Shown: in pieces, positions 1-64,000 of the stretch | Numbering within the stretch: position 1 is the stretch's first letter | Layout: every line of letters begins with the position of its first letter | Origin: Piscinibacter sp. XHJ-5 | Lineage (GTDB): Bacteria > Pseudomonadota > Gammaproteobacteria > Burkholderiales > Burkholderiaceae_C | DNA length: 64,000 nucleotides | Direction of reading: 5' to 3' | Assembly (NCBI RefSeq): GCF_029855045.1 | Contig: NZ_CP123228.1 | Span: 1,488,001 to 1,552,000, forward strand | Translations under genes and position numbers: made by a program | Notes under the pieces: generated by a model | What the model was told of the DNA's origin: nothing | Databases searched by the model: none | The model's input: the letters and a program-made list of their open reading frames with translations, nothing else

Positions 1-1458
1 CGCCAGCGCGCCGATGCGCTGGCCCAGCGCGACCGCGCGCAGGCGCTGCTGGGACGCAACTCGGCCATCGTCGAGTTCGTCGACCTGATGTTCGACGAGG
101 CCGTGCCGACCGGCCAGTCGGCCGCGCTGCAGCAGATGCTCGAGCGCGCCGAGCGGCTCATCGACGGCACCTTCGCCGGCCAGCCGGCGCACCACGCCGA
201 GATCCTGCGCGTGCTGGCCACCTACTACAGCAATCTCAACCTCGGCAAGAAGCGCATGGAACTGCTGGTGCGCGCGCGCCAGATCGTCGACCAGGTGCCC
301 GACCGCTCGCTGAAGGCGCAGATCGCCTGCGAGCACGCCAACGCGCTGTCCGGCGTCGGCCAGAACGACGAGGCACGGCAGCTCCTCGACGAGTGGATCG
401 CCGCGCCCGACATCGACGCCACCGTCGCGGCCACCTGCCTGCTCATGCGCGCCGGGCTCGCGCAGGTCGCCGCCGATCCGCAAACGACGCTGCGCCATGC
501 CGAGGCCGGGCTGCAGCGGCTGCGCGGCGCCGGCGCCAAGGCGCCCATGCTCGAAGCCGGCCTGCTCGGCGACGTCGCCTTCGCGCACTACCTGGCCGGC
601 CGCAACACCGAGGCGGACAGCCACTTCCGCACCGCCATCGACAGCATCCGGCGCATCGGCCGAGGCGAGAGCCACGAGGCGTGCCGGCTGATGCTCAACC
701 ACGGTGTCGTGCGCTACGCGATGAGCGACTACCAGGGCGGTCTCCAGCTCTTCCAGCAGGTGCTGCAGGTCTACGAGAAGCGCGGCGACGCCGTCATCGC
801 GCCCAGCATCCTGGGCAACAGCGCCTTCGGGCTCGAGCAGCTCGCCCGCTTCGAGGAAGCCGAGGCCGCCTACGACCGGGCGCTGGACGCGGCCCGGCGC
901 AACGGCCTGGTCGCCGGCCAGGCGTATGCGCTGGTGGGCCGCGCCACGGTGCAGGCCGAGCGCGGCCAGATGCCGGCCGCGCAGGCCAGCCTGGACGCGG
1001 CGGCGTCGATGCTGCAGACGCTGCCGCCGGCGCATTCGGCGCGGTTGCGCGCCACCTTCGCGCAGGCACGCATCGACGCGGCACGCGGCGATCTGGACGG
1101 GGCCGCTCGACGCCACACCGGCGTCATCGAGCTGCTGTCCGCCAAGGGCGCCGCGACGCCGCCGCTGCTCACCGCCTACCGGCAGCGCGCCGAGCTGTCG
1201 CTCAAGCGCGGCGATGCTTCGCAGGCGCTGGCCGATGCCCGCCAGGCGCTCGAGCTGGCGCGCAAGCTGCAAGGCAGCAATCCGCACTCCGCGCTCGCCG
1301 GCCTCGCGCAGCTCACGCTGGCGCGGGTGCAACGGCAGGCCGGCGAGCACGGCGCCGCACGCGAAGGCCTCGCGGTGGCGCAGTCCGAGCTGCGGCAGAC
1401 GCTGGGACCGGACCATCCCGAAACGCGCGCGGCGACGCAGCTGCTCGGCACCCCCTAA
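1..1458 (+). CDS. TPR-repeat protein, C-terminal part (probably the tail of a Ser/Thr protein kinase), 5' truncated
   Basis: The reading frame is open from base 1, so the gene starts outside the window; the first ATG at 88 is internal. The visible 485 residues are almost entirely alpha-helical tetratricopeptide-like repeats (A/L-rich helix pairs with G-x-A/Y-x8-A spacing). A charged stretch near residues 1-15 (RADALAQRDRAQ) looks like the linker that follows the membrane segment of bacterial Ser/Thr kinases with TPR tails. The last repeats (LGPDHPETRAA) are typical of TPR_12-type tails. The kinase identity is inferred from this architecture only, because no catalytic domain is present here. 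Such kinases normally act at the inner membrane with the TPR part as a protein-binding scaffold. Confidence 0.75.
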   Translation, partial: RQRADALAQRDRAQALLGRNSAIVEFVDLMFDEAVPTGQSAALQQMLERAERLIDGTFAGQPAHHAEILRVLATYYSNLNLGKKRMELLVRARQIVDQVPDRSLKAQIACEHANALSGVGQNDEARQLLDEWIAAPDIDATVAATCLLMRAGLAQVAADPQTTLRHAEAGLQRLRGAGAKAPMLEAGLLGDVAFAHYLAGRNTEADSHFRTAIDSIRRIGRGESHEACRLMLNHGVVRYAMSDYQGGLQLFQQVLQVYEKRGDAVIAPSILGNSAFGLEQLARFEEAEAAYDRALDAARRNGLVAGQAYALVGRATVQAERGQMPAAQASLDAAASMLQTLPPAHSARLRATFAQARIDAARGDLDGAARRHTGVIELLSAKGAATPPLLTAYRQRAELSLKRGDASQALADARQALELARKLQGSNPHSALAGLAQLTLARVQRQAGEHGAAREGLAVAQSELRQTLGPDHPETRAATQLLGTP

Positions 1459-1547
1459 GTCGTCGGCCTCCGGCGGCGTCGTCTTTCGCCGCCGTCCTCC
1501 GATCTCTCCAGCACGACGGTTCGCATTCGCGGACCGCAGGAGGGTCC

Positions 1548-2402
1548 ATGGGACGCATGCAGGTCGGCGGCGTGAGCGTCGATTGGCTCGAGCAAGGCAG
1601 CGGGGAGCCGGTGGTGCTGCTGCACAGCACCGGCGCGTCGGGCGCGCAGTGGCGCGCCCTGGTCGAGCGGCTGGCGCAGCGCCATCACGTGCTCGTGCCC
1701 GATCTGCTCGGCTACGGCGCCACCGGCGACTGGGGCGGCAACGGTGCGTTCTCGCTGGCCCACGAAGGGGCGATCGTCGCCGCACTGCTCGACCGCGTGC
1801 ACGAGCCCGCGCACCTGGTCGGCCATTCGTACGGCGGCGCGGTGGCGCTGCACGTCGCCCGCGCGCAGCCGCAGCGCGTGCGCTCGCTGGCGCTGTTCGA
1901 GCCGGTGGCCTTCCACCTGCTGCGCACCGGCGATCCGCTCGACGAGGCAGCGCTGCGCGAGGTCAGCGAGGCCGCTGCCTTCGTCGCCCATGCGCATGCC
2001 GCAGGCGACGCGGATGCCGCGGCGGCCTGCTTCGTCGACTACTGGAGCGGGCCGGGCACCTGGACGGCGATGCCGCCGGCGCGGCGCGATGCCATGGCGT
2101 CGCGCGTCGGCAAGGTGGTGCTCGACTTCCAGGCGGTGTTCCGCGAGCCCGTCTGCGCGCAGGAGTTCCAGCGCCTGCGGCTGCCGACGCTGCTGATGCA
2201 GGGCGATCGCTCGCCGCTGTCGGCGCGGCGTGTGTCTCGCCTGCTGTCGCGCACGCTGCCCGCGGTGCGCACCGTCACCTTTCGTGGCGCCGGTCACATG
2301 GCGCCTTTGACCCATCGCGACGAGGTCAACGAGCAGATCGTCGCGCATCTCGCGGCGTGCCGGCCGGCACGCGCAACCGCCGGCGACACGCTGGCAGCCT
2401 GA
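1548..2402 (+). CDS. alpha/beta-fold hydrolase
   Basis: 284 residues from the ATG at 1548, chosen because AGGAGGG lies just upstream at 1538-1544; the longer open frame upstream is an antisense-like shadow of the TPR gene. The fold signature is clear: oxyanion segment LLHSTGASG (residues 24-32), nucleophile elbow GHSYGG with Ser94, a probable acid Asp near residue 219 in MQGDRSPLS, and catalytic His near 249 in GAGHMAPL. There is no signal peptide, so it is probably cytoplasmic. It is 18 bp upstream of the ferritin-like gene and probably cotranscribed with it. The substrate cannot be told; the family includes esterases, haloalkane dehalogenases and C-C hydrolases. Confidence 0.85.
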   Translation: MGRMQVGGVSVDWLEQGSGEPVVLLHSTGASGAQWRALVERLAQRHHVLVPDLLGYGATGDWGGNGAFSLAHEGAIVAALLDRVHEPAHLVGHSYGGAVALHVARAQPQRVRSLALFEPVAFHLLRTGDPLDEAALREVSEAAAFVAHAHAAGDADAAAACFVDYWSGPGTWTAMPPARRDAMASRVGKVVLDFQAVFREPVCAQEFQRLRLPTLLMQGDRSPLSARRVSRLLSRTLPAVRTVTFRGAGHMAPLTHRDEVNEQIVAHLAACRPARATAGDTLAA

Positions 2403-2420
2403 ACCTGGAGCCTTCCCACC

Positions 2421-3356
2421 ATGCAGACGACCCCGTACCGCCATTCCAGCGAACGCTACGCCAAGTGCATCGACGCGTCCAAGCGCATCCGCTGGGACAT
2501 CGACCACGACGTGATCCGCGGCCGCCGGATGGACGTGGCCAAGAAATTCCTCCCCGACGGGCTGTCGTTGGCCGACCGCCTGGACTTCCTGGGCGCCGAC
2601 GAGAAGCGGCTGCTGAGCCAGGTGCAGGGCATGACCTACGCCCACATGTTCGGCCTGGTCGAGCGCTACATCGGCGCCAAGGTGCTCGAGCTCAGCCGCG
2701 ACCATTGGCTGGGCGACCAGGTGGCGCTGGAGGCGCTCGTGCGCTTCACGGACGAGGAGCTCAAGCACCAGGAGCTGTTCCGCCGCGTCGGCGCGATGAC
2801 GGCCGAGGACCTGCCGGCCGGCTACACCTTCCTGCCGCAGCCCAACGACGTGGCGCAGGCGGTGCTGTCCAAGTGCACATGGGCCGTGCTGGCGCTGACC
2901 TGCCACATCGAGCTGTTCTCGCAGGCGCACTACCGCGAGAGCATCGATGCCGACCCCGAGCTGTCCGAGCTGTGGAAGGACGTCTTCATGTTCCACTGGA
3001 AGGAGGAGTCCCAGCACGCCATCCTCGACGAGCTGGAATGGCGCCGCGAGGACGCCAAGCTCGACGCGGTGCAGCGCGACCAGGGCGTCGACGACCTGAT
3101 CGCGCTCGTCGGCGCGGTGGACGGCATCCTGCAGATGCAGTCGGCGGCCGATGCCGACTACTTCCTGCGCGTGTGCAAGCGGCTGTTCGACGCCGAGCAG
3201 GTCGGCATGCTGCGCGGCACGCTGCTGGCGGCCTACCGCTGGCAGTACATCCTCTCGGGGGCGCAGCACCCGCACTTCCTCAAGGTGCTCGGCGAGCTGG
3301 TCACCGAGGCGCAGATGCAGCGCATCGGCGCTGCCCTGGCCCCGCTGGCAGCCTGA
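2421..3356 (+). CDS. ferritin-like / AurF-like diiron protein
   Basis: 311 residues, start supported by GGAG at 2407-2410. The protein is all helical and carries two ExxH motifs of the kind that build a carboxylate-bridged diiron centre: DEELKHQE (Glu113-His116) and KEESQHA (about Glu196-His199), with additional acidic helices (HIELF) between them. This resembles the ferritin-like superfamily, including N-oxygenases such as AurF, but the exact subfamily is not certain from reading alone. It has no signal peptide. Tight linkage with the upstream alpha/beta hydrolase and the downstream secreted DUF3455 protein suggests one transcription unit. An oxidase or oxygenase role is inferred from the metal ligands. 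Confidence 0.6.
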   Translation: MQTTPYRHSSERYAKCIDASKRIRWDIDHDVIRGRRMDVAKKFLPDGLSLADRLDFLGADEKRLLSQVQGMTYAHMFGLVERYIGAKVLELSRDHWLGDQVALEALVRFTDEELKHQELFRRVGAMTAEDLPAGYTFLPQPNDVAQAVLSKCTWAVLALTCHIELFSQAHYRESIDADPELSELWKDVFMFHWKEESQHAILDELEWRREDAKLDAVQRDQGVDDLIALVGAVDGILQMQSAADADYFLRVCKRLFDAEQVGMLRGTLLAAYRWQYILSGAQHPHFLKVLGELVTEAQMQRIGAALAPLAA

Positions 3357-3374
3357 GCACGGAGGGCCTCTGCC

Positions 3375-3890
3375 ATGACGATTCATGCGAAGGCGGCGGC
3401 CCTGCTGGGGGCCGTCTGCACCGCGGCAGCGACGGCAACCGAGCCGGCCGCGCTGCGTCCCCCGGCGGGCGAGACGATGGCGCTCGAGCTGCACGCCCGC
3501 GGCGTGCAGATCTACGAATGCGCGGCCGCAAAGGACGCGCAGCGCTTCGAGTGGAGCCTCAAGGGACCGGAGGCGGCGCTGTTCTACCGTGGGGGTCGCA
3601 GCGCCGGCATCCACTACGCCGGCCCGAGCTGGCAGGCGCTCGACGGCAGCACGGTCGTGGCCCAGGTCGCGGCGCGCGAGGACAGCCCGGATCCGAGCGC
3701 GATCCCGTGGCTGCTGCTGCGCACCGTCTCCACGCGCGGCGAGGGCGTCTTCAGCCGGGTGCTGAGCATCCAGCGCGTCGACACGGTCGGGGGCAGGCCG
3801 CCGGCCGAGCCTTGCACGCCGGAGCAGGCCGGTCGCGTGGCGCCCGTGGCCTACAGCGCCACCTACAACTTCTTCGTCGCCGAGCACTGA
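3375..3890 (+). CDS. exported DUF3455 family protein
   Basis: 171 residues with a short N-terminal hydrophobic signal-like segment (AAALLGAVCTAAATA). The body matches what I know of DUF3455: an early GVQIYEC motif, a central FEWSLKGPEA block with GIHYAGPSW, and the terminal YSATYNFFVA strand. The family is widespread in Burkholderiales and is of unknown function; it is usually predicted to be periplasmic and beta-rich. The start at 3375 is preceded by GGAGGG at 3361-3366. It is probably the last gene of the 1548-3890 unit, because the next gene begins 160 bp further on after a palindrome. Confidence 0.8.
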   Translation: MTIHAKAAALLGAVCTAAATATEPAALRPPAGETMALELHARGVQIYECAAAKDAQRFEWSLKGPEAALFYRGGRSAGIHYAGPSWQALDGSTVVAQVAAREDSPDPSAIPWLLLRTVSTRGEGVFSRVLSIQRVDTVGGRPPAEPCTPEQAGRVAPVAYSATYNFFVAEH

Positions 3891-3962
3891 GCCTGACCCG
3901 GTCACCTGCCGGCGGCGCGGTGGCCATGAATTGACGGACACGGCCAGGTTCGGTTGATCTGT

Positions 3963-3984
3963 CAATGGCAAACCTTTGCCATTG
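3963..3984. promoter_or_regulatory. 22-bp palindrome upstream of the RHS gene
   Basis: Arms CAATGGCAAA and TTTGCCATTG form a perfect 10+10 inverted repeat around a central CC, ending 65 bp before the RHS start codon. The arms are AT-richer than the flanks and no T tract follows, so an operator-like site is more likely than a terminator. No cognate regulator is identified. Confidence 0.45.
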
Positions 3985-4049
3985 CCGCCCGAGGACATCC
4001 CTGAAGAATCCCACCCGCGAACTACATCGAGGGCGGGAGGGTCACGGCG

Positions 4050-7000
4050 ATGCGAGGGGAACTGTTGGCATGGAGCACGAGCACTCGACGCTGCGGTGCT
4101 TTGGTGTGGGCGGCGCTGGCTTGGGCGTTGTCCGGCTCGGCATACGGTGAGCTGGACACGCCTTCAGCACCGCTGCCGTCACCAGCGCCTTCAGCGAACC
4201 CGATCGTGATGGAACAGGTCAACGTCACGGGAAGCAAGGAACCGCTGAAACGAGGGGACTTCACCCGCGTCGGGGAGCCCGTGCCGCTCGATCCCGGCAG
4301 CCATGACAGCGGGGGCTCACAGGCGCCTGCTTCCAACGGCAACACCGATCAAGGGCAAGAGCAGCAGGCGGACAAGAAGCGGGACCCCTGCCCATCCCCG
4401 CAGAACCCCGTCACGAAGAATCCGGTGGTCATCGCCACGGGAGAAAAAGTCCTTGCTCAGCTCGATTTCATCGCGGGCGGCTCCTACGGCATCGGTTTGA
4501 CGCGCACCTACCGAAGCAAGGCGACGACGTCCACCTTCTTTGGGCCCCACTGGGCGTCGAGCCTCGATTTCCCGACGGTGCAGACCTCGGGTTGCTATCG
4601 CACGCCCGGCAAGTTCGACGGCGAATGCCTGGGGCCCACGACGATCACCGTGACGTTTCCGGGCGGGGCGAAGTACGCCTACGCCAAGGTCGGAACCAGC
4701 TGGACATACCGCGCCAGCGGTTCCATGGCCATGGGCACGGCCACCTATGACGTTCTCAACACCGGCTACGTCACGCTGGTGAAGGACAAGCAGCGCTACG
4801 CATTCGGGGCATACGGCAGGCTGCAGAACATCAGCACCATCGGCGGCGCCACGCTCCTGGCGATCACGTACGGAGCGAACGCGACGCAGCCGACGCGCAT
4901 CACCAACATCGCGGGGCAGTACGTCGATCTCACATGGACGAACAACCGCGTCACCACGGTGAGAGACCCGGCCGGTGGTGCGTGGAGCTACGGGTACAAC
5001 GGCACCGGCATGCTCACCACGGTGACCTCGCCCGGAGCGGCGCCCGATGTCCGCACGTACCACTACGAGGATGCGAGCAACGGCACCCGATTGACCGGGG
5101 TGTCGATCAACGGGGTGCGCTACAGCACCTACAAGTACCAGGCCGACGGCCGCGTTCAGGAAAGCGGTCTCGCGGGCGGCGAGCAGAAGGACACCTTCGT
5201 CTACGGCAGCAACACCACCACGGTGACCAATGCTGCCGGCCAGTCGGTGACCTACCAGTTCGTCGCGGCACAGGGCGGACTCAAGCTGTCGTCGACCTCA
5301 CGCAATGCGACACCGACGTGCCCGGCGGCAACGGCCGCTACCGTCTATGACGCCTTTGGCTGGGTGGACTACACGCTGGACTGGAACGGCCACAAGACCG
5401 ACTACACCTACGATGCCGCGGGCAAGCTGCTCGGCGTCACGACGGCGGCCGGCACGGCCGGTGCACTGACCCGCGCCAACACCTGGAGCGGAGAGGACCT
5501 GGTCGAGACCACGTACAAGAACGCCTCCGGGGTGGCCTATGCCAAGGTGGCCTACACCTACGTCGCGTCGGGCTTGGCGACAGGCAAGCTCGCCAGCGAG
5601 ACCTGGACCGATCTGCGGCTCGGCGGAACTCGGCAGAGCACCTACGCCTACACGTACCACGCCAATGGCGTACTGGCCTCGCTCGCCATGACCCAGGCGC
5701 TGCCCGGCGGTGCCACGAACACGACCACCACCACGTACGACACCGCGGGGAATCAGGCCTCCGTCGTGAATGGCCTCGGCCATGTGCAGCGCTGGAGCAG
5801 CTACAACGGTCTCGGACTGCCCGGCCGGTACACCGACGCCAACGGGGTGATCACCGACTACGCCTATGACGCCAAAGGCAATCTCGGGTCGCACACGCTC
5901 TACCACCCCGGCGGCGGGCGAGTCACCACCTACAGCTACAACAACAGCCGCCAATGGACGGAGGTCGTTCACCCGACGGGCCACGTCGATCGTGCGCGCT
6001 ACAACGCCGCCACGCGGCTGGTCCAGCAAGGCAATGGGCTGAACGAGTTCGTCAGCTTCGACTACGACCTGACATCCAACACCTGGCGGACGCGTTCCGG
6101 CCGCCATGTGCCTGGCTGGAACGGCAGCGTCCCGACAGCGACCGCCGCGGGCGAATTCCTCGTCACCACCCAGATGGACAGCCTGGGCCGACCGCGGGTG
6201 CTGATGGGCAACAACGGCCAGCGGGTCACGCTCACCTACGACAACAACGGCAACCTGAAGACGCGCACCGATGTCACTGGCCGCGTGACGAGCTACGACT
6301 ACGACGCGCAGAACCGGCTGATCCGTACCACGGCGCCCGATGGCGGCATCGTGAGCCAGACCTATGACGCGGAGGGCAACCTCTGGACGGTCACCGATCC
6401 CCGCGGCCTGGTCACCCGATTCACCTACAGCGGATTGGGCGAGGTGCTGACCCGCCAGAGTCCCGACACCGGAACGACCCGCTATGGGTACGACTCGGCT
6501 GGCCGGCTGGTCAGCGAGACGCGCGCCGACGGTGTGACCGTGGCCTATGCATGGGACGTGCTGGGACGGCTCACATCGCGCAATGCGTCCGGCTGGTACG
6601 AGTTCTTTCTCTACGACCAAGGCGCCTACGGCAAGGGACGGCTGACCGGCCTGGACGACAACACCAGCGGAACCACCACCTTCACCTACGGTGCCGCGGG
6701 CGAACTGCTGCAGCAGGTCAACGTGGTGGCAGGCCAGACCTTCACGACATCCTGGAGCCATGACAGCGTCGGGCGCGTGCAGAGCATCCGCTATCCCGGC
6801 GGCTTCACCGTGTCCTACGGCTACGACGGCCAGGCGCGCCTGACGAGCGTCTCGAGCAACCTGGGAGGAGCCTGGGCCGTGCTGGCCAATTCATTCCTCC
6901 ATCAGCCGGCCACGGACGCCGGCTACGCCTGGCGCTACGGCAACGGCGTGGGACGGCTGGCGACGCTCGACACTGACGGTCGGGTGACGCAGTTGACCAG

Positions 7001-8300
7001 CCCTGGCGTCCACGGCCTGAGCTACGCCTATCACGCCACCAACACGCTGGCCTCCATCACCGACGCCGTGTATCCGGCGCTGAATGCCACTTTCGGGTAC
7101 GACGCTGCTGATCGGCTCACCGCGGTGTCGCGCAGCGGCGACGCGCAAGGCTTCAGCTGGGACGCGGTCACCAATCGGACGGGCCATACCCGCCAGGGCC
7201 TGGGCGCGAGCTACACGCTGGACTCGCAGAGCAACCGGCTCGCCGCGTGGAGCGCCGGTGGCCAGTGGCGCAACTTCGGCTACGACGGGGCCGGCAGGGT
7301 GCTCAGCGAGTCGCGTCACGACGGCGTCCGCACCTACCAGTACGACCCTTTCCAGCGCCTGATGCATGTCTTCACCAACGGCACCGGCACTCTCGTGGGC
7401 GACTATCGAAGCAACGGCTTGAATCAGCGCGTCTTCCGATCGGCAGGGGGCGTGACGACGCGCTATGTCCACGGTCCCGGCGGCGAACTGCTCTTCGAGC
7501 GCGGAGCGCAGGACACCAGCTATGTGTGGCTGGGCGGCGAGCTGCTGGGCATTGCCCGCGGCGGCCAGTTCTATGCCAGCCACAACGATCACCTGGGCCG
7601 GCCGGAAGTGCTGACCAACGCAGCCGGTGGCGTCGTCTGGCGGGCGCAGAACGCGGCGTTCGATCGCAGAATCGCGAGCGACACGATCGGAGGCTTGAAT
7701 GTCGGCTTTCCGGGCCAGTATTTCGATGCCGAGAGCGGGCTTTGGTACAACTGGAATCGGTATTACGACGCCAACCTGGGGCGATATATGCAATCCGATC
7801 GCATCGGGCTTGATGGTGGTATCAACACCTACGCATATGTTCAAGGCAACCCGCTGAGCTACACAGACCCGTTGGGACTTTGGTCGTTCGCATTCTCCCT
7901 CTATGCCCCGGTCTTCGGTCCAATCGGCCCTGGTGGTGGGCTTATTTTTGGAACTAACCCGAACGGCACAGGGTTCATGACTGGACGCCTTGGGATCGGC
8001 GCGGGCGGGGGATGGAAAATTGATCCAAACGGCAAGCGGCCAGGATATGACGAGGCCGCCGGATGCGATTGGGGCGGAGGTGGCGGTCTGTACGGCGGAT
8101 ACGACTTCAACGCGGGGCCAGTCTATGGCCAGCTAAGCGCGGCCCGCGGTGTCAACTCTTCGCCATCGGGCCCTCAGTTTTACTCCCACGCTGGTGCTGC
8201 AACTGGAGGGCGTGGGCGAATCAGCGGCATAGGAGTTAGCGCAGCTGTGGGCGTTCAAGTGACCGTGTTTGGTGGAGGCACCTGTGGCTGCAATCGATGA
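4050..8300 (+). CDS. secreted RHS/YD-repeat protein with polymorphic C-terminal tip
   Basis: 1416 residues. Order of parts: signal peptide (about 1-34, ending near SAYG), a Pro/Gly-rich linker to about 110, a DUF6531-like entry segment ([15 protein letters not shown]), then some 25 YD repeats (GxxxxYxYDxxGRL pattern) to about 1200. The RHS-associated core follows at about 1215-1277 ([28 protein letters not shown], ending DPLGLW). The last ~139 residues are a Gly-rich tip with no family I recognise. In known RHS/YD proteins the shell encapsulates a variable C-terminal effector released after DPxGx. The DNA of the tip and of the following small genes is clearly AT-richer than the shell, as expected for an exchanged tip. 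SD GGGAGGG precedes the start. Confidence 0.92.
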
Positions 8301-8670
8301 GCGCGTACGCAAGGCGTTGGTAATTGCCATCGCGGTAGTTGCTCTCGGCGTAATAGCTCTCGGCGTCACACGCTGGTACGTCTACCGGAGCGAGGCCTAC
8401 AACGTCGCAGTCGACTTCTTGAAGTCATCCCCTCGATTAGCCACTGTCGCTGGGACAGTTAGGTCGACCAGACTGTCATGGATGGAAGCGACGTCGGTTG
8501 AAGAGGTCACCATCAATGGAAAACCTGGTGGCGAAGCGGAATTTACGATCATCGCCGAAGGCGCCACTGCTACGGTTCCAGTCAAAGTCAAGATGGTTCG
8601 TGACGCAAGCGGATGGCGGATTACGCACGCGTTGGTCGGCGGCGAATCGTTGAAGCTGATCCATGACTGA
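8284..8670 (+). CDS. small membrane-anchored protein, Coa1/Tim21-like domain
   Basis: 128 residues from GTG 8284, chosen because GGAGG lies 5 bp upstream (8274-8278) inside the end of the RHS gene; the two genes overlap by 17 bp, so translation is probably coupled. One transmembrane helix ([19 protein letters not shown]) is followed by a ~90-residue domain. That domain ([15 protein letters not shown], then alternating strands [27 protein letters not shown]) resembles the Coa1/Tim21-type cytochrome-oxidase assembly fold that is often found in small bacterial membrane proteins. Its position directly after an RHS tip makes it a candidate immunity protein. This is inference; the fold match is a reading, not a search result. 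Confidence 0.6.
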
Positions 8671-8694
8671 CGCCACACGCTGACGTAGCAACCC

Positions 8695-8869
8695 GCGGTG
8701 ACCGTCGAATGGCCTCTGCGGATTGCTCAATCTGTGGAACCCTTGTGTTCTATCAGAGCCGAGATTGTCAATCCACGAAAGTCTGCGCAACTCTCCTTCG
8801 GCTATCGGCAATACCTCTTATCCCGGCCCGGCAAGCAGCGGCGGACCTCTCGACAACCCGTTGGTGTGA
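8695..8869 (+). pseudogene. decayed coding remnant between the small genes (duplicate copy A)
   Basis: The first 66 bp (8695-8760) match 10066-10131 at roughly 70 percent with two compensating 1-bp indels. A frame open from 8702 to the TGA at 8867-8869 ends in SSGGPLDNPLV, which looks like a genuine protein C-terminus, and it stops 9 bp before the next start codon. I read this as the tail of a lost gene, for example an older RHS tip, lying ahead of its partner gene. Confidence 0.4.
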
Positions 8870-8877
8870 GGCTACTG

Positions 8878-9213
8878 ATGATGTGGCGAAGTCTCTTGAT
8901 CGCCTTTGCCGCGCTGTCGGCTTTGGTCGCGGGCATCGTGATGGTCGTCGGTGGGCACCGAGTGGTTTTGGTCGCAAAGGGCGAAGTCGCTGTCGACAGC
9001 TACCCTGTTCCGGGGTCTGTGCCCGTCAAACGGCTGACGGCAGGTCAGCGCGCAAGTGTGCTCGGTTGTGATGACCTGAAGTCATATCCGGCAATCCATG
9101 TGCGCCTGGGAGATGGAACAGAGGGATACGTCATCGAGGGCCCATACGAGTTGGACTCGGCGCCCATCTGGAGCCGGTCAAACGGCAGTCCTGTGACGTT
9201 CTTCTGTCCATAG
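8878..9213 (+). CDS. small membrane-anchored protein, paralogue of 9764-10072
   Basis: 111 residues from ATG 8878 (weak TGAGG at 8867-8871; ATG 8881 is an alternative). An N-terminal membrane anchor (LLIAFAALSALVAGIVMVV) is followed by a compact, probably extracytoplasmic beta domain. The domain core ASVLGCDDLKSYPAIHV, LGDGTEGYVIEG aligns with VVVVGCTDLKHYLVPEV, LRDGRRGHVIEG in the gene at 9764; the shared pattern is GCxDLKxY then DGxxGxVIEG. I do not recognise the family; the arrangement of strands is SH3-like in appearance only. It is lower in GC than the genome around it and sits in the RHS-linked cassette, so an immunity or accessory role is a hypothesis. Confidence 0.65.
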   Translation: MMWRSLLIAFAALSALVAGIVMVVGGHRVVLVAKGEVAVDSYPVPGSVPVKRLTAGQRASVLGCDDLKSYPAIHVRLGDGTEGYVIEGPYELDSAPIWSRSNGSPVTFFCP

Positions 9214-9243
9214 TGGAGGCTGGGTCGGGCGCGAGGGTGCTAC

Positions 9244-9714
9244 ATGAGACCGGATGTGATCCGCATTGATGGAGGCTCAGTGAACAAGGTTGTCGCGCCG
9301 AGCCGCGTGTGGCTCCATGGGTTGGCTGTCCTGTTGACGCTGACTGTCGCGGTGGGCGGACTTTATCTGGCCATCTCGAGCGACTTCAGTGAAGGAGAGT
9401 TGGGGGCCAAGAAGTACTACGCGGTCCTGCAGGGCGTCGAATATGAGAACAGGATGAACAAGGATGCGACCCCCGTCCTGCAGGAAAACATCGATGGTTC
9501 GGGGCTGGATGCTTTGGGAATTCCCGGTCGAGATGGGGCGAACACGCGTGTGTGGGTGTTGCTCAACCAAACCGGGCCTGATGGGAAAGTGCTGCTCTTG
9601 CCGCAGGGGATCGCGCTCAAGGTCGATCGCGCTGTGATGGAGCATGCCATCCAAGGAAGACAGATGGCCGAGCCCATTCGGCGGTTTGTGTCGAAGGAGT
9701 GCACCGCCCGCTGA
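9244..9714 (+). CDS. small single-pass membrane protein of unknown function
   Basis: 156 residues, start ATG 9244 with GAGGG 6 bp upstream. A transmembrane helix at about residues 25-45 (LHGLAVLLTLTVAVGGLYLA) is followed by a polar domain that begins SEGELGAKKYY and ends with a single Cys (KECTAR). No family is recognised. It is 30 bp downstream of one GCxDLK-family gene and 49 bp upstream of the other, so it is part of the same RHS-linked cassette, and it shares their low GC and less biased codon use. What it does is unknown. Confidence 0.6.
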   Translation: MRPDVIRIDGGSVNKVVAPSRVWLHGLAVLLTLTVAVGGLYLAISSDFSEGELGAKKYYAVLQGVEYENRMNKDATPVLQENIDGSGLDALGIPGRDGANTRVWVLLNQTGPDGKVLLLPQGIALKVDRAVMEHAIQGRQMAEPIRRFVSKECTAR

Positions 9715-9763
9715 CGACGCTGGCATCGGCTGTACAGCCTGCCAGAGGCCCGCTCTGCACGTG

Positions 9764-10072
9764 ATGCCTTCTAGAACCTCCGTCATCGCGGCCATTGCCG
9801 CCGTGGTCGTCATCGGCATGGCCGTCGCACTGATCCCCCGGACACCGTCGGTAATGCTGGTTGCGGACACGGCCGTACCGGTCTATGACATCGCCAGTGC
9901 CGATCCGGCAGTCCGGCGCGTGATCGACACGATCGACATTGGCCAGTCGGTCGTGGTGGTCGGCTGCACTGATCTCAAGCACTACCTCGTGCCCGAGGTT
10001 TCGCTGAGAGACGGCCGCAGAGGCCATGTCATCGAGGGCGATTTCACTTCCGGAGTCCCCACAGCGCGGTGA
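9764..10072 (+). CDS. small membrane-anchored protein, paralogue of 8878-9213
   Basis: 102 residues from ATG 9764 (an adjacent in-frame GTG at 9761 is possible; no good ribosome binding site is visible for either). It has an N-terminal anchor (VIAAIAAVVVIGMAVALI) followed by the GCTDLKHY and DGRRGHVIEG core shared with the protein at 8878. The pair is diverged, so the duplication is not recent. Its stop codon overlaps repeat copy B (10066-10131), the counterpart of the sequence that precedes the other paralogue. Function unknown; candidate immunity or orphan-immunity protein of the RHS locus. Confidence 0.55.
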   Translation: MPSRTSVIAAIAAVVVIGMAVALIPRTPSVMLVADTAVPVYDIASADPAVRRVIDTIDIGQSVVVVGCTDLKHYLVPEVSLRDGRRGHVIEGDFTSGVPTAR

Positions 10073-10131
10073 CCCTGGAGTGGCCTGTGGGAAGGTGTTG
10101 AATCAGTCGAACCCGTCCGGGTATCAGGGCC
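10066..10131. repeat. imperfect 66-bp direct repeat, copy B (partner at 8695-8760)
   Basis: Both copies begin GCGGTGACC and end TATCAGRGCC, with the shared inner block GAACCC. Two 1-bp indels offset each other. The copies flank the small-gene cassette and mark a duplication boundary. Confidence 0.5.
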
Positions 10132-10169
10132 CCGTCACACCGAATCACGCAAGACAGGCAGCCTTCACC

Positions 10170-11036
10170 CTACACCCCCAACCCCAACAACCTCGCCGCG
10201 TTCTGCTTCAGGATCAACGGCTTCACATCGTCGCGGAACCCCGCCTCGTCGAAGTCCTTCAGCCAGCGCTCCGGCGTGATGAGCGGAAAGTCGCTGCCGA
10301 ACAGGATGCGGTCCTTCAGCAGCGTGTTGGCGTACTGCACCAGCTGGGGCGGAAAGTACTTGGGGCTCCAGCCCGACAGGTCGATCCAGATGTTCGGCTT
10401 GTGCATCGCCAGCGAGATGGCCTCGTCCTGCCACGGCCACGACGGGTGCGCGACGATGATCTGCATGTCGGGGAAGGCGATCGCCACGTCTTCCAGCAGC
10501 ATCGGGTTCGAGTTCTGCAGCCGAAGCCCGCCGCCGCAGCGCATGCCGCTGCCGATGCCCGAATGGCCGCTGTGGAAGACGGCCGGCAGCTTGTACTCGT
10601 TGATCACCTCGTAGATCGGCCAGGCCATGCGGTCCTGCGGCTCGAAGCCTTGCACGGTCGGATGGAACTTGAAGCCCTTGACGCCGTACTCCTCGATCAG
10701 CTTGCGCGCCTCGCGCGCGCCGAACTTTCCCTTGTGCGGATCGATGCTGCCGTAGGCAATCATGATGTCGCTGTTCTTCTGCGCCGCCTCGGCGATCTCC
10801 TCGTTCGGGATGCGGCGCCGGCCCATCTGCGTCTCGGCGTCGACGGTGAAGTTGACGAAGCCGATGCGCTTCTCGCGGTAGTACGCGATCGTCTCGTCCA
10901 TCGTCGGCCGGCGCGTCGAGCGGAAGTACTTGTCGGCCGCGCGGTCGAACTCCTCGCCGTAGTTGTCGAACGGGTTGCGGCACGACACCTCGAGGTGCGT
11001 GTGCGTGTCGATCGCGATCAGGTCCTGCAGGTTCAT
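10170..11036 (-). CDS. amidohydrolase-2 family protein (ACMSD/LigW-like decarboxylase or hydrolase)
   Basis: 288 residues, TIM-barrel amidohydrolase. Metal and active-site motifs are visible in order: DTHTHLE near the N-terminus (the HxH pair), GFKFHP, FHSGHSG, IVAHPSWPW and the terminal FGSDFPL that supplies the catalytic Asp. This set is typical of the amidohydrolase-2 group that contains aromatic decarboxylases (ACMSD, gamma-resorcylate and 5-carboxyvanillate decarboxylases) and lactone hydrolases. The gene is divergent from the crotonase-feruloyl-CoA synthase operon and shares its 140-bp control region, so a role in the same aromatic pathway is likely. The exact substrate cannot be read from sequence. 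Confidence 0.8.
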   Translation of the reverse strand: MNLQDLIAIDTHTHLEVSCRNPFDNYGEEFDRAADKYFRSTRRPTMDETIAYYREKRIGFVNFTVDAETQMGRRRIPNEEIAEAAQKNSDIMIAYGSIDPHKGKFGAREARKLIEEYGVKGFKFHPTVQGFEPQDRMAWPIYEVINEYKLPAVFHSGHSGIGSGMRCGGGLRLQNSNPMLLEDVAIAFPDMQIIVAHPSWPWQDEAISLAMHKPNIWIDLSGWSPKYFPPQLVQYANTLLKDRILFGSDFPLITPERWLKDFDEAGFRDDVKPLILKQNAARLLGLGV

Positions 11037-11057
11037 GGACGGATGGTCAAGGCTGGC

Positions 11058-11161
11058 ATTTAGTTAATGTACGAAACAAAAATCCATGCCACCACATCGG
11101 GAACATTGGTGTTATCCCTGAATGAATAGATCGTGCAGATGATTATGCTACTTAACTAAAT
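11058..11161. promoter_or_regulatory. divergent control region with a perfect 10-bp inverted repeat
   Basis: ATTTAGTTAA at 11058-11067 and its exact complement TTAACTAAAT at 11152-11161 stand 84 bp apart. Each lies 15-21 bp in front of one of the two divergent start codons. The segment is strikingly AT-rich for this genome. The two sites are probably operators for the MarR-family protein encoded at 15628, each covering one promoter. Confidence 0.6.
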
Positions 11162-11176
11162 CACACCCCACACGCC

Positions 11177-11983
11177 ATGCCATCGACCCCGACGCCCCCC
11201 GCCGGCGTGCTTGCCGCCCTGGACCTTCTGCGCATCGAGACCGAGGGACCGGTCAGCCACATCCGGCTGAACCGGCCGGCCAAGCGCAACGCCTTGAGCG
11301 ACGAGCTGATCGCCCAGCTCCACACAGCCTTCGTGAACCTGCCGCAGGACACCCGGGCGGTGGTGCTGAGCGGCGAAGGCGAGCACTTCTGTGCCGGACT
11401 CGACCTGTCCGAGCTGGGCGATCGCAGCGTGCACGGCGGTATCGAGCATTCGCGCAGCTGGCATGCCGCGTTCGAGCAGGTGCAATTCGGCCGCGTGCCG
11501 GTGATCGCGGTGCTGCATGGCGCGGTGGTGGGCGGCGGTCTCGAGCTGGCCAGCGCCGCGCATGTCCGCATCGCCGAGCGCAGCACCTTCTACGGCCTGC
11601 CGGAAGGCCAGCGAGGACTGTTCGTCGGCGGCGGCGGCTCTGCGCGCGTGCCGCGCCTCATCGGCGTCGCGCGCATGGCCGACATGATGCTCACCGGCCG
11701 CGTGCTGAACGCCGACGAAGGCCAGCAGGTCGGCCTGTCGACCTACCTGGTCGAGCCGGGCGAAGGTCTCGCCAAGGGCATCGAGCTGGCGCACAAGATC
11801 GCCCGCAACGCCGAGCTGTCCAACTTCGCGGTGATGCACGCGTTGCCACGCATCGCGGCGATGGCGCAATCGGAAGGCCTGTTCGTCGAATCGCTGATGG
11901 CCGCGATCGCGCAGGGCGACGACTCGGCCAAGGACCGCATGCGCGCCTTCCTCGAAGGGCGCGCCGGCAAGGTGGGCCAGTGA
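11177..11983 (+). CDS. crotonase / enoyl-CoA hydratase family protein
   Basis: 268 residues. Crotonase landmarks are clear: HFCAGLDLSEL (70-80) and GAVVGGGLELAS form the oxyanion hole. Both catalytic glutamates of enoyl-CoA hydratases are present, Glu123 in GGGLELAS and Glu143 in GLPEGQRG. Feruloyl-CoA hydratase/lyases, by contrast, keep the Glu near 143 but have Ser at the 123 position. This therefore points to a true hydratase adding water to a cinnamoyl-CoA-type double bond, as in a beta-oxidation-like side-chain route. Its stop overlaps the start of the feruloyl-CoA synthase gene (TGATG), so it is the first gene of an operon. There is no strong SD before the ATG. Confidence 0.85.
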   Translation: MPSTPTPPAGVLAALDLLRIETEGPVSHIRLNRPAKRNALSDELIAQLHTAFVNLPQDTRAVVLSGEGEHFCAGLDLSELGDRSVHGGIEHSRSWHAAFEQVQFGRVPVIAVLHGAVVGGGLELASAAHVRIAERSTFYGLPEGQRGLFVGGGGSARVPRLIGVARMADMMLTGRVLNADEGQQVGLSTYLVEPGEGLAKGIELAHKIARNAELSNFAVMHALPRIAAMAQSEGLFVESLMAAIAQGDDSAKDRMRAFLEGRAGKVGQ

Positions 11984-13821
11984 TGGCGCGCTACCGCGAC
12001 ATCCACGTCGGCGGCTGCCTCGCCGCCAGCGTCGAGCGACGCGCGGACGGCGCCATGGTGCTGCGCTCGACCGAAGCGCTGCAGCCCTTCCCCGATCGGC
12101 TCACCGACCGCCTCGAGCACTGGGCGCGCGAAGCACCCGAGAGAATCTTCGTCGCCAAGCGCGAGCACGGCGGCCCGTGGCGCACGATCAGCTATGCCCA
12201 GATGGTCGAGCGCGCCAAGGCCGTCGGCCAGGCGCTCGCGCAGCGCGATCTCTCGCCCGACCGGCCCATCGTCATCCTGTCCGACAACGACCTCGAGCAC
12301 CTCACGCTGGCGCTCGGCGCGATGTGGGCGGGGGTGCCGTACACGCCGGTCTCGCCGGCCTATTCGCTGCTCTCGCAGGATCACGGCAAGCTGCGCCACA
12401 TCGTCGGCACGCTGACCCCGGGGCTGCTGTTCGCGTCGGGTCCGGCCTACGCCAAGGCGATCGCCGCGGTGGCCACGCCGCAGACGGAAGTCGTGCTGGC
12501 CGAAGGCGAGCTCGACGGCCGCGCGGTGACGCGCTTCGATGACCTGCTGGCCACCCGGCCCGGCGTCCAGGGCGACACAGCGCATGCGCGCGTCGGCCCC
12601 GACACCATCGTCAAGTTCCTCTTCACCTCGGGCTCGACCAAGCAGCCCAAGGGCGTCGTCAACACGCACCGCATGATGTGCGCCAACCTGCAGATGATCC
12701 GGCAGGCATTCGCCTTCCTGCAGGACGAGCCGCCGGTGCTGGTCGACTGGCTGCCGTGGAACCACACCTTCGGCGGCAACCACAACGTCGGCATCACGCT
12801 CTACAACGGCGGCACGCTGTACATCGACGAAGGAAAGCCCACCGCGGGCGGCATCGCGCAGACGCTGCGCAACCTGCGCGAGATCTCGCCGACGATCTAC
12901 TTCAACGTGCCCAAGGGCTTCGAGGAGATCGCCGACGCGATGGACCACGACGACACGCTGCGCGAGTCGCTGTTTCGCCGCGTCAAGGCCTTCATGTTCT
13001 CCGGCGCCGGCCTGTCGCAGGCGGTGTGGGACAAGCTCGATGCGCATGCCGAGCGCACCATCGGCGAGCGGGTGCGCATGCTGACCGGGCTGGGCATGAC
13101 CGAGACGGCGCCCTCGTGCACCTTCGCGCTCGGCACCGACGTGCGCTCGGGCCACATCGGCCTGCCGTGCCCCGGCGTCGAGGTGAAGCTGGTGCCGGTC
13201 GAAGACAAGACCGAGATCCGCTTTCGCGGACCCAACGTGATGCCCGGCTACTGGCGCGCTCCCGAGCAGACGGCCGAGGCCTTCGACGAGGAGGGCTACT
13301 ACCGCACCGGCGATGCGGTGAAGCTCGTCGACGAAGGCGACCCGCAGCGCGGCCTCCTGTTCGACGGCCGCATCGCCGAGGACTTCAAGCTGTCCACCGG
13401 CACCTTCGTCAGCGTCGGTCCGCTGCGCGCGCGCATCATCCTCGACGGCGCGCCCTGCGTGCAGGACGTCGTCGTCACCGGCCTCAACCGCGACGACATC
13501 GGAATCCTGGTGTTCCCGCGGCTCGACGAATGCCGCAAGCTGGCCGGGCTCGCCGCGGACGCGCCGGCCGCCGAGGCGCTGCGGCACCCGCTCGTGCGCG
13601 ACTTCTTCCAGCAGCTGGTCGACCGCCAATGGCGCGCCGGCACCGGCAGCGCCAACCGCGTCGCGCGCGCGCATGTGCTGGCCGAGCCGCCGCAGATCGA
13701 CAAGGGCGAGATCACCGACAAGGGCTCCATCAACCAGCGTGCGGTGCTGGCGCAGCGTGCTGCGCTGGTCGACGCGCTCTATACAGGCGGCAGCGACGTG
13801 ATCGTGCCGAAAGCGACATGA
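11983..13821 (+). CDS. fcs: feruloyl-CoA synthase (AMP-forming acyl-CoA ligase)
   Basis: 612 residues from ATG 11983, which overlaps the crotonase stop by one base; GTG 11980 is an alternative. It belongs to the ANL superfamily: P-loop-like FLFTSGSTKQPKG (near residue 210), adenine/aryl region WLPWNHTFGGNHN, A5 motif MLTGLGMTETAPS, and A7 YRTGDAVK. The C-terminal part carries GLLFDGRIAEDFKLSTGTFVS in place of the usual A8 hinge, which is characteristic of the long feruloyl-CoA synthase subfamily. The enzyme would activate ferulate or related hydroxycinnamates with ATP and CoA in the cytoplasm. Neighbouring hydratase, dehydrogenase and vanillate demethylase genes support this pathway. Exact acid preference is not determined. 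Confidence 0.85.
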   Translation: MARYRDIHVGGCLAASVERRADGAMVLRSTEALQPFPDRLTDRLEHWAREAPERIFVAKREHGGPWRTISYAQMVERAKAVGQALAQRDLSPDRPIVILSDNDLEHLTLALGAMWAGVPYTPVSPAYSLLSQDHGKLRHIVGTLTPGLLFASGPAYAKAIAAVATPQTEVVLAEGELDGRAVTRFDDLLATRPGVQGDTAHARVGPDTIVKFLFTSGSTKQPKGVVNTHRMMCANLQMIRQAFAFLQDEPPVLVDWLPWNHTFGGNHNVGITLYNGGTLYIDEGKPTAGGIAQTLRNLREISPTIYFNVPKGFEEIADAMDHDDTLRESLFRRVKAFMFSGAGLSQAVWDKLDAHAERTIGERVRMLTGLGMTETAPSCTFALGTDVRSGHIGLPCPGVEVKLVPVEDKTEIRFRGPNVMPGYWRAPEQTAEAFDEEGYYRTGDAVKLVDEGDPQRGLLFDGRIAEDFKLSTGTFVSVGPLRARIILDGAPCVQDVVVTGLNRDDIGILVFPRLDECRKLAGLAADAPAAEALRHPLVRDFFQQLVDRQWRAGTGSANRVARAHVLAEPPQIDKGEITDKGSINQRAVLAQRAALVDALYTGGSDVIVPKAT

Positions 13822-14582
13822 GACTCGAAGGAACGGCCGCGCTGGTGACCGGCGGCGGCTCCGGCCTCGGCGCCGCGACCGCACGCGAGCTGGCGCGCCA
13901 GGGCGCGAAGGTGGCGGTGCTCGACGTCAATCCCGACGGCGCCGCGCAAGTGGCCCGGGAGATAGGCGGTCTCGCACTGCGCTGCGACATCACGTCGACC
14001 GAGAGCCTGCAGCAGGCGCTGGCGGCCGCGCGCGAGGCGCACGGACCGGCGCGCATCCTGATGAACGTCGCCGGCATCGGGGGCGCCAGGCGGGTCATCG
14101 GCAAGGACGGCTCGCCGATGCCGATCGAGGACTTCAAGCGCGTGATCGACGTCAACCTGGTCGGCACCTTCAACGCGATCCGCCTCGCCGCGGCCGAGAT
14201 GGTCAAGCTCGAGGCGCTCGAGGACGGCGCGCGCGGGGTCATCGTCAACACCGCATCGGTGGCCGCCTACGACGGCCAGATCGGGCAGGAGGCCTATGCG
14301 GCCTCGAAGGGCGGGCTGGTGTCGCTCACCTTGCCGCTCGCCCGCGACCTGGCGCAATGGGGCGTGCGCGTCGCGACCATCGCACCGGGGCTGTTCCTCA
14401 CGCCGCTGCTGCACCAGCTGCCGCAGGACGTGCAGCAGTCGCTGGCCGCATCCATTCCCTTCCCCAAGCGGCTGGGCAAGCCGGAAGAGTTCGCCGAGCT
14501 GGCCGCCCACATCGTGCGCAACGACCACCTCAACGGCGAAGTGATCCGTCTCGACGGCGCACTGCGCATGGCCCCCCGCTAG
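13818..14582 (+). CDS. SDR, 3-hydroxyacyl-CoA dehydrogenase type-2-like
   Basis: 254 residues, ATG overlapping the previous stop (ATGA), so translation is coupled. Classical SDR: nucleotide motif TGGGSGLG (12-19), Asp at the end of beta-2 (VAVLDVN) indicating NAD(H), NVAGIGG, catalytic Ser in NTASVAAYDGQIGQ and YAASK. The NTASVAAYDGQIGQ block is that of HSD17B10-type 3-hydroxyacyl-CoA dehydrogenases. Next to a hydratase and a feruloyl-CoA synthase it would oxidise the beta-hydroxyacyl-CoA to the beta-keto thioester. A thiolase to finish the route is not in the window. Confidence 0.82.
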   Translation: MRLEGTAALVTGGGSGLGAATARELARQGAKVAVLDVNPDGAAQVAREIGGLALRCDITSTESLQQALAAAREAHGPARILMNVAGIGGARRVIGKDGSPMPIEDFKRVIDVNLVGTFNAIRLAAAEMVKLEALEDGARGVIVNTASVAAYDGQIGQEAYAASKGGLVSLTLPLARDLAQWGVRVATIAPGLFLTPLLHQLPQDVQQSLAASIPFPKRLGKPEEFAELAAHIVRNDHLNGEVIRLDGALRMAPR

Positions 14583-14631
14583 AGCTGGAAATCCACCTCA
14601 CGACCCCAGACCCACGACAACAGGAGACGAC

Positions 14632-15603
14632 ATGGACCGCAGACAGTTCATCACCGCCGCCGGCGCATTCGCGGCGACCCTTCCGGGCCTGGCTTTGGCG
14701 CAAGCGCTGGAGAACGCGCGCATCATCTGCGGCTTCCCGGCCGGCGGCACCACCGACGCCGTGTCCCGCCGGATTGCCGACAAGCTGCGCGGCGGCTATT
14801 CGAAGGTCATGCTGGTCGAGAACAAGCCCGGCGCGGGTGGGCGCATCGGCGTGGAGGAGCTGCGACGCAGCCCGCCCGACGGCACCTCGCTGCTGCTCAC
14901 GCCGGCCGCGATGATCACGCTGTACCCGCATGTCTACACCAAGCTGCCCTACGGCATCGATGACGTCACGCCGGTCTGCACCGCGTGCCGCATCAGCTTC
15001 GCCTTCGGCGTGGGCCCCGGTGTTCCAGAGTCGGTGAAGGACATCAAGGACTTCCTCGCCTGGGCCAAGGCCAACCCGACGCAGGCGAACTACGGCACGC
15101 CGGGCGCCGGCTCGCCGCCGCACCTGCTGGGCATGCTGCTGGCCAAGGAAAGCGGCGTGCCGCTGAGCCATGTGCCCTACCGCGGCTCCGCCCCGGGCCT
15201 GCAGGACCTCCTGGGCGGCCAGGTGGCGTCGATGTCGTCGCCGATCGGCGACTACCTGCCCTACATCAAGACCGGCAAGCTGCGCGTGCTGGCCACTTCG
15301 GGGCCGAAGCGCTCGGCCTTCACGCCCGAGGTCGCCACCTACACCGAGCAGGGCTTCAAGGCGCTGGAGATGCAGGAGTGGTACGGCTTCTTCCTGCCCG
15401 GCAAGGCGCCGGCCGACGTGGTCAACCGTGCCGCCTCGGCCATCCGCGCCGCCGTGCAGCAGCCCGACGTGGCCGAGGCCTTCACGCAGCTCGGCTTCGA
15501 GCCGTTTGCCAATACGCCGGCCGAGCTGGCGAAGGCGGTGAAGGACGAGAACGCGGCATGGGGGCCGATCGTCAAGCGCGTGGGGTTCACGCCGGAAACC
15601 TGA
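14632..15603 (+). CDS. tripartite tricarboxylate transporter (Bug family) substrate-binding protein
   Basis: 323 residues, SD AGGAGA before ATG. It has an N-terminal export signal with a DRRQFI start that hints at Tat export (RR near the N-terminus) and cleavage after ALA. Bug-family motifs: ICGFPAGGTTDAVSR, VENKPGAGGRIG, YGTPGAGSPPHLLG, and the ligand-loop VPYRGSAPGLQDLLGGQV. Binding proteins of this family are greatly expanded in Burkholderiales and are often orphan, as here, with no TctA/TctB genes nearby. The operon context suggests an aromatic or phenylpropanoid acid ligand, but this is inference. Confidence 0.88.
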   Translation: MDRRQFITAAGAFAATLPGLALAQALENARIICGFPAGGTTDAVSRRIADKLRGGYSKVMLVENKPGAGGRIGVEELRRSPPDGTSLLLTPAAMITLYPHVYTKLPYGIDDVTPVCTACRISFAFGVGPGVPESVKDIKDFLAWAKANPTQANYGTPGAGSPPHLLGMLLAKESGVPLSHVPYRGSAPGLQDLLGGQVASMSSPIGDYLPYIKTGKLRVLATSGPKRSAFTPEVATYTEQGFKALEMQEWYGFFLPGKAPADVVNRAASAIRAAVQQPDVAEAFTQLGFEPFANTPAELAKAVKDENAAWGPIVKRVGFTPET

Positions 15604-15627
15604 TCGAAACGCCGCACCGCTTCGTCC

Positions 15628-16110
15628 ATGCTGACCTCGCCGTACACCGCCGAGCAGGAGACCACGGTTGCCGCCGTCGACCAGTCGTGCCTGTCGCACC
15701 TGCTCGGCTACCAGCTGGTGCAGGCCGACATCCCGCTGAAGCGCACCTTCCTCAAGCACATCGGCGAGCCGCTCCGGCTGCGTCCGGTGGAGTTCACCAT
15801 CCTCGTGCTGCTCGCCTTCAATCCCGGCATCACCGGCAAGCAGCTGGCGCAGGCGCTGGCGGTGACGGCCCCCAACATCACCATCCTGCTCGACAAGATG
15901 AGCGACAAGGGGCTGCTCGAGCGGGTGCGCAGCGAGACCGACCGGCGGGCGCAGAACATCCACCTCACGGCGGCCGGGGAGAAACTGGCGCGGCGCGCCC
16001 ACGCCGTCTCGCTGACGATGGAGCAGGACGTGCTGCGCCATCTGAGCGAAGGCGAACGCGTGCTGCTGCTCGAGCTCCTGCAGAAGGTCGCCAGGCATCG
16101 TCGCGTCTGA
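15628..16110 (+). CDS. MarR-family transcriptional regulator
   Basis: 160 residues with the MarR winged helix: LRPVEFTILVLLAFNPGITGKQLAQAL as first helices, recognition helix around VTAPNITILLDKMSDKG, and wing LLERVRSETDRRAQNIHLTAAG (shown in pieces here). It is last in the crotonase-fcs-SDR-Bug operon and probably represses it in response to a CoA thioester or free acid, as shown for CouR/FerC-type regulators. Likely sites are the ATTTAGTTAA repeats at 11058 and 11152. The ATG at 15628 has no convincing SD. Confidence 0.85.
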   Translation: MLTSPYTAEQETTVAAVDQSCLSHLLGYQLVQADIPLKRTFLKHIGEPLRLRPVEFTILVLLAFNPGITGKQLAQALAVTAPNITILLDKMSDKGLLERVRSETDRRAQNIHLTAAGEKLARRAHAVSLTMEQDVLRHLSEGERVLLLELLQKVARHRRV

Positions 16111-16124
16111 CCGGCGGCGCTGCC

Positions 16125-16155
16125 GTGCAGCAGCACGTGCGCAGCGCTGCTGCAC
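16125..16155. terminator. hairpin between the MarR gene and the TonB receptor gene
   Basis: GTGCAGCAGC (16125-16134) and GCTGCTGCAC (16146-16155) form a perfect 10-bp stem with an 11-nt loop, 14 bp after the marR stop. No U tract follows, so it may terminate weakly or only stabilise the upstream mRNA. Confidence 0.4.
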
Positions 16156-16218
16156 CGCGTCGGGGTGAAAACCCCAAGACCATGCGGCGCCGGTTGGAGT
16201 ATCACCACAGGCTGCACC

Positions 16219-18825
16219 ATGGGCTCGAGCGCTGCACGTTCGGCATTCGCGGTGGTCGGCGCCGTGTGGGTCCATGTTGTGCTCGCGCAGGCGCCGGCCG
16301 ATGCCGAGCTGCCGAGGGTGGTCGTCACCGGCGCTCGCGCCAGCCTGGCCGGCGCCCAGCAGATCAAGCAGGACAAGCTCGAGATCGTCGACGCGGTGGT
16401 GGCCGACGACATCGCCAAGCTGCCCGACTTCAGCGTCACCGAAGCGCTGCAGCGGGTCACCGGCGTACAGATCACGCGCGATCGCGGCGAGGGCGGCACG
16501 GTGACCATCCGCGGCCTGACGCAGATGGAGACACTGCTCAACGGCCGCGAGGTGTTCACCGCGGGCACCGGCCGCAACTTCGACTTCGCGGACATCGCGG
16601 CCGAGCTGGTGGCGGGCATCGATGTCTACAAGACCTCGTCGGCGGCGCAGCTCGAAGGCGGGCTCGGCGGCATCATCGACCTGCGCACGCGTCGTCCCTT
16701 CGATTTCGCCGGCCGGCAGGCCCTCGCCTCGGCGCGACTCATCCACGGCGATCTCGCGGGAAGCAGCGAGCCTCAGCTCTCGCTGCTCGCCAGTCAGCGA
16801 TGGGCGCTTGCCGGTGCCGGCGAATTCGGTGCGCTGGTCAACCTGTCGGTGCAGCGCAGGGCGTTCCGCGAAGACCAGAAGGGCACCGGCGAGCCGGTCG
16901 CGCTGAACGATCTGGTCGCCGGCCGCACGGTGAGGGCGCCGAACGGGACCAGCGAGACCACCAGCGTGGGTGAGCGCAAGCGCACCGCGGCCCATGTCGC
17001 GCTGCAGTGGCGACCGTCGCCGGCGCTCGAGCTCTACGGCGAGGCCAGCCATGCCGAGCTGCGCACCGACCAGGAATCGCATCAGGTCGGCGTGGTGCCG
17101 TGCCAGCGTCCGGCCTGCCCGGCCGCCGCGCCGGCCTTCGTGCCCGGCAGCGTCACGCTCTTCCCGGGGACCGACGACCTGCGCAGCATCACGTGGACCC
17201 AGGTGCCGATGTCCATCCTGAGCTTCGCCCGCGACACGGTGGACCGCACCAGGCAGGCGGCGGTCGGCGGAATCTGGACCCGCGATGCGCTGACGCTGAA
17301 AGCGGACCTGAGCCGCACCACGAGCTTCAACCACCTGTTCTTCAGCGGTCCTTTCCTCGCGGCAACGGCAGGCGAGTTCACCCACGACCTGTCGGGCGGC
17401 GTCCCCGGCACGCAGGTCACCGGCACCGATTTGCTGGACCCTTCGGCGCTGCGCTACACCGGCCTCGCGTACCGGACCCGGCCGTTCGAAGGCGATCTGA
17501 CCGCGTTCCGGGTGGATGCGCAGCTGCGCGTGGAGGAGGGCTGGATCAGGAGGCTGTCGGCCGGCGTGCGCCACGCCCGGCGCGGCGCTTCGAATGCACC
17601 TGGCCTGATCTTCGCCGACGCGGCGGTGACGGGCCTGACGGCCGCCGACCGCCCGTCGTTCGTGATGCCGAATCCCTACCGGTTCTTTCCGGGCGTCGGC
17701 TCGCCGAGCCTGCACGACTTTCTCGTCGGCAACCTCGCCACCGCACGCGACGCCGCGGGACTGCGCGAGGCTTTCGGCATCACGGCACCCATCCCGGCGG
17801 CTGCCAACCCGCTCAGCCTGTGGACCATCGAGGAGCAGACGGATGCCGCCCATGCGATGGTGGAGTTCCAGGCGGCGCGCCTGCCCGTCGACGGCAATGT
17901 CGGCTTGCGGATGGTGCGCACCCGCGAGGCCGTGACCGGCAGCCAGTCGCTGCCGGCGAGCGGCGGCGTGGGCCCCATCGCGATCGGCAGCCGCTACACC
18001 GACTGGCTGCCCAGCGTGAACCTGCGCTGGCGTCCGGCACCGGGCTGGGTGCTTCGCGCAGCCGCCTCGAAGACGCTCACGCGACCCAACTTCGATCAGC
18101 TCTCGCCGTCGCTGACGCTGGTGCCCAATCCGATCAATCCGTCGCTCAACCAGGGCGGCTCCGGCAATCCGTCGCTCAAGCCGGTGCGTGCGGACAACTT
18201 CGACATCGCCGCCGAGCGCTACTTCGGTCCCGCCACCTCGGTCGTCGCGACGGTCTTCGTCAAGAAGGTCGACGGCTTCGTCACCACGGTGAGCAGCCCG
18301 GAGGTGCACGACGGCGCGACCTATCAGGTGAGCCGCCCGCAGAACAGCGATGCCGCCGACATCAAGGGCGTGGAGCTCGGCTACCAGCAGTTCTACGACG
18401 GCCTTCCGGGCTGGCTGCGCGGCTTCGGCGTGCAGGCGAACTACACCTACATCGACAGCGAAGCGCCGAACAACGCGCTGGGCATCGTGCTGCCGCTGCA
18501 GAACCTGTCGCGCCACAGCGTCAACCTCGTCGGCATCTACGAACGCGGCCAGGTGTCCGCGCGGCTGGCCTACAACTGGCGCGACAAGTTCCTGAGCGGC
18601 CTGGCGAACGTGGTCGGCATCGGCGCGCTGCCCATCTACACGCGCGGCTACGGCTGGCTCGATGCGTCGCTGCGCTACCAGGCCAGCGAGCGCGTTTCGC
18701 TGGCGCTCGAGGGTACCAACCTGACGCGCACGCGGCGCGGGGCCTACTACGGCGTCGAGACACGGCCGCAGGGCCACTGGCTCAACGACCGCCAGCTCAG
18801 CCTCAGCGCGACGATCCGGTTCTGA
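16219..18825 (+). CDS. TonB-dependent outer-membrane receptor
   Basis: 868 residues from ATG 16219, chosen because it puts a signal peptide (SAFAVVGAVWVHVVLA, then QAPADA) at the N-terminus. Plug domain: VVVTGARASLAGAQQIK, IAKLPDFSVTEALQRVTGVQ, VTIRGLTQMETLLNGR, GGLGGIIDLRTRRPF. The C-terminal barrel ends in an aromatic residue (LSLSATIRF), as required for BAM assembly. This plug pattern with DIAKLPD belongs to the Caulobacter/Xanthomonas-type receptors that import sugars and plant-derived oligomers rather than classic siderophore receptors. It follows the hydroxycinnamate operon, so import of lignin- or cell-wall-derived aromatics is plausible but not shown. Confidence 0.9.
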   Translation: MGSSAARSAFAVVGAVWVHVVLAQAPADAELPRVVVTGARASLAGAQQIKQDKLEIVDAVVADDIAKLPDFSVTEALQRVTGVQITRDRGEGGTVTIRGLTQMETLLNGREVFTAGTGRNFDFADIAAELVAGIDVYKTSSAAQLEGGLGGIIDLRTRRPFDFAGRQALASARLIHGDLAGSSEPQLSLLASQRWALAGAGEFGALVNLSVQRRAFREDQKGTGEPVALNDLVAGRTVRAPNGTSETTSVGERKRTAAHVALQWRPSPALELYGEASHAELRTDQESHQVGVVPCQRPACPAAAPAFVPGSVTLFPGTDDLRSITWTQVPMSILSFARDTVDRTRQAAVGGIWTRDALTLKADLSRTTSFNHLFFSGPFLAATAGEFTHDLSGGVPGTQVTGTDLLDPSALRYTGLAYRTRPFEGDLTAFRVDAQLRVEEGWIRRLSAGVRHARRGASNAPGLIFADAAVTGLTAADRPSFVMPNPYRFFPGVGSPSLHDFLVGNLATARDAAGLREAFGITAPIPAAANPLSLWTIEEQTDAAHAMVEFQAARLPVDGNVGLRMVRTREAVTGSQSLPASGGVGPIAIGSRYTDWLPSVNLRWRPAPGWVLRAAASKTLTRPNFDQLSPSLTLVPNPINPSLNQGGSGNPSLKPVRADNFDIAAERYFGPATSVVATVFVKKVDGFVTTVSSPEVHDGATYQVSRPQNSDAADIKGVELGYQQFYDGLPGWLRGFGVQANYTYIDSEAPNNALGIVLPLQNLSRHSVNLVGIYERGQVSARLAYNWRDKFLSGLANVVGIGALPIYTRGYGWLDASLRYQASERVSLALEGTNLTRTRRGAYYGVETRPQGHWLNDRQLSLSATIRF

Positions 18826-18921
18826 GGTGCGATGCACAGCCCATGCTCGCCATAAGGGGTTGCCGCTCTGTTCAAGCGCTTGCCCGCGCATCATGCTGAG
18901 CCGACCGCGGGAAGTTTCACG

Positions 18922-22224
<3,303 letters not shown>

Positions 22225-22230
22225 CTGTCT

Positions 22231-22256
22231 CCCGCTCGCTCCCGGGAGGGGGCGGG
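22231..22256. terminator. hairpin between convergent kinase and response-regulator genes
   Basis: CCCGCTC at 22231-22237 pairs with GAGGGGGCGGG-type sequence ending at 22256, with an inner CTCC/GGAG stem and one mismatch. It lies in the 35-bp gap between two convergent stop codons, a natural place for a shared bidirectional terminator. Confidence 0.4.
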
Positions 22257-22259
22257 CCC

Positions 22260-22946
22260 CTACACCGCGGTGAGCTTGCCTCTGAACGTGTACCCCACCT
22301 TCGGCTCCGAATGCAGCGGCACCGTGGAGGCCGTTGCCCGCTCGATGCGCCGGCGCAGCCGATAGATCGCCGCGTGCAGCAGGTTGTCGGCCTCGGTGGC
22401 CGGGTCGCGGCCGAGGCGGGCGCAGAGGGTGGCGCGGGTCACGGTGGCGCCGTCGGCCGACACGAAGCACTCGACGACCGCCAGATCGGTGTCGCTGAGC
22501 TCGATCCGCACGCCGTCGGGAGCGACCAGCTTCTTCGCCGCCCGATCGAGCCGCCAGGCGGCGGCCTGCGCACGGCTGCCTTCGACGCGCCGCTGCACTG
22601 CTTCGATCGCGAGCGCGACCTGCTCGAAGCGCACGGGCTTCATCATGTACATGTCGGCGCCGGCGCGCAGCACGGAGTCGAACACGTCGGCCCCGACGCG
22701 TCCGGAGACGACCACGATGCCCGCCGGCCCCTTGCGGCGCACGAGCCGGATCAGGTCCACGCCGTCGACGCCGGGCAGCATCAGGTCGATGACGTAGAAG
22801 TCGAACTCGAATGCGCCGGGCGAGGTGAGGAAGTCGTCGCTGTCGCCGAAGACGCGCACGTCGACGTCGCGCTGCGCCAGGTACTGGGCCACGTATTCCG
22901 CGAACTCGCGGTCGTCGTCGATCACCGCCAGGGTAGAGGGAAGCAT
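22260..22946 (-). CDS. response regulator, receiver plus winged-helix DNA-binding domain
   Basis: 228 residues. Receiver domain 1-120: acidic pocket VIDDD (8-12), phospho-Asp54 in YVIDLMLPGVDG, and the conserved Lys in MMKPV. The C-terminal half is an OmpR/PhoB-like winged helix: hallmark LSDTDLAVVECF, ATEADNLLHAAIYRLRRRIE and the wing PKVGYTFRGKL. It lies 18 bp downstream of the REC-kinase gene on the same strand and is probably its output partner. There is no obvious DNA target in view. Confidence 0.88.
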   Translation of the reverse strand: MLPSTLAVIDDDREFAEYVAQYLAQRDVDVRVFGDSDDFLTSPGAFEFDFYVIDLMLPGVDGVDLIRLVRRKGPAGIVVVSGRVGADVFDSVLRAGADMYMMKPVRFEQVALAIEAVQRRVEGSRAQAAAWRLDRAAKKLVAPDGVRIELSDTDLAVVECFVSADGATVTRATLCARLGRDPATEADNLLHAAIYRLRRRIERATASTVPLHSEPKVGYTFRGKLTAV

Positions 22947-22964
22947 GGGTCGGCGAGAGAGACC

Positions 22965-24260
22965 TTAGGGGGCCACCCCTTGCGGAATGGAGAGGCGGAC
23001 GATGCTACCGCGCGGCACGTTGGGCACGATCTCGATGCTGCCCTGGTGCAGGCCCACCACCTTGCGCACGATGTAAAGGCCGAGCCCGGCGCCGGCCTTC
23101 TTCTTGCCGTTGCGGCCGCGGGTGCCCTTGTCGAAGACCTTGGTCAGCAGGTTCGGGGGGATGCCGTCGCCCTGGTCCGACACCTCGAACACGATGGCCA
23201 GCGGATCCTCCGAATCGCTGATGGCCAGGCGCACCGGCGAACCGGGCGGCGAATAGGCCAGCGCGTTGGCCAGCACGTTGCACAGCGCGAGGCGCATCAG
23301 CACCGGCTGGAGCTGCACCGTGCGGGTGGCGGTGCGGGACTCGACGGCCACGCGCGAGCGCTCGTCCAGTGCGATGTCGTGCACCACCAGGCCGACCAGC
23401 GTGTCCAGGTCGGTGTCGGCAATGGCCTCGGTCGCGCCCGAGCTCAACATGGTCGCCGCGGCCAATGCGTTGTTGAGCGTGCCGATGACATGGTCGAGCA
23501 CCTGGCGCGCGCGCACCAGCGGATTGCGCACGTCGGCGCCCGCACGCTCGCCGGGTGCGGCAAGCGCCGCCGCCGCGCTTTCCAGCGCGGCGGAGGCATT
23601 GTTCAGCGGCTGCCGCACCTCGTGGGCGAGCAGGTTCAGCAGCTCCTCGCGCTCGGCGAGCATCTGGTCGCGTTCCTCGAGAAGCCGCCGCAGCCCGGCC
23701 GTCTCGCCTTCGGCCTTGACACGCACCGCGCGCTCGATCGCGAGCTGCTCGAGCTCGACGTTCGAGCGCTGCAGCGCCGCCTGCGCCTCCTCGCGCACGA
23801 AAACCTCGCGCTGCAGCTGTGCGTTCTGCTGCTCGAGCTGGCGCTGCAATCGATTCAGCGCGATGTGCGTGTCGATGCGCGCCAGCACCTCGGTCTCGTC
23901 GATCGGCTTGGTCACGTAGTCGACGCCGCCGGCGGCGAAGCCGTTCACCTTGTCGCGCGGGTCGCTCGCCGCGGTCATGAAGATGACCGGGATGTCGCGG
24001 GTCGCGGGGTTGGACTTCAGGCGGCGGCAGGTCTCGAAGCCATCGAGGCCCTGCATCTGCACGTCGAGCAGGATGAGGTCGGGCCGCACGAACTCGGCTC
24101 GCTCGATGCCTTCCTGGCCGCTCAGGGCGACCACCACGTGCAGCCCGCGCCGCTCGAGGCATTCCATCAGCAGCCGCAGGTTGGCCGGCTGATCGTCGAC
24201 GGTCAGGATGGTCGTGAGCGCCGCGGGAGATGCCGCTTCCGGTTGCATGTGCGAGCCCAT
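22965..24260 (-). CDS. receiver-histidine kinase fusion (REC-HisKA-HATPase)
   Basis: 431 residues, cytoplasmic, no membrane segment. N-terminal receiver: TVDDQPANLRLL (20-31), phospho-Asp66 in LILLDVQMQGLDG, Lys in VTKPI. A long coiled coil follows (about 130-215), then the H-box ELLNLLAHEVRQPLNNA, N-box CNVLANALAYSP, G-boxes DQGDGIPPNLLTKVF and KAGAGLGLYI. REC-first kinases act as intermediate nodes that take phosphate from another system and then autophosphorylate. Here the downstream winged-helix regulator is the likely target. ATG 24260 was used; an in-frame ATG four codons later (MQPEAAS) is equally possible. Confidence 0.87.
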   Translation of the reverse strand: MGSHMQPEAASPAALTTILTVDDQPANLRLLMECLERRGLHVVVALSGQEGIERAEFVRPDLILLDVQMQGLDGFETCRRLKSNPATRDIPVIFMTAASDPRDKVNGFAAGGVDYVTKPIDETEVLARIDTHIALNRLQRQLEQQNAQLQREVFVREEAQAALQRSNVELEQLAIERAVRVKAEGETAGLRRLLEERDQMLAEREELLNLLAHEVRQPLNNASAALESAAAALAAPGERAGADVRNPLVRARQVLDHVIGTLNNALAAATMLSSGATEAIADTDLDTLVGLVVHDIALDERSRVAVESRTATRTVQLQPVLMRLALCNVLANALAYSPPGSPVRLAISDSEDPLAIVFEVSDQGDGIPPNLLTKVFDKGTRGRNGKKKAGAGLGLYIVRKVVGLHQGSIEIVPNVPRGSIVRLSIPQGVAP

Positions 24261-24336
24261 CGGGGGGTGCCAGTCTAAGCGTCACGCGGCGAACGGCGCC
24301 CCGGGGAATTCTCGTGACCGGTCTAACGAAATACGG

Positions 24337-24375
24337 CAGAACTGACACATATATTCACTCGATCGATCAGTTCTG
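24337..24375. promoter_or_regulatory. AT-rich control region with 9-bp inverted repeat upstream of the chemoreceptor gene
   Basis: CAGAACTGA (24337-24345) and TCAGTTCTG (24367-24375) are perfect complements separated by 21 bp, about two helical turns. They lie 54 bp before the chemoreceptor start, in a divergent intergenic region much richer in A+T than its surroundings. Probable operator; regulator unknown. Confidence 0.45.
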
Positions 24376-24428
24376 ATTGGATCGAACATTAAAATTACCG
24401 ATGTCGGTCTGATGAGGTTTCCAGCACC

Positions 24429-25994
24429 ATGATTCGCAAGCTCACCCTGCGCGCCAAGATGATCGCCGCGTTCTCGGTGATGGCCGTCCTGATGGGGGTC
24501 CTCGCCGGCGTGGCCTTGCACAGGTTCGCTGCCATCAATGCCAACGTGCTCGACCTGGGCACCCACTGGCTGCCCAGCGTCGAGACGCTCGGCGACGTCG
24601 AGGCCGACATGCTGAAGCTGCGCCTGGCCCACCTGCGGCAGGCGCTCGCCCACGACGGCACCGAGCGGGCGACGGCCGACAAGCTCGTGGCCCAGCGCAG
24701 CGCGCACCTCGAGGAACGCCGTGCGGCGTACATGAAGCTCATCTCGACGCCCGAGGAGCGCGACCTGTGGGGCGCGGTCGAGCGCAACTGGAGCCGCTAC
24801 CTTCAGTACCAGCAGGAGACGCTGGTCCCCCTGGTGCAGGCCGGCCGGCAGGCCGAGGCGAGGGCCGCGCTGTTCGGCGGCAGCCTGCAGCGCTTCGACG
24901 ACGCGCTCGACCTCGTCGACAGGCTGGTCGATCTGACCGTGCAGGGCGGCGAGAAGGCAGTCGAGCGCAGCCGCGCCGACGCCAGCTCGGCACGAGCCTG
25001 GCTGATCGGGGTGGCCGCCTTTTCGCTGCTGGCCGCCATGGCGTTGGCGGTCGTCATCACCGGCTACATCACCGGCGTGATCGGCGGCGAGCCGGCCGCC
25101 GTCGGCACGGTGGTGGCGCGCATCGCCCAGGGCGATCTGTCCACCGCGGTCACCACCCGGGACGGGGACCGATCGAGCATCCTGGCCGGCATCGCCCGGA
25201 TGCAGGCCGCGCTGCTGCACGTCGTCGGCGAGGTGCGCAGCGGCGCGCAGTCGGTGGCCAGCGCGTCCAGCCAGATCGCCCAAGGCAACCTCGACCTCAG
25301 CTCGCGCACCGAGGAGCAGGCTTCCAGCCTGCAGCAGACGGCCGCGTCGGTGGAGCAGATGGCCTCGGCGGTGAAGAACAATGCCGACACCGCGAGCAAG
25401 GCGAACCAGCTCGCCGCCGGCGCATCGCAGGCGGCCGTCGAGGGCGGCGAAGTGGTGCAGCAGGTCGTCGCGACGATGGCCGACATCAGCGAGGCGAGCC
25501 GCCGGATCGCCGACATCATCGCCGTCATCGACGGCATCGCCTTCCAGACCAACATCCTCGCGTTGAACGCCGCGGTCGAAGCCGCACGGGCCGGCGAGCA
25601 CGGCAAGGGCTTCGCCGTCGTGGCGGCCGAGGTGCGCAACCTCGCCCAGCGCAGCGCCACCGCGGCGCGCGAGATCAAGGGCCTCATCGGCGCCAGCGTC
25701 TCCAGGGTCGACGACGGCTCCAGGCTGGTGGCCGATGCCGGGCGCACGATGGACGACATCGTGTCGCGGGTTCGCCGCGTCAGTGACCTGATGAACGAGA
25801 TCAGCGCGGCGACCGTCGAACAAAGCGGAGGCATCTCGCAGATCAACCTTGCGGTGGCGCAGCTCGACCAGACCACGCAGCAGAACGCGGCGCTCGTCGA
25901 GGAAGCGAGCGCGGCGTCCGAGAGCCTGAAGACGCACGGCGCGCGGCTGCTCGAGTCGGTGGCGGTCTTCCGCCTCGCCGGCCACGGCGCCTGA
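24429..25994 (+). CDS. methyl-accepting chemotaxis protein (Tsr-like, four-helix-bundle sensor)
   Basis: 521 residues. TM1 ([20 protein letters not shown], ~11-30), a ~160-residue all-helical periplasmic 4HB sensor domain, TM2 ([21 protein letters not shown], ~190-210), HAMP (to ~265), then the signalling domain. The hairpin tip contains [43 protein letters not shown] and [16 protein letters not shown] (quoted in part). This is the 36-heptad-like class common in betaproteobacteria. No C-terminal NWETF-type CheR/CheB tether is present; it ends VFRLAGHGA. Ligand unknown. The next gene (PAS-GGDEF) starts 17 bp later. Confidence 0.92.
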
Positions 25995-26011
25995 CCCCGC
26001 GGGGCCGTGCG

Positions 26012-27511
26012 ATGACGGAGCCAGGCGGCGCAAGCCGGGGACTGATGCTGGCCGGCGCCGGGCTGGCCGCGGCGCTCATCGGCGCCATGGCGTGGGTGTC
26101 GATGCCGGCCGGGCCGGCGCGCGCGACCGCCGGCGCCGGACTGCATCTGGCGCTGATGATCGACATCACGATGCTGGCGCTGGCGCTGGGGGCGCTCGTG
26201 GGCTTCGGCGCCGCCTGGCTGCTCGCCGGCTGGGATGCGGGTCCGCCGGCCGGGACGGTCCCGCGGTCGCTGACGGCGCTTCTGGACGCCAACACCGATC
26301 TGGTCGTGCAGACCGATCCGGCAGGCCGGCTGACCTACCTGAACGCCGCGGCCCGCAGCCGGCTGGGGTTGGAGGCGGGCGAGCCGCTGGACGGCCAGCT
26401 GGCCGTCGACTTCCTTCCGCTGCGCGAGGTGGAGCGCCTGGCGAACGACATGCGGCCTTTCGTGTCGGCGCAGAGCGTGTGGACGGGCGAGAGCGCCGCC
26501 TGCGATGCCCACGGCAGCGAGTTCCCGGTGCGCCACATGGTCCTCGCTCATCGCGATCCGCAGGGGCGGCTGGAGGGCTTCTCGGCCGTGCTGCGCGACA
26601 TCTCCGCGGAATCGGCCGCCCGCGAGGCGCTGCGCCGCAACGAGGAGATGCTGCGCGAGCTCACCGATGCGCTGCCGGTGCAGATCGCCGTCGTCGACCG
26701 CGCGCGGCGCCTGCGCTTCACCAACGCCGCGTACGAGCAGGCCAAGCAGCGCAGCCGGGACGACCTGGCCGGCGCCGGGCTGGAGGAGGTGCTGGGGCAG
26801 CAGGAGTACGCGCAGGTCTCGCCGCACCTCGCGCAGGCGCTGGACGGCCGCCGGTTGCGCTTCGAACGGCTGCGCACGGTGAACGAGGACGCCCGCTGGC
26901 AGGAGTTCACCTGCATCCCGCAGCATGCCGCCGACGGCAGCGTGAGCAGCGTGCTCGTGATGGTGCAGGACATCACCGAGCGCAAGCACGAGGAGATGCG
27001 GCTGCTCCAGCTCGCGCTGCGCGATCCGCTGACGGGGCTGCTCAACCGGGCCGGCTTCGAGCAGAGGCTGGGCGAGCTCGCCCGCAGCCCCGCCGAGCGC
27101 GACAGCGTCGCCGCGCTGCTCTACGTGGACCTGGACCGCTTCAAGGCCGTCAACGACAGCCACGGCCATGTGGTGGGCGACGAGCTCCTGCGCATCTTCG
27201 CCCTGCGCCTGAAGAACGGCACACGGCCTGGCGACGCGGTCGCGCGCATCGGCGGCGACGAGTTCGCACTCGTGCTGCCGGGACTGCGCGACCCGTCGAA
27301 CGCGCGGCTTGTCGCCGCCAAGGTGCTGCGTGCGGCGCGCAGGCCCTTTCGCATCGACGGCTGCGACATCCGCATCGGCGCCAGCGTCGGCATCGCGCTG
27401 AAGCAGCCGGGGGACGGCGAATGGTCGGCGCTGATCGGGCGGGCCGACGCGATGCTGTACCGCGCGAAGGGGGTGGGACGCGGGCAGGTGGTGCTGGAAG
27501 GATCGGCGTGA
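26012..27511 (+). CDS. membrane PAS-PAS-GGDEF diguanylate cyclase
   Basis: 499 residues. Two membrane helices lie near the N-terminus (LMLAGAGLAAALIGAMAWV and MLALALGALVGFGAAWLLAG), followed by two PAS domains (~95-200 and ~215-325; the second ends in QDITERKHEE). The GGDEF domain follows (~335-495): RDPLTGLLNRAGF, VDLDRFKAVND and ARIGGDEFALVL, so the active-site motif is intact. An inhibitory I-site RPGD sits five residues before GGDEF, so product feedback is expected. No EAL domain. It would make cyclic di-GMP and is likely cotranscribed with the upstream chemoreceptor. Confidence 0.9.
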   Translation: MTEPGGASRGLMLAGAGLAAALIGAMAWVSMPAGPARATAGAGLHLALMIDITMLALALGALVGFGAAWLLAGWDAGPPAGTVPRSLTALLDANTDLVVQTDPAGRLTYLNAAARSRLGLEAGEPLDGQLAVDFLPLREVERLANDMRPFVSAQSVWTGESAACDAHGSEFPVRHMVLAHRDPQGRLEGFSAVLRDISAESAAREALRRNEEMLRELTDALPVQIAVVDRARRLRFTNAAYEQAKQRSRDDLAGAGLEEVLGQQEYAQVSPHLAQALDGRRLRFERLRTVNEDARWQEFTCIPQHAADGSVSSVLVMVQDITERKHEEMRLLQLALRDPLTGLLNRAGFEQRLGELARSPAERDSVAALLYVDLDRFKAVNDSHGHVVGDELLRIFALRLKNGTRPGDAVARIGGDEFALVLPGLRDPSNARLVAAKVLRAARRPFRIDGCDIRIGASVGIALKQPGDGEWSALIGRADAMLYRAKGVGRGQVVLEGSA

Positions 27512-27529
27512 AGGCAGCGCGAGCCGCCA

Positions 27530-28213
27530 TCACTTCAACCCGAACAGCTTTCCGTAGCGCAGCCCGATGTACGCGTGCTCGCGCATCAGCATCTCGACCC
27601 GCGCCGACTCGCGCTGCTCCAGCGCCTCGAACACGAGCTGGTGCTGGAGCTGGGCGAAGCGCAGCTTCTCGTACTCCCGGTCCAGCGCCTGCGTGTCGAT
27701 GATGATGGAGTCGGCGGAGGCGAACGGCAGGTGGTTGTTGCGCGCGATCGCGTCGGCGATCACCGAACTGTCGGTGGCTTCGACGATGGTGCGGTGGAAG
27801 CTGTTGTTGAGACGGCCCCACGCCCCGATGTCGTCGGCCGTGATGTGGCCCTTGGCCAGCAGGCGCGCGCCACCGTCGACGCTGGCCTGAAGCGCCTCGC
27901 GCACGTCCTCGGTCATGCCGCGCTCGGCGAGACGCCGTGCGGCCAGGCCCTCGAGCACGCCGCGTACTTCGAGCGCGCACTGCACGTCGTGCTCGGAGAA
28001 GGCGCGCACCACGAAGCCGCGCTTGCCGGCCGGCTGCAGCAGCCCCTCCTGCGCCAGCGTGCGGAACGCGATGCGCACCGGCGTGCGCGACACGCCGAGC
28101 GCGTCGGCCACCGGAATCTCGGCCAGCCGCGCCCCCGCGGGGTAGTGGCCCTCGATGATCAGCTTGCGCAGCGTGGCCACCACACCGCCGGAATCGCTGG
28201 TTCGTGTGTCCAT
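27530..28213 (-). CDS. vanR: GntR-family (FadR/FCD) repressor of the vanillate operon
   Basis: 227 residues from ATG 28213. N-terminal GntR winged helix: LRKLIIEGHYPAGARL, VADALGVSRTPVR (recognition helix), LLQPAGKRGFVV. The C-terminal FCD domain is all helical (DVQCALEVRGVLEG, FHRTIVEATDSSV, EHAYIGL) with the His/Asp metal-ligand pattern of that family. It is divergent from vanAB, and two copies of the VanR operator ATTGGATCCAAT lie between them, which makes the assignment firm. It would release DNA when vanillate binds. Confidence 0.92.
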   Translation of the reverse strand: MDTRTSDSGGVVATLRKLIIEGHYPAGARLAEIPVADALGVSRTPVRIAFRTLAQEGLLQPAGKRGFVVRAFSEHDVQCALEVRGVLEGLAARRLAERGMTEDVREALQASVDGGARLLAKGHITADDIGAWGRLNNSFHRTIVEATDSSVIADAIARNNHLPFASADSIIIDTQALDREYEKLRFAQLQHQLVFEALEQRESARVEMLMREHAYIGLRYGKLFGLK

Positions 28214-28215
28214 AA

Positions 28216-28227
28216 ATTGGATCCAAT
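28216..28227. promoter_or_regulatory. VanR operator 1
   Basis: Perfect 12-bp palindrome ATTGGATCCAAT, the sequence known to be bound by VanR of Caulobacter. It begins 3 bp upstream of the vanR start codon, so it would give autorepression. Confidence 0.88.
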
Positions 28228-28281
28228 CGTGCGGATATTGTGGCACGCGTTCATGGGTAGCGGCATAATTGCCCTCCGTAG

Positions 28282-28293
28282 ATTGGATCCAAT
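28282..28293. promoter_or_regulatory. VanR operator 2
   Basis: Second exact copy of ATTGGATCCAAT, 54 bp after the first and 24 bp before the vanA start codon. It sits where it would block transcription of vanAB. Confidence 0.88.
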
Positions 28294-28317
28294 ACACGCA
28301 AGAACGGAGACCGCACG

Positions 28318-29367
28318 ATGTTCCCGAAGAACGCCTGGTACGTGGCGTGCACGCCGCAGGAGATCGACGACAAGCCGCTGGGACGGCGCATCTGCAACGA
28401 GCAGATCGTCTTCTACCGCGGGCCCGACGGCGTGGTGGCCGCGCTCGAGGACTTCTGCCCGCACCGCGGTGCGCCCCTGTCGCTGGGCCGGGTGGTCGAA
28501 GGCAAGCTGGTCTGCGGCTACCACGGCCTCGAGATGGGCTGCGACGGTCGAACGATCGCGATGCCGGGACAGCGCGTGCGCGGCTTTCCGTGCATCCGCA
28601 GCTACCCGGTGGTCGAGCGCCACGGCTTCGTGTGGGTGTGGGCGGGAGACGCCGCCCAGGCCGACCCCGCCAGGATCCACCCGCTGCCATGGGCCGACAA
28701 CCCCGAGTGGGCCTACGGCGGCGGGCTGTACCACATCCAGTGCGACTACCGGCTGATGATCGACAACCTGATGGACCTCACGCACGAGACCTACGTGCAC
28801 TCGACCAGCATCGGGCAGAAGGAAATCGACGAGGCGCTGCCCGCGACGAGGACGGAGGGCGAGGAGGTGATCACCTCGCGTTTCATGGAGAACATCATGG
28901 CGCCGCCGTTCTGGAAGATGGCGCTGCGCGGCAATCACCTGCCCGACGACCAGCCCGTCGACCGCTGGCAGATCTGCCGCTTCACGCCGCCCAGCCACGT
29001 GATGATCGAAGTGGGCGTCGCGCTCGCCGGCCGCGGTGGCTACGACGCCGATCCGAAGGACAAGGCGTCGAGCATCGTGGTCGACTTCATCACGCCCGAG
29101 ACCGAGACCTCCATCTGGTATTTCTGGGGCATGGCGCGCAGCTTCAACCCGAAGGACAAGGCGCTGACCGCCAGCATCCGGGAAGGGCAGGGCAAGATCT
29201 TCGGCGAGGACCTGGAGATGCTGGAGCGGCAGCAGCGCAACCTGCTTGCCTGGCCCGAGCGCAGCCTGCTCAAGCTCAACATCGACGCCGGCGGCGTGCA
29301 GGCGCGCAAGGTGCTGGAGCGGCTCATTGCGGCGGAGCGCGGCGCCGACGTCAAGGCGGCAGCATGA
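28318..29367 (+). CDS. vanA: vanillate O-demethylase, oxygenase subunit
   Basis: 349 residues, the usual length of VanA. N-terminal Rieske domain with Cys47-x-His49 (CPHRGAP) and Cys66-x2-His69 (CGYHGL). The catalytic domain carries the mononuclear-iron helix DNLMDLTHETYVHSTS with its two His ligands. With VanB it removes the methyl group of vanillate as formaldehyde and gives protocatechuate, in the cytoplasm. It overlaps vanB by 4 bp (ATGA). GGAG upstream supports the start. Regulated by VanR through the two operators upstream. Confidence 0.94.
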   Translation: MFPKNAWYVACTPQEIDDKPLGRRICNEQIVFYRGPDGVVAALEDFCPHRGAPLSLGRVVEGKLVCGYHGLEMGCDGRTIAMPGQRVRGFPCIRSYPVVERHGFVWVWAGDAAQADPARIHPLPWADNPEWAYGGGLYHIQCDYRLMIDNLMDLTHETYVHSTSIGQKEIDEALPATRTEGEEVITSRFMENIMAPPFWKMALRGNHLPDDQPVDRWQICRFTPPSHVMIEVGVALAGRGGYDADPKDKASSIVVDFITPETETSIWYFWGMARSFNPKDKALTASIREGQGKIFGEDLEMLERQQRNLLAWPERSLLKLNIDAGGVQARKVLERLIAAERGADVKAAA

Positions 29368-30335
29368 CCAACGTGACGGCAGGCCTGCAGGTTCGCGTCG
29401 CGTCCAAGACCGTCGAGGCGATCGACATCTGCAGCTTCGAGCTGGTGGAAGCCCACGGCAAGCCGCTGCCCTCGTTTTCGGCGGGCTCGCACATCGACGT
29501 GAACGTGGCCGAGGGCCTCACGCGCCAGTACTCGCTGTGCAACGACCCGGCGGAAAGCCACCGCTACCAGATCGCGGTGCTGCGCGACCCCGCCACGCGC
29601 GGCGGCTCGGCCGGCATGCATGACCGCATTCAAGTGGGCGACCTCGTCACGATCAGCGGCCCGAAGAACCACTTCCCGCTCGCGCACGAAGCGCGGCGCA
29701 GCCTGCTGCTGGCCGGCGGCATCGGCGTGACGCCCATCCTGTGCATGGCCGAGCGGCTGGCAGTGACCGGCGCCGACTTCGAGATGCACTACTGCACCCG
29801 ATCGCGCGACCGCACGGCGTTTCACGACCGCATCGCCGGCTCGCGCTACGCGCCGCGGGTGCAGTTCCACTTCGACGACGGGCCGCAGGCGCAGAAGTTC
29901 GACATCGCGGGGCGGCTCGCCCAGCCCGAGGCCGGCACGCACCTCTACGTGTGCGGGCCCAAGGGCTTCATCGACGCCGTGCTGAGCACGGCGCGCGCGG
30001 CCGGGTGGCCCGAACCGCAGCTGCACTACGAGTTCTTTTCCGCCGACGTGGGACCTTCCGCCAGCGACGAGAGCTTCGAGGTGCAGATCGCCAGCTCGGG
30101 CCGCATCGTCGTCGTGCCCAAGGACCAGACCGTGGTGCAGGCGCTGGCCGCGGCGGGCATCGAGGTGCAGACCTCGTGCGAGCAGGGCGTGTGCGGCACC
30201 TGCATCACGCGCGTGCTCGAGGGCGAGCCGGACCACAAGGACCTGTACTTCACGCCGCAGGAGCAGGCCGCGAACGACCAGTTCACGCCCTGCTGCTCGC
30301 GGTCGAAGTCGAAGCGGCTGGTCCTCGACCTCTAG
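29364..30335 (+). CDS. vanB: vanillate O-demethylase, ferredoxin reductase subunit
   Basis: 323 residues, ATG overlapping the vanA stop. Phthalate-dioxygenase-reductase type order: FMN domain (PSFSAGSHIDV, RQYSLCND), NAD domain (LLLAGGIGVTPILCMAE, YVCGPKGFIDAVL), and a C-terminal plant-type [2Fe-2S] domain with CEQGVCGTC plus the distal Cys in TPCCS. It passes electrons from NADH through FMN and the iron-sulfur centre to the VanA Rieske site. Last gene of the van operon. Confidence 0.94.
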   Translation: MTNVTAGLQVRVASKTVEAIDICSFELVEAHGKPLPSFSAGSHIDVNVAEGLTRQYSLCNDPAESHRYQIAVLRDPATRGGSAGMHDRIQVGDLVTISGPKNHFPLAHEARRSLLLAGGIGVTPILCMAERLAVTGADFEMHYCTRSRDRTAFHDRIAGSRYAPRVQFHFDDGPQAQKFDIAGRLAQPEAGTHLYVCGPKGFIDAVLSTARAAGWPEPQLHYEFFSADVGPSASDESFEVQIASSGRIVVVPKDQTVVQALAAAGIEVQTSCEQGVCGTCITRVLEGEPDHKDLYFTPQEQAANDQFTPCCSRSKSKRLVLDL

Positions 30336-30366
30336 CCGGCTCGCGGCGTCGCCGAATTCATCTCGC

Positions 30367-30762
30367 CTACGGCTTCGCGGACTTCTTCGCCGCCTTCTTC
30401 GCCGCCGCCACCGCCTCGGCCTTCTTCGCCGCCTTCTCGGTGCGCGTGATGTGGTCCTTGGCCGGCTTCGCCGCCTTGGGTGCCTTCTCGGCCTTCTCCT
30501 TGTGCGGCTTGGGCGCCTTGGGCTCCTTCGCCGGCCGCGCTTCCTTCACGATCTTCGCGGCCTTGGGCTTGGGCTGCAGCGCCTGGGCATGCCGCGTCGC
30601 CTGGGCTTCCTTGAGGATCCGGCGCTCTTCCATCAGCACCTGTTCCTGCTCGGACGGCGGATCGTCGGCGCCGTGCGAGTGGATGCGGTCTTGCATCGCA
30701 CGGTGAAGCCGCGCGCCGTTCTTCTCGATCTGGCGGTGCAGCGATGCGGTACGGATCGGCAT
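30367..30762 (-). CDS. Lys/Ala/Pro-rich basic protein with histone-H1-like tail
   Basis: 131 residues from ATG 30762, chosen because a strong SD AAGGAG stands 6 bp upstream; an ATG seven codons earlier lacks one. Residues 1-60 are mixed polar (LHRQIEKNGARLHRAMQDRI). From about 70 to the end the protein is almost only K, A, P and E (for example KAAKKAEAVAAAKKAAKK), like the tails of bacterial H1-like and PHA-granule-associated proteins. It is probably a disordered DNA- or polyanion-binding protein. Convergent with vanB. Function is inferred from composition only. Confidence 0.7.
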   Translation of the reverse strand: MPIRTASLHRQIEKNGARLHRAMQDRIHSHGADDPPSEQEQVLMEERRILKEAQATRHAQALQPKPKAAKIVKEARPAKEPKAPKPHKEKAEKAPKAAKPAKDHITRTEKAAKKAEAVAAAKKAAKKSAKP

Positions 30763-31024
30763 GACGAGCTCCTTCGCGTTCAAGCGGGAGAGCCAATGTA
30801 GGCCAGACCCAACCCGACATCAACATCGTGAACAAGGTCACGCTGCGCCGGCGTGGCCATCCTTCGGACTAGGGGCCAGGCCGCGCGCCGTGCGCAATGC
30901 ATCACGGGGGCGTGTGTCCGAAATCGACAAGGTTTCGAAAGTGAGGGCGTGCCGCGAGCGAATCCACCAGCGCGAGACGGCACGAGCAACCCATCGACCT
31001 TTTCCACTTCGGAGTTCCAACACC

Positions 31025-31642
31025 ATGAAAGCCCTCAAGACCCTCCTCCTCGCCAAAGGCATCGCGGCCGCCGTCGTCGCGGGTGCCGGCATCGCCGCGC
31101 CGGCCATCAGCCATGCATCCCCTGACGACGGCATGATCTGCCGCAGCGGCTACACGGCGCAGTTCGCGGCCGGCAAGATGAAGTGCACCAAGGCCACGGT
31201 GCGCCGCGTGGCGCTCGAGTGCAGCAATCCGCTGTTCCCGATCAAGCGCGTGCGCGTGCCCGGCATCCCGGGCGACGCGACCAACGGCCGCGACGTCTGC
31301 CTGCGCAACAACGGCATCGCGCTCAGCTCCAACGATCCGCTGACCGGTCTGATCAACGGCCAGGACTTCGTGTTCGTCGCGGTCAACAACACCAAGGCCG
31401 TGCTGGCGCGCGAAGCCGCCGAGCGCCAGGAAGAAACTTTCCTCGGCCTGGGCACCGACGGTGTCGACTCGAGCTCGGTCTCGACGCTGGTCGTCAACGG
31501 CGGCATCGGCGCGGAAGACACCGTGAAGGTCGACATCACGCTGTTCACCTTCCCGATCGCCGCGCCCAGCTTCACGCTGCAGCCCCTCGAGCTCGACCGG
31601 CCGGTGCTGGATCTGCCCCTGCTGTCGCGCACGCTGCCCTGA
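31025..31642 (+). CDS. exported protein of unknown function
   Basis: 205 residues. Clear signal peptide (TLLLAKGIAAAVVAGAGIAAPAISHA, cleaved about residue 31). The mature part has paired Cys (MICRSGY, MKCTKA, LECSNP, DVCLRN), consistent with periplasmic disulfides, and a Pro-rich end (PVLDLPLLSRTLP). No family recognised. It is 48 bp upstream of the CsgG-like lipoprotein gene and probably cotranscribed, so a shared cell-surface role is possible. Confidence 0.7.
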   Translation: MKALKTLLLAKGIAAAVVAGAGIAAPAISHASPDDGMICRSGYTAQFAAGKMKCTKATVRRVALECSNPLFPIKRVRVPGIPGDATNGRDVCLRNNGIALSSNDPLTGLINGQDFVFVAVNNTKAVLAREAAERQEETFLGLGTDGVDSSSVSTLVVNGGIGAEDTVKVDITLFTFPIAAPSFTLQPLELDRPVLDLPLLSRTLP

Positions 31643-31690
31643 GCCTTGACCACGACGCCGGCGGCGCGAGCCGCCGCCGCAGGAGCCTAC

Positions 31691-33235
31691 ATGTCGAAGT
31701 TCCCCCTGACCCTCGCGGCGGCGCTCGTCCTGAGCGCCTGCGCCGCCAACCCGCCGCGCACCGCGCAGGCGCCCGCCGTCGTCGTCCAGCCCGCCGCCAC
31801 GGGACCGAAGGCGACCCCGCAGCGCAACGTCACGCCCTTCGCGGATGGATTGCGCTGCATGGACGACCTGCTCTACCGCTTCGGCGTGCGCGACGTCAGC
31901 GTGATGATCGAGGAGATGCAGGACCAGTCGCGCCGCCTCGGCGCCGGAACGCGCGACATGATGGTCTCGGCCTTTGCCGACATGACGCGGCGCAGCCGCG
32001 GCGTGCGCCTGGTCACCTTCGGCCAGGACAACCAGAACGTGGTGCAGCTGCTGTCGATTGCGCAGCGGCTCAATGACTTCAAGGTGGTGCCGCAATACGA
32101 CATTCGCGGCTCCATCACGCAGTTCGACGAGGACGTCGAGCGCCGTCAGGCGGGCCTGGGCGTGACGCTGGGCACGCTGTTCGGCCTGCGCGGCGCCCAC
32201 AGCCGCCAGGCCTCGGTGCTGGGCTTCGACGCGAGCGTGGTGACCACGGCCGACCTGAGCCTGGTGCCCGGGGCCAGCTCGAAGAACACCGTCGTCGTGA
32301 CCAAGGAAGAGACCAGCGCCGGCGACGGCCTGGCGCAGATCCGCAACGGGAGCCTCAACTTCAGCTTCGCGGTGGCGCGCAGCGAAGGCGTGGCGCAGTC
32401 GCTGCGCAACATGGTCGAGCTCGCCTCGATCGAGCTCACCGGCAAGCTGCTGCGCCTGCCGTACTGGAGCTGCCTGCGCATCGACGAGAACCATCCCGAC
32501 GTCCAGCGCGAGGTGGAGGACTGGTTCCTGTCGATGGAGGGCACGCCCGAGCTGGTGCGCTTCTTCCAGGAGCAGCTGCGCTTTCGCCGGTTCTACGACG
32601 GCCCCGCCGACGGCAAGGCCAACGCGGCCTACACCGAAGCGCTGTCCGCGCACCGCCGCGCTCTGGGCCTGAAGGAAGAGGGCGAGCCCGGCCTCGCCAC
32701 GCTGCGCGCGTTCCTGCTGCGCCCCATTCCCAAGCCGCCCGCCAAGCCGTTCGCTGCCGAGAAGACGGCCGATGCCCAAGGCGAAGCTGCCGCGGCGCAG
32801 GCCAAGGAGCTGAAGCTCGCCGTCAAGCTGTCGAAGACGAGTTATCGCAAGGGCGACCCCATCGAGCTGACGGTGACCGCGGCGCAGCCGGCCTACGTGT
32901 ACTGCTACGTGCAAAGTCCGTCGAGCGGCAAGATCCAGCGCATCTTTCCGAATCGCTTCGCGCGCGACCCGCGCGTGGAGGCCAACACGCCGATGGTGCT
33001 GCCGGGCGCACAGGGGTTCAAGGTGGCGGCCGGTGCCGACGGCGTGCGCCAGCAGGCGGTCGGCTGCCTCGCCACCGAGCGCGAGGTCTACAACGAGCTG
33101 CCGCCGCAGCTGCGCTGGGGCGACTTCGAGGACATCCGCCTGGGCACCTTCGACGACATCCGCGACGCCTTCTCGCAGGTCGCGAAGGGCCCGGTGGCGC
33201 TGGAGGCCTCGCTCATCGACGTGGTGGATCGCTGA
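31691..33235 (+). CDS. CsgG/HfaB-like lipoprotein with peptidoglycan-binding-like and DUF4384 regions
   Basis: 514 residues from ATG 31691 (AGGAG at 31681-31685). Lipobox LSAC gives lipid-Cys about residue 17. Residues ~50-265 look like a CsgG/curli-assembly type domain (SVMIEEMQDQSRR, YDIRGSITQFDEDVE). A short PG_binding_1-like helix pair follows near 295-340 (LRFRRFYDGPADGKANAAYT). The C-terminal ~130 residues (KTSYRKGDPIELTV, YVYCYVQSPSSGKIQRIFPN) match DUF4384. This combination suggests an outer-membrane or periplasmic surface-assembly protein. The domain calls are from motif reading. Confidence 0.72.
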   Translation: MSKFPLTLAAALVLSACAANPPRTAQAPAVVVQPAATGPKATPQRNVTPFADGLRCMDDLLYRFGVRDVSVMIEEMQDQSRRLGAGTRDMMVSAFADMTRRSRGVRLVTFGQDNQNVVQLLSIAQRLNDFKVVPQYDIRGSITQFDEDVERRQAGLGVTLGTLFGLRGAHSRQASVLGFDASVVTTADLSLVPGASSKNTVVVTKEETSAGDGLAQIRNGSLNFSFAVARSEGVAQSLRNMVELASIELTGKLLRLPYWSCLRIDENHPDVQREVEDWFLSMEGTPELVRFFQEQLRFRRFYDGPADGKANAAYTEALSAHRRALGLKEEGEPGLATLRAFLLRPIPKPPAKPFAAEKTADAQGEAAAAQAKELKLAVKLSKTSYRKGDPIELTVTAAQPAYVYCYVQSPSSGKIQRIFPNRFARDPRVEANTPMVLPGAQGFKVAAGADGVRQQAVGCLATEREVYNELPPQLRWGDFEDIRLGTFDDIRDAFSQVAKGPVALEASLIDVVDR

Positions 33236-33256
33236 CGGGGACAGGCACTTTCAAGC

Positions 33257-33371
33257 GGCCCTTCGACAAGCTCAGGGCGAACGGTGGCGGGGGCCCACCG
33301 TTCGGGCTGAACCCCTCCGTTCGGGCTGAGCCCCTCCGTTCGGGCTGAGCTTGTCGAAGCCCAGCGTGCCA
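33257..33371. repeat. dispersed inverted repeat cluster (CCCTTCGACAAGCTCAGGG family)
   Basis: A forward copy CCCTTCGACAAGCTCAGGG followed by GCGAACGG (33259-33284) and a complete inverse copy (33336-33359) enclose two extra half-copies of the CCGTTCGGGCTGA unit. The same element recurs at 61323-61460. It lies between convergent genes and would fold into a long hairpin, so it may also end transcription from both sides. Confidence 0.85.
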
Positions 33372-33373
33372 CG

Positions 33374-33877
33374 TCACCTCACGGATCTGAGGCGCAGGAA
33401 GTCGTCGTCGTCGCAGATCGGATCCGGCCCGTACGCCGTGTCGACGACCCGGTTGTCCATGCCCATGCCGACCATGAACCACTGGCAGAACGGCGAGTCG
33501 TAGCGATACGACCAGACGATCTGCCGCTGGCGCGAGAGGGGCCAGGTGGTCGAGGGCCGGCCGATGCGCGCCAGCACTTCGCGTGAGCCCATGCCGGCCT
33601 GGATCGCGTTGAAGTGCGGCTCGTCGCGCACCTGTTCGGCGTTCACGAGGCGGTCGCCCGCATCGAACTCGAACATCCAGGTGAACCGGCCGAAGGTGCC
33701 GCCGGTGTACTCGAGCCGGCGACCGCCGGACGCGGCCACATGCTCGGCGCTGGGCGGGCCCATGCGCCCGATGACCGATGCGGAGCTGCTGCCGTTGGGG
33801 ATGTCGCGCGGCCCGGCGACGGCGCACGCGCCCATCAGCAAGGCCGCGGCCAGGGCCGCCGAGAGGCGCAGCCTCAC
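33374..33877 (-). CDS. BamE/SmpA-like outer-membrane lipoprotein
   Basis: 167 residues from GTG 33877, which overlaps the stop of the upstream 66-codon gene (GTGA), so translation is coupled. Lipobox LLMGAC. Two BamE-like alpha-alpha-beta-beta units are visible: VIGRMGPPSAEHVAASGGRRLEY and GMGSREVLARIGRPSTTW, each a helix-G-x-P-turn followed by a strand (TFGRFTWMFEFD, QIVWSYRYDSP). It ends with an acidic ICDDDDFLRL. True BamE is single-domain and ~110 residues, so this is a relative rather than BamE itself. Confidence 0.72.
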   Translation of the reverse strand: MRLRLSAALAAALLMGACAVAGPRDIPNGSSSASVIGRMGPPSAEHVAASGGRRLEYTGGTFGRFTWMFEFDAGDRLVNAEQVRDEPHFNAIQAGMGSREVLARIGRPSTTWPLSRQRQIVWSYRYDSPFCQWFMVGMGMDNRVVDTAYGPDPICDDDDFLRLRSVR

Positions 33878-34074
33878 CGGCCGCTTCCGGGCCGCTCGGG
33901 TGCGTCGATGCCCTTGATCGGCGCCTGCTGCATCTCCGGACCGATCTCGACCTTCTTCTCGTCGGTGGCCTTGTCCTTGAAGTTCTCCGGCTCCTGTTCG
34001 GTCGCCTTCTTCATCGAATCCTCGATCTGCTCGCGCTGATCCTGCCCGCGAGCGTCAGGTTTTTGGGTGCCCAT
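33874..34074 (-). CDS. small hydrophilic protein of unknown function
   Basis: 66 residues, ATG 34074. Very rich in K, E, D, Q and P (EDSMKKATEQEPENFKDKAT), no hydrophobic core, probably disordered. Its stop overlaps the GTG of the BamE-like gene by 4 bp, which argues that it is translated. Length and composition resemble small stress-related hydrophilic proteins. No family recognised. Confidence 0.55.
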   Translation of the reverse strand: MGTQKPDARGQDQREQIEDSMKKATEQEPENFKDKATDEKKVEIGPEMQQAPIKGIDAPERPGSGR

Positions 34075-34168
34075 GGTCGCTCCACGACGAGTTGATGATC
34101 GGATCACGTTACGCCCCTGCCCCGGGCTCGCGCATCGGCTGCGGCCCCCGACGGCGGAAGGATTTTTC

Positions 34169-35086
34169 CTACGCAGGGTCGTCGCCGGTCTCGAGCTCGA
34201 AGGGCGGGACCTGGCGTCCGTCGACGTCGGTGAAGCCGTACGCCTGCGCCAGGTCGCCGACGCGCAGCACCGCGCCGCTCTTGCCGAGCACCTGCGGATC
34301 GGCGGCCAGCGCCGCCACCGCGCGTCCGAGGTAGCGCGGCGACTCGGTGCGCGCGAGCGCCGGACGCTCGTGCCAATGCGCCTCGTCCGTGTGATGTCCC
34401 GCCAGGACGAACTCCGTGCGCATCCATCCCGGCGAGACGGCGAGCGAGGCGACACCGTGCGGACGCAGCTCCTGGGCCATGCCGAAGGCCAGGCGGTTCA
34501 TCGCCGCCTTGGCAAGGTCGTAGAACAGGTTGCCGCGCATGTAGCGGTCGCGATCCCAGAACGTGGTGGTGACGATGAGCCCGCGGTGCTGGCGGACCAT
34601 GATGGGCGCGGCATGGCGGCTGGCCAGCAGGTGGTTGCGCACGCCCCGGTCGAACATGGAGTCCCAGTGCGACATCGGGCGCTCCCAGAACGGCGCGTCG
34701 AACACGCCGTCGAAGGTTTCGTGTCCGCCCCAGGCATTGTTCACCAGCACGTCCAGCCGGCCGTGCTCGCGGTGGACCCGCGCGAACAGGTCGGCGACCT
34801 CTTCCTCGCGGGTGTGGTCGCAGCTCAGCGCGATGCCGCGCCCGCCGGCGCGGCCCACCTCGTCGGCCGTTTCGTCGATGCTGCCGGGGACGGCCGGCAG
34901 ACCGGACAGCGACAGGATGCGGCCATAGGCGGGCGCCGGCTCGCGGCGCGTGCTGCGCCCGGTGACGATCACGGTCGCGCCGGCTGCGCCCAGCTCGATC
35001 GCAATGCCGCGGCCGCCGCCGCGGCTCGCGCCGGTGACGATGGCCACGCGGTCCTTCAGCGGCAGCGCGGAGCTGGAATTCGCCAT
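34169..35086 (-). CDS. short-chain dehydrogenase/reductase
   Basis: 305 residues from ATG 35086, chosen for the SD AAGGAGA just upstream. SDR landmarks: TGASRGGGRGIA (cofactor loop), VTGRSTRR (basic residues after beta-2 point to NADP), NNAWGG, catalytic Tyr-Lys in YDLAKAAMNR, and SPGWMRTE. The Ser is replaced by TTTFWDRD context, as in the DHRS1-like branch of the family, whose members share the GGHE and W-rich inserts seen here (NNAWGGHETFDGVF). Substrate unknown. Confidence 0.82.
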   Translation of the reverse strand: MANSSSALPLKDRVAIVTGASRGGGRGIAIELGAAGATVIVTGRSTRREPAPAYGRILSLSGLPAVPGSIDETADEVGRAGGRGIALSCDHTREEEVADLFARVHREHGRLDVLVNNAWGGHETFDGVFDAPFWERPMSHWDSMFDRGVRNHLLASRHAAPIMVRQHRGLIVTTTFWDRDRYMRGNLFYDLAKAAMNRLAFGMAQELRPHGVASLAVSPGWMRTEFVLAGHHTDEAHWHERPALARTESPRYLGRAVAALAADPQVLGKSGAVLRVGDLAQAYGFTDVDGRQVPPFELETGDDPA

Positions 35087-35157
35087 GGAATCTCCTTTCG
35101 GTCGGCTTGCGCCACGCACGCAGGCAGGCGCCAACGACCGATGCTACGGCGCTACCG

Positions 35158-35197
35158 CCCTCCCGCCAGCCGGCGGGAGAGGGCCGGGGTGAGGGGC
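35158..35197. repeat. REP-like GC-rich hairpin element
   Basis: CCCTCCCGCC and GGCGGGAGAGGG form a stem around AGCC, followed by CCGGGGTGAGGG. This is the common proteobacterial intergenic hairpin type; it lies between two genes on the minus strand and may act as a terminator or mRNA stabiliser. Confidence 0.6.
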
Positions 35198-35225
35198 CGA
35201 AGGCCCGCTCACCCGCGATTCAGGA

Positions 35226-35612
35226 TCACTGCGGGGTCCAGGTGCCCCCGCGCAGCTGCCACTGGCCGTCCACCATCTCCCAGCGGTACGGCACCCAGGC
35301 GTAGCCGGCGCGCGGCGATTCCCAGTGGCCCGCGACCCAGTCGTAGCGGCCGTTCGACCAGTTCCAGTACCCCGGCACCCACACGTGGCCCGGCGACGGC
35401 GCCGGCGGCTGAACCTCGCTGCGAGGTGTGGGCGGCGGGGTGGCCGCCACGACGACCGCCGGTTGTGTGGTGACCACCGCAGGCGCGACGGCCACCGACG
35501 GAGCGGGGGCGGGCGCGGGGGTGTAGATCACCTCGCGGGTCCGGGTGGCGCAGCCGGCGATGACCAGGATCGCCGAAGCGCTCAGGATGAGTTTCGAAGC
35601 GGAAGTTCTCAT
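35226..35612 (-). CDS. lipoprotein with YxWVPGxW-type repeats
   Basis: 128 residues from ATG 35612, which starts a lipoprotein signal peptide with lipobox VIAGC. A Pro/Ala/Val-rich linker (~30-75) is followed by three aromatic repeats: GHVWVPGYWNWSN, YDWVAGHWESPRAG and YAWVPYRWEMVDG. This YxW-x-PGxW repeat is common in small outer-membrane-associated proteins of unknown function in Proteobacteria. It ends with the motif GGTWTPQ. Confidence 0.75.
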   Translation of the reverse strand: MRTSASKLILSASAILVIAGCATRTREVIYTPAPAPAPSVAVAPAVVTTQPAVVVAATPPPTPRSEVQPPAPSPGHVWVPGYWNWSNGRYDWVAGHWESPRAGYAWVPYRWEMVDGQWQLRGGTWTPQ

Positions 35613-35706
35613 GCGTTTCTCGCGAAGTTGTCCCGATGGAGATCGGGCAATCCACGTGCCGCGGAACGTATCGGGATGTCTCAATCGCAAGCGCGACGGA
35701 GCGGCA

Positions 35707-37410
35707 TCATCCGGCCACCAGGCCCAGGTCCCGCTCGACGCGATTGCGACCATTCGCCTTCGCGCGGTACAGCGCCGTGTCCGCCCGATGCAGCAGGCTG
35801 TCGATGTCGTCGTGCAGCGGATCGAACACGGCGATGCCGATGCTCACGGTGACCGACACGCTGCCGCTGGCGACCTCCACCGGATCGGCGGCCACCCGCC
35901 GCAGGATGCGCTGCGAGGTGTGCTGGGCGTTGTCGAGGCTTGCGCCGGGCAGCAGCGCGACGAACTCCTCGCCGCCCCAGCGCCCGAGGTGATCGCCCTC
36001 GCGCAGCTCGGCCTGCAGGCGCTGCGCCACGGCGACCAGGCAGGCGTCGCCGGTGGCGTGCCCGAAGCGGTCGTTGATCGACTTGAAGTGGTCGATGTCC
36101 AGGAACAGCACGCCCAACCCGCTGCCGCCCGCGCGCGCCTCGCTCGCCAAGGCGCGCAACTGCATCTCGATCGCGCGACGGCTGAGTACGCCGGTCAGCA
36201 TGTCGTGCTCGGCCATCTTGCGGGCGACGTCGCGCTCGCGGCGGAATCCGAGCACGCGGTCGGCGATGCCCAGCGTGAGCGCCAGCGCCTCCCACACGGC
36301 GCCCAGCGCGTACAGGTAGACGTCGTTGGCGGCGATGTCGATCAGGCCTGCCGCCTGCATGCTGCGCAGCGATGTGGCCAGCGTCAGCGGCACCCAGCCG
36401 GCGAGGAAGTACCAGCCATATCGGTTGCCGGCTCTTGCCGCACGCACGCCCAGCCCGATCATCAGCAGGTTGACGAGCAGCAGCGTGGCCACGACGGCCA
36501 TGCCGAATCGGCTCGCCGGCCACGGCCACAGCGCGATCGCGATGGCTGCCGCCAGCAGCGCGGCGCGCAGCCGGTCCATCAGCGGCAGCAGCCGAGGCGC
36601 GTAACGCGGCAGCTCGAGGAAGTCGCGCGCGAAGCCCACGGCAAAGCCGATCGCCGCCGTGGCAGCGGCCCATTGCCCGTGGATGCCGAGCCGACCGATC
36701 CAGGCGCCGCCCGGGGCCGCGTACAGCAGTCCGGCGCTGGCCGTCATGAACAGGATCAGGCACAGCAGGTAGCAGGTGTAGTCGGCGAACATGCGCTCGC
36801 GCAGCGCCACCCAGTAGCAGGCCGCGATCACGGCGAAGGCGACCAGCGCGGCATACATCGCAGCCGACACGATGAGCCGCGTGCGCTCGTAGGCACGCCA
36901 GGGCTCGCCGGCGACGATCGACAGATCGACATTGACGCGGTGATGGTGCGCCAGGTGAAGCAGCAGCGCCGTACCGGGCTTCAGCGTGGCCGGCAGCGGA
37001 AACACCAGCGCAATGGCCGAGCCATCGCGCTCGGGCGGACGCAGCTTCGAGCGCTCCACCCGGCTGCCGTCGGGCAGCACCAGCACCACGCTGTCGGCGA
37101 TCTGTCCTTCGACGATGAGCAGCGGCTGGGGCGGCAGCGGGCCGGGTGTGATGCGGATCCAGCTGCCCTGCGAGCGATAGGGCAGCATCCGCTGCACGCG
37201 CGTGCTGTCCGCTTCCCACAGCGTCTGCGCGCGCGCGGCCGGCACCGTCTCGAGCGGCAGATCGGGTGTGAGCAGCGCGGCCTGCAGGCTGCCGTGGGCG
37301 ACGGCAGACGCGGCGTCCTCGGCGCGAGCCGCCGTGCTGGCGAAAAGCCCGACGAAGAGTGCGACGGGCAGGCAGAGCAGAAGGGCGAGGCGGCGCAGTG
37401 CGGCGATCAT
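35707..37410 (-). CDS. 7TM-DISM-type membrane diguanylate cyclase
   Basis: 567 residues. Signal peptide, then a ~130-residue periplasmic beta domain of 7TMR-DISMED2 type (SQGSWIRITPGPLPPQPLLIVEG in part), seven predicted membrane helices (~185-375), a short coiled coil, and a GGDEF domain: EHDMLTGVLSRRA, LDIDHFKSINDRFGH, RWGGEEFVALLPG. The active motif GGEEF is intact, and an I-site REGD sits five residues before it. It should make cyclic di-GMP in response to a periplasmic ligand, possibly a carbohydrate. Monocistronic. Confidence 0.88.
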   Translation of the reverse strand: MIAALRRLALLLCLPVALFVGLFASTAARAEDAASAVAHGSLQAALLTPDLPLETVPAARAQTLWEADSTRVQRMLPYRSQGSWIRITPGPLPPQPLLIVEGQIADSVVLVLPDGSRVERSKLRPPERDGSAIALVFPLPATLKPGTALLLHLAHHHRVNVDLSIVAGEPWRAYERTRLIVSAAMYAALVAFAVIAACYWVALRERMFADYTCYLLCLILFMTASAGLLYAAPGGAWIGRLGIHGQWAAATAAIGFAVGFARDFLELPRYAPRLLPLMDRLRAALLAAAIAIALWPWPASRFGMAVVATLLLVNLLMIGLGVRAARAGNRYGWYFLAGWVPLTLATSLRSMQAAGLIDIAANDVYLYALGAVWEALALTLGIADRVLGFRRERDVARKMAEHDMLTGVLSRRAIEMQLRALASEARAGGSGLGVLFLDIDHFKSINDRFGHATGDACLVAVAQRLQAELREGDHLGRWGGEEFVALLPGASLDNAQHTSQRILRRVAADPVEVASGSVSVTVSIGIAVFDPLHDDIDSLLHRADTALYRAKANGRNRVERDLGLVAG

Positions 37411-37648
37411 GGATGTGCGGAGATGCCGGTCGAGCCCGCCAGCCTAAACGCCGCAGCGTGGTTCACGCGCATCGCCCCGGCCATGGGCGCGACGGAATTC
37501 ACGCACTCGTCGTCACATGAGCACCGGGCACAGCAGGAGCATCAGCGGCGGGCGACGAGCTGAGGAGGAACGACCCGTCGGCGAAGAACAGCCGGCGATC
37601 GTCAGTCCGCCTTCGCTGGGGTGAGGGCGAGCGAGGAGAGGGTGCGTC

Positions 37649-38137
37649 TCACTGGCGCACCGCGTAGCCGCGAGCCTCCATGCAGGCCAGGCTCGTCCGG
37701 TGGAACACCTGCGCATCGGCCACGGCATCGGCCTGCGTCATCGCCCAGCGGTTGCAAGCCTGCCGGTCGTATTCGGTCTGCCGCCAGTCCTGGCCTTGGC
37801 CGGCGACGAACTTCGGGTCGGGTGCGGCGGGCACCGGCGCCGCCACGGGCGCCGGCAGGGGCGCGCGCTCGATGACCGCATGGCCGGGATACCAGGGGTC
37901 GTGCCAGTAGGGCGCATAGGGCCAGCCCAGGCCGAAGCCCAGCCACACGCTGCCGCGCCAGTGGTGATGATGGTGGGCGCCATGGCGCCCATGGCCGTGG
38001 CCGCCGTGGTGGTGATGGCCGACCTGCACGCCGGCGCGCGCGTCGACGGCGCCGCCGCGCGCCAGGGCCGGCGTGGCAGGCAGGGTCAGCGATGCGATGG
38101 CGAGGACGAGGGCGAGGGCGAGAGCGTTCGGCGACAT
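37649..38137 (-). CDS. exported His/Gly-rich protein
   Basis: 162 residues. Signal peptide ending near ALARG. A His-rich stretch (GHHHHGGHGHGRHGAHHHHH, ~40-59) could bind Ni, Zn or Cu. It is followed by an aromatic WYPGHAV segment, a Pro/Ala linker and a C-terminal helical domain with two Cys (QACNRW and LACMEARGY). That terminal domain resembles the small C-terminal part of other Burkholderiales secreted proteins. Metal binding is inferred from composition. Confidence 0.7.
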   Translation of the reverse strand: MSPNALALALVLAIASLTLPATPALARGGAVDARAGVQVGHHHHGGHGHGRHGAHHHHHWRGSVWLGFGLGWPYAPYWHDPWYPGHAVIERAPLPAPVAAPVPAAPDPKFVAGQGQDWRQTEYDRQACNRWAMTQADAVADAQVFHRTSLACMEARGYAVRQ

Positions 38138-38186
38138 GATGGCCTCCTCGGCAACGGCATCAAGCTACGCCAGATCGCGCCGGGGT

Positions 38187-39446
38187 TCAAGGCTCACCCA
38201 GCTGCAACTCCACCGCAAAGCCGCGCTCGGCAGGCGGCAGCCGCAAGGCGCCGCCGTGCGAGCGCGCCACCAGGTCGCTGAGCATCAAGCCGAGCCCGGT
38301 CCTGCCCTCGTACGCCTGGCTGTCGAGCGCCGCTTGCAGCTCCTGCCGGCGCTCGTGCGACACCCCCGGTCCGTCGTCGGCGATCCGCAGGGTCCCCGGG
38401 CTCGGCACGTCGACGACGAGCTTGTGCGCGCCGCAGCGCAGCGAGTTGTCGATGAGGTTCAGCAGTGCCGCCGCGAGCAGGTCCCCATCCGCATCGATCA
38501 CGCCGCGCCCCAGCACCTCCCACTCGATGCCGTGGATGGTCAGCTGCGACATCAGCTGGTGCAGGTCCACCGGCTGACGCTGCAAGGCCGCGCCGCTGCG
38601 GAACAGTGCGAGCAACGCGGCCACCACGCGCTGCAGCCGGCCTGCCGCTTCGCGCACGCGCCGCAGCCGCGGCTGCAGCTCGGGTGGACACTCGCGCAGC
38701 GCGACGGCGAGCTGCGTGTCGATGCCGGCCAGCGGCGTGCGCAACGAATGCGCCGCGTGGGCGGTGAAGGCGCGCTCGCGCGCGACCCGCAGCGCAAGTC
38801 GCCGCACCAGCTCCTCGATGGCGGCGTGCACGGGCTGCAGTTCGTCGCGCTCCGGCGCTCCCAGCGACGCGCCCGCCTGCAGCGGCTCGTGACCGGCGAG
38901 CTGGTCCGACAGCCGTTCCAGCGGCAGCAGTTCCTGCCGCACGCGCCTGCGCAGCCACAGGTGCCCGAGCAGCCCGATGGCCAGGGCGGCCAGCGCCGTG
39001 CTGAGCGTGATCTCCGCCTGCGCTTCGCGTCGCTCCTCCCGCGTCTGCGCCACGTACAGGATGCGGCCGTCGGCGCCCAGCGGCCGGCCGTAGGTGCGCC
39101 ACTCGGTGGTCCGGCTGAAGCCGGGCGTGGCGCTGGCGTGCAGCGGGGACGCCGGTGCGTGGCGGGAGCGCAGCAGCAGGCGGGCGTCCGGGCCGACGAC
39201 CTGCCAGGCGAAACGGGTCTCGGGCTCGGCCCCGTTCGCCTCGCGCGGGTCCGCGGCCGGCGCGTCGCCGCGCACGAGCAGGCCGCCCAGCACGTCGGCC
39301 GATGCCTGCAGCGTGTCGTCGAGCAGCTCGCTGACCTCATGCTCCACGGCGAGCCACACCGCGCCGGCGACCGCCACGGCCCAGGCGATGGACCAGCCCA
39401 CCAGGGCGCGCGCCAGGCGGCCGCGGATCGACGGCAGCTGCGTCAT
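38187..39446 (-). CDS. sensor histidine kinase, PmrB/QseC-like
   Basis: 419 residues from ATG 39446, which overlaps the response-regulator stop by 4 bp. Two membrane helices (AIAWAVAVAGAVWLA region and ALAALAIGLLGHLWL) flank a ~110-residue periplasmic domain. HisKA: ERAFTAHAAHSLRTPLAGID with the phospho-His in the HSLRTP box. HATPase: NLIDNSLRCG, DDGPGVS, GRTGLGLML. Short periplasmic sensor and gene order resemble PmrB and QseC. The divergent neighbour eptA supports a role in envelope or lipid A modification. Confidence 0.87.
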   Translation of the reverse strand: MTQLPSIRGRLARALVGWSIAWAVAVAGAVWLAVEHEVSELLDDTLQASADVLGGLLVRGDAPAADPREANGAEPETRFAWQVVGPDARLLLRSRHAPASPLHASATPGFSRTTEWRTYGRPLGADGRILYVAQTREERREAQAEITLSTALAALAIGLLGHLWLRRRVRQELLPLERLSDQLAGHEPLQAGASLGAPERDELQPVHAAIEELVRRLALRVARERAFTAHAAHSLRTPLAGIDTQLAVALRECPPELQPRLRRVREAAGRLQRVVAALLALFRSGAALQRQPVDLHQLMSQLTIHGIEWEVLGRGVIDADGDLLAAALLNLIDNSLRCGAHKLVVDVPSPGTLRIADDGPGVSHERRQELQAALDSQAYEGRTGLGLMLSDLVARSHGGALRLPPAERGFAVELQLGEP

Positions 39447-40099
39447 GGCGCGCCGATGCGGTAGCCCAGCCCGCGCACCGTCTCGACCAGGTCGCGGCCG
39501 AGCTTGCGGCGCAACGCCGACACGTGGACCTCGAGCGCGTTGCTCGCGATCTCGGAGTCGAAGCCCAGCATGAGTTTCTCGAGGTCCGACTTGGGCACGA
39601 TGCGTCCGGCGCGCAGCACCAGCGCCTCGAGCACCTGCCATTCGCGCGCGGTGAGGTCCGCCGCCTGGCCGTCGATGAAGGCGCAGCGGGCGGTCAGGTC
39701 GACTTCGACGTCGCCGAAGCGCCGGCGCGGCCCGGCGCTGCCCGCGCGTCGCCGGCTCACGGCCCGCAGTCGAGCGGCAAGCTCCTCCGGCGCGAACGGC
39801 TTGACGAGGTAGTCGTCGGCACCGCTGTCCAGGCCGTGGATCCGGTCGCCGAGCCGGTCGCGCGCGGTCAGCATCAAGGCGGGCGTCGCGTCGCCGCGGT
39901 TGCGGCGCTCGCGCAGCCAGTCGAGGCCCGAGCCGTCGGGCAGCTGCCAGTCGACCAGCAACGCGTCGTACGGCTCGTCGCGAAAGGCGCCGGTCTCGCG
40001 CAGGCTGCGGCACCAGTCGACCGTGTGGCCTTCGACGCGCAGGAAGTCGCGCAGGCCTTCGCCGAGGATGTCGTCGTCTTCGATGAGCAGCAGCCGCAT
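39443..40099 (-). CDS. response regulator, OmpR family, PmrA/QseB-like
   Basis: 218 residues from ATG 40099. Receiver: LLIEDDDILG (4-13), phospho-Asp51 in ALLVDWQLPDGSG, TARD and Lys in YLVKPF. Winged helix: LTAREWQVLEALVLRAGRIV (shown in part), SNALEVHVSALRRKLG, TVRGLGYRIG. It is translationally coupled to the kinase gene downstream. Only 43 bp separate its start from the divergent eptA-like gene, so one control region serves both directions and the regulator probably controls both. Confidence 0.9.
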   Translation of the reverse strand: MRLLLIEDDDILGEGLRDFLRVEGHTVDWCRSLRETGAFRDEPYDALLVDWQLPDGSGLDWLRERRNRGDATPALMLTARDRLGDRIHGLDSGADDYLVKPFAPEELAARLRAVSRRRAGSAGPRRRFGDVEVDLTARCAFIDGQAADLTAREWQVLEALVLRAGRIVPKSDLEKLMLGFDSEIASNALEVHVSALRRKLGRDLVETVRGLGYRIGAP

Positions 40100-40142
40100 G
40101 ACGCGGCACGGTACCACCTTGCCGCTTCAGGTCGCCTTCAGG

Positions 40143-41822
40143 ATGCCCGTGCGCAATGGCGCGATGTCTGTGCATGTCGACAGGGCGCCTGCCCGCGGCC
40201 TCGCGGTCGAGGCCACCACCGAGCAGGTCCTGCTGGCCGCCAGCCTGTTCTGGGCGCTGGCGGCCAACCGTCCCTTCCTCTCCGCCGCGCTGAAGGAGCG
40301 GGCCTTGTCCCATCCTTCGACCTGGCTGTTCGTGCTCGCGCTCGTGGTGGGCCTGGTGGCGCTGAACTGGCTCCTGCTCGCCCCGTTCGCCTGCCGGTGG
40401 ACGGTCAAGCCGCTGGTGTCGCTGCTGCTCGTGGCCACCGCGTTCGCCATCCACTTCATGCAGGAACTCGGCGTCTACCTCGATCCGGGCATGCTGCGTA
40501 ACGTGCTTCACACGCATCCGGGCGAAGCGCGCGAGCTGCTCTCGCTGCGCCTGGTGGCGCACCTGCTGCTGTACGCCGTGTTGCCGCTCGCCCTGCTGTG
40601 GCGCGTGCGCATCGTGCGGCGGCCCTGGGGTCGGGCGCTGCTCGTTCGAAGCGTCTGGGTGCTGATGGCGCTGGCCATCCTGGCGGGCGCGCTGCTCGCC
40701 ATGTTCCAGCCGCTCGCCTCTTTCATCCGCAACCAGCACGACGCGCGCTACCTGATCACGCCGGCAAATGCGGTGTGGTCACTGGGGCGCGTGCTGGTCT
40801 CGGAAGCGCACGGCGCAGGAACGCCGCGGCGGAGCATCGGCGGCGACGCCGTGCCGGGGCCGTCGTGGTCGGCGGCGGCGCGTCCGCGGCTGGTCGTGCT
40901 GGTGGTCGGCGAGACGGCGCGTGCCGCGAACTGGGGGCTGAACGGCTACGCGCGGCAGACCACGCCGCAGCTGGCGTCCCTGCCGGTCATCAACTTCACG
41001 CAGGTGAGCTCCTGCGGCACCAGCACCGAGGTGTCGCTGCCCTGCATGTTCGCGCCGGTGGGACGCCGCGACTACGACGAGACGCGCATCCGCGGCAGCG
41101 AGTCCTTGCTGCACGTGGTCGCGCGTGCCGGCGTCGACGTGCAGTGGATCGACAACCAGGGCGGCTGCAAGGGCGTGTGCGACGGCTTGCCGTACGAGAG
41201 CACGTTGTCGCGTCCCGCGGACGGGCTGTGCAGCGACGGGGCGTGCTTCGACGAGACGCTCCTGGCAGGGATCGCGCAGCGGCTGGACCGCGGCCGCGGC
41301 GTGCAGCTGCTGGTGCTGCACCAGCTCGGCAACCACGGGCCAGGCTACTTCCGCCGCTATCCGCCGCCCTTCGACCGCTTCGCGCCGGCGTGCCGCAGCG
41401 ACGACCTGCAGGCCTGCACGCAGGCGGAGATCGTCAACGCCTACGACAACGCGCTGCTCTACACCGACCACGTGCTCGCCACCGCCATCCGTCGCCTGCA
41501 GGCCCGCGCCGGCGAGGTGGATTCCGCCCTCGTGTACGTCTCCGACCACGGCGAGTCGCTGGGCGAGAACAACCTCTTCCTCCATGGCATCCCGTACGCC
41601 ATCGCGCCGGACACGCAGAAGCGCGTGCCGATGCTGATGTGGATGTCCGACGGCTTCCGGCAATCGATGGCCATCGATGCGGGATGCTTGCAGCAAAGGG
41701 CGACGCAGCCGGCGGGCCACGACCATCTGTTCCACACGCTGCTGGGCCTGCTGGACGTACGCACTGCGCTGCACGAGCCGGCGTGGGACCTGGTGCATGG
41801 CTGTCGCACGCTGGCGCCATGA
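40143..41822 (+). CDS. eptA: lipid A phosphoethanolamine transferase
   Basis: 559 residues from ATG 40143 (ATG 40164 also possible). Five N-terminal membrane helices (to ~190) and a periplasmic sulfatase-fold catalytic domain. Catalytic features of the EptA/MCR family are all present: metal ligand Glu in VVGETARAANW, nucleophile Thr295 in CGTSTEVSLPCMF, LHQLGNHGPGYF, and the metal site YVSDHGESLGEN with FLHGIPYA. Cys pairs (GGCKGVCDG, LCSDGACF, ACRSDDLQAC) match the family's disulfides. It would transfer phosphoethanolamine from PE to lipid A, lowering affinity for cationic peptides. Cotranscribed with the PAP2 gene (ATGA overlap). Confidence 0.9.
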   Translation: MPVRNGAMSVHVDRAPARGLAVEATTEQVLLAASLFWALAANRPFLSAALKERALSHPSTWLFVLALVVGLVALNWLLLAPFACRWTVKPLVSLLLVATAFAIHFMQELGVYLDPGMLRNVLHTHPGEARELLSLRLVAHLLLYAVLPLALLWRVRIVRRPWGRALLVRSVWVLMALAILAGALLAMFQPLASFIRNQHDARYLITPANAVWSLGRVLVSEAHGAGTPRRSIGGDAVPGPSWSAAARPRLVVLVVGETARAANWGLNGYARQTTPQLASLPVINFTQVSSCGTSTEVSLPCMFAPVGRRDYDETRIRGSESLLHVVARAGVDVQWIDNQGGCKGVCDGLPYESTLSRPADGLCSDGACFDETLLAGIAQRLDRGRGVQLLVLHQLGNHGPGYFRRYPPPFDRFAPACRSDDLQACTQAEIVNAYDNALLYTDHVLATAIRRLQARAGEVDSALVYVSDHGESLGENNLFLHGIPYAIAPDTQKRVPMLMWMSDGFRQSMAIDAGCLQQRATQPAGHDHLFHTLLGLLDVRTALHEPAWDLVHGCRTLAP

Positions 41823-42532
41823 CGGCGGCGCGCGACGCACGGATCGCCGCCGTGGCGGGCGGCCTGCTGGTGCTGTGGGATGCGTCGGGCTGGGACCTGG
41901 CCGTCGTGCGCTGGTTCGGCGATGCGCAGGGATTCGCGTGGCGCGACGCGTGGTTCACCAGCGGGCTGTTGCACGAAGGCGGGCGGGTGCTGGCATGGCT
42001 GGTGCTGGCGCTGCTCGCACTCGACGCGCAACGTGCGCTGATCGCGGGTCCCTCGAGGTCCGAGCGTCGCCACTGGCTGCTGGTGAGCTTGGCCTGCCTG
42101 GTGCTGATTCCCGCGCTGAAGCGCTTCAGCCACACGAGCTGTCCGTGGGACCTCGTCGAATTCGGCGGCGTCGCCGCGCACGTGCCGCACTGGTGGATCG
42201 GTGTGCGCGACGGCGGGCCGGGGCACTGCTTTCCGTCGGGGCATGCGGTGGCTGCGTTCGGCTTTCTTCCGGGATATTTCCTGTGGCGTGAAGCGAGGCC
42301 GCGACTGGCGCGCGCCTGGCTCGCGGGCGTGTGCCTGGCGGGGCTGCTGTTCGGCGCGGCGCAGCTGGTGCGCGGGGCGCACTATCCGAGTCACTCGCTG
42401 TGGTCGGCGTGGCTGTGCTGGGTGATGTGCACGGCCGTGGCGCGCGGCCGCCTCACTGCCCGAACTGCGCCAGGTAGTGCGACAGGTTCCCCAGCTCCTC
42501 GTCGCTCAGCCCCCGCAGCACCGACGCCATGA
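41819..42532 (+). CDS. PAP2-family membrane phosphatase
   Basis: 237 residues, start overlapping the eptA stop. Several membrane helices; the phosphatase motifs are KRFSHTSCPWD (C1 variant), CFPSGHAVAAF (C2, PSGH) and RGAHYPSHSLWSAW (C3 with the nucleophile His). Relatives next to eptA act on undecaprenyl pyrophosphate or lipid A phosphates. The last 80 bp overlap the end of the convergent cytochrome gene, and the final ~25 residues (ARTAPGSATGSPAPRRSA) are low-complexity and may be an extension of no function. Confidence 0.85.
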   Translation: MTAARDARIAAVAGGLLVLWDASGWDLAVVRWFGDAQGFAWRDAWFTSGLLHEGGRVLAWLVLALLALDAQRALIAGPSRSERRHWLLVSLACLVLIPALKRFSHTSCPWDLVEFGGVAAHVPHWWIGVRDGGPGHCFPSGHAVAAFGFLPGYFLWREARPRLARAWLAGVCLAGLLFGAAQLVRGAHYPSHSLWSAWLCWVMCTAVARGRLTARTAPGSATGSPAPRRSAPAAPTP

Positions 42533-43031
42533 GCGTGTCGCGGCCCGGGCCCGGGCTGTCCCTGAACTGCTGCATCGAGGCCAGGAGATAGGCCTCGTTC
42601 TGCTGCGCGAGCCGCGGCACCTGCTGCTGCCCGGTGTAGTCGGCGCGATGGCAGGTGCCGCACAGCAGCTTGCGCGCCGTCTGCTCGCCGGCGCGGTACT
42701 TCGCCGGGTCGCGCGGCAGCGACTGCGGCACCACCGGCTGCGCGGCGTAGTAGCCGGCCAGCGCCGTGATCTCCGCGTCGGTCATGCCGGCCATCGCGGC
42801 CTTCATCGCCGGCACGTCGCGCAGCCCCTCGCGAATCAGCACCAGCTGGTTCTCGATGAAGAGCCTGGGCTGGCCTGCGAGGGAAGGCCAGTGCGCGACG
42901 GCGGCGTTGCCGCGCGGCCCGTGGCAGCCCGCACAGGCGGCCAGCCGCTGCGGACTCGTCTGCGCGGGTGCAGTCGCGGCGGCGGCCAACAGCAGCGCCG
43001 CCGCGGCGCGCTTCGCGCCGTCAACGGACAT
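42453..43031 (-). CDS. periplasmic diheme cytochrome c (c4-like)
   Basis: 192 residues with a signal peptide (LLLAAAATAPAQ). Two heme c sites: CAGCHG near residue 33 and CGTCHR near 125, each followed by a c-type domain with likely Met ligands (MTDAEITALAGYYA and DTLMASVLRGLSDEE). Its start overlaps the 3' end of the sugar-dehydrogenase gene by 11 bp, so the two are translated from one mRNA. It is the likely electron acceptor of that dehydrogenase. Confidence 0.87.
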   Translation of the reverse strand: MSVDGAKRAAAALLLAAAATAPAQTSPQRLAACAGCHGPRGNAAVAHWPSLAGQPRLFIENQLVLIREGLRDVPAMKAAMAGMTDAEITALAGYYAAQPVVPQSLPRDPAKYRAGEQTARKLLCGTCHRADYTGQQQVPRLAQQNEAYLLASMQQFRDSPGPGRDTLMASVLRGLSDEELGNLSHYLAQFGQ

Positions 43032-44265
43032 ACGAGATGCGATAGATCGCGCCGAGCTGCTCGTCCGACAGCAGCAGCGCGCCGTCGGGCATCTGCAGCA
43101 GGTACACCGGGCGGCCGCTGAACGCTTCGGTCGCGGGATCGAGGAAGCCGGTCATGAACGGCGAGACCGTGAGGTTCCTGCCGGCGGCGTCGGCGCGCAC
43201 CGTGACCACATCGAAGCCTAACTTGCGCGTGCGGTTCCACGAGCCCTTGCGCGCGACGAACATCGCGTTGCGGTACTCCGCCGGGAACATCGTGCCGGTG
43301 TAGAAGTGGACGCCCATGACGGCCGCGTGCGGTCCCATCGTCTTCACCGGCAGCACCGTGTTCGCGCAGGCATTGGGCCGCGGGAAGTCCTTGTCGGCGA
43401 TGCCGTTGGCGTGGCAGTACGGAAAGCCGAAGTTCGCACCGGTGCCGGCGAGGCGGTTGAGCTCGTCCTCGGGCGCGTCGTCGCCCATCCAGTCGCGCCC
43501 GTGGTCGGTGAACCAGAGCTCTCGCGTCACCGGATGCCAGGCGAATCCCTGCGTGTTGCGCACGCCGCGCGCGATGACCTCCATGCCGGAGCCGTCGGGG
43601 TTGTAGCGGCGGATCTGCGCGTACTCGTCGCCCGGCACGCAGATGTTGCACGGCGCGCCGAACGGCACGTAGAGCTTGCCGTCGGGGCCGAACGCGATGT
43701 ACTTCCAGTTGTGGTGCTGCTCCTTCGGCAGCTTGAACGCGGCGGTCATGTCGACCGGCTGCACCGCGGGATGGGCCTCGATGCCGTCGAAGCGCAGCAC
43801 CTTGTCGATCGCCATCACGTACAGCGCGCCGTTGTGCATCGCGACGCCGGAAGGCTGCGTCAGCTTGTCGACGACGATGCGACTGGTGCGCTGGGTGCCG
43901 TTGTCGGTGATCTCGTAGACCCGGCCGATGACGCGCGTGCCCACATAGACCTTGCCGCTGTTGCCGCGCACCATCGCGCGGGCGCCGGGAATGCCGGTGG
44001 CCCAGAGCTCGGCGCGAAAGCCCGGAAGGAGCTTGAAGCTGCCGAGCGGAATCTCGTTCGGCGAGGTGACCGTCATGCGCCCCGGATGCGGCGCCAGCGG
44101 CGACGCGGCCTGCTCGGGACTGCGCCCCTGCTGCCAGACCGGCGCGGGCGTCGCGGCAGCCGCGGCCGGGCTTGCTGGCGCGGCCGGTGGCGCTGCGGGA
44201 GGCGGCGTCGTCTGGCATGCCGCCAGCAGCACCGCCGACGCGGCCAGGAGTGACTTGGTGCGCAT
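43021..44265 (-). CDS. PQQ-dependent sugar dehydrogenase-like lipoprotein (sorbosone dehydrogenase family)
   Basis: 414 residues. Lipobox LLAAC with a long Ala/Pro linker to about 60, then a six-bladed beta-propeller. Recognisable blades and loops: LPGFRAELWATGIPGAR, NWKYIAFGPDGKLYV, NTQGFAWHPVTRELWFTDHGRDWMG and NFGFPYCHANG (quoted in pieces). These match the GSDH/sorbosone-dehydrogenase group that binds PQQ and Ca. With the overlapping diheme cytochrome gene downstream it forms a periplasmic oxidation module. Substrate unknown, and no PQQ biosynthesis gene is in the window. Confidence 0.83.
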   Translation of the reverse strand: MRTKSLLAASAVLLAACQTTPPPAAPPAAPASPAAAAATPAPVWQQGRSPEQAASPLAPHPGRMTVTSPNEIPLGSFKLLPGFRAELWATGIPGARAMVRGNSGKVYVGTRVIGRVYEITDNGTQRTSRIVVDKLTQPSGVAMHNGALYVMAIDKVLRFDGIEAHPAVQPVDMTAAFKLPKEQHHNWKYIAFGPDGKLYVPFGAPCNICVPGDEYAQIRRYNPDGSGMEVIARGVRNTQGFAWHPVTRELWFTDHGRDWMGDDAPEDELNRLAGTGANFGFPYCHANGIADKDFPRPNACANTVLPVKTMGPHAAVMGVHFYTGTMFPAEYRNAMFVARKGSWNRTRKLGFDVVTVRADAAGRNLTVSPFMTGFLDPATEAFSGRPVYLLQMPDGALLLSDEQLGAIYRISYVR

Positions 44266-44355
44266 CTCGTCTCCTCGTGCGGATGTTGCAAGGCCGCGGA
44301 ATGTTGGCCCGTCCGCGCGGCCCTGGTGAGACCGGGGTTGATGCCGAACGGTGCT

Positions 44356-45177
44356 TCAGAACCCGTAGAGCAGCGCCGGGTTGCTCACGAGGATGCTGTC
44401 GCGCGTCGCCTGGTCGTCCGCCCATCGCAGCAGCAGGTCGAGCATCGCCGCATTCGACGGCGCCGGATCCTGGTTCGGATGCGGCCAGTTGCTCGCCCAC
44501 AGGCAGCGCGCGGGATGGGCCTTGACCAGCGCGCGCGCCAGCGCGCTCACGTCGTCGTAGCCGGGAGCGCCTGCCTTCGAGGTCTCGTACGGCGCGGACA
44601 GCTTCACCCACACGTCGCCCGATCCGACCAGGCGCAGCAGCGACCGGAACGCCGGATCGTCGACGCCGACGGGTTCGAGGAACTTCCCGTTGTGGTCGAT
44701 GACCAGGTCGCACGGCAAACGCGACAGCAGCGCTTCGCGCTGCGCAAACTCGCGACCGTCGAACTGCAGGTCGATGTGCCAGCCGAGCGGCGCGATGCGT
44801 GCAGCCATCGTCTCCAGCGAGTCCCAGCCCATCACGGGCTTCATCAGCATCAGATAGCGGATGCCGCGCACGCCTTGGTCGTGCAGCCGCTCCAGCTGCT
44901 CGTCGCTCACGTCCGTGGGCACCACCGCCACGCCGCGCGCCGCGGCGCCGAACCCGGCCATCGCGTCGAGCGTGCAGCGATTGTCGAAGCCGTAGGCCGA
45001 AGGCTGCACCACCACCACGCGTTCGAGGCCCAGTGCGGCCTGCACTTCGCGATAGGCCGCCACCGGCGCGGCAGGCGGCTTGAAGGTCGCCGTCGGCGCG
45101 AGCGCGTAGCGGTCGTCGTAGACGTGGATGTGGCAATCGCAGCTGCCGGCCGGTGCTTGCAGCGTCGGTGTTTCCAT
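44356..45177 (-). CDS. amidohydrolase, LigI-like (2-pyrone-4,6-dicarboxylate hydrolase family)
   Basis: 273 residues from ATG 45177; the longer frame upstream is not supported. TIM-barrel motifs: CDCHIHVYDDRYALAP near the N-terminus (HxH), VVVQPSAYGFDN, RGIRYLML, LVIDHNGKF and WASNWPHPNQ. This pattern is that of the PDC-lactonase (LigI) and galactarolactone-isomerase branch, which needs no or one metal. LigI acts in protocatechuate 4,5-cleavage, which would fit with vanAB here, but other substrates are possible. Divergent from the TRAP operon. Confidence 0.82.
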   Translation of the reverse strand: METPTLQAPAGSCDCHIHVYDDRYALAPTATFKPPAAPVAAYREVQAALGLERVVVVQPSAYGFDNRCTLDAMAGFGAAARGVAVVPTDVSDEQLERLHDQGVRGIRYLMLMKPVMGWDSLETMAARIAPLGWHIDLQFDGREFAQREALLSRLPCDLVIDHNGKFLEPVGVDDPAFRSLLRLVGSGDVWVKLSAPYETSKAGAPGYDDVSALARALVKAHPARCLWASNWPHPNQDPAPSNAAMLDLLLRWADDQATRDSILVSNPALLYGF

Positions 45178-45286
45178 GGCGGTGGTCGGAATGGAAGGAC
45201 CGGGTGTGCCGCAATTGACACCCCCGGAAGCGGATGACATCCTGAACCGGACCGATTGCTTTGTCGACGCTTTTCGGGAGTTCGGC

Positions 45287-46285
45287 ATGAAGGCTTTGCT
45301 CCGTGTGGTGTTCCGTGTGGGTTCGGCAGCCGCCTTGGCCCTCACCGGCCTGGCTGCGCAGGGGCAGGCGGCGATCACGCTGCACGGCGCTTCGCAGTTC
45401 AACGACCAGCACGCCTTCACCAAGGCCATGGTCCGCTTCGAGGAACTGGTCAAGAAGTACTACGGCAAGCCGGTCAACTTCGTCCTGCACAAGAACAGCG
45501 AGCTCGGTCTCGAGAAGGACTACTTCGCCTACATGAACCAGGGCAAGGCGGTCGACTACGCCATCGTCTCGCCGGCGCACATGTCCACCTTCTCGAAGGC
45601 CGCGCCTTTCATCGACGCGCCGTTCCTGTTCCGCGACCTCGACCACTGGAACAAGGTGCTCGACCAGGACGTGCTCAAGCCGATCGCCGACGAGATCGCG
45701 CAGAAGGCCGACGTGATGCTGATCGGCTATGCCGGCGGCGGCACGCGCAACGTGTTCGCCAACAAGCCGGTGCGCAACCTCAACGAGATGAAGGGCCTCA
45801 AGGTGCGTGTGCAGGGCGCGCCCATCTGGAGCCGCACCTTCGCCGCGACCGGCATGTCGCCCACCGTCATCGCCTACAACGAGGTCTACAACGCGATCCA
45901 GAACGGCGTCATCTCGGCCGGCGAGAACGAGGCCGCCGGGGTGGAGCAGATGAAATTCTTCGAGGTCGCGCCCAACCTCAGCATGACGCAGCATGCGATC
46001 ACCATCCGGCCGCTGTGCTTCTCGGGCAAGACCTTCGCCACGCTGCCCAAGGACCTGCAGGACGCCATCCTGAAGGCCGGCAAGGAAGCCGGCGCCTACG
46101 GCCGCCAGGTCGAGTCGAGCGAGGACGAGGCCAAGCTCGAGGCGCTGGAGAAGGCAGGGCGCCTCAAGCGTATTCCGTTCGCCGACCGCGCGCAGATGCA
46201 GAAGCTGGTCGATCCGGTGATGGCCGCCTACGCCAAGGAGATCGGCGCCGAGGCGATCCACGCGAAGATCATCGGCATCAAGTGA
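45287..46285 (+). CDS. TRAP transporter solute-binding protein, DctP family
   Basis: 332 residues from ATG 45287, the start that yields a signal peptide (SAAALALTGLAAQGQAA). DctP-type features: ITLHGASQFNDQHAFTKAM, a long-hinge fold, AYNEVYNAIQNGVISAGENE (the carboxylate-binding region; GENE motif), and Arg in LKVRVQGAP that should clamp a ligand carboxylate. First gene of a DctP-Q-M operon; divergent from the LigI-like gene, which hints at an organic-acid or aromatic-acid ligand. Confidence 0.9.
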   Translation: MKALLRVVFRVGSAAALALTGLAAQGQAAITLHGASQFNDQHAFTKAMVRFEELVKKYYGKPVNFVLHKNSELGLEKDYFAYMNQGKAVDYAIVSPAHMSTFSKAAPFIDAPFLFRDLDHWNKVLDQDVLKPIADEIAQKADVMLIGYAGGGTRNVFANKPVRNLNEMKGLKVRVQGAPIWSRTFAATGMSPTVIAYNEVYNAIQNGVISAGENEAAGVEQMKFFEVAPNLSMTQHAITIRPLCFSGKTFATLPKDLQDAILKAGKEAGAYGRQVESSEDEAKLEALEKAGRLKRIPFADRAQMQKLVDPVMAAYAKEIGAEAIHAKIIGIK

Positions 46286-46295
46286 TCCGCGCGGC

Positions 46296-46778
46296 GTGAG
46301 AAAGCTGCTTGCCGCCTGGCACCGTGTGCTGGTCGCGCTGCTGGTCGCCAGCGTCGCGATCCTGGTCGTCCCGGTCACCCTGCAGATCGTCTCGCGCTAC
46401 ACCCAGCTCATCCCCTCGTACATCTGGACCGAGGAGCTGTCGCGCTTCCTGTTCATCTGGATGATCATGATCGGCGCGATGATCGGCGTGCGCGAGGGCA
46501 CGCACTTCGACGTCGACGTGTGGCCCGATCTCGCCCCGAAGCCCCAGGCGCTGCTCGCCGTGGTGTCGCACCTGTGCATGCTGGTGTTCGCGATCGTGTT
46601 CGTGGCATGGGGCGTGCGCTTCGTGCGCTTCGGGTGGGACCAGACCTCGGAGCTCGCCGAGCTGCCGATGCCGTGGATCTTCGCCGCCTGGCCCATCGCC
46701 GGGCTCACGTGGATCGTGTTCCTCGGCGAGCACTTCGTCGACAACCTGCGCGTGCTCATGGCGCGTCATGAGGCATGA
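46296..46778 (+). CDS. TRAP transporter small permease, DctQ family
   Basis: 160 residues from GTG 46296. Four membrane helices: ALLVASVAILVVPVTLQIVS, FIWMIMIGAMIGV, LLAVVSHLCMLVFAIVFVAW and IFAAWPIAGLTWIVFL. The DctQ signature WTEELSRFLFIW and the short HFDVDVW loop are present. It overlaps the DctM gene by 4 bp (ATGA). Confidence 0.9.
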   Translation: MRKLLAAWHRVLVALLVASVAILVVPVTLQIVSRYTQLIPSYIWTEELSRFLFIWMIMIGAMIGVREGTHFDVDVWPDLAPKPQALLAVVSHLCMLVFAIVFVAWGVRFVRFGWDQTSELAELPMPWIFAAWPIAGLTWIVFLGEHFVDNLRVLMARHEA

Positions 46779-48094
46779 CGTCGGCCGTGCTGTCGCCGGG
46801 GATGGCCGCCCTGGTGCTGTTCGGCACCTTCTTCGCGCTGCTGGCGCTGCGGGTGCCGGTGGCGTTTTCGCTGGGACTCGCCTGCCTGCCGGTGCTGGTC
46901 ATCGAGCCGAGGCTGTCGCCGATGACGCTGTTCAACGAGACCTTCAAGGCCTACAACTCGTTCGTGCTGCTGGCAGTGCCGTTCTTCCTGCTCACCGCCA
47001 ACCTGATGAGCATCGGCGGCATCACCGACCGGCTGGTGCGGCTGTCGCGCGTGATGGTGGGCAGCCTGCCGGGTGCGCTCGCGCAGATCAATGTCGTGGT
47101 GTCGGTCTTCTTCGCCGGCATCTCGGGCTCCTCGACCGCCGACGCGGCAAGCCAGAGCAAGATCTTCATCGACGCGCAGACGAAGGAAGGCTACGACCTC
47201 TCGTTTTCCATCGCCATCACCGCCGTGTCGGCGGTGCTCGCGGTGATCATCCCGCCGTCGATCCTGATGGTGGTGTGGGGCGGCGTCATCTCCACGTCGA
47301 TCGGCGCGCTGTACCTCGCCGGCGTCATCCCCGGCCTGCTGATCGCCGGCGCGCAGATGGCCACCGTGCACGTTTACGCGGTGCGGCGCGGCTACCCCGT
47401 GTATCCGCGCGCGACCTTGCGCGAATTCGTGCTGTCGATGATCGCCTCCATCCCGGCGCTCACCACGCCGGTCATCATCGTCGGCGGCATCCTGCTCGGT
47501 TGGTTCACGCCGACCGAATCGGCGGCGGTGGCGGTGATCTATGCCGCGTTGCTGTCCATCTTCATCTACCGCGAGATGGACTGGCCCCGGCTCGTCACCG
47601 CGCTCGCCGACACCGGCCGGCTGGCGGCGCTGGCGCTGTTCTGCGTGGGCACCGCATCGGTCTTCGGCTGGCTGCTGGCGTACTACCAGATCCCGCGCGC
47701 GCTGCTCGAGAACGTGTCCGATTGGGGGATGGGCCCCATCGGCGTGGGCATGTTCATCGCCGGTGCGTTCCTTGTCGTCGGCTGCTTCCTCGATGCGATT
47801 CCCGCCATCATCATCGTCGGCACGACGCTGCAGCCGCTGGCGGCATCGGTGCAGATGCACCCGATCCAGTTCGCCATCATCGGCATCGTCTCGCTGGCGT
47901 TCGGCCTGGTGACGCCGCCCTACGGGCTGTGTCTGATGATCGCCTGTGCGGTGGCCAAGGTGCGGCTGCGGTTTGCGCTCAAGGACACCATGGTGATGCT
48001 GGTGCCGATGCTGCTCGTGCTGATCGGGCTCATCGTGTGGCCGGAGATCGCGTTGTTCCTGCCGAGGTTGCTGGCACCGGAGATGGTGAAGTAG
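46775..48094 (+). CDS. TRAP transporter large permease, DctM family
   Basis: 439 residues, the usual DctM length, about 12 membrane helices. Motifs: VPFFLLTANLMSIGG, GISGSSTADAASQSK (the serine-rich hairpin motif), ITAVSAVLAVIIPPSILMVVWG region and GWFTPTESAAVAVIYA (quoted in part), PPYGLCLMIACAVAKV near the C-terminus. It forms the Na+-driven channel with DctQ. A strong hairpin follows 17 bp after the stop. Confidence 0.92.
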   Translation: MTSAVLSPGMAALVLFGTFFALLALRVPVAFSLGLACLPVLVIEPRLSPMTLFNETFKAYNSFVLLAVPFFLLTANLMSIGGITDRLVRLSRVMVGSLPGALAQINVVVSVFFAGISGSSTADAASQSKIFIDAQTKEGYDLSFSIAITAVSAVLAVIIPPSILMVVWGGVISTSIGALYLAGVIPGLLIAGAQMATVHVYAVRRGYPVYPRATLREFVLSMIASIPALTTPVIIVGGILLGWFTPTESAAVAVIYAALLSIFIYREMDWPRLVTALADTGRLAALALFCVGTASVFGWLLAYYQIPRALLENVSDWGMGPIGVGMFIAGAFLVVGCFLDAIPAIIIVGTTLQPLAASVQMHPIQFAIIGIVSLAFGLVTPPYGLCLMIACAVAKVRLRFALKDTMVMLVPMLLVLIGLIVWPEIALFLPRLLAPEMVK

Positions 48095-48110
48095 GTGGCC
48101 CGAACGTGAC

Positions 48111-48144
48111 GCGGGCGCTCCCACCGGAGGTGTGGAGCGCCCGC
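48111..48144. terminator. bidirectional terminator-type hairpin
   Basis: GCGGGCGCTCC (48111-48121) and GGAGCGCCCGC (48134-48144) form a perfect 11-bp stem with a 12-nt loop. It stands 16 bp after the dctM stop and 20 bp after the stop of the 14-codon peptide gene on the other strand, so it can end both transcripts. Confidence 0.7.
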
Positions 48145-48164
48145 GGGTCTGGCGACAGAACCAG

Positions 48165-48209
48165 CTACATCACGTAGGGGTCCGTCCCGGACCGAGAGAT
48201 GGAAGACAT
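48165..48209 (-). CDS. 14-residue peptide gene with near-perfect Shine-Dalgarno
   Basis: The reading frame MSSISRSGTDPYVM ends in TAG and is preceded on the same strand by AAAGGAGGTGAT ending directly at the ATG. Eleven bases of this (AAGGAGGTGAT) complement the 3' end of 16S rRNA, the strongest ribosome site seen in the window. A terminator hairpin begins 20 bp after the stop, giving a compact monocistronic unit. It is not PqqA (no Glu/Tyr pair of the right spacing) and I recognise no family. It could be a RiPP-type precursor, a regulatory leader peptide, or a fixed remnant of a longer gene. Confidence 0.5.
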   Translation of the reverse strand: MSSISRSGTDPYVM

Positions 48210-48220
48210 ATCACCTCCTT
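48210..48220 (-). promoter_or_regulatory. extended Shine-Dalgarno site of the 14-residue peptide
   Basis: AAGGAGGTGAT on the minus strand, full match to the anti-SD tail of 16S rRNA, abutting the ATG at 48209. GGAGG is 4 nt from the start codon. Confidence 0.8.
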
Positions 48221-48250
48221 TCGCAGTTGACGAGCCCCTAGCGTAATGCG

Positions 48251-48274
48251 CTTTGCTACACCCCCGGTGCAAAG
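48251..48274. promoter_or_regulatory. small dyad upstream of the peptide gene
   Basis: CTTTGC (48251-48256) and GCAAAG (48269-48274) with an inner ACC/GGT pair, 41 bp upstream of the peptide start. It could be an operator or a 5' leader hairpin. The rest of 48275-48476 holds no convincing gene: a 66-codon frame on the minus strand (48456-48256) lacks a ribosome site, and no clear promoter for the divergent 1207-residue gene is seen. Confidence 0.35.
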
Positions 48275-48476
48275 GGGATGTTCGGATCACAAGGCGTCGG
48301 CGATCGCCGGCCCATGTCCGTCGTCGATGCACCCGCCCGATCGCCTTCACGATCGGGTTCCTCGTCGAAAGGCGTAGGACCATTTCCTAGTACGCCTCGG
48401 AAGTCTTCGCATTGCGTATGTCGCCGCCGCATTGCCATGATCAGCACCAGCTTCATGACGCGCGCCGCCGTATCCC

Positions 48477-51400
48477 ATGGAAAAGACAACACCCCATCCC
48501 AGCACCTCGTCGATCGTCAGAGAAGCCTTCTCCCTGGCACTCCTCGATGAGCACGACAAGCATCGACGAGCGGTCGAGTTGCTTTGCGCGAATTGCGCGA
48601 GCCCGACGTTCGCAGGCGAGTTCCAGGCGGCGCTGACCGAGTTCAAGACGCAGTGGAGCAGCGTGCGCTGCCAACTCCTGGAGTCACTGGGAGACGAGAA
48701 TCATCGGCCGCCGGCGCTCGTGCACGCCATCCTCAGCGCCAACCCCGGCCATGGCGACCCCCTGAAGGAGCTGGGCGAGATCCTCTCGTGCGCGCTTTGG
48801 CCGGCCGGTTGGCTCAAGGCGTCACCCGAGTTGTGGGACTTCGCCTTTGCCGTGGGTGCAAGCCAGCTGGCGGCACAAGGAGCCAAGGTGATCGAAGTCC
48901 TGGCGCATGGGGTGAGCTCGCTGAGCCCCGGGCCCGCGCTGATGGCGAAAGTATTCGAGCTGGTGAGCAAGACGCTTCCTCGAGCACGGGCATCGGCCCA
49001 TGCCTTGTTCGCTGCCCGCTTCGCAAGCCAACTGAACCTGGACACGTGGCACATCGTGATCACCGCGGTGGTGGACGGGCATCCCGATGACACGGATGCG
49101 GTCAAGACGCTCGTCGACGCGCTCAACTCGCCCACCTCGGCCAGTCGGGCCGCCCTGCCGGATCTGAAGCTGTGGGTGCAGCACCTGTTCAAGGATCCCA
49201 GGTATCGTGCCCTGCTGCCCGAGCTTCTGAAGTACCGCGCGGCCGCCTTCTACCCGTGCTTCGTCCCGTTCAATACCTGCGTCGTTCCCCTCCTGCCCTG
49301 TTTCAGTCTCCCGGGTTTCACCGAACACCTGATGAAACTCATGATGACCAGCGAAGACGACCCCGGGCTGCTGGTCGAGTACCTGTTGCAGCAGCGAAGG
49401 TGCCCGCCGCGCGCGGTCTATGAGATTGCCCATGGCGGCTTCCAAGGCAACGACGGTTCCTGGCTCAACCTGGTGTCGTTGGCGCTGAGCCTGGACAAGA
49501 GCGAGGAGAGTGCCAAGGCCTGCTGCCGGCTGGCGGAAAGACTCGACGCCGTTCCTGCCTTCCAGAACGACCCTCAGCGAACGAGCGCCCGCCAGCTCCT
49601 GGCCTTCGTCGACGATCCCGCGCAGCGCCTCGAAGTGCTCACCTCGATGTTGGGCAGACCCGATGTGGTCATCCCCGACTGGCTGTGGCAAGACCTGATC
49701 GACAACCTGGAGAGCCTGCTCAAGCGCAAGACGGGTTCTGGGATCGCCGACTACAGGGTCACCCATCTCGTCGACCTGGCGTTCGGCGACGAGCGGATAC
49801 GGCGGCGTCCTCAGGACCCGCGGCGCCAGCACGCGCTCATCCAGACCATCGCCAAGGCTGGAAGGATCAAGCAAGTCATCGTCGGCAGACTCCTCGACTC
49901 GACGGATGCCGTGGACGGCGGCCTGTTCACGATGCTGTTCGTGGCCGTGCCGGACGCGGCGAGTCAGCTCGACCCGCTGCAACTGCAGTTGCTCCTGCGA
50001 CGCGCCGCCAAGGTCGTTCCGCAGTTGCTGGTCCACGTGAAGACCCTCGAGCACCTCGTGCCCGACGACACGCAAGCCGGCTTCGTGGTCTCGTTGGTGG
50101 CGTACCTGTGCGAGGAAAAGCTCGGCGACACCGCGATCTGGCAGTGGCTGAAGACGCTGGCCGTGTCGGCTCAGGCACGACAGCTCAAGCAGATGGCCAT
50201 CGAGCTCGCATTGCTCGACGGCATGCAGGCGCAGTGGTGCACCGTCGAGCCCGACGGCAGCGCCGGGCTGCCGCCTGTCGTGCAACGCACTCCGGCGGCC
50301 TGGCTGCAATGCCTGCATTTCGTGCTGTACGAGGAATTCCTTGCGAAGACAGGGCAGAAGAGGGAGACGAGATCCTGGAGCCCGAAGGAGAACCCCAGCC
50401 GCACGGCGATGTACTGCAATGCGGTGAAGTCGGTGTTGAAGACCGGCCACCCGAACTGGGGCTCCATGGAGAAGGTGGTGGAGTGCCAGAAGGCGCTGCG
50501 CGCCCGATATCCGCAGATCCAGTGGGACCTGGTGCTCCACGGGGAAGACACGACCGCGCAGCCGCTGCTGACGGTCGCCGCCGGGCAGCCTCTTTTCTGC
50601 GCCATCGCGTCATGGTTGAAGGCGCTTCGCGATGCCGTGGGCGCCGTCACCGCCGCGTCGAAGGTCCTGCCCGATGAAGCAGCCAAGCGCCTCATCGGCG
50701 CGTTCGGTGTGCACTTGAAGGGGGTGCTGCTCGCACTCACGCAAGGCAGGAACGTCGCCGTCTCTGCATGGACACCCGGCAACGACTGCCAGCACCTGCT
50801 GGACGCGGTCTTCGGATCGTCGACGCAGGAGTCGATCACGCTGTGGCCGGACTTGCTGGAGGTCTTCGAAGCGAAGAAGGAAGGGGGCGGCCATGCCCTT
50901 GCGAAGCCCGTGCTCGATCACATGGCCGCCCTGCTCGGCGTGCGCACCGTGGGCGTCGACCAGGCGGGGCTCGTCGCGCTGAGCACCCTCAAGAGCCGCC
51001 ACGACGATCTGCTGAAGCTCGTCGCCGGCAAGGACTTTGCCTCCCATCTCGCCGCCTTGCGCTCGCACTTCGCGTCGCCCCGCTTCTGCACATCACCCCC
51101 GCTGGGCGCGGTGATCCAGGAGTGGGTCGATGCCATCCGCGACACCGTGCTGGCCGTGCTGGATGCGATGCAGTCGAAGACGGTGCCGGCAGAGGAGAAG
51201 AAGGTCGCCGGCGACATGCTCGCTGCCAACCTGCAAAAGCTGCTGCTGCTGCTCTATCGCAACAAGGGCCGGCAGATTGCAGGCTGGACGTTGGCGGGCA
51301 GCAGCTATGAACAGCTGCTTGTCCTGGCCTTCGAGACGATGAAGACGCCAAGCGTCGTCGACCCTCAGGTCGTTCGGTATGTCCTCAGCCAGGACGCCAG

Positions 51401-52100
51401 CGGCAAGTTCGACGTCGCGCCGGTCGTTGACGGCTACCTGAAGACGCTGTTCATGTTGCCTGCCACGAAGCTGGGTCAGGCCGTGCAGATCGCGCAAAAG
51501 CAGCTCAACAAGTGCCACACCGCGCTGCACGACTTCGTGAAAGTCAACAGTGCCACCATGGCCGACCATGAAGCGGCGTTCGGCTACTGCACCCTGGCCC
51601 TGGTGGACAAGGACAGTGGAGAAGGCCTGGTGGTGGGAGCCAACGTCGCCAGTCCGTTGTCGCCCTTCGGCGGGGACCATGCCACCGAGGTGATCGATTG
51701 GCTGACGGGTCCGTGCTTGGTGGCGCTCGTGCGCGACGAGAACCACGACGTGATCGCCCTCGCCACGTGTGTGCTGTCCCAGCTGAAGAACGACCACGAC
51801 TGCACCCTGATCGTGACGGAGATCTCGCTCGCACCGCGGCTTCGCGCGCTCGTCGGTGGGGCGCTGAACCGGCGCGGCCGCGCGATCATGGACGCGCTGA
51901 CCGCCTGGCTGCCGAGGGCGGGCCGACGCGTGGGTGCCGCGCGGACCGTGTGGGTTGGAGATGTGCAAGGCTGGGCCCCGAGTGGAAATCGGCCACGACA
52001 GGAGTTTCAAGCAAGCGCCGACATGCTGCAGCCGCCGTTGCTGGAGGACTTCAGTGCCTCGAGCCTCCCGCCTTCCCGGCGATACCGCGGCCTGGATTGA
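48477..52100 (+). CDS. very large orphan protein of unknown function (1207 residues)
   Basis: ATG 48477 is the first in-frame start; no SD is visible before it, and the next Met is far downstream. The protein has no signal peptide and no membrane helix, and is mostly long amphipathic helices with Leu-rich repeats of ~35-45 residues, as in HEAT/ARM-like solenoids (for example LLPELLKYRAAAFYP, LVEYLLQQRRCPPRAVYEIAH). About residues 1030-1130 a mixed alpha/beta segment (FGYCTLALVDKDSGEG, CLVALVRDENHDVIALAT) breaks the solenoid pattern and may be a small enzyme-like or binding domain. Codon use is less GC-extreme than neighbours. No family recognised. Convergent with an amidase remnant and the kinase-NACHT gene. 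Confidence 0.75.
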   Translation: MEKTTPHPSTSSIVREAFSLALLDEHDKHRRAVELLCANCASPTFAGEFQAALTEFKTQWSSVRCQLLESLGDENHRPPALVHAILSANPGHGDPLKELGEILSCALWPAGWLKASPELWDFAFAVGASQLAAQGAKVIEVLAHGVSSLSPGPALMAKVFELVSKTLPRARASAHALFAARFASQLNLDTWHIVITAVVDGHPDDTDAVKTLVDALNSPTSASRAALPDLKLWVQHLFKDPRYRALLPELLKYRAAAFYPCFVPFNTCVVPLLPCFSLPGFTEHLMKLMMTSEDDPGLLVEYLLQQRRCPPRAVYEIAHGGFQGNDGSWLNLVSLALSLDKSEESAKACCRLAERLDAVPAFQNDPQRTSARQLLAFVDDPAQRLEVLTSMLGRPDVVIPDWLWQDLIDNLESLLKRKTGSGIADYRVTHLVDLAFGDERIRRRPQDPRRQHALIQTIAKAGRIKQVIVGRLLDSTDAVDGGLFTMLFVAVPDAASQLDPLQLQLLLRRAAKVVPQLLVHVKTLEHLVPDDTQAGFVVSLVAYLCEEKLGDTAIWQWLKTLAVSAQARQLKQMAIELALLDGMQAQWCTVEPDGSAGLPPVVQRTPAAWLQCLHFVLYEEFLAKTGQKRETRSWSPKENPSRTAMYCNAVKSVLKTGHPNWGSMEKVVECQKALRARYPQIQWDLVLHGEDTTAQPLLTVAAGQPLFCAIASWLKALRDAVGAVTAASKVLPDEAAKRLIGAFGVHLKGVLLALTQGRNVAVSAWTPGNDCQHLLDAVFGSSTQESITLWPDLLEVFEAKKEGGGHALAKPVLDHMAALLGVRTVGVDQAGLVALSTLKSRHDDLLKLVAGKDFASHLAALRSHFASPRFCTSPPLGAVIQEWVDAIRDTVLAVLDAMQSKTVPAEEKKVAGDMLAANLQKLLLLLYRNKGRQIAGWTLAGSSYEQLLVLAFETMKTPSVVDPQVVRYVLSQDASGKFDVAPVVDGYLKTLFMLPATKLGQAVQIAQKQLNKCHTALHDFVKVNSATMADHEAAFGYCTLALVDKDSGEGLVVGANVASPLSPFGGDHATEVIDWLTGPCLVALVRDENHDVIALATCVLSQLKNDHDCTLIVTEISLAPRLRALVGGALNRRGRAIMDALTAWLPRAGRRVGAARTVWVGDVQGWAPSGNRPRQEFQASADMLQPPLLEDFSASSLPPSRRYRGLD

Positions 52101-52144
52101 GGCAGCCGCCGCCTCGAATCGTCGAGATGGCACCGCCAACGCCC

Positions 52145-52291
52145 TCACCCCAACCCTCTACCGGGATCACGGCTGGAGTCGGGCGCCACGTCGAGCAGCG
52201 TGACGGGGAGCACGTCGCCGGCCTTTGCGCCGCGCACGTACAGCGGACCGGTCAGCGGATGGACGCTCAGACCGATCGGGCTCGGGTCGCC
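52145..52291 (-). pseudogene. acetamidase/formamidase remnant
   Basis: A minus-strand frame reads DPSPIGLSVHPLTGPLYV, then RGAKAGDVLPVTLLDVAPD, and ends DPGRGLG-stop. HPLTGPxYVxGAxxGDVLxVTLLD is the hallmark early region of the acetamidase/formamidase (FmdA/AmdA) family, normally about residues 40-90 of a ~310-residue enzyme. Everything before and after is missing. Its upstream end coincides with the last codons of the kinase-NACHT gene, which runs into it in another frame. Confidence 0.75.
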
Positions 52292-55029
52292 GCATGCGGA
52301 TACAGCCCTGCGAAATACTCCAGCAGCGCCCGGTGCACGAACGCATAGCCGCCGCCGACGCGGTGCACGAAGATGCGCTCGGCCGCGAACTCGAGGAACT
52401 GCGCATAGCGCCACGGCGCGAAGCCGTTGCGCCACAGCAGCAGGCGCAGGATCAGGTGCTGCAGGCACGGGTACGCGCCGGCAATGAGGGCGGTGATCAG
52501 GCTGAACAGCGGCACGAAGAACGCCACGCCGGGCAGGCCGATGCTGACCATGGCCGCGGCCGCGCCGATCGCGGCGCCGGCCAGACCGCCGCGCACGGCA
52601 TTGCGCAGCGACAGCCGGATTCCCTGATTGGGCTCCGCGATGCGCTCGCCCTCGCTCAGTGCCGGCTCCAGATCGAGGCCGGCGAAGTAGCAGAAGGCCA
52701 GCGCTGCCGCGAGGCCGACGACCAGGCCCGCCGCCGGGTTGAAGACCAGCGAGACGCCGGCGTACAGCAGCACGGCGACTCCCACGCCGCGCGCCAGCTT
52801 CGTTCCCGTGTCCCGGCGCAGCGAGGACAGCGACCAGCCGAGCCGCGTGACCGGCCGGATCTGGTCGCCCCAGCCCGAGCAGCCGAAGGCGAGCCCGCCG
52901 GCGAGGCCGAACAGCAGCGACACGGGCAGGCTGAAGGCGAAGTCGCCGGCGAAGTGGCCGCCCAGGCCGAGGATCAGTCCCGTGAGCAGCCCGCACAGCA
53001 CGATGGACCCGCCTCCCGCGGCCCATCGCTCGATGGGACGCGGCAGCCAGCAGGGCTGCATCCATTCGAGATAGAAGACGCTCTGGTGGTGGGCGAGCAT
53101 CGCGTTCGCGAGCCAGCCGAGCCAATGCGTGGCGCGTTCCGGCGTGTAGCGCGTGGCCGGGCTGCGGCGCTTGAACATGGCGCCGGCGTATGCGGCGAAC
53201 AGCTGCGTGCGCCGCTGCGCCGGCGTGCCCTGCGAAGGCATGGCGGTGCCTTCCTGGTAGGCCAGCGCTGCGATGCTCAGCAGCAGCGGCGTCGTGAGCA
53301 GTTCGCGCAATGCCTCGTCGTGGCGCAACGCGGCGCGCACGCCATCCAGGCACGGTCCGGCGCGCCCGAGATAGTCGTCGACCTGCCGCCGCGTGAGCGA
53401 CTGGATGACGACCGCCTGCCCCAGGCGGGGACGAACCGGCAGCGCGTCGAAGTCGGACAGCCGGCTGCAGACCGCCATCGACAGTTCCCCGTGCTCCTTG
53501 CAGTGCGCATTGATGGCAGCGACGCAGTCGGCGCGATGGGCCGGGGCGACCTCGTCCAGACCGTCGAGCAGCAGGATCAGCTGGTTGCGGGCCAGGCACG
53601 CGCGGCTCGCCCCTGGCGGAATGTCGTAGCGCTTGTCCAGCTCGTCGATCAGCCATTGGACCAGCGGCAGGCGCCGGTCGGCCCAGGTCGACAGGTGAAG
53701 GACGACCGGCACCGGCTGCGACTCGTCCTGCCGGGCGCGCTCGAGCAGCGCAGCCGCCAGGTCGAGCAGGAGGGTGGTCTTGCCCGCGCCTGGCGCGCCG
53801 AGGATGAGCAGCGCCTGCCCGGAGCGCTCGAAGACGTCGGAGATGGGCGTGCCCTGCGGTATCGGTCGCGGCGCCTGATCGGGTGTGCGCACGACGAGGT
53901 CCCACGGATGCTCGATCGCATCGGGCCGCAGGTCGAGCCCCAGCTCGATCATCAGCGCGGCATGCACCGAATGCCTGAGCACGCCGTCGATCCAGAACGC
54001 CTGGACCTTGCCGATCAACGAACGCCGCGTGCGCAGCAGCGTTCCGTGCTGAGCCTCGATCGCATCGAGCCGCTCGCCCAGGGCCTCGGCGAGCGCGGCA
54101 GCCGAGGGATAGCGCTCGCCCGGGTCGGTGGCGGTGGCCCGGGCGACGATCTGCGACAGCGCCGCGTCACCCACCTCGCCGGCGGGGGCCTGCCGCCGCC
54201 CGGACAGCAGCTCGCCCAGCGTGATCCCCAGCGCGTACACATCGATGGTCGGCGTGGCGGCGACCCGCTCGCCGCCGAGCTGCTCGGGGCTCATGTACGC
54301 CGGTGTGCCGCAGAGGCGCCCCATTGCATCGCCGAGCGTGGAGCCGCCCATGGTCTCGGCAAGTCCGAAGTCGATGACACGCGGCTCGCCGCGCGCGTCG
54401 ACCAGGATGTTCGCGGGCTTCAGGTCGCGGTGGATGACACCACGCCGGTGCGCATGGTCCACCGCGTCGCAGACCCCCAGGAACAGGCGCAGGATCCCGG
54501 CGATGCCCAGAGCGCTGCGGCGCTCGGCGACGTAGTCGTTCAACGGCGTGCCGTCGACCAGCTCCATCGCGATGTAGAGGCACTCGCCGGCCCGATCGTG
54601 CGGGCGGTGGTGCCCGCCGTCATAGATGCGCGCGATGCCCTTGTGCTCCAGCCTGACCAGCGTGCCGATCTCGCCGAGGAAGCGACGCTGCGAGAGCTGG
54701 GGCTCGTCGAGCATCAGCGCGGGATGGATGAGCTTGACGGCCACCTCGCGCTCGATGCCGTCGGCGAAGGCCTGCGTGGCGCGGTACACCGCACCCATGC
54801 CGCCGCAGCCGATGCGCTCGCCGAGCAGCAGGTTGCGGATGCGCTCGCCGCTGCGGCAGCGGTCGATGTCGGGCGTCAGTCCGAGATGCAGCTCGACCAG
54901 GGCCAGCACGTCCGCGTCTTCGGTCGGCAGCGCGTGCAAGGCGCCCGGGCGTGCGCCGGCCTCCAGCGTCTCGAGCTGCTCGACCAGCTCGAAATAGCGC
55001 TCCCACTGGCGCTCGGTCAGCGATCGCAT
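52267..55029 (-). CDS. Ser/Thr protein kinase - NACHT NTPase - membrane fusion protein
   Basis: 920 residues from ATG 55029. Kinase domain (~65-335): glycine loop RIGCGGMGAVY (72-82), Lys99 in VAVKL, HRDLKPANIL (~195-204), VIDFGLAETM, CGTPAYMSPEQL; catalytically complete. NACHT domain: P-loop LGAPGAGKTTLL (~409), Walker B LILLLDGLDEV (~483-493), then the HRADCVAAINAHC and SRLSDFDALPVRPRLG segments typical of NACHT. A polytopic membrane region follows (~660-850, Gly-rich helices), and a C-terminal block VGGGYAFVHRALLEYFAGL that ends many NACHT proteins of cyanobacteria. The last ~7 codons (ATRARSV) come from amidase-remnant DNA. Overlaps the sigma-factor gene by 13 bp. Confidence 0.87.
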   Translation of the reverse strand: MRSLTERQWERYFELVEQLETLEAGARPGALHALPTEDADVLALVELHLGLTPDIDRCRSGERIRNLLLGERIGCGGMGAVYRATQAFADGIEREVAVKLIHPALMLDEPQLSQRRFLGEIGTLVRLEHKGIARIYDGGHHRPHDRAGECLYIAMELVDGTPLNDYVAERRSALGIAGILRLFLGVCDAVDHAHRRGVIHRDLKPANILVDARGEPRVIDFGLAETMGGSTLGDAMGRLCGTPAYMSPEQLGGERVAATPTIDVYALGITLGELLSGRRQAPAGEVGDAALSQIVARATATDPGERYPSAAALAEALGERLDAIEAQHGTLLRTRRSLIGKVQAFWIDGVLRHSVHAALMIELGLDLRPDAIEHPWDLVVRTPDQAPRPIPQGTPISDVFERSGQALLILGAPGAGKTTLLLDLAAALLERARQDESQPVPVVLHLSTWADRRLPLVQWLIDELDKRYDIPPGASRACLARNQLILLLDGLDEVAPAHRADCVAAINAHCKEHGELSMAVCSRLSDFDALPVRPRLGQAVVIQSLTRRQVDDYLGRAGPCLDGVRAALRHDEALRELLTTPLLLSIAALAYQEGTAMPSQGTPAQRRTQLFAAYAGAMFKRRSPATRYTPERATHWLGWLANAMLAHHQSVFYLEWMQPCWLPRPIERWAAGGGSIVLCGLLTGLILGLGGHFAGDFAFSLPVSLLFGLAGGLAFGCSGWGDQIRPVTRLGWSLSSLRRDTGTKLARGVGVAVLLYAGVSLVFNPAAGLVVGLAAALAFCYFAGLDLEPALSEGERIAEPNQGIRLSLRNAVRGGLAGAAIGAAAAMVSIGLPGVAFFVPLFSLITALIAGAYPCLQHLILRLLLWRNGFAPWRYAQFLEFAAERIFVHRVGGGYAFVHRALLEYFAGLYPHAATRARSV

Positions 55030-55622
55030 CGGACGACGGCGGTCCCTTCGCCGAGCGCGCGCAGGATCTCGTCGTGCAGCAGCACGCGAGCCTTCTCCCA
55101 GTGCCGCCGGACGGTGCGCTCGGCCACGCCCAGCAGCTGCGCGGTCTGCTCCACCGTGAGTCCGCCGTAGTAGCGATGCCGCGCCACGGCAGCCCACTCG
55201 GGATGGCGCCGCTCCAGCACCGCGAGGGCATCGGCCAGCGCCGCGATCACCTCGGGACGCTCGTCGAGCGCGCGCTCGAGGTCGTGCGGCTGGAAGTCGG
55301 CCAGCCGCAGCAGGTCACCGGCCGGGACATCGTCGATGTCGACCGGTCGATGCGCGCGCTTGTGCGCGCATCGGCGCCGGCCGTGGTCCTTGAGCGCGCG
55401 ATCCATCGCGCGGTACATCGCCGCCAGGAAGTGCTCGCGGTTCTCCCAGGCGACCTCGCTCCAGTCCTGGCCGCACAGCTTCTGGCGCCGCAGTGCCGTG
55501 AGGACCAGCCCGGTGGTCTGCAGCGACTGTGCATTGGCCTCGAACCGCAGCATCCGCCGTGCGATGCCCCGAGCTTCGTCGAGCAAGCGATGCACGTTGT
55601 TCCAGGTGATCCTCGGCTCCAT
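55017..55622 (-). CDS. STPK-associated ECF-type sigma factor (TIGR02999-like)
   Basis: 201 residues from ATG 55622; ATG 55643 is a possible alternative (neither has a strong SD). The sigma-2 region LLDEARGIARRMLRFEANAQSLQTTGLVLTALRRQK (quoted as its core SLQTTGLVLTALRRQ) and the sigma-4 helix-turn-helix (YYGGLTVEQTAQLLGVAERTVRRHWEKAR, in part) are typical of the ECF-like group that is encoded beside Ser/Thr kinases. It overlaps the kinase-NACHT gene by 13 bp. In the characterised EcfP-PknT pair of Vibrio the kinase phosphorylates and activates the sigma factor; the same logic is inferred here. Confidence 0.83.
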   Translation of the reverse strand: MEPRITWNNVHRLLDEARGIARRMLRFEANAQSLQTTGLVLTALRRQKLCGQDWSEVAWENREHFLAAMYRAMDRALKDHGRRRCAHKRAHRPVDIDDVPAGDLLRLADFQPHDLERALDERPEVIAALADALAVLERRHPEWAAVARHRYYGGLTVEQTAQLLGVAERTVRRHWEKARVLLHDEILRALGEGTAVVRCDR

Positions 55623-55785
55623 GTTCCGATCCGCCAACAGCATGAAGCATGTATAGGCGAGAGCGGGGACCATGCGTTCGTCAGACTGGGGAGACGCGGC
55701 ATTCGAGCTAGGGGATCCGGGCGGACCGGATGCTCTCCCTTGCCCGCCGGGCGAGGGAGAGCCCATTTCGCCGCTCGTGCGTGGA

Positions 55786-56289
55786 TCAGCGCGACACGAC
55801 CAGCGAGCGGTCGCCGTACGACGCGCTGAACGGGATCGGCACACGTCCTCGCACCTGCACCCGATAGAAGCCCGCCGCGAGGCCGACGCCGCCGACCACC
55901 GTCGCCGATGCACGGGTCCAGCCGTCGAACACGGGCGTGCCGTTGGCCGTGCAGAACGCGTCGGTGCCGCCGAGTGTCGGTGCCAGCGTCTGCACCACGG
56001 CGCCGGCGCCGTTGAGCACGACGATGTCGATGTCGGTGAAGGCGGTGTGATTGCCCGCAGGCGCGTTGACGGCGCACTCGGCCGAGAAGCTGGCGACGAA
56101 GCGCTGATTGGCTGCGTTGAAGAACGGCGCCGTCGTCATGCCCAGCAGCGGCACCAGGGCGCCGCCGGCGATGAACTGGTTGCCCGGTCCCACGGCGTTG
56201 GTGATCAGCTGGGCCGATGCGGAGCCTGCGGCCAGCAGGCCCAGCGCACCGATCCATGCGCAGCGACGAAGTTGATTGCGGATGCTCAT
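55786..56289 (-). CDS. exported protein of unknown function
   Basis: 167 residues from ATG 56289 with GGAG 6-7 bp upstream. Signal peptide WIGALGLLAAGSASA ahead of QLITN. The mature part is beta-rich with one Cys pair (AECAVN, AFCTANG) and ends YGDRSLVVSR. It may be one small immunoglobulin-like domain (FYRVQVRGRVPIPF). No family recognised. Upstream neighbour on the same strand is the HEAT-like protein. Confidence 0.65.
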   Translation of the reverse strand: MSIRNQLRRCAWIGALGLLAAGSASAQLITNAVGPGNQFIAGGALVPLLGMTTAPFFNAANQRFVASFSAECAVNAPAGNHTAFTDIDIVVLNGAGAVVQTLAPTLGGTDAFCTANGTPVFDGWTRASATVVGGVGLAAGFYRVQVRGRVPIPFSASYGDRSLVVSR

Positions 56290-56425
56290 CTCGATCTCCA
56301 TGGGGCCGTACAAGGTTCGGCAGCGCCTTCGCCCCCCATGGCGCAGCCGAAGAAAAGGCACGCCGCGACGCGACCGCACGACCGGCGTCGTGCTGGCGTG
56401 GTCCCGCCGGGCCGGGCTGAGCGGG

Positions 56426-57097
56426 TCAGGGAACGCCCTGAGGCGCGTGGGCGTCGGCGCGCTCCATCTCCTGCACTTCCTGCAGGCGCTGCCGCGCCTC
56501 CTGCTGAATCGCCGCGCTGGGCACGTAGAGCGCGGACTCGAGCGCCTCGCGCAGGGCAGCCGGGCGGTCGCCGCGCCACTCGAGGTAGCTCTCGAAGGCG
56601 GCGACGCGAACGCGCTCGGAGGCGTCGGTCTCGAACAGCGACTGCAGCGTTCGCTCGTCCACGAGCAGGCCGGCCGAGCGCGCCTTCATCAGGCCCTCGA
56701 AGCGCTCGGCTTCGCTGCCGCGCTCGATCGCCTGCAGCGTCCGGCCGACCTCGATGGGCGAGGGCGGCGGCGTGCAGGCCACCGCCTCATCGGCCGCCGC
56801 CGGTGCCGTACCGCCGACAGCGGCCGGACGTGCACGCGCCTTCACGTCGGCCCAGCCGCTTTGTCGCGAGATTTCTTCCAGCACCCACTCCAGCGATTGC
56901 TGCTCGACGCGCAGCGTGACGCTGCCGTCGCTCGCCACCGCGATCAGCGGCTGCGACAGCACCGAAGCGGTGGACGGCGCCGGCGGCTGGCGCACCGCCG
57001 CCTTCGGCGGCTCGGAAGCGGAACCCCGGGCCAGCCAGCCGGCCGTCGCCGACATCGCCACCGCGGCGGCCCAAGCCACCCATCTGCATCGCACCAT
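56426..57097 (-). CDS. exported/anchored HEAT-like protein
   Basis: 223 residues, SD AGGAGAGG before ATG 57097. N-terminal membrane anchor or signal (WVAWAAAVAMSATAGWLARGSA), a Pro/Ala linker, a short STN/secretin-like unit (LRVEQQSLEWVLEEISRQSG, ~60-80), then helical pairs resembling HEAT repeats (RTLQSLFETDASERVRVAAFESYLEW in part). The STN-like motif recalls proteins of secretin or TonB-type assemblies. Function unknown. Confidence 0.65.
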   Translation of the reverse strand: MVRCRWVAWAAAVAMSATAGWLARGSASEPPKAAVRQPPAPSTASVLSQPLIAVASDGSVTLRVEQQSLEWVLEEISRQSGWADVKARARPAAVGGTAPAAADEAVACTPPPSPIEVGRTLQAIERGSEAERFEGLMKARSAGLLVDERTLQSLFETDASERVRVAAFESYLEWRGDRPAALREALESALYVPSAAIQQEARQRLQEVQEMERADAHAPQGVP

Positions 57098-57186
57098 CGC
57101 GCCTCTCCTGCATTGCCGTCACTGCATATGGCGCGGCAAGCGGGGGCGGCGGCCACCCTAGTTCGTGGTGGCCCGGCCTTGTGGTC

Positions 57187-60100
57187 TCAGGCGCTGCAGG
57201 CGCGGCTGCGCAAGGCGGCCGACAGACTGCGCGCGATGTCGCCCGACCTGAGCGGCTTGGCGATCACCTCGGAAACGCCGGCATCGCGCGCGCAGGCGAC
57301 GAGCGAAGGGCTGACGTAGCCGCTCATCAGCACGATGGGCGCGTCCGGCCGCAGGCGATGGATCTCGACGGCGAGCTCGGAGCCGTTCATCGCCGGCATG
57401 GACTCGTCGGACAGCACGGCATCGAAACGATCCGGCTCGGCTCGAAAGGCCTCCAGCGCCGCGACGCTCGAGGCGAACCCGACCGGCTCGTAGCCCAGCT
57501 CGGCCAGCATCTCCTCGCCGAGCCGCACCAGCGCTTCCTCGTCGTCGACGAGCAGCACCGTCTCGCCCTCGCCGCGCGTGATGTCCTCGACCACTGCGGA
57601 GGTTGCCGCGACATGGCTGTGCCAAGGCAGGTAGACGGCGAACTCGCTGCCGTGTCCGAGCTCGCTGCGGACCGCGATGCCGCCGCCCAGGTCCGTCGTG
57701 ATGCCGTGCACCAGCGACAGCCCGAGGCCGGTGCCGACACCGACTTCCTTGGTCGTGAAGAACGGATCCCAGATGCGCTCGAGCACCGCCGGCGCGATGC
57801 CGCTGCCGGTGTCGGTCACCGTCAGGCGAACGTAGCGGCCGGCCGGCAGCTCGCTGGTCGCGACGGCACGCGGCGCGTCCAGCGTCACGTCGTCGACGGC
57901 CACCGTCAGCGTGCCGTCCGATCGCATCGCGTGCACCGCGTTCGCGCACAGGTTCATCACGACCTGGTGGATCTGCGTCGCGTCGCCGAGCACGCCCGCC
58001 TCGTCGGCATGCAGATGGCGGACCAGCCGCACGCCGTGCGGCAGCGCGGCGGCGACGCCGTCGAGCGCCTCCTGCACCACCGACTGCACCTGCACCGGCA
58101 CCCGCTCGCTCATGCCGCTGCGGCTGAACGCCAGGATGCGCTCGACCAGCGACTTGGCGCGCATCGCCGCGCTCATCGACGCGTCGATGTGTCGGCGCAG
58201 CGGCGTGCCTTCGGCCGCATCCTTCTGTACCAGCTCGCCGTAGCCGAGGATGGCCGACAGGATGTTGTTGAAGTCGTGCGCGATGCCGCCGGCCAGCGTG
58301 CCGATCGCCTCCAGCTTCTGCGCCTGGCGAAGCTGTTGCTCGAGCCGTTCGCGCTCGGCCTCGGCGTCCTTGCGCACGCTGATGTCCTCCATCGAGCCGG
58401 CCATCCGGTAGGGCCTGCCTTCCTTGTCGCGCAGCGCGATGCCGCGCTGGCGGTACCAGCGCCACTGGCCCGAGTGGTGCTGCAGCCGGAATTCGATGGA
58501 GAAGTGCGGCGTCGCGCCGTGCAGGTGATCGGCCAATGCGCGACGCAGCCGCGCCACGTCGTCGGGGTGGTAGGCCGTGAGCGCCATCCATTCGCGCCTC
58601 GGCCGCCACGGCTCGCCCGCTTCTGCGCTCACCAGCTGCTGCGCCCTCGGCGACAGGAACAGCATGTCGCTGGCGAGGTCCCAGTCCCACAGCCCTTCGT
58701 TCGAGCCTTCGACGGCGAGCTGGTAGCGTTCCTCGGAGCGGCGCAGCGCCTCTTCGGTGCGCTTCTGTCCGTCGATGTCGCTGACCGATCCGGCCCAGCG
58801 GATCGAGCGCCCCGCGGCGTCGCGCACCGAGCGGCCGCGAAAGCGCATCCAGCGGTACGCACCGTCGGCGCCGCGAACGCGGTATTCGCCGTCGTGCGAA
58901 CGCGCCGGGTCGTGCGGCGTGCCTCGCAGCTCCGACAGAAGCCGGTGCGCATCCTGCGGATGGAAGCGCGGCAGGATGAGCCCCGCCCATTCGTCTCGCG
59001 TGCGCTGCACCGCATCGGGCTCCAGGCCGAACATGCGCATCGCGCGCTCCGAGGCGAACATGCGGTCGTTGACGATGTCCCAGTCGAGGATGCCGTCGTT
59101 CGCGCCGGCCACCGCGAGGGCAAAGCGCTGCTCGCTGGCGCGCAGCGCTTCCTCGGCGCGCTTGCGCGCGTCGATGTCGCTCACCGATCCGGCGATGCGC
59201 TGCGGGTGTCCTTCGGCGTCGCGCACGCACATGCCATGGGCGCGGATCCAGCGGTAGCCGCCGTCGCCGTGGCGCACCCGCAGCTCCACCGCGTAGGCCG
59301 GGGTGCGTCCGGCGAGATGGTCGTCCAGCGCCTGCCGCCGCCGCTGCAGGTCGTCGGGGTGAACCTGCTGCTCCATCTGCGCGAACCACGAGTCGATGGA
59401 CTGCTCGTCGGGTCCGTCGGGCATGCCGACGATCTCGCGCGCCCGCGCGGAGGCATAGGCGCGGCCGGACATGTAGTTCCACACCCAGATGCCGTCGTCC
59501 GATCCGGCCACGGCGACGGCGAAGCGGTCCTCGCTCTCGGCCAGCGCGACCTCGGCGCGCTTGCGGCTGTCGACGTCGCTCACCGAGCCCGCCAGCCGCA
59601 AGGGCTTGCCGTGGGCATCGCGGATGCACAGGGCCCGCACGTGGATCCAGCGGTACACGCCGTCGGGATGGCGGATGCGGTACTCGACTTCGTACGCCGG
59701 AGTGTGGCCGTCGAGGTGGGCCCGCATCGCGGAAGCGCGCAGCGCGGCGTCGTCCGGGTGATAGGTGAGCGCGGCCTGCAGCTCGGCCAGCGGCTGCGAC
59801 TCGGGCGCCAGCGGCAAGCCTTGCAGCTCGCGCGCGCGCCGCGACTCGTAGGCCGTGCCGGCCTGCAGGTCCCAATCCCAGATGCCGTCGTTGGAGCCGG
59901 CAGCGGCCAGCGCATAGCGCTCCTGCGACACCTCGAGCGACTCACGCGCCGCATGCAGCCGGGCGAACTGCCGCATCGCCAGGCCGAGCAGCAGCGCGGC
60001 CAGGGTCGCCAGCGCCAGCGTGTTCAGCCCCGAGCGCAGGGCCTGCGCGCGCCACGGCGCGAGCGCCGACCAGACGTCGCGCGACACCACGACCGCGAGC

Positions 60101-60936
60101 GGGTAGTCGGGCACCAGGTGTATCGCCCGGAAGCGCTCCACGCCGTCGAGCGGGCTCGCGATGCGGCTGGGCATCGGGATGCCGCTGGCCGCGGCGGCGA
60201 GCAGGTCCGCCACCTGCGGCACTTCGCGGCCCAGCGCGGCATCGGCCGGCGGATGGCGCGCCATCAGCGAGCCGTTGCGGTGGAGCAGCGCGATGCGGGT
60301 GTGCTCGTCGGGAAGCACCTTGCGGTAGAAGTCCTGGAAGTAGCCGATGCGCCCGCGTGCCGCGACCGCGCCGTCGAAGCTGCCGTCCGGTGTTTCGAGC
60401 CGTCGCCAGATCGGGAAGAACCAGCTGCCGTCGGCGGGACTGCGCGCGGCGCTCTCGATGGCCACGCCGTTCGTGCGCTGCGCCTTCAGGCGCTGGAAGA
60501 TCGCCATGCTCGCCACGTTGATGGGCGGCTGGCGCTCGGGCGGCACCAGCGACACCGCGCGCACGCTGCCGTCGGCGTTGACGACGACGAGGCCGTCGAT
60601 CTGCACCAGGCCGATCGCCTGCTGCTTGAGGTAGGCATGCAGCTCGTCGCGGCTGCGGGCGGCGATCGCGCCGGTCTGGATCTGCTCGACGAGGTGGCGC
60701 AGCACGACGTCGGTCGCCTGCACGCTGCGGGCCGTCTGCTCGGCGACCAGCCGGGCCTGCGCGTCCAGCTCGCGCGCGGTGCTGTCGACCGCGGCGTGGT
60801 AGCCGCGGGTGACGTCGAGGATGGCGAGCCCGACGATGGTCGCGATGAAGGTGCCGCCCAGCCATGCCACGGTGCGTCGGGGCAGCGGTCCCGAACCGAT
60901 GGCGGCGATCCACTTGTGCGGGCTGACGGACGGCAT
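57187..60936 (-). CDS. membrane hybrid histidine kinase with four PAS domains
   Basis: 1249 residues from ATG 60936 (AGGA 8 bp upstream; ATG 60966 adds 10 codons). TM1 (VAWLGGTFIATIVGLAIL), a ~250-residue periplasmic dCache-like domain (FDGAVAARGRIGYFQDFYRKV in part), TM2 (ALATLAALLLGLAMRQF). Four tandem PAS domains start with nearly the same segment (QERYALAAAGSNDGIWDWD, DRFAVAVAGSDDGIWVWN, QRFALAVAGANDGILDWD, ERYQLAVEGSNEGLWDWD). HisKA with GGIAHDFNNILSAILGYGEL, HATPase with NLCANAVHAM and GTGLGLSLV, and a C-terminal receiver with LVDDEEALV and phospho-Asp in AVLSDESMPAMNG. No DNA-binding output. Confidence 0.9.
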   Translation of the reverse strand: MPSVSPHKWIAAIGSGPLPRRTVAWLGGTFIATIVGLAILDVTRGYHAAVDSTARELDAQARLVAEQTARSVQATDVVLRHLVEQIQTGAIAARSRDELHAYLKQQAIGLVQIDGLVVVNADGSVRAVSLVPPERQPPINVASMAIFQRLKAQRTNGVAIESAARSPADGSWFFPIWRRLETPDGSFDGAVAARGRIGYFQDFYRKVLPDEHTRIALLHRNGSLMARHPPADAALGREVPQVADLLAAAASGIPMPSRIASPLDGVERFRAIHLVPDYPLAVVVSRDVWSALAPWRAQALRSGLNTLALATLAALLLGLAMRQFARLHAARESLEVSQERYALAAAGSNDGIWDWDLQAGTAYESRRARELQGLPLAPESQPLAELQAALTYHPDDAALRASAMRAHLDGHTPAYEVEYRIRHPDGVYRWIHVRALCIRDAHGKPLRLAGSVSDVDSRKRAEVALAESEDRFAVAVAGSDDGIWVWNYMSGRAYASARAREIVGMPDGPDEQSIDSWFAQMEQQVHPDDLQRRRQALDDHLAGRTPAYAVELRVRHGDGGYRWIRAHGMCVRDAEGHPQRIAGSVSDIDARKRAEEALRASEQRFALAVAGANDGILDWDIVNDRMFASERAMRMFGLEPDAVQRTRDEWAGLILPRFHPQDAHRLLSELRGTPHDPARSHDGEYRVRGADGAYRWMRFRGRSVRDAAGRSIRWAGSVSDIDGQKRTEEALRRSEERYQLAVEGSNEGLWDWDLASDMLFLSPRAQQLVSAEAGEPWRPRREWMALTAYHPDDVARLRRALADHLHGATPHFSIEFRLQHHSGQWRWYRQRGIALRDKEGRPYRMAGSMEDISVRKDAEAERERLEQQLRQAQKLEAIGTLAGGIAHDFNNILSAILGYGELVQKDAAEGTPLRRHIDASMSAAMRAKSLVERILAFSRSGMSERVPVQVQSVVQEALDGVAAALPHGVRLVRHLHADEAGVLGDATQIHQVVMNLCANAVHAMRSDGTLTVAVDDVTLDAPRAVATSELPAGRYVRLTVTDTGSGIAPAVLERIWDPFFTTKEVGVGTGLGLSLVHGITTDLGGGIAVRSELGHGSEFAVYLPWHSHVAATSAVVEDITRGEGETVLLVDDEEALVRLGEEMLAELGYEPVGFASSVAALEAFRAEPDRFDAVLSDESMPAMNGSELAVEIHRLRPDAPIVLMSGYVSPSLVACARDAGVSEVIAKPLRSGDIARSLSAALRSRACSA

Positions 60937-60999
60937 GGCGGCTGTCCTTGCGGGGAGGCGCGGCATCTTCGCATATTCATCGGTGGTGAGGGGTCGTGC

Positions 61000-61153
61000 C
61001 CCCGGCGACGCGGTCGACGCGATGAACAGGAAGTTCGGCCCGCTCTACACCCGCGACACCATCCCCGCGAAGGCCTATCCCGGGCAGGAGCAGCCCAGCC
61101 AGGTGGCGACCGTGTGGAACCTCATCGTCGCGCATGCCGACATGCCCGAGTGA
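61000..61153 (+). pseudogene. TAXI-family TRAP binding-protein remnant
   Basis: The frame reads MNRKFGPLYTRDTIPAKAYPG, then QEQPSQVATVWNLIVAHADMPE and stop. IPxxxYPGQxxPxxxxxVWxxLVxxxDxPE is the C-terminal signature of TAXI-type TRAP solute-binding proteins (~320 residues). Only about 50 C-terminal residues remain, and they end in a stop codon earlier than normal. Confidence 0.7.
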
Positions 61154-61322
61154 GCGAGCCGTCGTCAGCGAGCAGCAACTCGCGAAGGCCGAAGCATTCA
61201 TCGCCGCGGAGGAGGGCGCTCAGCACCGCTTTCCCGGCGCCTGGGGCCACGTGCTCTTCGCCGCGGCGGTGGCCATGAGCCTGTACCACCTGTACGCCGC
61301 CTACGGCATCGTCATCACCACA
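61134..61322 (+). pseudogene. N-terminal remnant of a fused TRAP permease (DctQM type)
   Basis: Frame starting at ATG 61134: EEGAQHRFPGAWGHVLFAA, then AVAMSLYHLYAAYGIVITT. The SLYHLYAAYGIV motif is typical of the first helix of the 12+4 TM TRAP permease fusions that partner TAXI proteins. It is cut off at the repeat cluster starting 61323, where the frame passes into RPFDKLRANGG. Together with the upstream remnant it is debris of a TAXI-TRAP operon. Confidence 0.7.
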
Positions 61323-61460
61323 CGGCCCTTCGACAAGCTCAGGGCGAACGGTGGCAGTGAATCCGGTGGTGCCTCTCCGTTCGGGCTGAGCTTGTCGAAG
61401 CCCCGCGTGCCACATTCGCACGGCCCTTCGACAAGCTCAGGGCGAACGGTGGCAGTGACA
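61323..61460. repeat. dispersed inverted repeat cluster (CCCTTCGACAAGCTCAGGG family), second locus
   Basis: Forward copies start at 61326 and 61424; an inverse copy (CCGTTCGGGCTGAGCTTGTC) is at 61377-61396. Same units as at 33257-33371. It marks the truncation point of the TRAP permease remnant. Confidence 0.85.
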
Positions 61461-61516
61461 TTCGACCGTGGCCCACGGGGTCAGAATCCCGCCATCGCGG
61501 ACACCGGGGAGACAGC

Positions 61517-62866
61517 ATGCGGGACCTGCTCGACGACGCGGCACGGCGTGCCGTGCGATATCTCGAATCGCTGCCCCAGCGCGGCGTGGCGCCCACCGAC
61601 GACGCCGTCGCCCGGCTGGCCGAGCTCGACGTGCCGCTGCCGCAGGAGCCGCAGGCGTCCGAGGAGACGCTGCGCCAGCTCGACTCGATCGGCTCGCCCG
61701 CCACGATGGCCACGGCCGGCGGGCGCTTCTTTGGCTTCGTGATCGGCGGGGCGCTGCCGATCACCGTGGCGAGCAACTGGCTGGCCACCGCGTGGGACCA
61801 GAACACCGGCCTGCATGCGCCGACGCCCGCCACCGCGGAGCTCGAGCGCATCGCGCTCGGCTGGATGCTCGACCTGCTGGGGCTGCCGTCGACCTGCGGT
61901 GGCGCCTTCGTCACCGGCGCCACCATGGCGAACTTCAGCGCCCTGGCCGCCGCCCGCCATGCGGTGCTGTCGCGCGCCGGCTGGGATGTCGAGGGCGACG
62001 GCCTGTTCGGCGCGCCGCCCATCACCGTGGTGCTCGGCGAGGAGGTCCATCCGACGGTGCTCAAGGCGCTGGGCATGCTGGGCCTGGGCCGCAACCGCGT
62101 GCTGCGCGTGCCGGTGGACGAGCAGGGCCGGCTGCGCGCCGACGCCCTGCCGGCACTGAACGGTCCCGCGATCGTTTGCGTGCAGGCGGGCAACGTCAAC
62201 ACCGGCGCCTTCGATCCCTTCGAGCCGGTCATCGCCGCGGCACATGCGCAGGGCGCGTGGGTGCACGTGGACGGCGCCTTCGGACTCTGGGCCGCGGCCA
62301 GCCCCGCGCTCGCGCACCTGGCCGCGGGCATCGGCGGCGCCGACTCGTGGGCCACCGATGCGCACAAGTGGCTCAACGTGCCGTACGACAGCGGCGTGGC
62401 GCTGGTGCGCGATGCGCCGGCGCTGCGCGCGGCGATGTCCGTCTCGGCCGCGTATCTGCCGACCGAAGGCGCGGTGCGCAACCCCGGCGACTACACGCCC
62501 GAGCTGTCGCGCCGCGCGCGCGGTGTCGACGTGTGGGCCGCCTTGCGCACCCTCGGGCGCACCGGCCTGGCCGAGATGCTCGATCGCAGCTGCCGCCATG
62601 CACGGCGCTTCGCTCACGAGCTGCAGGCCAGCGGCGCGACGGTGCACAACGACGTGGTGCTCAACCAGGTGCTGGTGAGCTTCGGCAATGCCCAGACGAC
62701 GCGCCGCCTCATCGATCGACTGCAGCGGGAAGGCACCTGCTGGTGCGGCCCGACGGTGTGGCAGGGGCACACCGCGATGCGCATCAGCGTGTGCTCGTGG
62801 GCCACCACCGATCACGACGTCGAGCGCAGTTTGCAGGCAATACGCCGCCTGATGGCGCAGGGGTGA
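61517..62866 (+). CDS. PLP-dependent decarboxylase (group II, aspartate/aromatic-amino-acid decarboxylase-like)
   Basis: 449 residues, fold-type I. Features: FFGFVIGGALPITVASNW (substrate/N-terminal), GAFVTGATMANFSALAAAR (phosphate-binding), VHVDGAFGLWA (Asp that pairs with the pyridine N), and DAHKWLNVPYDSG (Schiff-base Lys). The set matches pyridoxal-dependent decarboxylases of the group II family rather than aminotransferases. Cytoplasmic. The amino-acid substrate is unknown. No close operon partner: 61460 is a repeat and the lipoprotein gene follows after 132 bp. Confidence 0.82.
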   Translation: MRDLLDDAARRAVRYLESLPQRGVAPTDDAVARLAELDVPLPQEPQASEETLRQLDSIGSPATMATAGGRFFGFVIGGALPITVASNWLATAWDQNTGLHAPTPATAELERIALGWMLDLLGLPSTCGGAFVTGATMANFSALAAARHAVLSRAGWDVEGDGLFGAPPITVVLGEEVHPTVLKALGMLGLGRNRVLRVPVDEQGRLRADALPALNGPAIVCVQAGNVNTGAFDPFEPVIAAAHAQGAWVHVDGAFGLWAAASPALAHLAAGIGGADSWATDAHKWLNVPYDSGVALVRDAPALRAAMSVSAAYLPTEGAVRNPGDYTPELSRRARGVDVWAALRTLGRTGLAEMLDRSCRHARRFAHELQASGATVHNDVVLNQVLVSFGNAQTTRRLIDRLQREGTCWCGPTVWQGHTAMRISVCSWATTDHDVERSLQAIRRLMAQG

Positions 62867-62998
62867 CCCGCGCTGCTGCGTGAGCGGCGCCTGGCAGTGA
62901 AATCCGACACGCCTTCCCCGGTGGACCCCGTGCTATGTTCGCGGCGGCCGGCTCGATCCGGCTCATACGAACAGCCAGCCATTCGAGGGAGGTATTTC

Positions 62999-64000
62999 AT
63001 GAGGATCATTCCGTTCCTGGGCCTGACGCTGGGCGCACTTCTGCTGGCCGCGTGCGGCGGTGGCGGTGGCGGCGGCAGCAGCGGCACCGGCAGCCCGGTG
63101 GTGCAGCAGCCCGGGGTCGCCATCACGGCGGCCAATCAGATCAGCGTCGCGCGGGCCACGGTGGGCGGCGGCCTCACGCTCAGCAATTCGCCGCTGCCGC
63201 TGGAGAGCGAGGACAGGGCGAGCGCGCTGTCCCTGCGCTCGTCGCCGATGCCGGCCAGCATCGGCTTCATCGATGCCACGGTGCGGCGTGCCCTGCTCGG
63301 CGGGCTGCAGTCGCGGCGCAGCGTCCTGAGCGCCGGCGCGCGTCCGGCAGGCACCTCGTCCGAGACGCAGCCCTGCGCCGTCGGCGGGAGCCTCACGACC
63401 ACCTTCGACGATCGCGACAACAACGGCGCGCCGTCGGCCAGCGACACCCTGACCCTCGCTTTCAACCAGTGCAGCGACACCAGCGCCGAGCAGAGCAGCG
63501 GCACGGTGGTGTTCACCATCAGCAGCGTGAGTTCCCTGACGGAGGATCGCATCGAGATGGCGGCCTCCCTGGCGTTCCAGCACGTGAGCCTCGTGCAGGG
63601 CGAGACCTCGGCCACCATCGACGGCAGCGTGACCTTCTCGCTGCTCGCCACGTCGTCGAGCGTGCAGATGTCGCTCGCGGTCGGCAGCGGCGGGCTCACC
63701 GTGGCGACCGTGGCGCCGCAGTACAGCGACACCATCGCCTTCGCGTCCGGCATGCAGATCATCGCGAGCGAAGCCGGCGCGACCTCCGGCACCGTCAGCC
63801 TGAACGGCGCCTTCACGGCCACGTCCATCGGCGGCCAGGTCACCGTGGCCACGCTGCAGGCCTTCACCGGGAGCGCCACGGCCACCTACCCGAGCGCCGG
63901 CCGCCTGCTGGTCACCGGCGCAGGCGGTTCGCAGCTTCGCATCACCGTCATCGACGCCACGCAGCTGAGCCTGGAGCTCGATGCGGCCGGCGACGGCACG
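62999..64000 (+). CDS. lipoprotein, beta-rich, 3' truncated by the window
   Basis: The frame is open from ATG 62999 to the last base, so the gene continues past 64000. SD GAGGGAGG at 62985-62992. Lipobox LLLAAC (Cys ~19), then a Gly run (GGGGGGGSSG) as surface linker. The body is Ser/Thr/Gly/Val-rich with strand repeats (SLTTTFDDRDNNGAPSASDT, SGTVSLNGAFTAT). The DxDNNGxPSxxDT segment is typical of a lipoprotein family common in Burkholderiales. Function unknown. An antisense frame (63136-63885) is a shadow. Confidence 0.8.
   Translation, partial: MRIIPFLGLTLGALLLAACGGGGGGGSSGTGSPVVQQPGVAITAANQISVARATVGGGLTLSNSPLPLESEDRASALSLRSSPMPASIGFIDATVRRALLGGLQSRRSVLSAGARPAGTSSETQPCAVGGSLTTTFDDRDNNGAPSASDTLTLAFNQCSDTSAEQSSGTVVFTISSVSSLTEDRIEMAASLAFQHVSLVQGETSATIDGSVTFSLLATSSSVQMSLAVGSGGLTVATVAPQYSDTIAFASGMQIIASEAGATSGTVSLNGAFTATSIGGQVTVATLQAFTGSATATYPSAGRLLVTGAGGSQLRITVIDATQLSLELDAAGDGT

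Follow-up and report, generated by a model that had tools for sequence, protein, structure and literature searches.

The best explanation of the element described here, to which we give about an even chance, is that it forms a stand-alone gene whose product, a structured small RNA of ~125 nt, works by ribosome capture. It lies on the minus strand at 48229-48107 of the window, by which we mean the whole 64,000-nucleotide stretch of DNA analysed. In alignments of the relatives that carry it, conservation extends to the ribosome site, the start codon, the short reading frame and hairpins 2 and 3, and on the best reading the mini-ORF matters as an ORF and not for its sequence. From these features we infer transcription, ribosome binding, translation and a regulatory outcome.

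Reading the sequence of the minus strand places a 13-nt extended Shine-Dalgarno (SD) sequence, GAAAGGAGGTGAT, at 48222-48210, followed without a gap by ATG at 48209-48207. The mini-ORF that begins there, MSSISRSGTDPYVM (48209-48165), has 14 codons and ends in a TAG stop whose last base is 48165; 20 nt further on, a perfect 11-bp stem begins (48144-48134 with 48121-48111). This layout is the one given in the initial annotation. The small gene pictured there, marked by an extreme ribosome site, a brief leader and a hairpin at the 3′ end, is borne out and proves to be conserved beyond its own genome. Against the covariance model R1, the element as a unit scores 132 bits over model positions 1-122, a value to be read in the knowledge that its own sequence is among the 14 from which the model was built; the homologues themselves came from a DNA search that predates it. 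The element is an RNA-like gene of ~125 nt.

Three hairpins are predicted for the transcript. In a single-sequence fold, hairpin 1 (48218-48195) pairs GGAGGUG of the SD (48218-48212) with a stretch running from the end of codon 3 through codon 5 (48201-48195), leaving the AUG in the loop. Hairpin 2 (48193-48146) is closed by a GGUC...GACC stem and contains the stop codon, and the GC-rich hairpin 3 (48145-48110) forms the 3′ end. The latter is probably a terminator without a T run: a scan with the terminator consensus found no T tract, though the hairpin is conserved. Upstream, a −10-like box, TACGCT (48245-48240), is conserved in the aligned loci of the relatives, 14 of 17 of which read TAC[CG]CT (TAACCT, CAACCT and TACGAT in the other three), and it sits at a near-fixed distance of 19-22 nt ahead of AAGG in the 17 loci. 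A scan with the sigma-70 consensus returned no promoter for the element. The dyad that had been proposed at 48251 overlaps this box, and by eye no such dyad is kept in the aligned upstream regions.

How unusual is the ribosome site? The sequence AAGGAGGTGAT, which we take to be the reverse complement of the 16S tail, occurs exactly once on the two strands of the 64 kb, with one further site at one mismatch and 16 at two. In the 6.65-Mb genome, the 17-nt pattern of SD plus start is found in one place when up to two mismatches are allowed, and the full element likewise gives a single DNA-search match. All 13 nt of the SD are presumably complementary to the 3′ tail of 16S rRNA. Table 1 of PMC10783764 gives the betaproteobacterial SD as AAGGAGG, i.e. 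7 nt, meaning that 13 contiguous complementary bases come near to twice the listed length. Because the stretch is conserved in other genera, its sequence record marks it as more than chance. SDs nearly as strong also precede ordinary phage-type genes: in six of six viral-contig matches, GAAAGGGGGTGAT stands ahead of ORFs of 63-84 codons and the rest of the RNA is absent. Among the viral contigs, L274 and L276-L279 show a recurrent gene start in which GAAAGGGGGTGATATGTCTGA precedes an 84-codon ORF. A 16S rRNA remnant read backward was considered as a source of the stretch and rejected, there being no rRNA match in the window. Searched against Rfam, the whole window yields no family at the cut-off, and the interval 48050-48350, taken up to E=10, yields two weak matches to microRNA families and nothing else.

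A DNA search of the family matched 23 of 399 genomes at E<=0.01; 16 of these have the element, and the other seven, being short partial matches, were dropped (G077, G083, G116, G126, G219, G297 and G382; in G116, G126, G219 and G083 the matching sequence has no SD). A DNA search of the genus shows it in two of the four other genomes there (G002, G003). The covariance model, built from 14 sequences, recovered the same 16 of 398 family genomes, spread over 8 of 141 genera, plus weak matches of 23-25 bits in G083, G124 and G135, all without an SD. The model was run on the family and on the order-level sample below with tightened filters, and only the top candidates in each genome were scored, a setting under which weak or extra copies can escape. 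Genus g122 has the element in five of six genomes. An order-level sample of 379 genomes, some of them from the same family, returned the own genome and one doubtful match of 24 bits in G535, and nothing else. The G535 match, left uncounted as it sits among CCTCCTT/AAGGAGG inverted repeats, is a doubtful relative from another family (L204:1500-1640) in which AAGGAGGGGAAATGTCTTCGTTCTC lies within the repeat cluster. Among named genomes sharing a 14-mer, at least three of at least 117 loci contain the element, namely those of Ramlibacter monticola (L114), Burkholderiales bacterium SH_71_45 (L047) and Burkholderiaceae bacterium TGS_PRO28 (L127); the last two duplicate the elements in L160 and L153, respectively, and are not counted.

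Across 18 distinct copies, the exact 13-mer GAAAGGAGGTGAT is present in 10 and AAGGRGGTG in all 18, and the mean column entropy over the SD is 0.12 bits (17 copies). The start codon that follows is ATG in 17 copies and GTG in one. The frame spans 12-15 codons in 17 of the 18; in the remaining copy (G003), a 32-bp tandem duplication shifts the frame, which then runs to 23 codons. In L165 and L166, hairpin 2 contains an additional inserted hairpin and the 5′ flank is different (GATAAGGAGG and GACAAGGAGG); the two may represent a second subfamily.

Over 14 sequences and 27 pairs, 96.0% of the cells are paired, vs 37-51% with the partner slid, and six of the 27 pairs show changes on both sides. 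None of 500 shuffles matched the alignment in percentage of cells paired, in both-side counts or in covariation score, while 101 of 500 matched it in the number of pair types. Both-side changes are concentrated in the inner stem of hairpin 2 (94.0% paired; four of six pairs), with two of 12 pairs in hairpin 3 (98.2% paired) and none of four in the outer stem of hairpin 2, which is paired in 100% of cells. The helix of hairpin 1 is more tentative, with 90.0% of cells paired and no both-side changes. Restricting the comparison of hairpin 2 to the nine sequences of subfamily A gives 99 of 99 cells paired and both-side changes in three of 11 pairs, all three stemming from one sequence, L164; here, one of 500 shuffles equalled the pairing and 65 of 500 the pair types. 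By eye, and as a matter apart from these statistics, the apical stem differs in sequence and persists in several single folds. There are exceptions: L163 folds singly without hairpin 2, several folds show hairpin 1 displaced or shortened, and the sequence of L166 stops before the end of hairpin 3.

Fold energies weigh against the structure. The whole-RNA z-score of −5.2 comes mostly from the 3′ hairpin and was set aside as evidence; without that hairpin, 17 sequences are scarcely stabler than shuffles (mean z −1.1), and the reverse strand does about equally well (−1.0). The comparison of strands by minimum free energy is uninformative (mean z −4.1 vs −3.9), and the 47 G-U to 2 A-C cells were counted on the strand on which the structure had been chosen. 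Taken over the aligned sequences, hairpins 2 and 3 are kept, with compensatory changes in hairpin 2, fewer in hairpin 3 and none in hairpin 1.

If the element is translated, its product might be what matters. A small-peptide gene or a dual-function RNA, in which a peptide of 12-15 residues beginning MSS.S.S is the relevant product, is a minority reading to which we give perhaps one part in five of our belief. It would account for the strong SD, start codon and short frame found in 18 of 18 copies and for the recurrence of N-terminal serine codons, TCT being codon 2 in 13 of 17 copies and codon 5 in 15 of 17. However, tests by codon position and by synonymous change give no sign of coding selection. 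Over codons 2-8 of 17 copies, the mean entropy is 0.685 bits at the first codon position, 0.673 at the second and 0.546 at the third, which leaves no excess of variation at the third. Of 191 single-base codon differences among 14 distinct sequences, 49 are synonymous (0.257, vs 0.285 expected), a rough test given that pair counts are non-independent and that codons 4-5 also pair with the SD. The C-termini vary, partly through indels (YVM, RPM, YLL, DPD, LST, LPT, YDTL); besides the duplication that shifts the frame in G003, a 1-nt indel changes it between L159 and L114. Nor do the loci share any gene for processing or transport. By these rough tests, the peptide appears not to be conserved, and nothing speaks for selection at the amino-acid level.

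The initial annotation had likened the gene to precursors of ribosomally synthesised peptides (RiPPs), and this likeness does not hold up: selection on the peptide is not detected, indels break the frame, neither a core nor a leader peptide is conserved and, within up to 6 kb either side of 17 loci, no modifying or export gene and no other neighbour is kept alongside. It had also named, as a result that would count against the gene, a peptide varying as freely as the noncoding bases around it. The peptide is indeed unconserved, but conservation does hold for the ribosome site and the hairpins, and the feature itself therefore stands.

The same GGAGGUG could serve as the seed of a base-pairing small RNA that sponges CCUCC-bearing RNAs, such as those of family RF02278, a Betaproteobacteria toxic small RNA. 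We consider this improbable, at about half the weight of the peptide. In its favour, RF02278 is represented in the own genome, and its sequences carry UCUCCUCCACCUCC or a similar stretch. Yet only ~7 consecutive pairs could form with such a partner, by eye, vs 13 with the 16S tail, and a conserved start codon with a short frame would be unneeded. The RF02278 matches themselves, at C1:950952-951015, 2805589-2805649 and 1653297-1653368 (L177-L179), contain CCUCC stretches; one is over the cut-off and two weaker ones are below it.

The surroundings of the element bear on whether it is an RNA gene at all. It lies between a convergent dctM gene (46775-48094, Pfam DctM) and a divergent gene for a protein of 1207 residues (48477-52100), which had been proposed as its partner. 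The two do not travel together: the 1207-residue gene has a match in one of 398 genomes, its own, vs 16 of 398 for the element. A Pfam scan of this gene gave no match, and the own genome encodes a distant paralogue at 860969-863818 (27-33% identity). Convergent to the 1207-residue gene, which is on the plus strand, the window has on its minus strand (52267-55197) a gene for a 976-residue Ser/Thr kinase and NACHT-type protein (Pfam Pkinase, NACHT), whose kinase domain matches the PADLOC PD-T4-6 kinase models; together, the two genes may make up an island for defence or signalling.

When flanks of up to 6 kb were compared in six frames around the 17 loci, eight of which have less than 6 kb on one side, no neighbour proved common to all. 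Twelve matches between flank fragments were seen, all at differing distances and some perhaps in non-coding frames; they link G000-G166, G000-G003, G225-G253, G360-G417, G062-G253, G062-G225, G062-G318 and G062-G125. The strongest is G062-G253 (up to 67% identity), that of G000-G003 joins TRAP DctM proteins (30% identity), and a domain scan of two flank-match genes returned MFS (G225) and response regulator-GGDEF (G062). Within genera g1, g12 and g163, the loci compared had no match beyond the element itself at the threshold used. The flanks of the G360 locus are scattered across its genus, g122. The dctM matches of congeners, at 31-42% identity, are useless for an empty-site test. In G360, a stretch of ~270 bp with perfect 28-bp terminal inverted repeats (L207:3873-4143), lying immediately upstream of the small RNA, looks like a MITE, and parts of it recur elsewhere in G360 and in G125, G417 and G766.

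Immediate neighbours that differ even inside genera, together with the long palindrome of hairpin 3, are what a mobile or repeated palindromic DNA element would show, and this reading, on which the element is not an RNA gene, we regard as quite unlikely, though not as the weakest of all. Against it, the own genome has one full copy, and one copy was reported per relative among the best candidates scored, second rows being the reverse strand or the 3′ hairpin. Searches of 72,556 plasmid and 50,697 phage records gave no match to the element, and the polarity of SD, start codon and −10 box is conserved. Moreover, in three of the five g122 loci (G125, G225 and G766) matching blocks of sequence are found on the same side of the element; their distances from it differ, and a short one of ~500 bp is ordered differently in G125 and G225. 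The element thus seems, from these blocks, to have been inherited in place in the three genomes with local rearrangement, and the mobile-element reading is toned down because of them.

Least probable of all, and by our estimate very improbable, is the initial suggestion of a leader peptide, or attenuator, for an adjoining gene: a short ORF, hairpins and a terminator-like end would fit, as would a co-directional downstream gene in two of 16 loci (G003, G292), but by rough gene calls the next downstream gene is convergent in 12 of the 16 and unclear in two (G170, G143), dctM is convergent in the window, and no downstream family is shared among the loci.

We return to the favoured reading, a small RNA that captures ribosomes. 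Its transcription would start a few bases past the −10-like box, placing the 13-nt anti-16S-tail stretch at the 5′ end of the RNA, partly folded onto codons 4-5 with the AUG exposed in a loop. A 30S subunit would bind there, open hairpin 1 and initiate; the ribosome would then read 12-15 codons, halt within hairpin 2 and come to cover its 3′ half, with hairpin 3 terminating and protecting the RNA. The likeliest outcome would be regulation at the RNA level, either by titrating initiating ribosomes or by letting the RNA's own translation switch hairpin 2 between an exposed and a hidden state; ribosome capture might also serve to stabilise the RNA or go along with base pairing. If true, this would be an RNA family, so far unlisted, that conserves a ribosome site and the presence of an ORF but not the encoded peptide, and it would let one ask directly whether a tiny translated RNA can serve bacteria for nothing but binding or sensing ribosomes. 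It would also be a caution that an extreme SD with a tiny ORF, easily taken for a micropeptide with a function, can be the sign of a device acting at the RNA level. Among the open-access papers searched, none describes such a family by its title or abstract opening.

Several known systems share parts of this design. PqqA and other RiPP precursors combine a tiny ORF with a strong SD, as the element does; in contrast to them, its peptide is not conserved and its loci have no modifying enzyme in common. Extended, start-proximal SDs, with short ORFs among the sites, have been reported in Staphylococcus aureus, although they are described there as a trait of that species' translation (PMC13009471). 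RF02278 resembles the element as a small stand-alone betaproteobacterial RNA with a terminator hairpin (PMC4603805, PMC7011215), and has been suggested to meet ribosome binding sites (PMC7011215). However, it carries CCUCC, the opposite polarity, over 64 model positions, and its covariance model finds no match in 48050-48350 up to E=10.

Nearest in layout is CC2171 (RF01867), a small RNA of Caulobacter. The scores exclude membership of that family: L164 reaches 21.2 bits (E 1.2) vs a cut-off of 75, the other eight loci searched give no match, and neither do the own genome at E<=1 and the window up to E=10. Most intergenic noncoding RNAs of Caulobacter are reported to be untranslated (PMC4117421), which speaks against translation provided that CC2171 is among them. 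The remainder of the RNA aligns poorly, but the Rfam consensus opens, when set beside L164, with CAACAAUCGAAAGGAGGUGAUCCAGUGUCU: CAAC, an extended SD and a possible start codon. We tentatively propose, as a rather improbable conjecture, a class of ribosome-titrating small RNAs, serving to detain initiating ribosomes, in Burkholderiales, and perhaps, with CC2171, in Caulobacter, that would be defined by a near-maximal SD within a foldable 5′ hairpin and a sequence-neutral mini-ORF.
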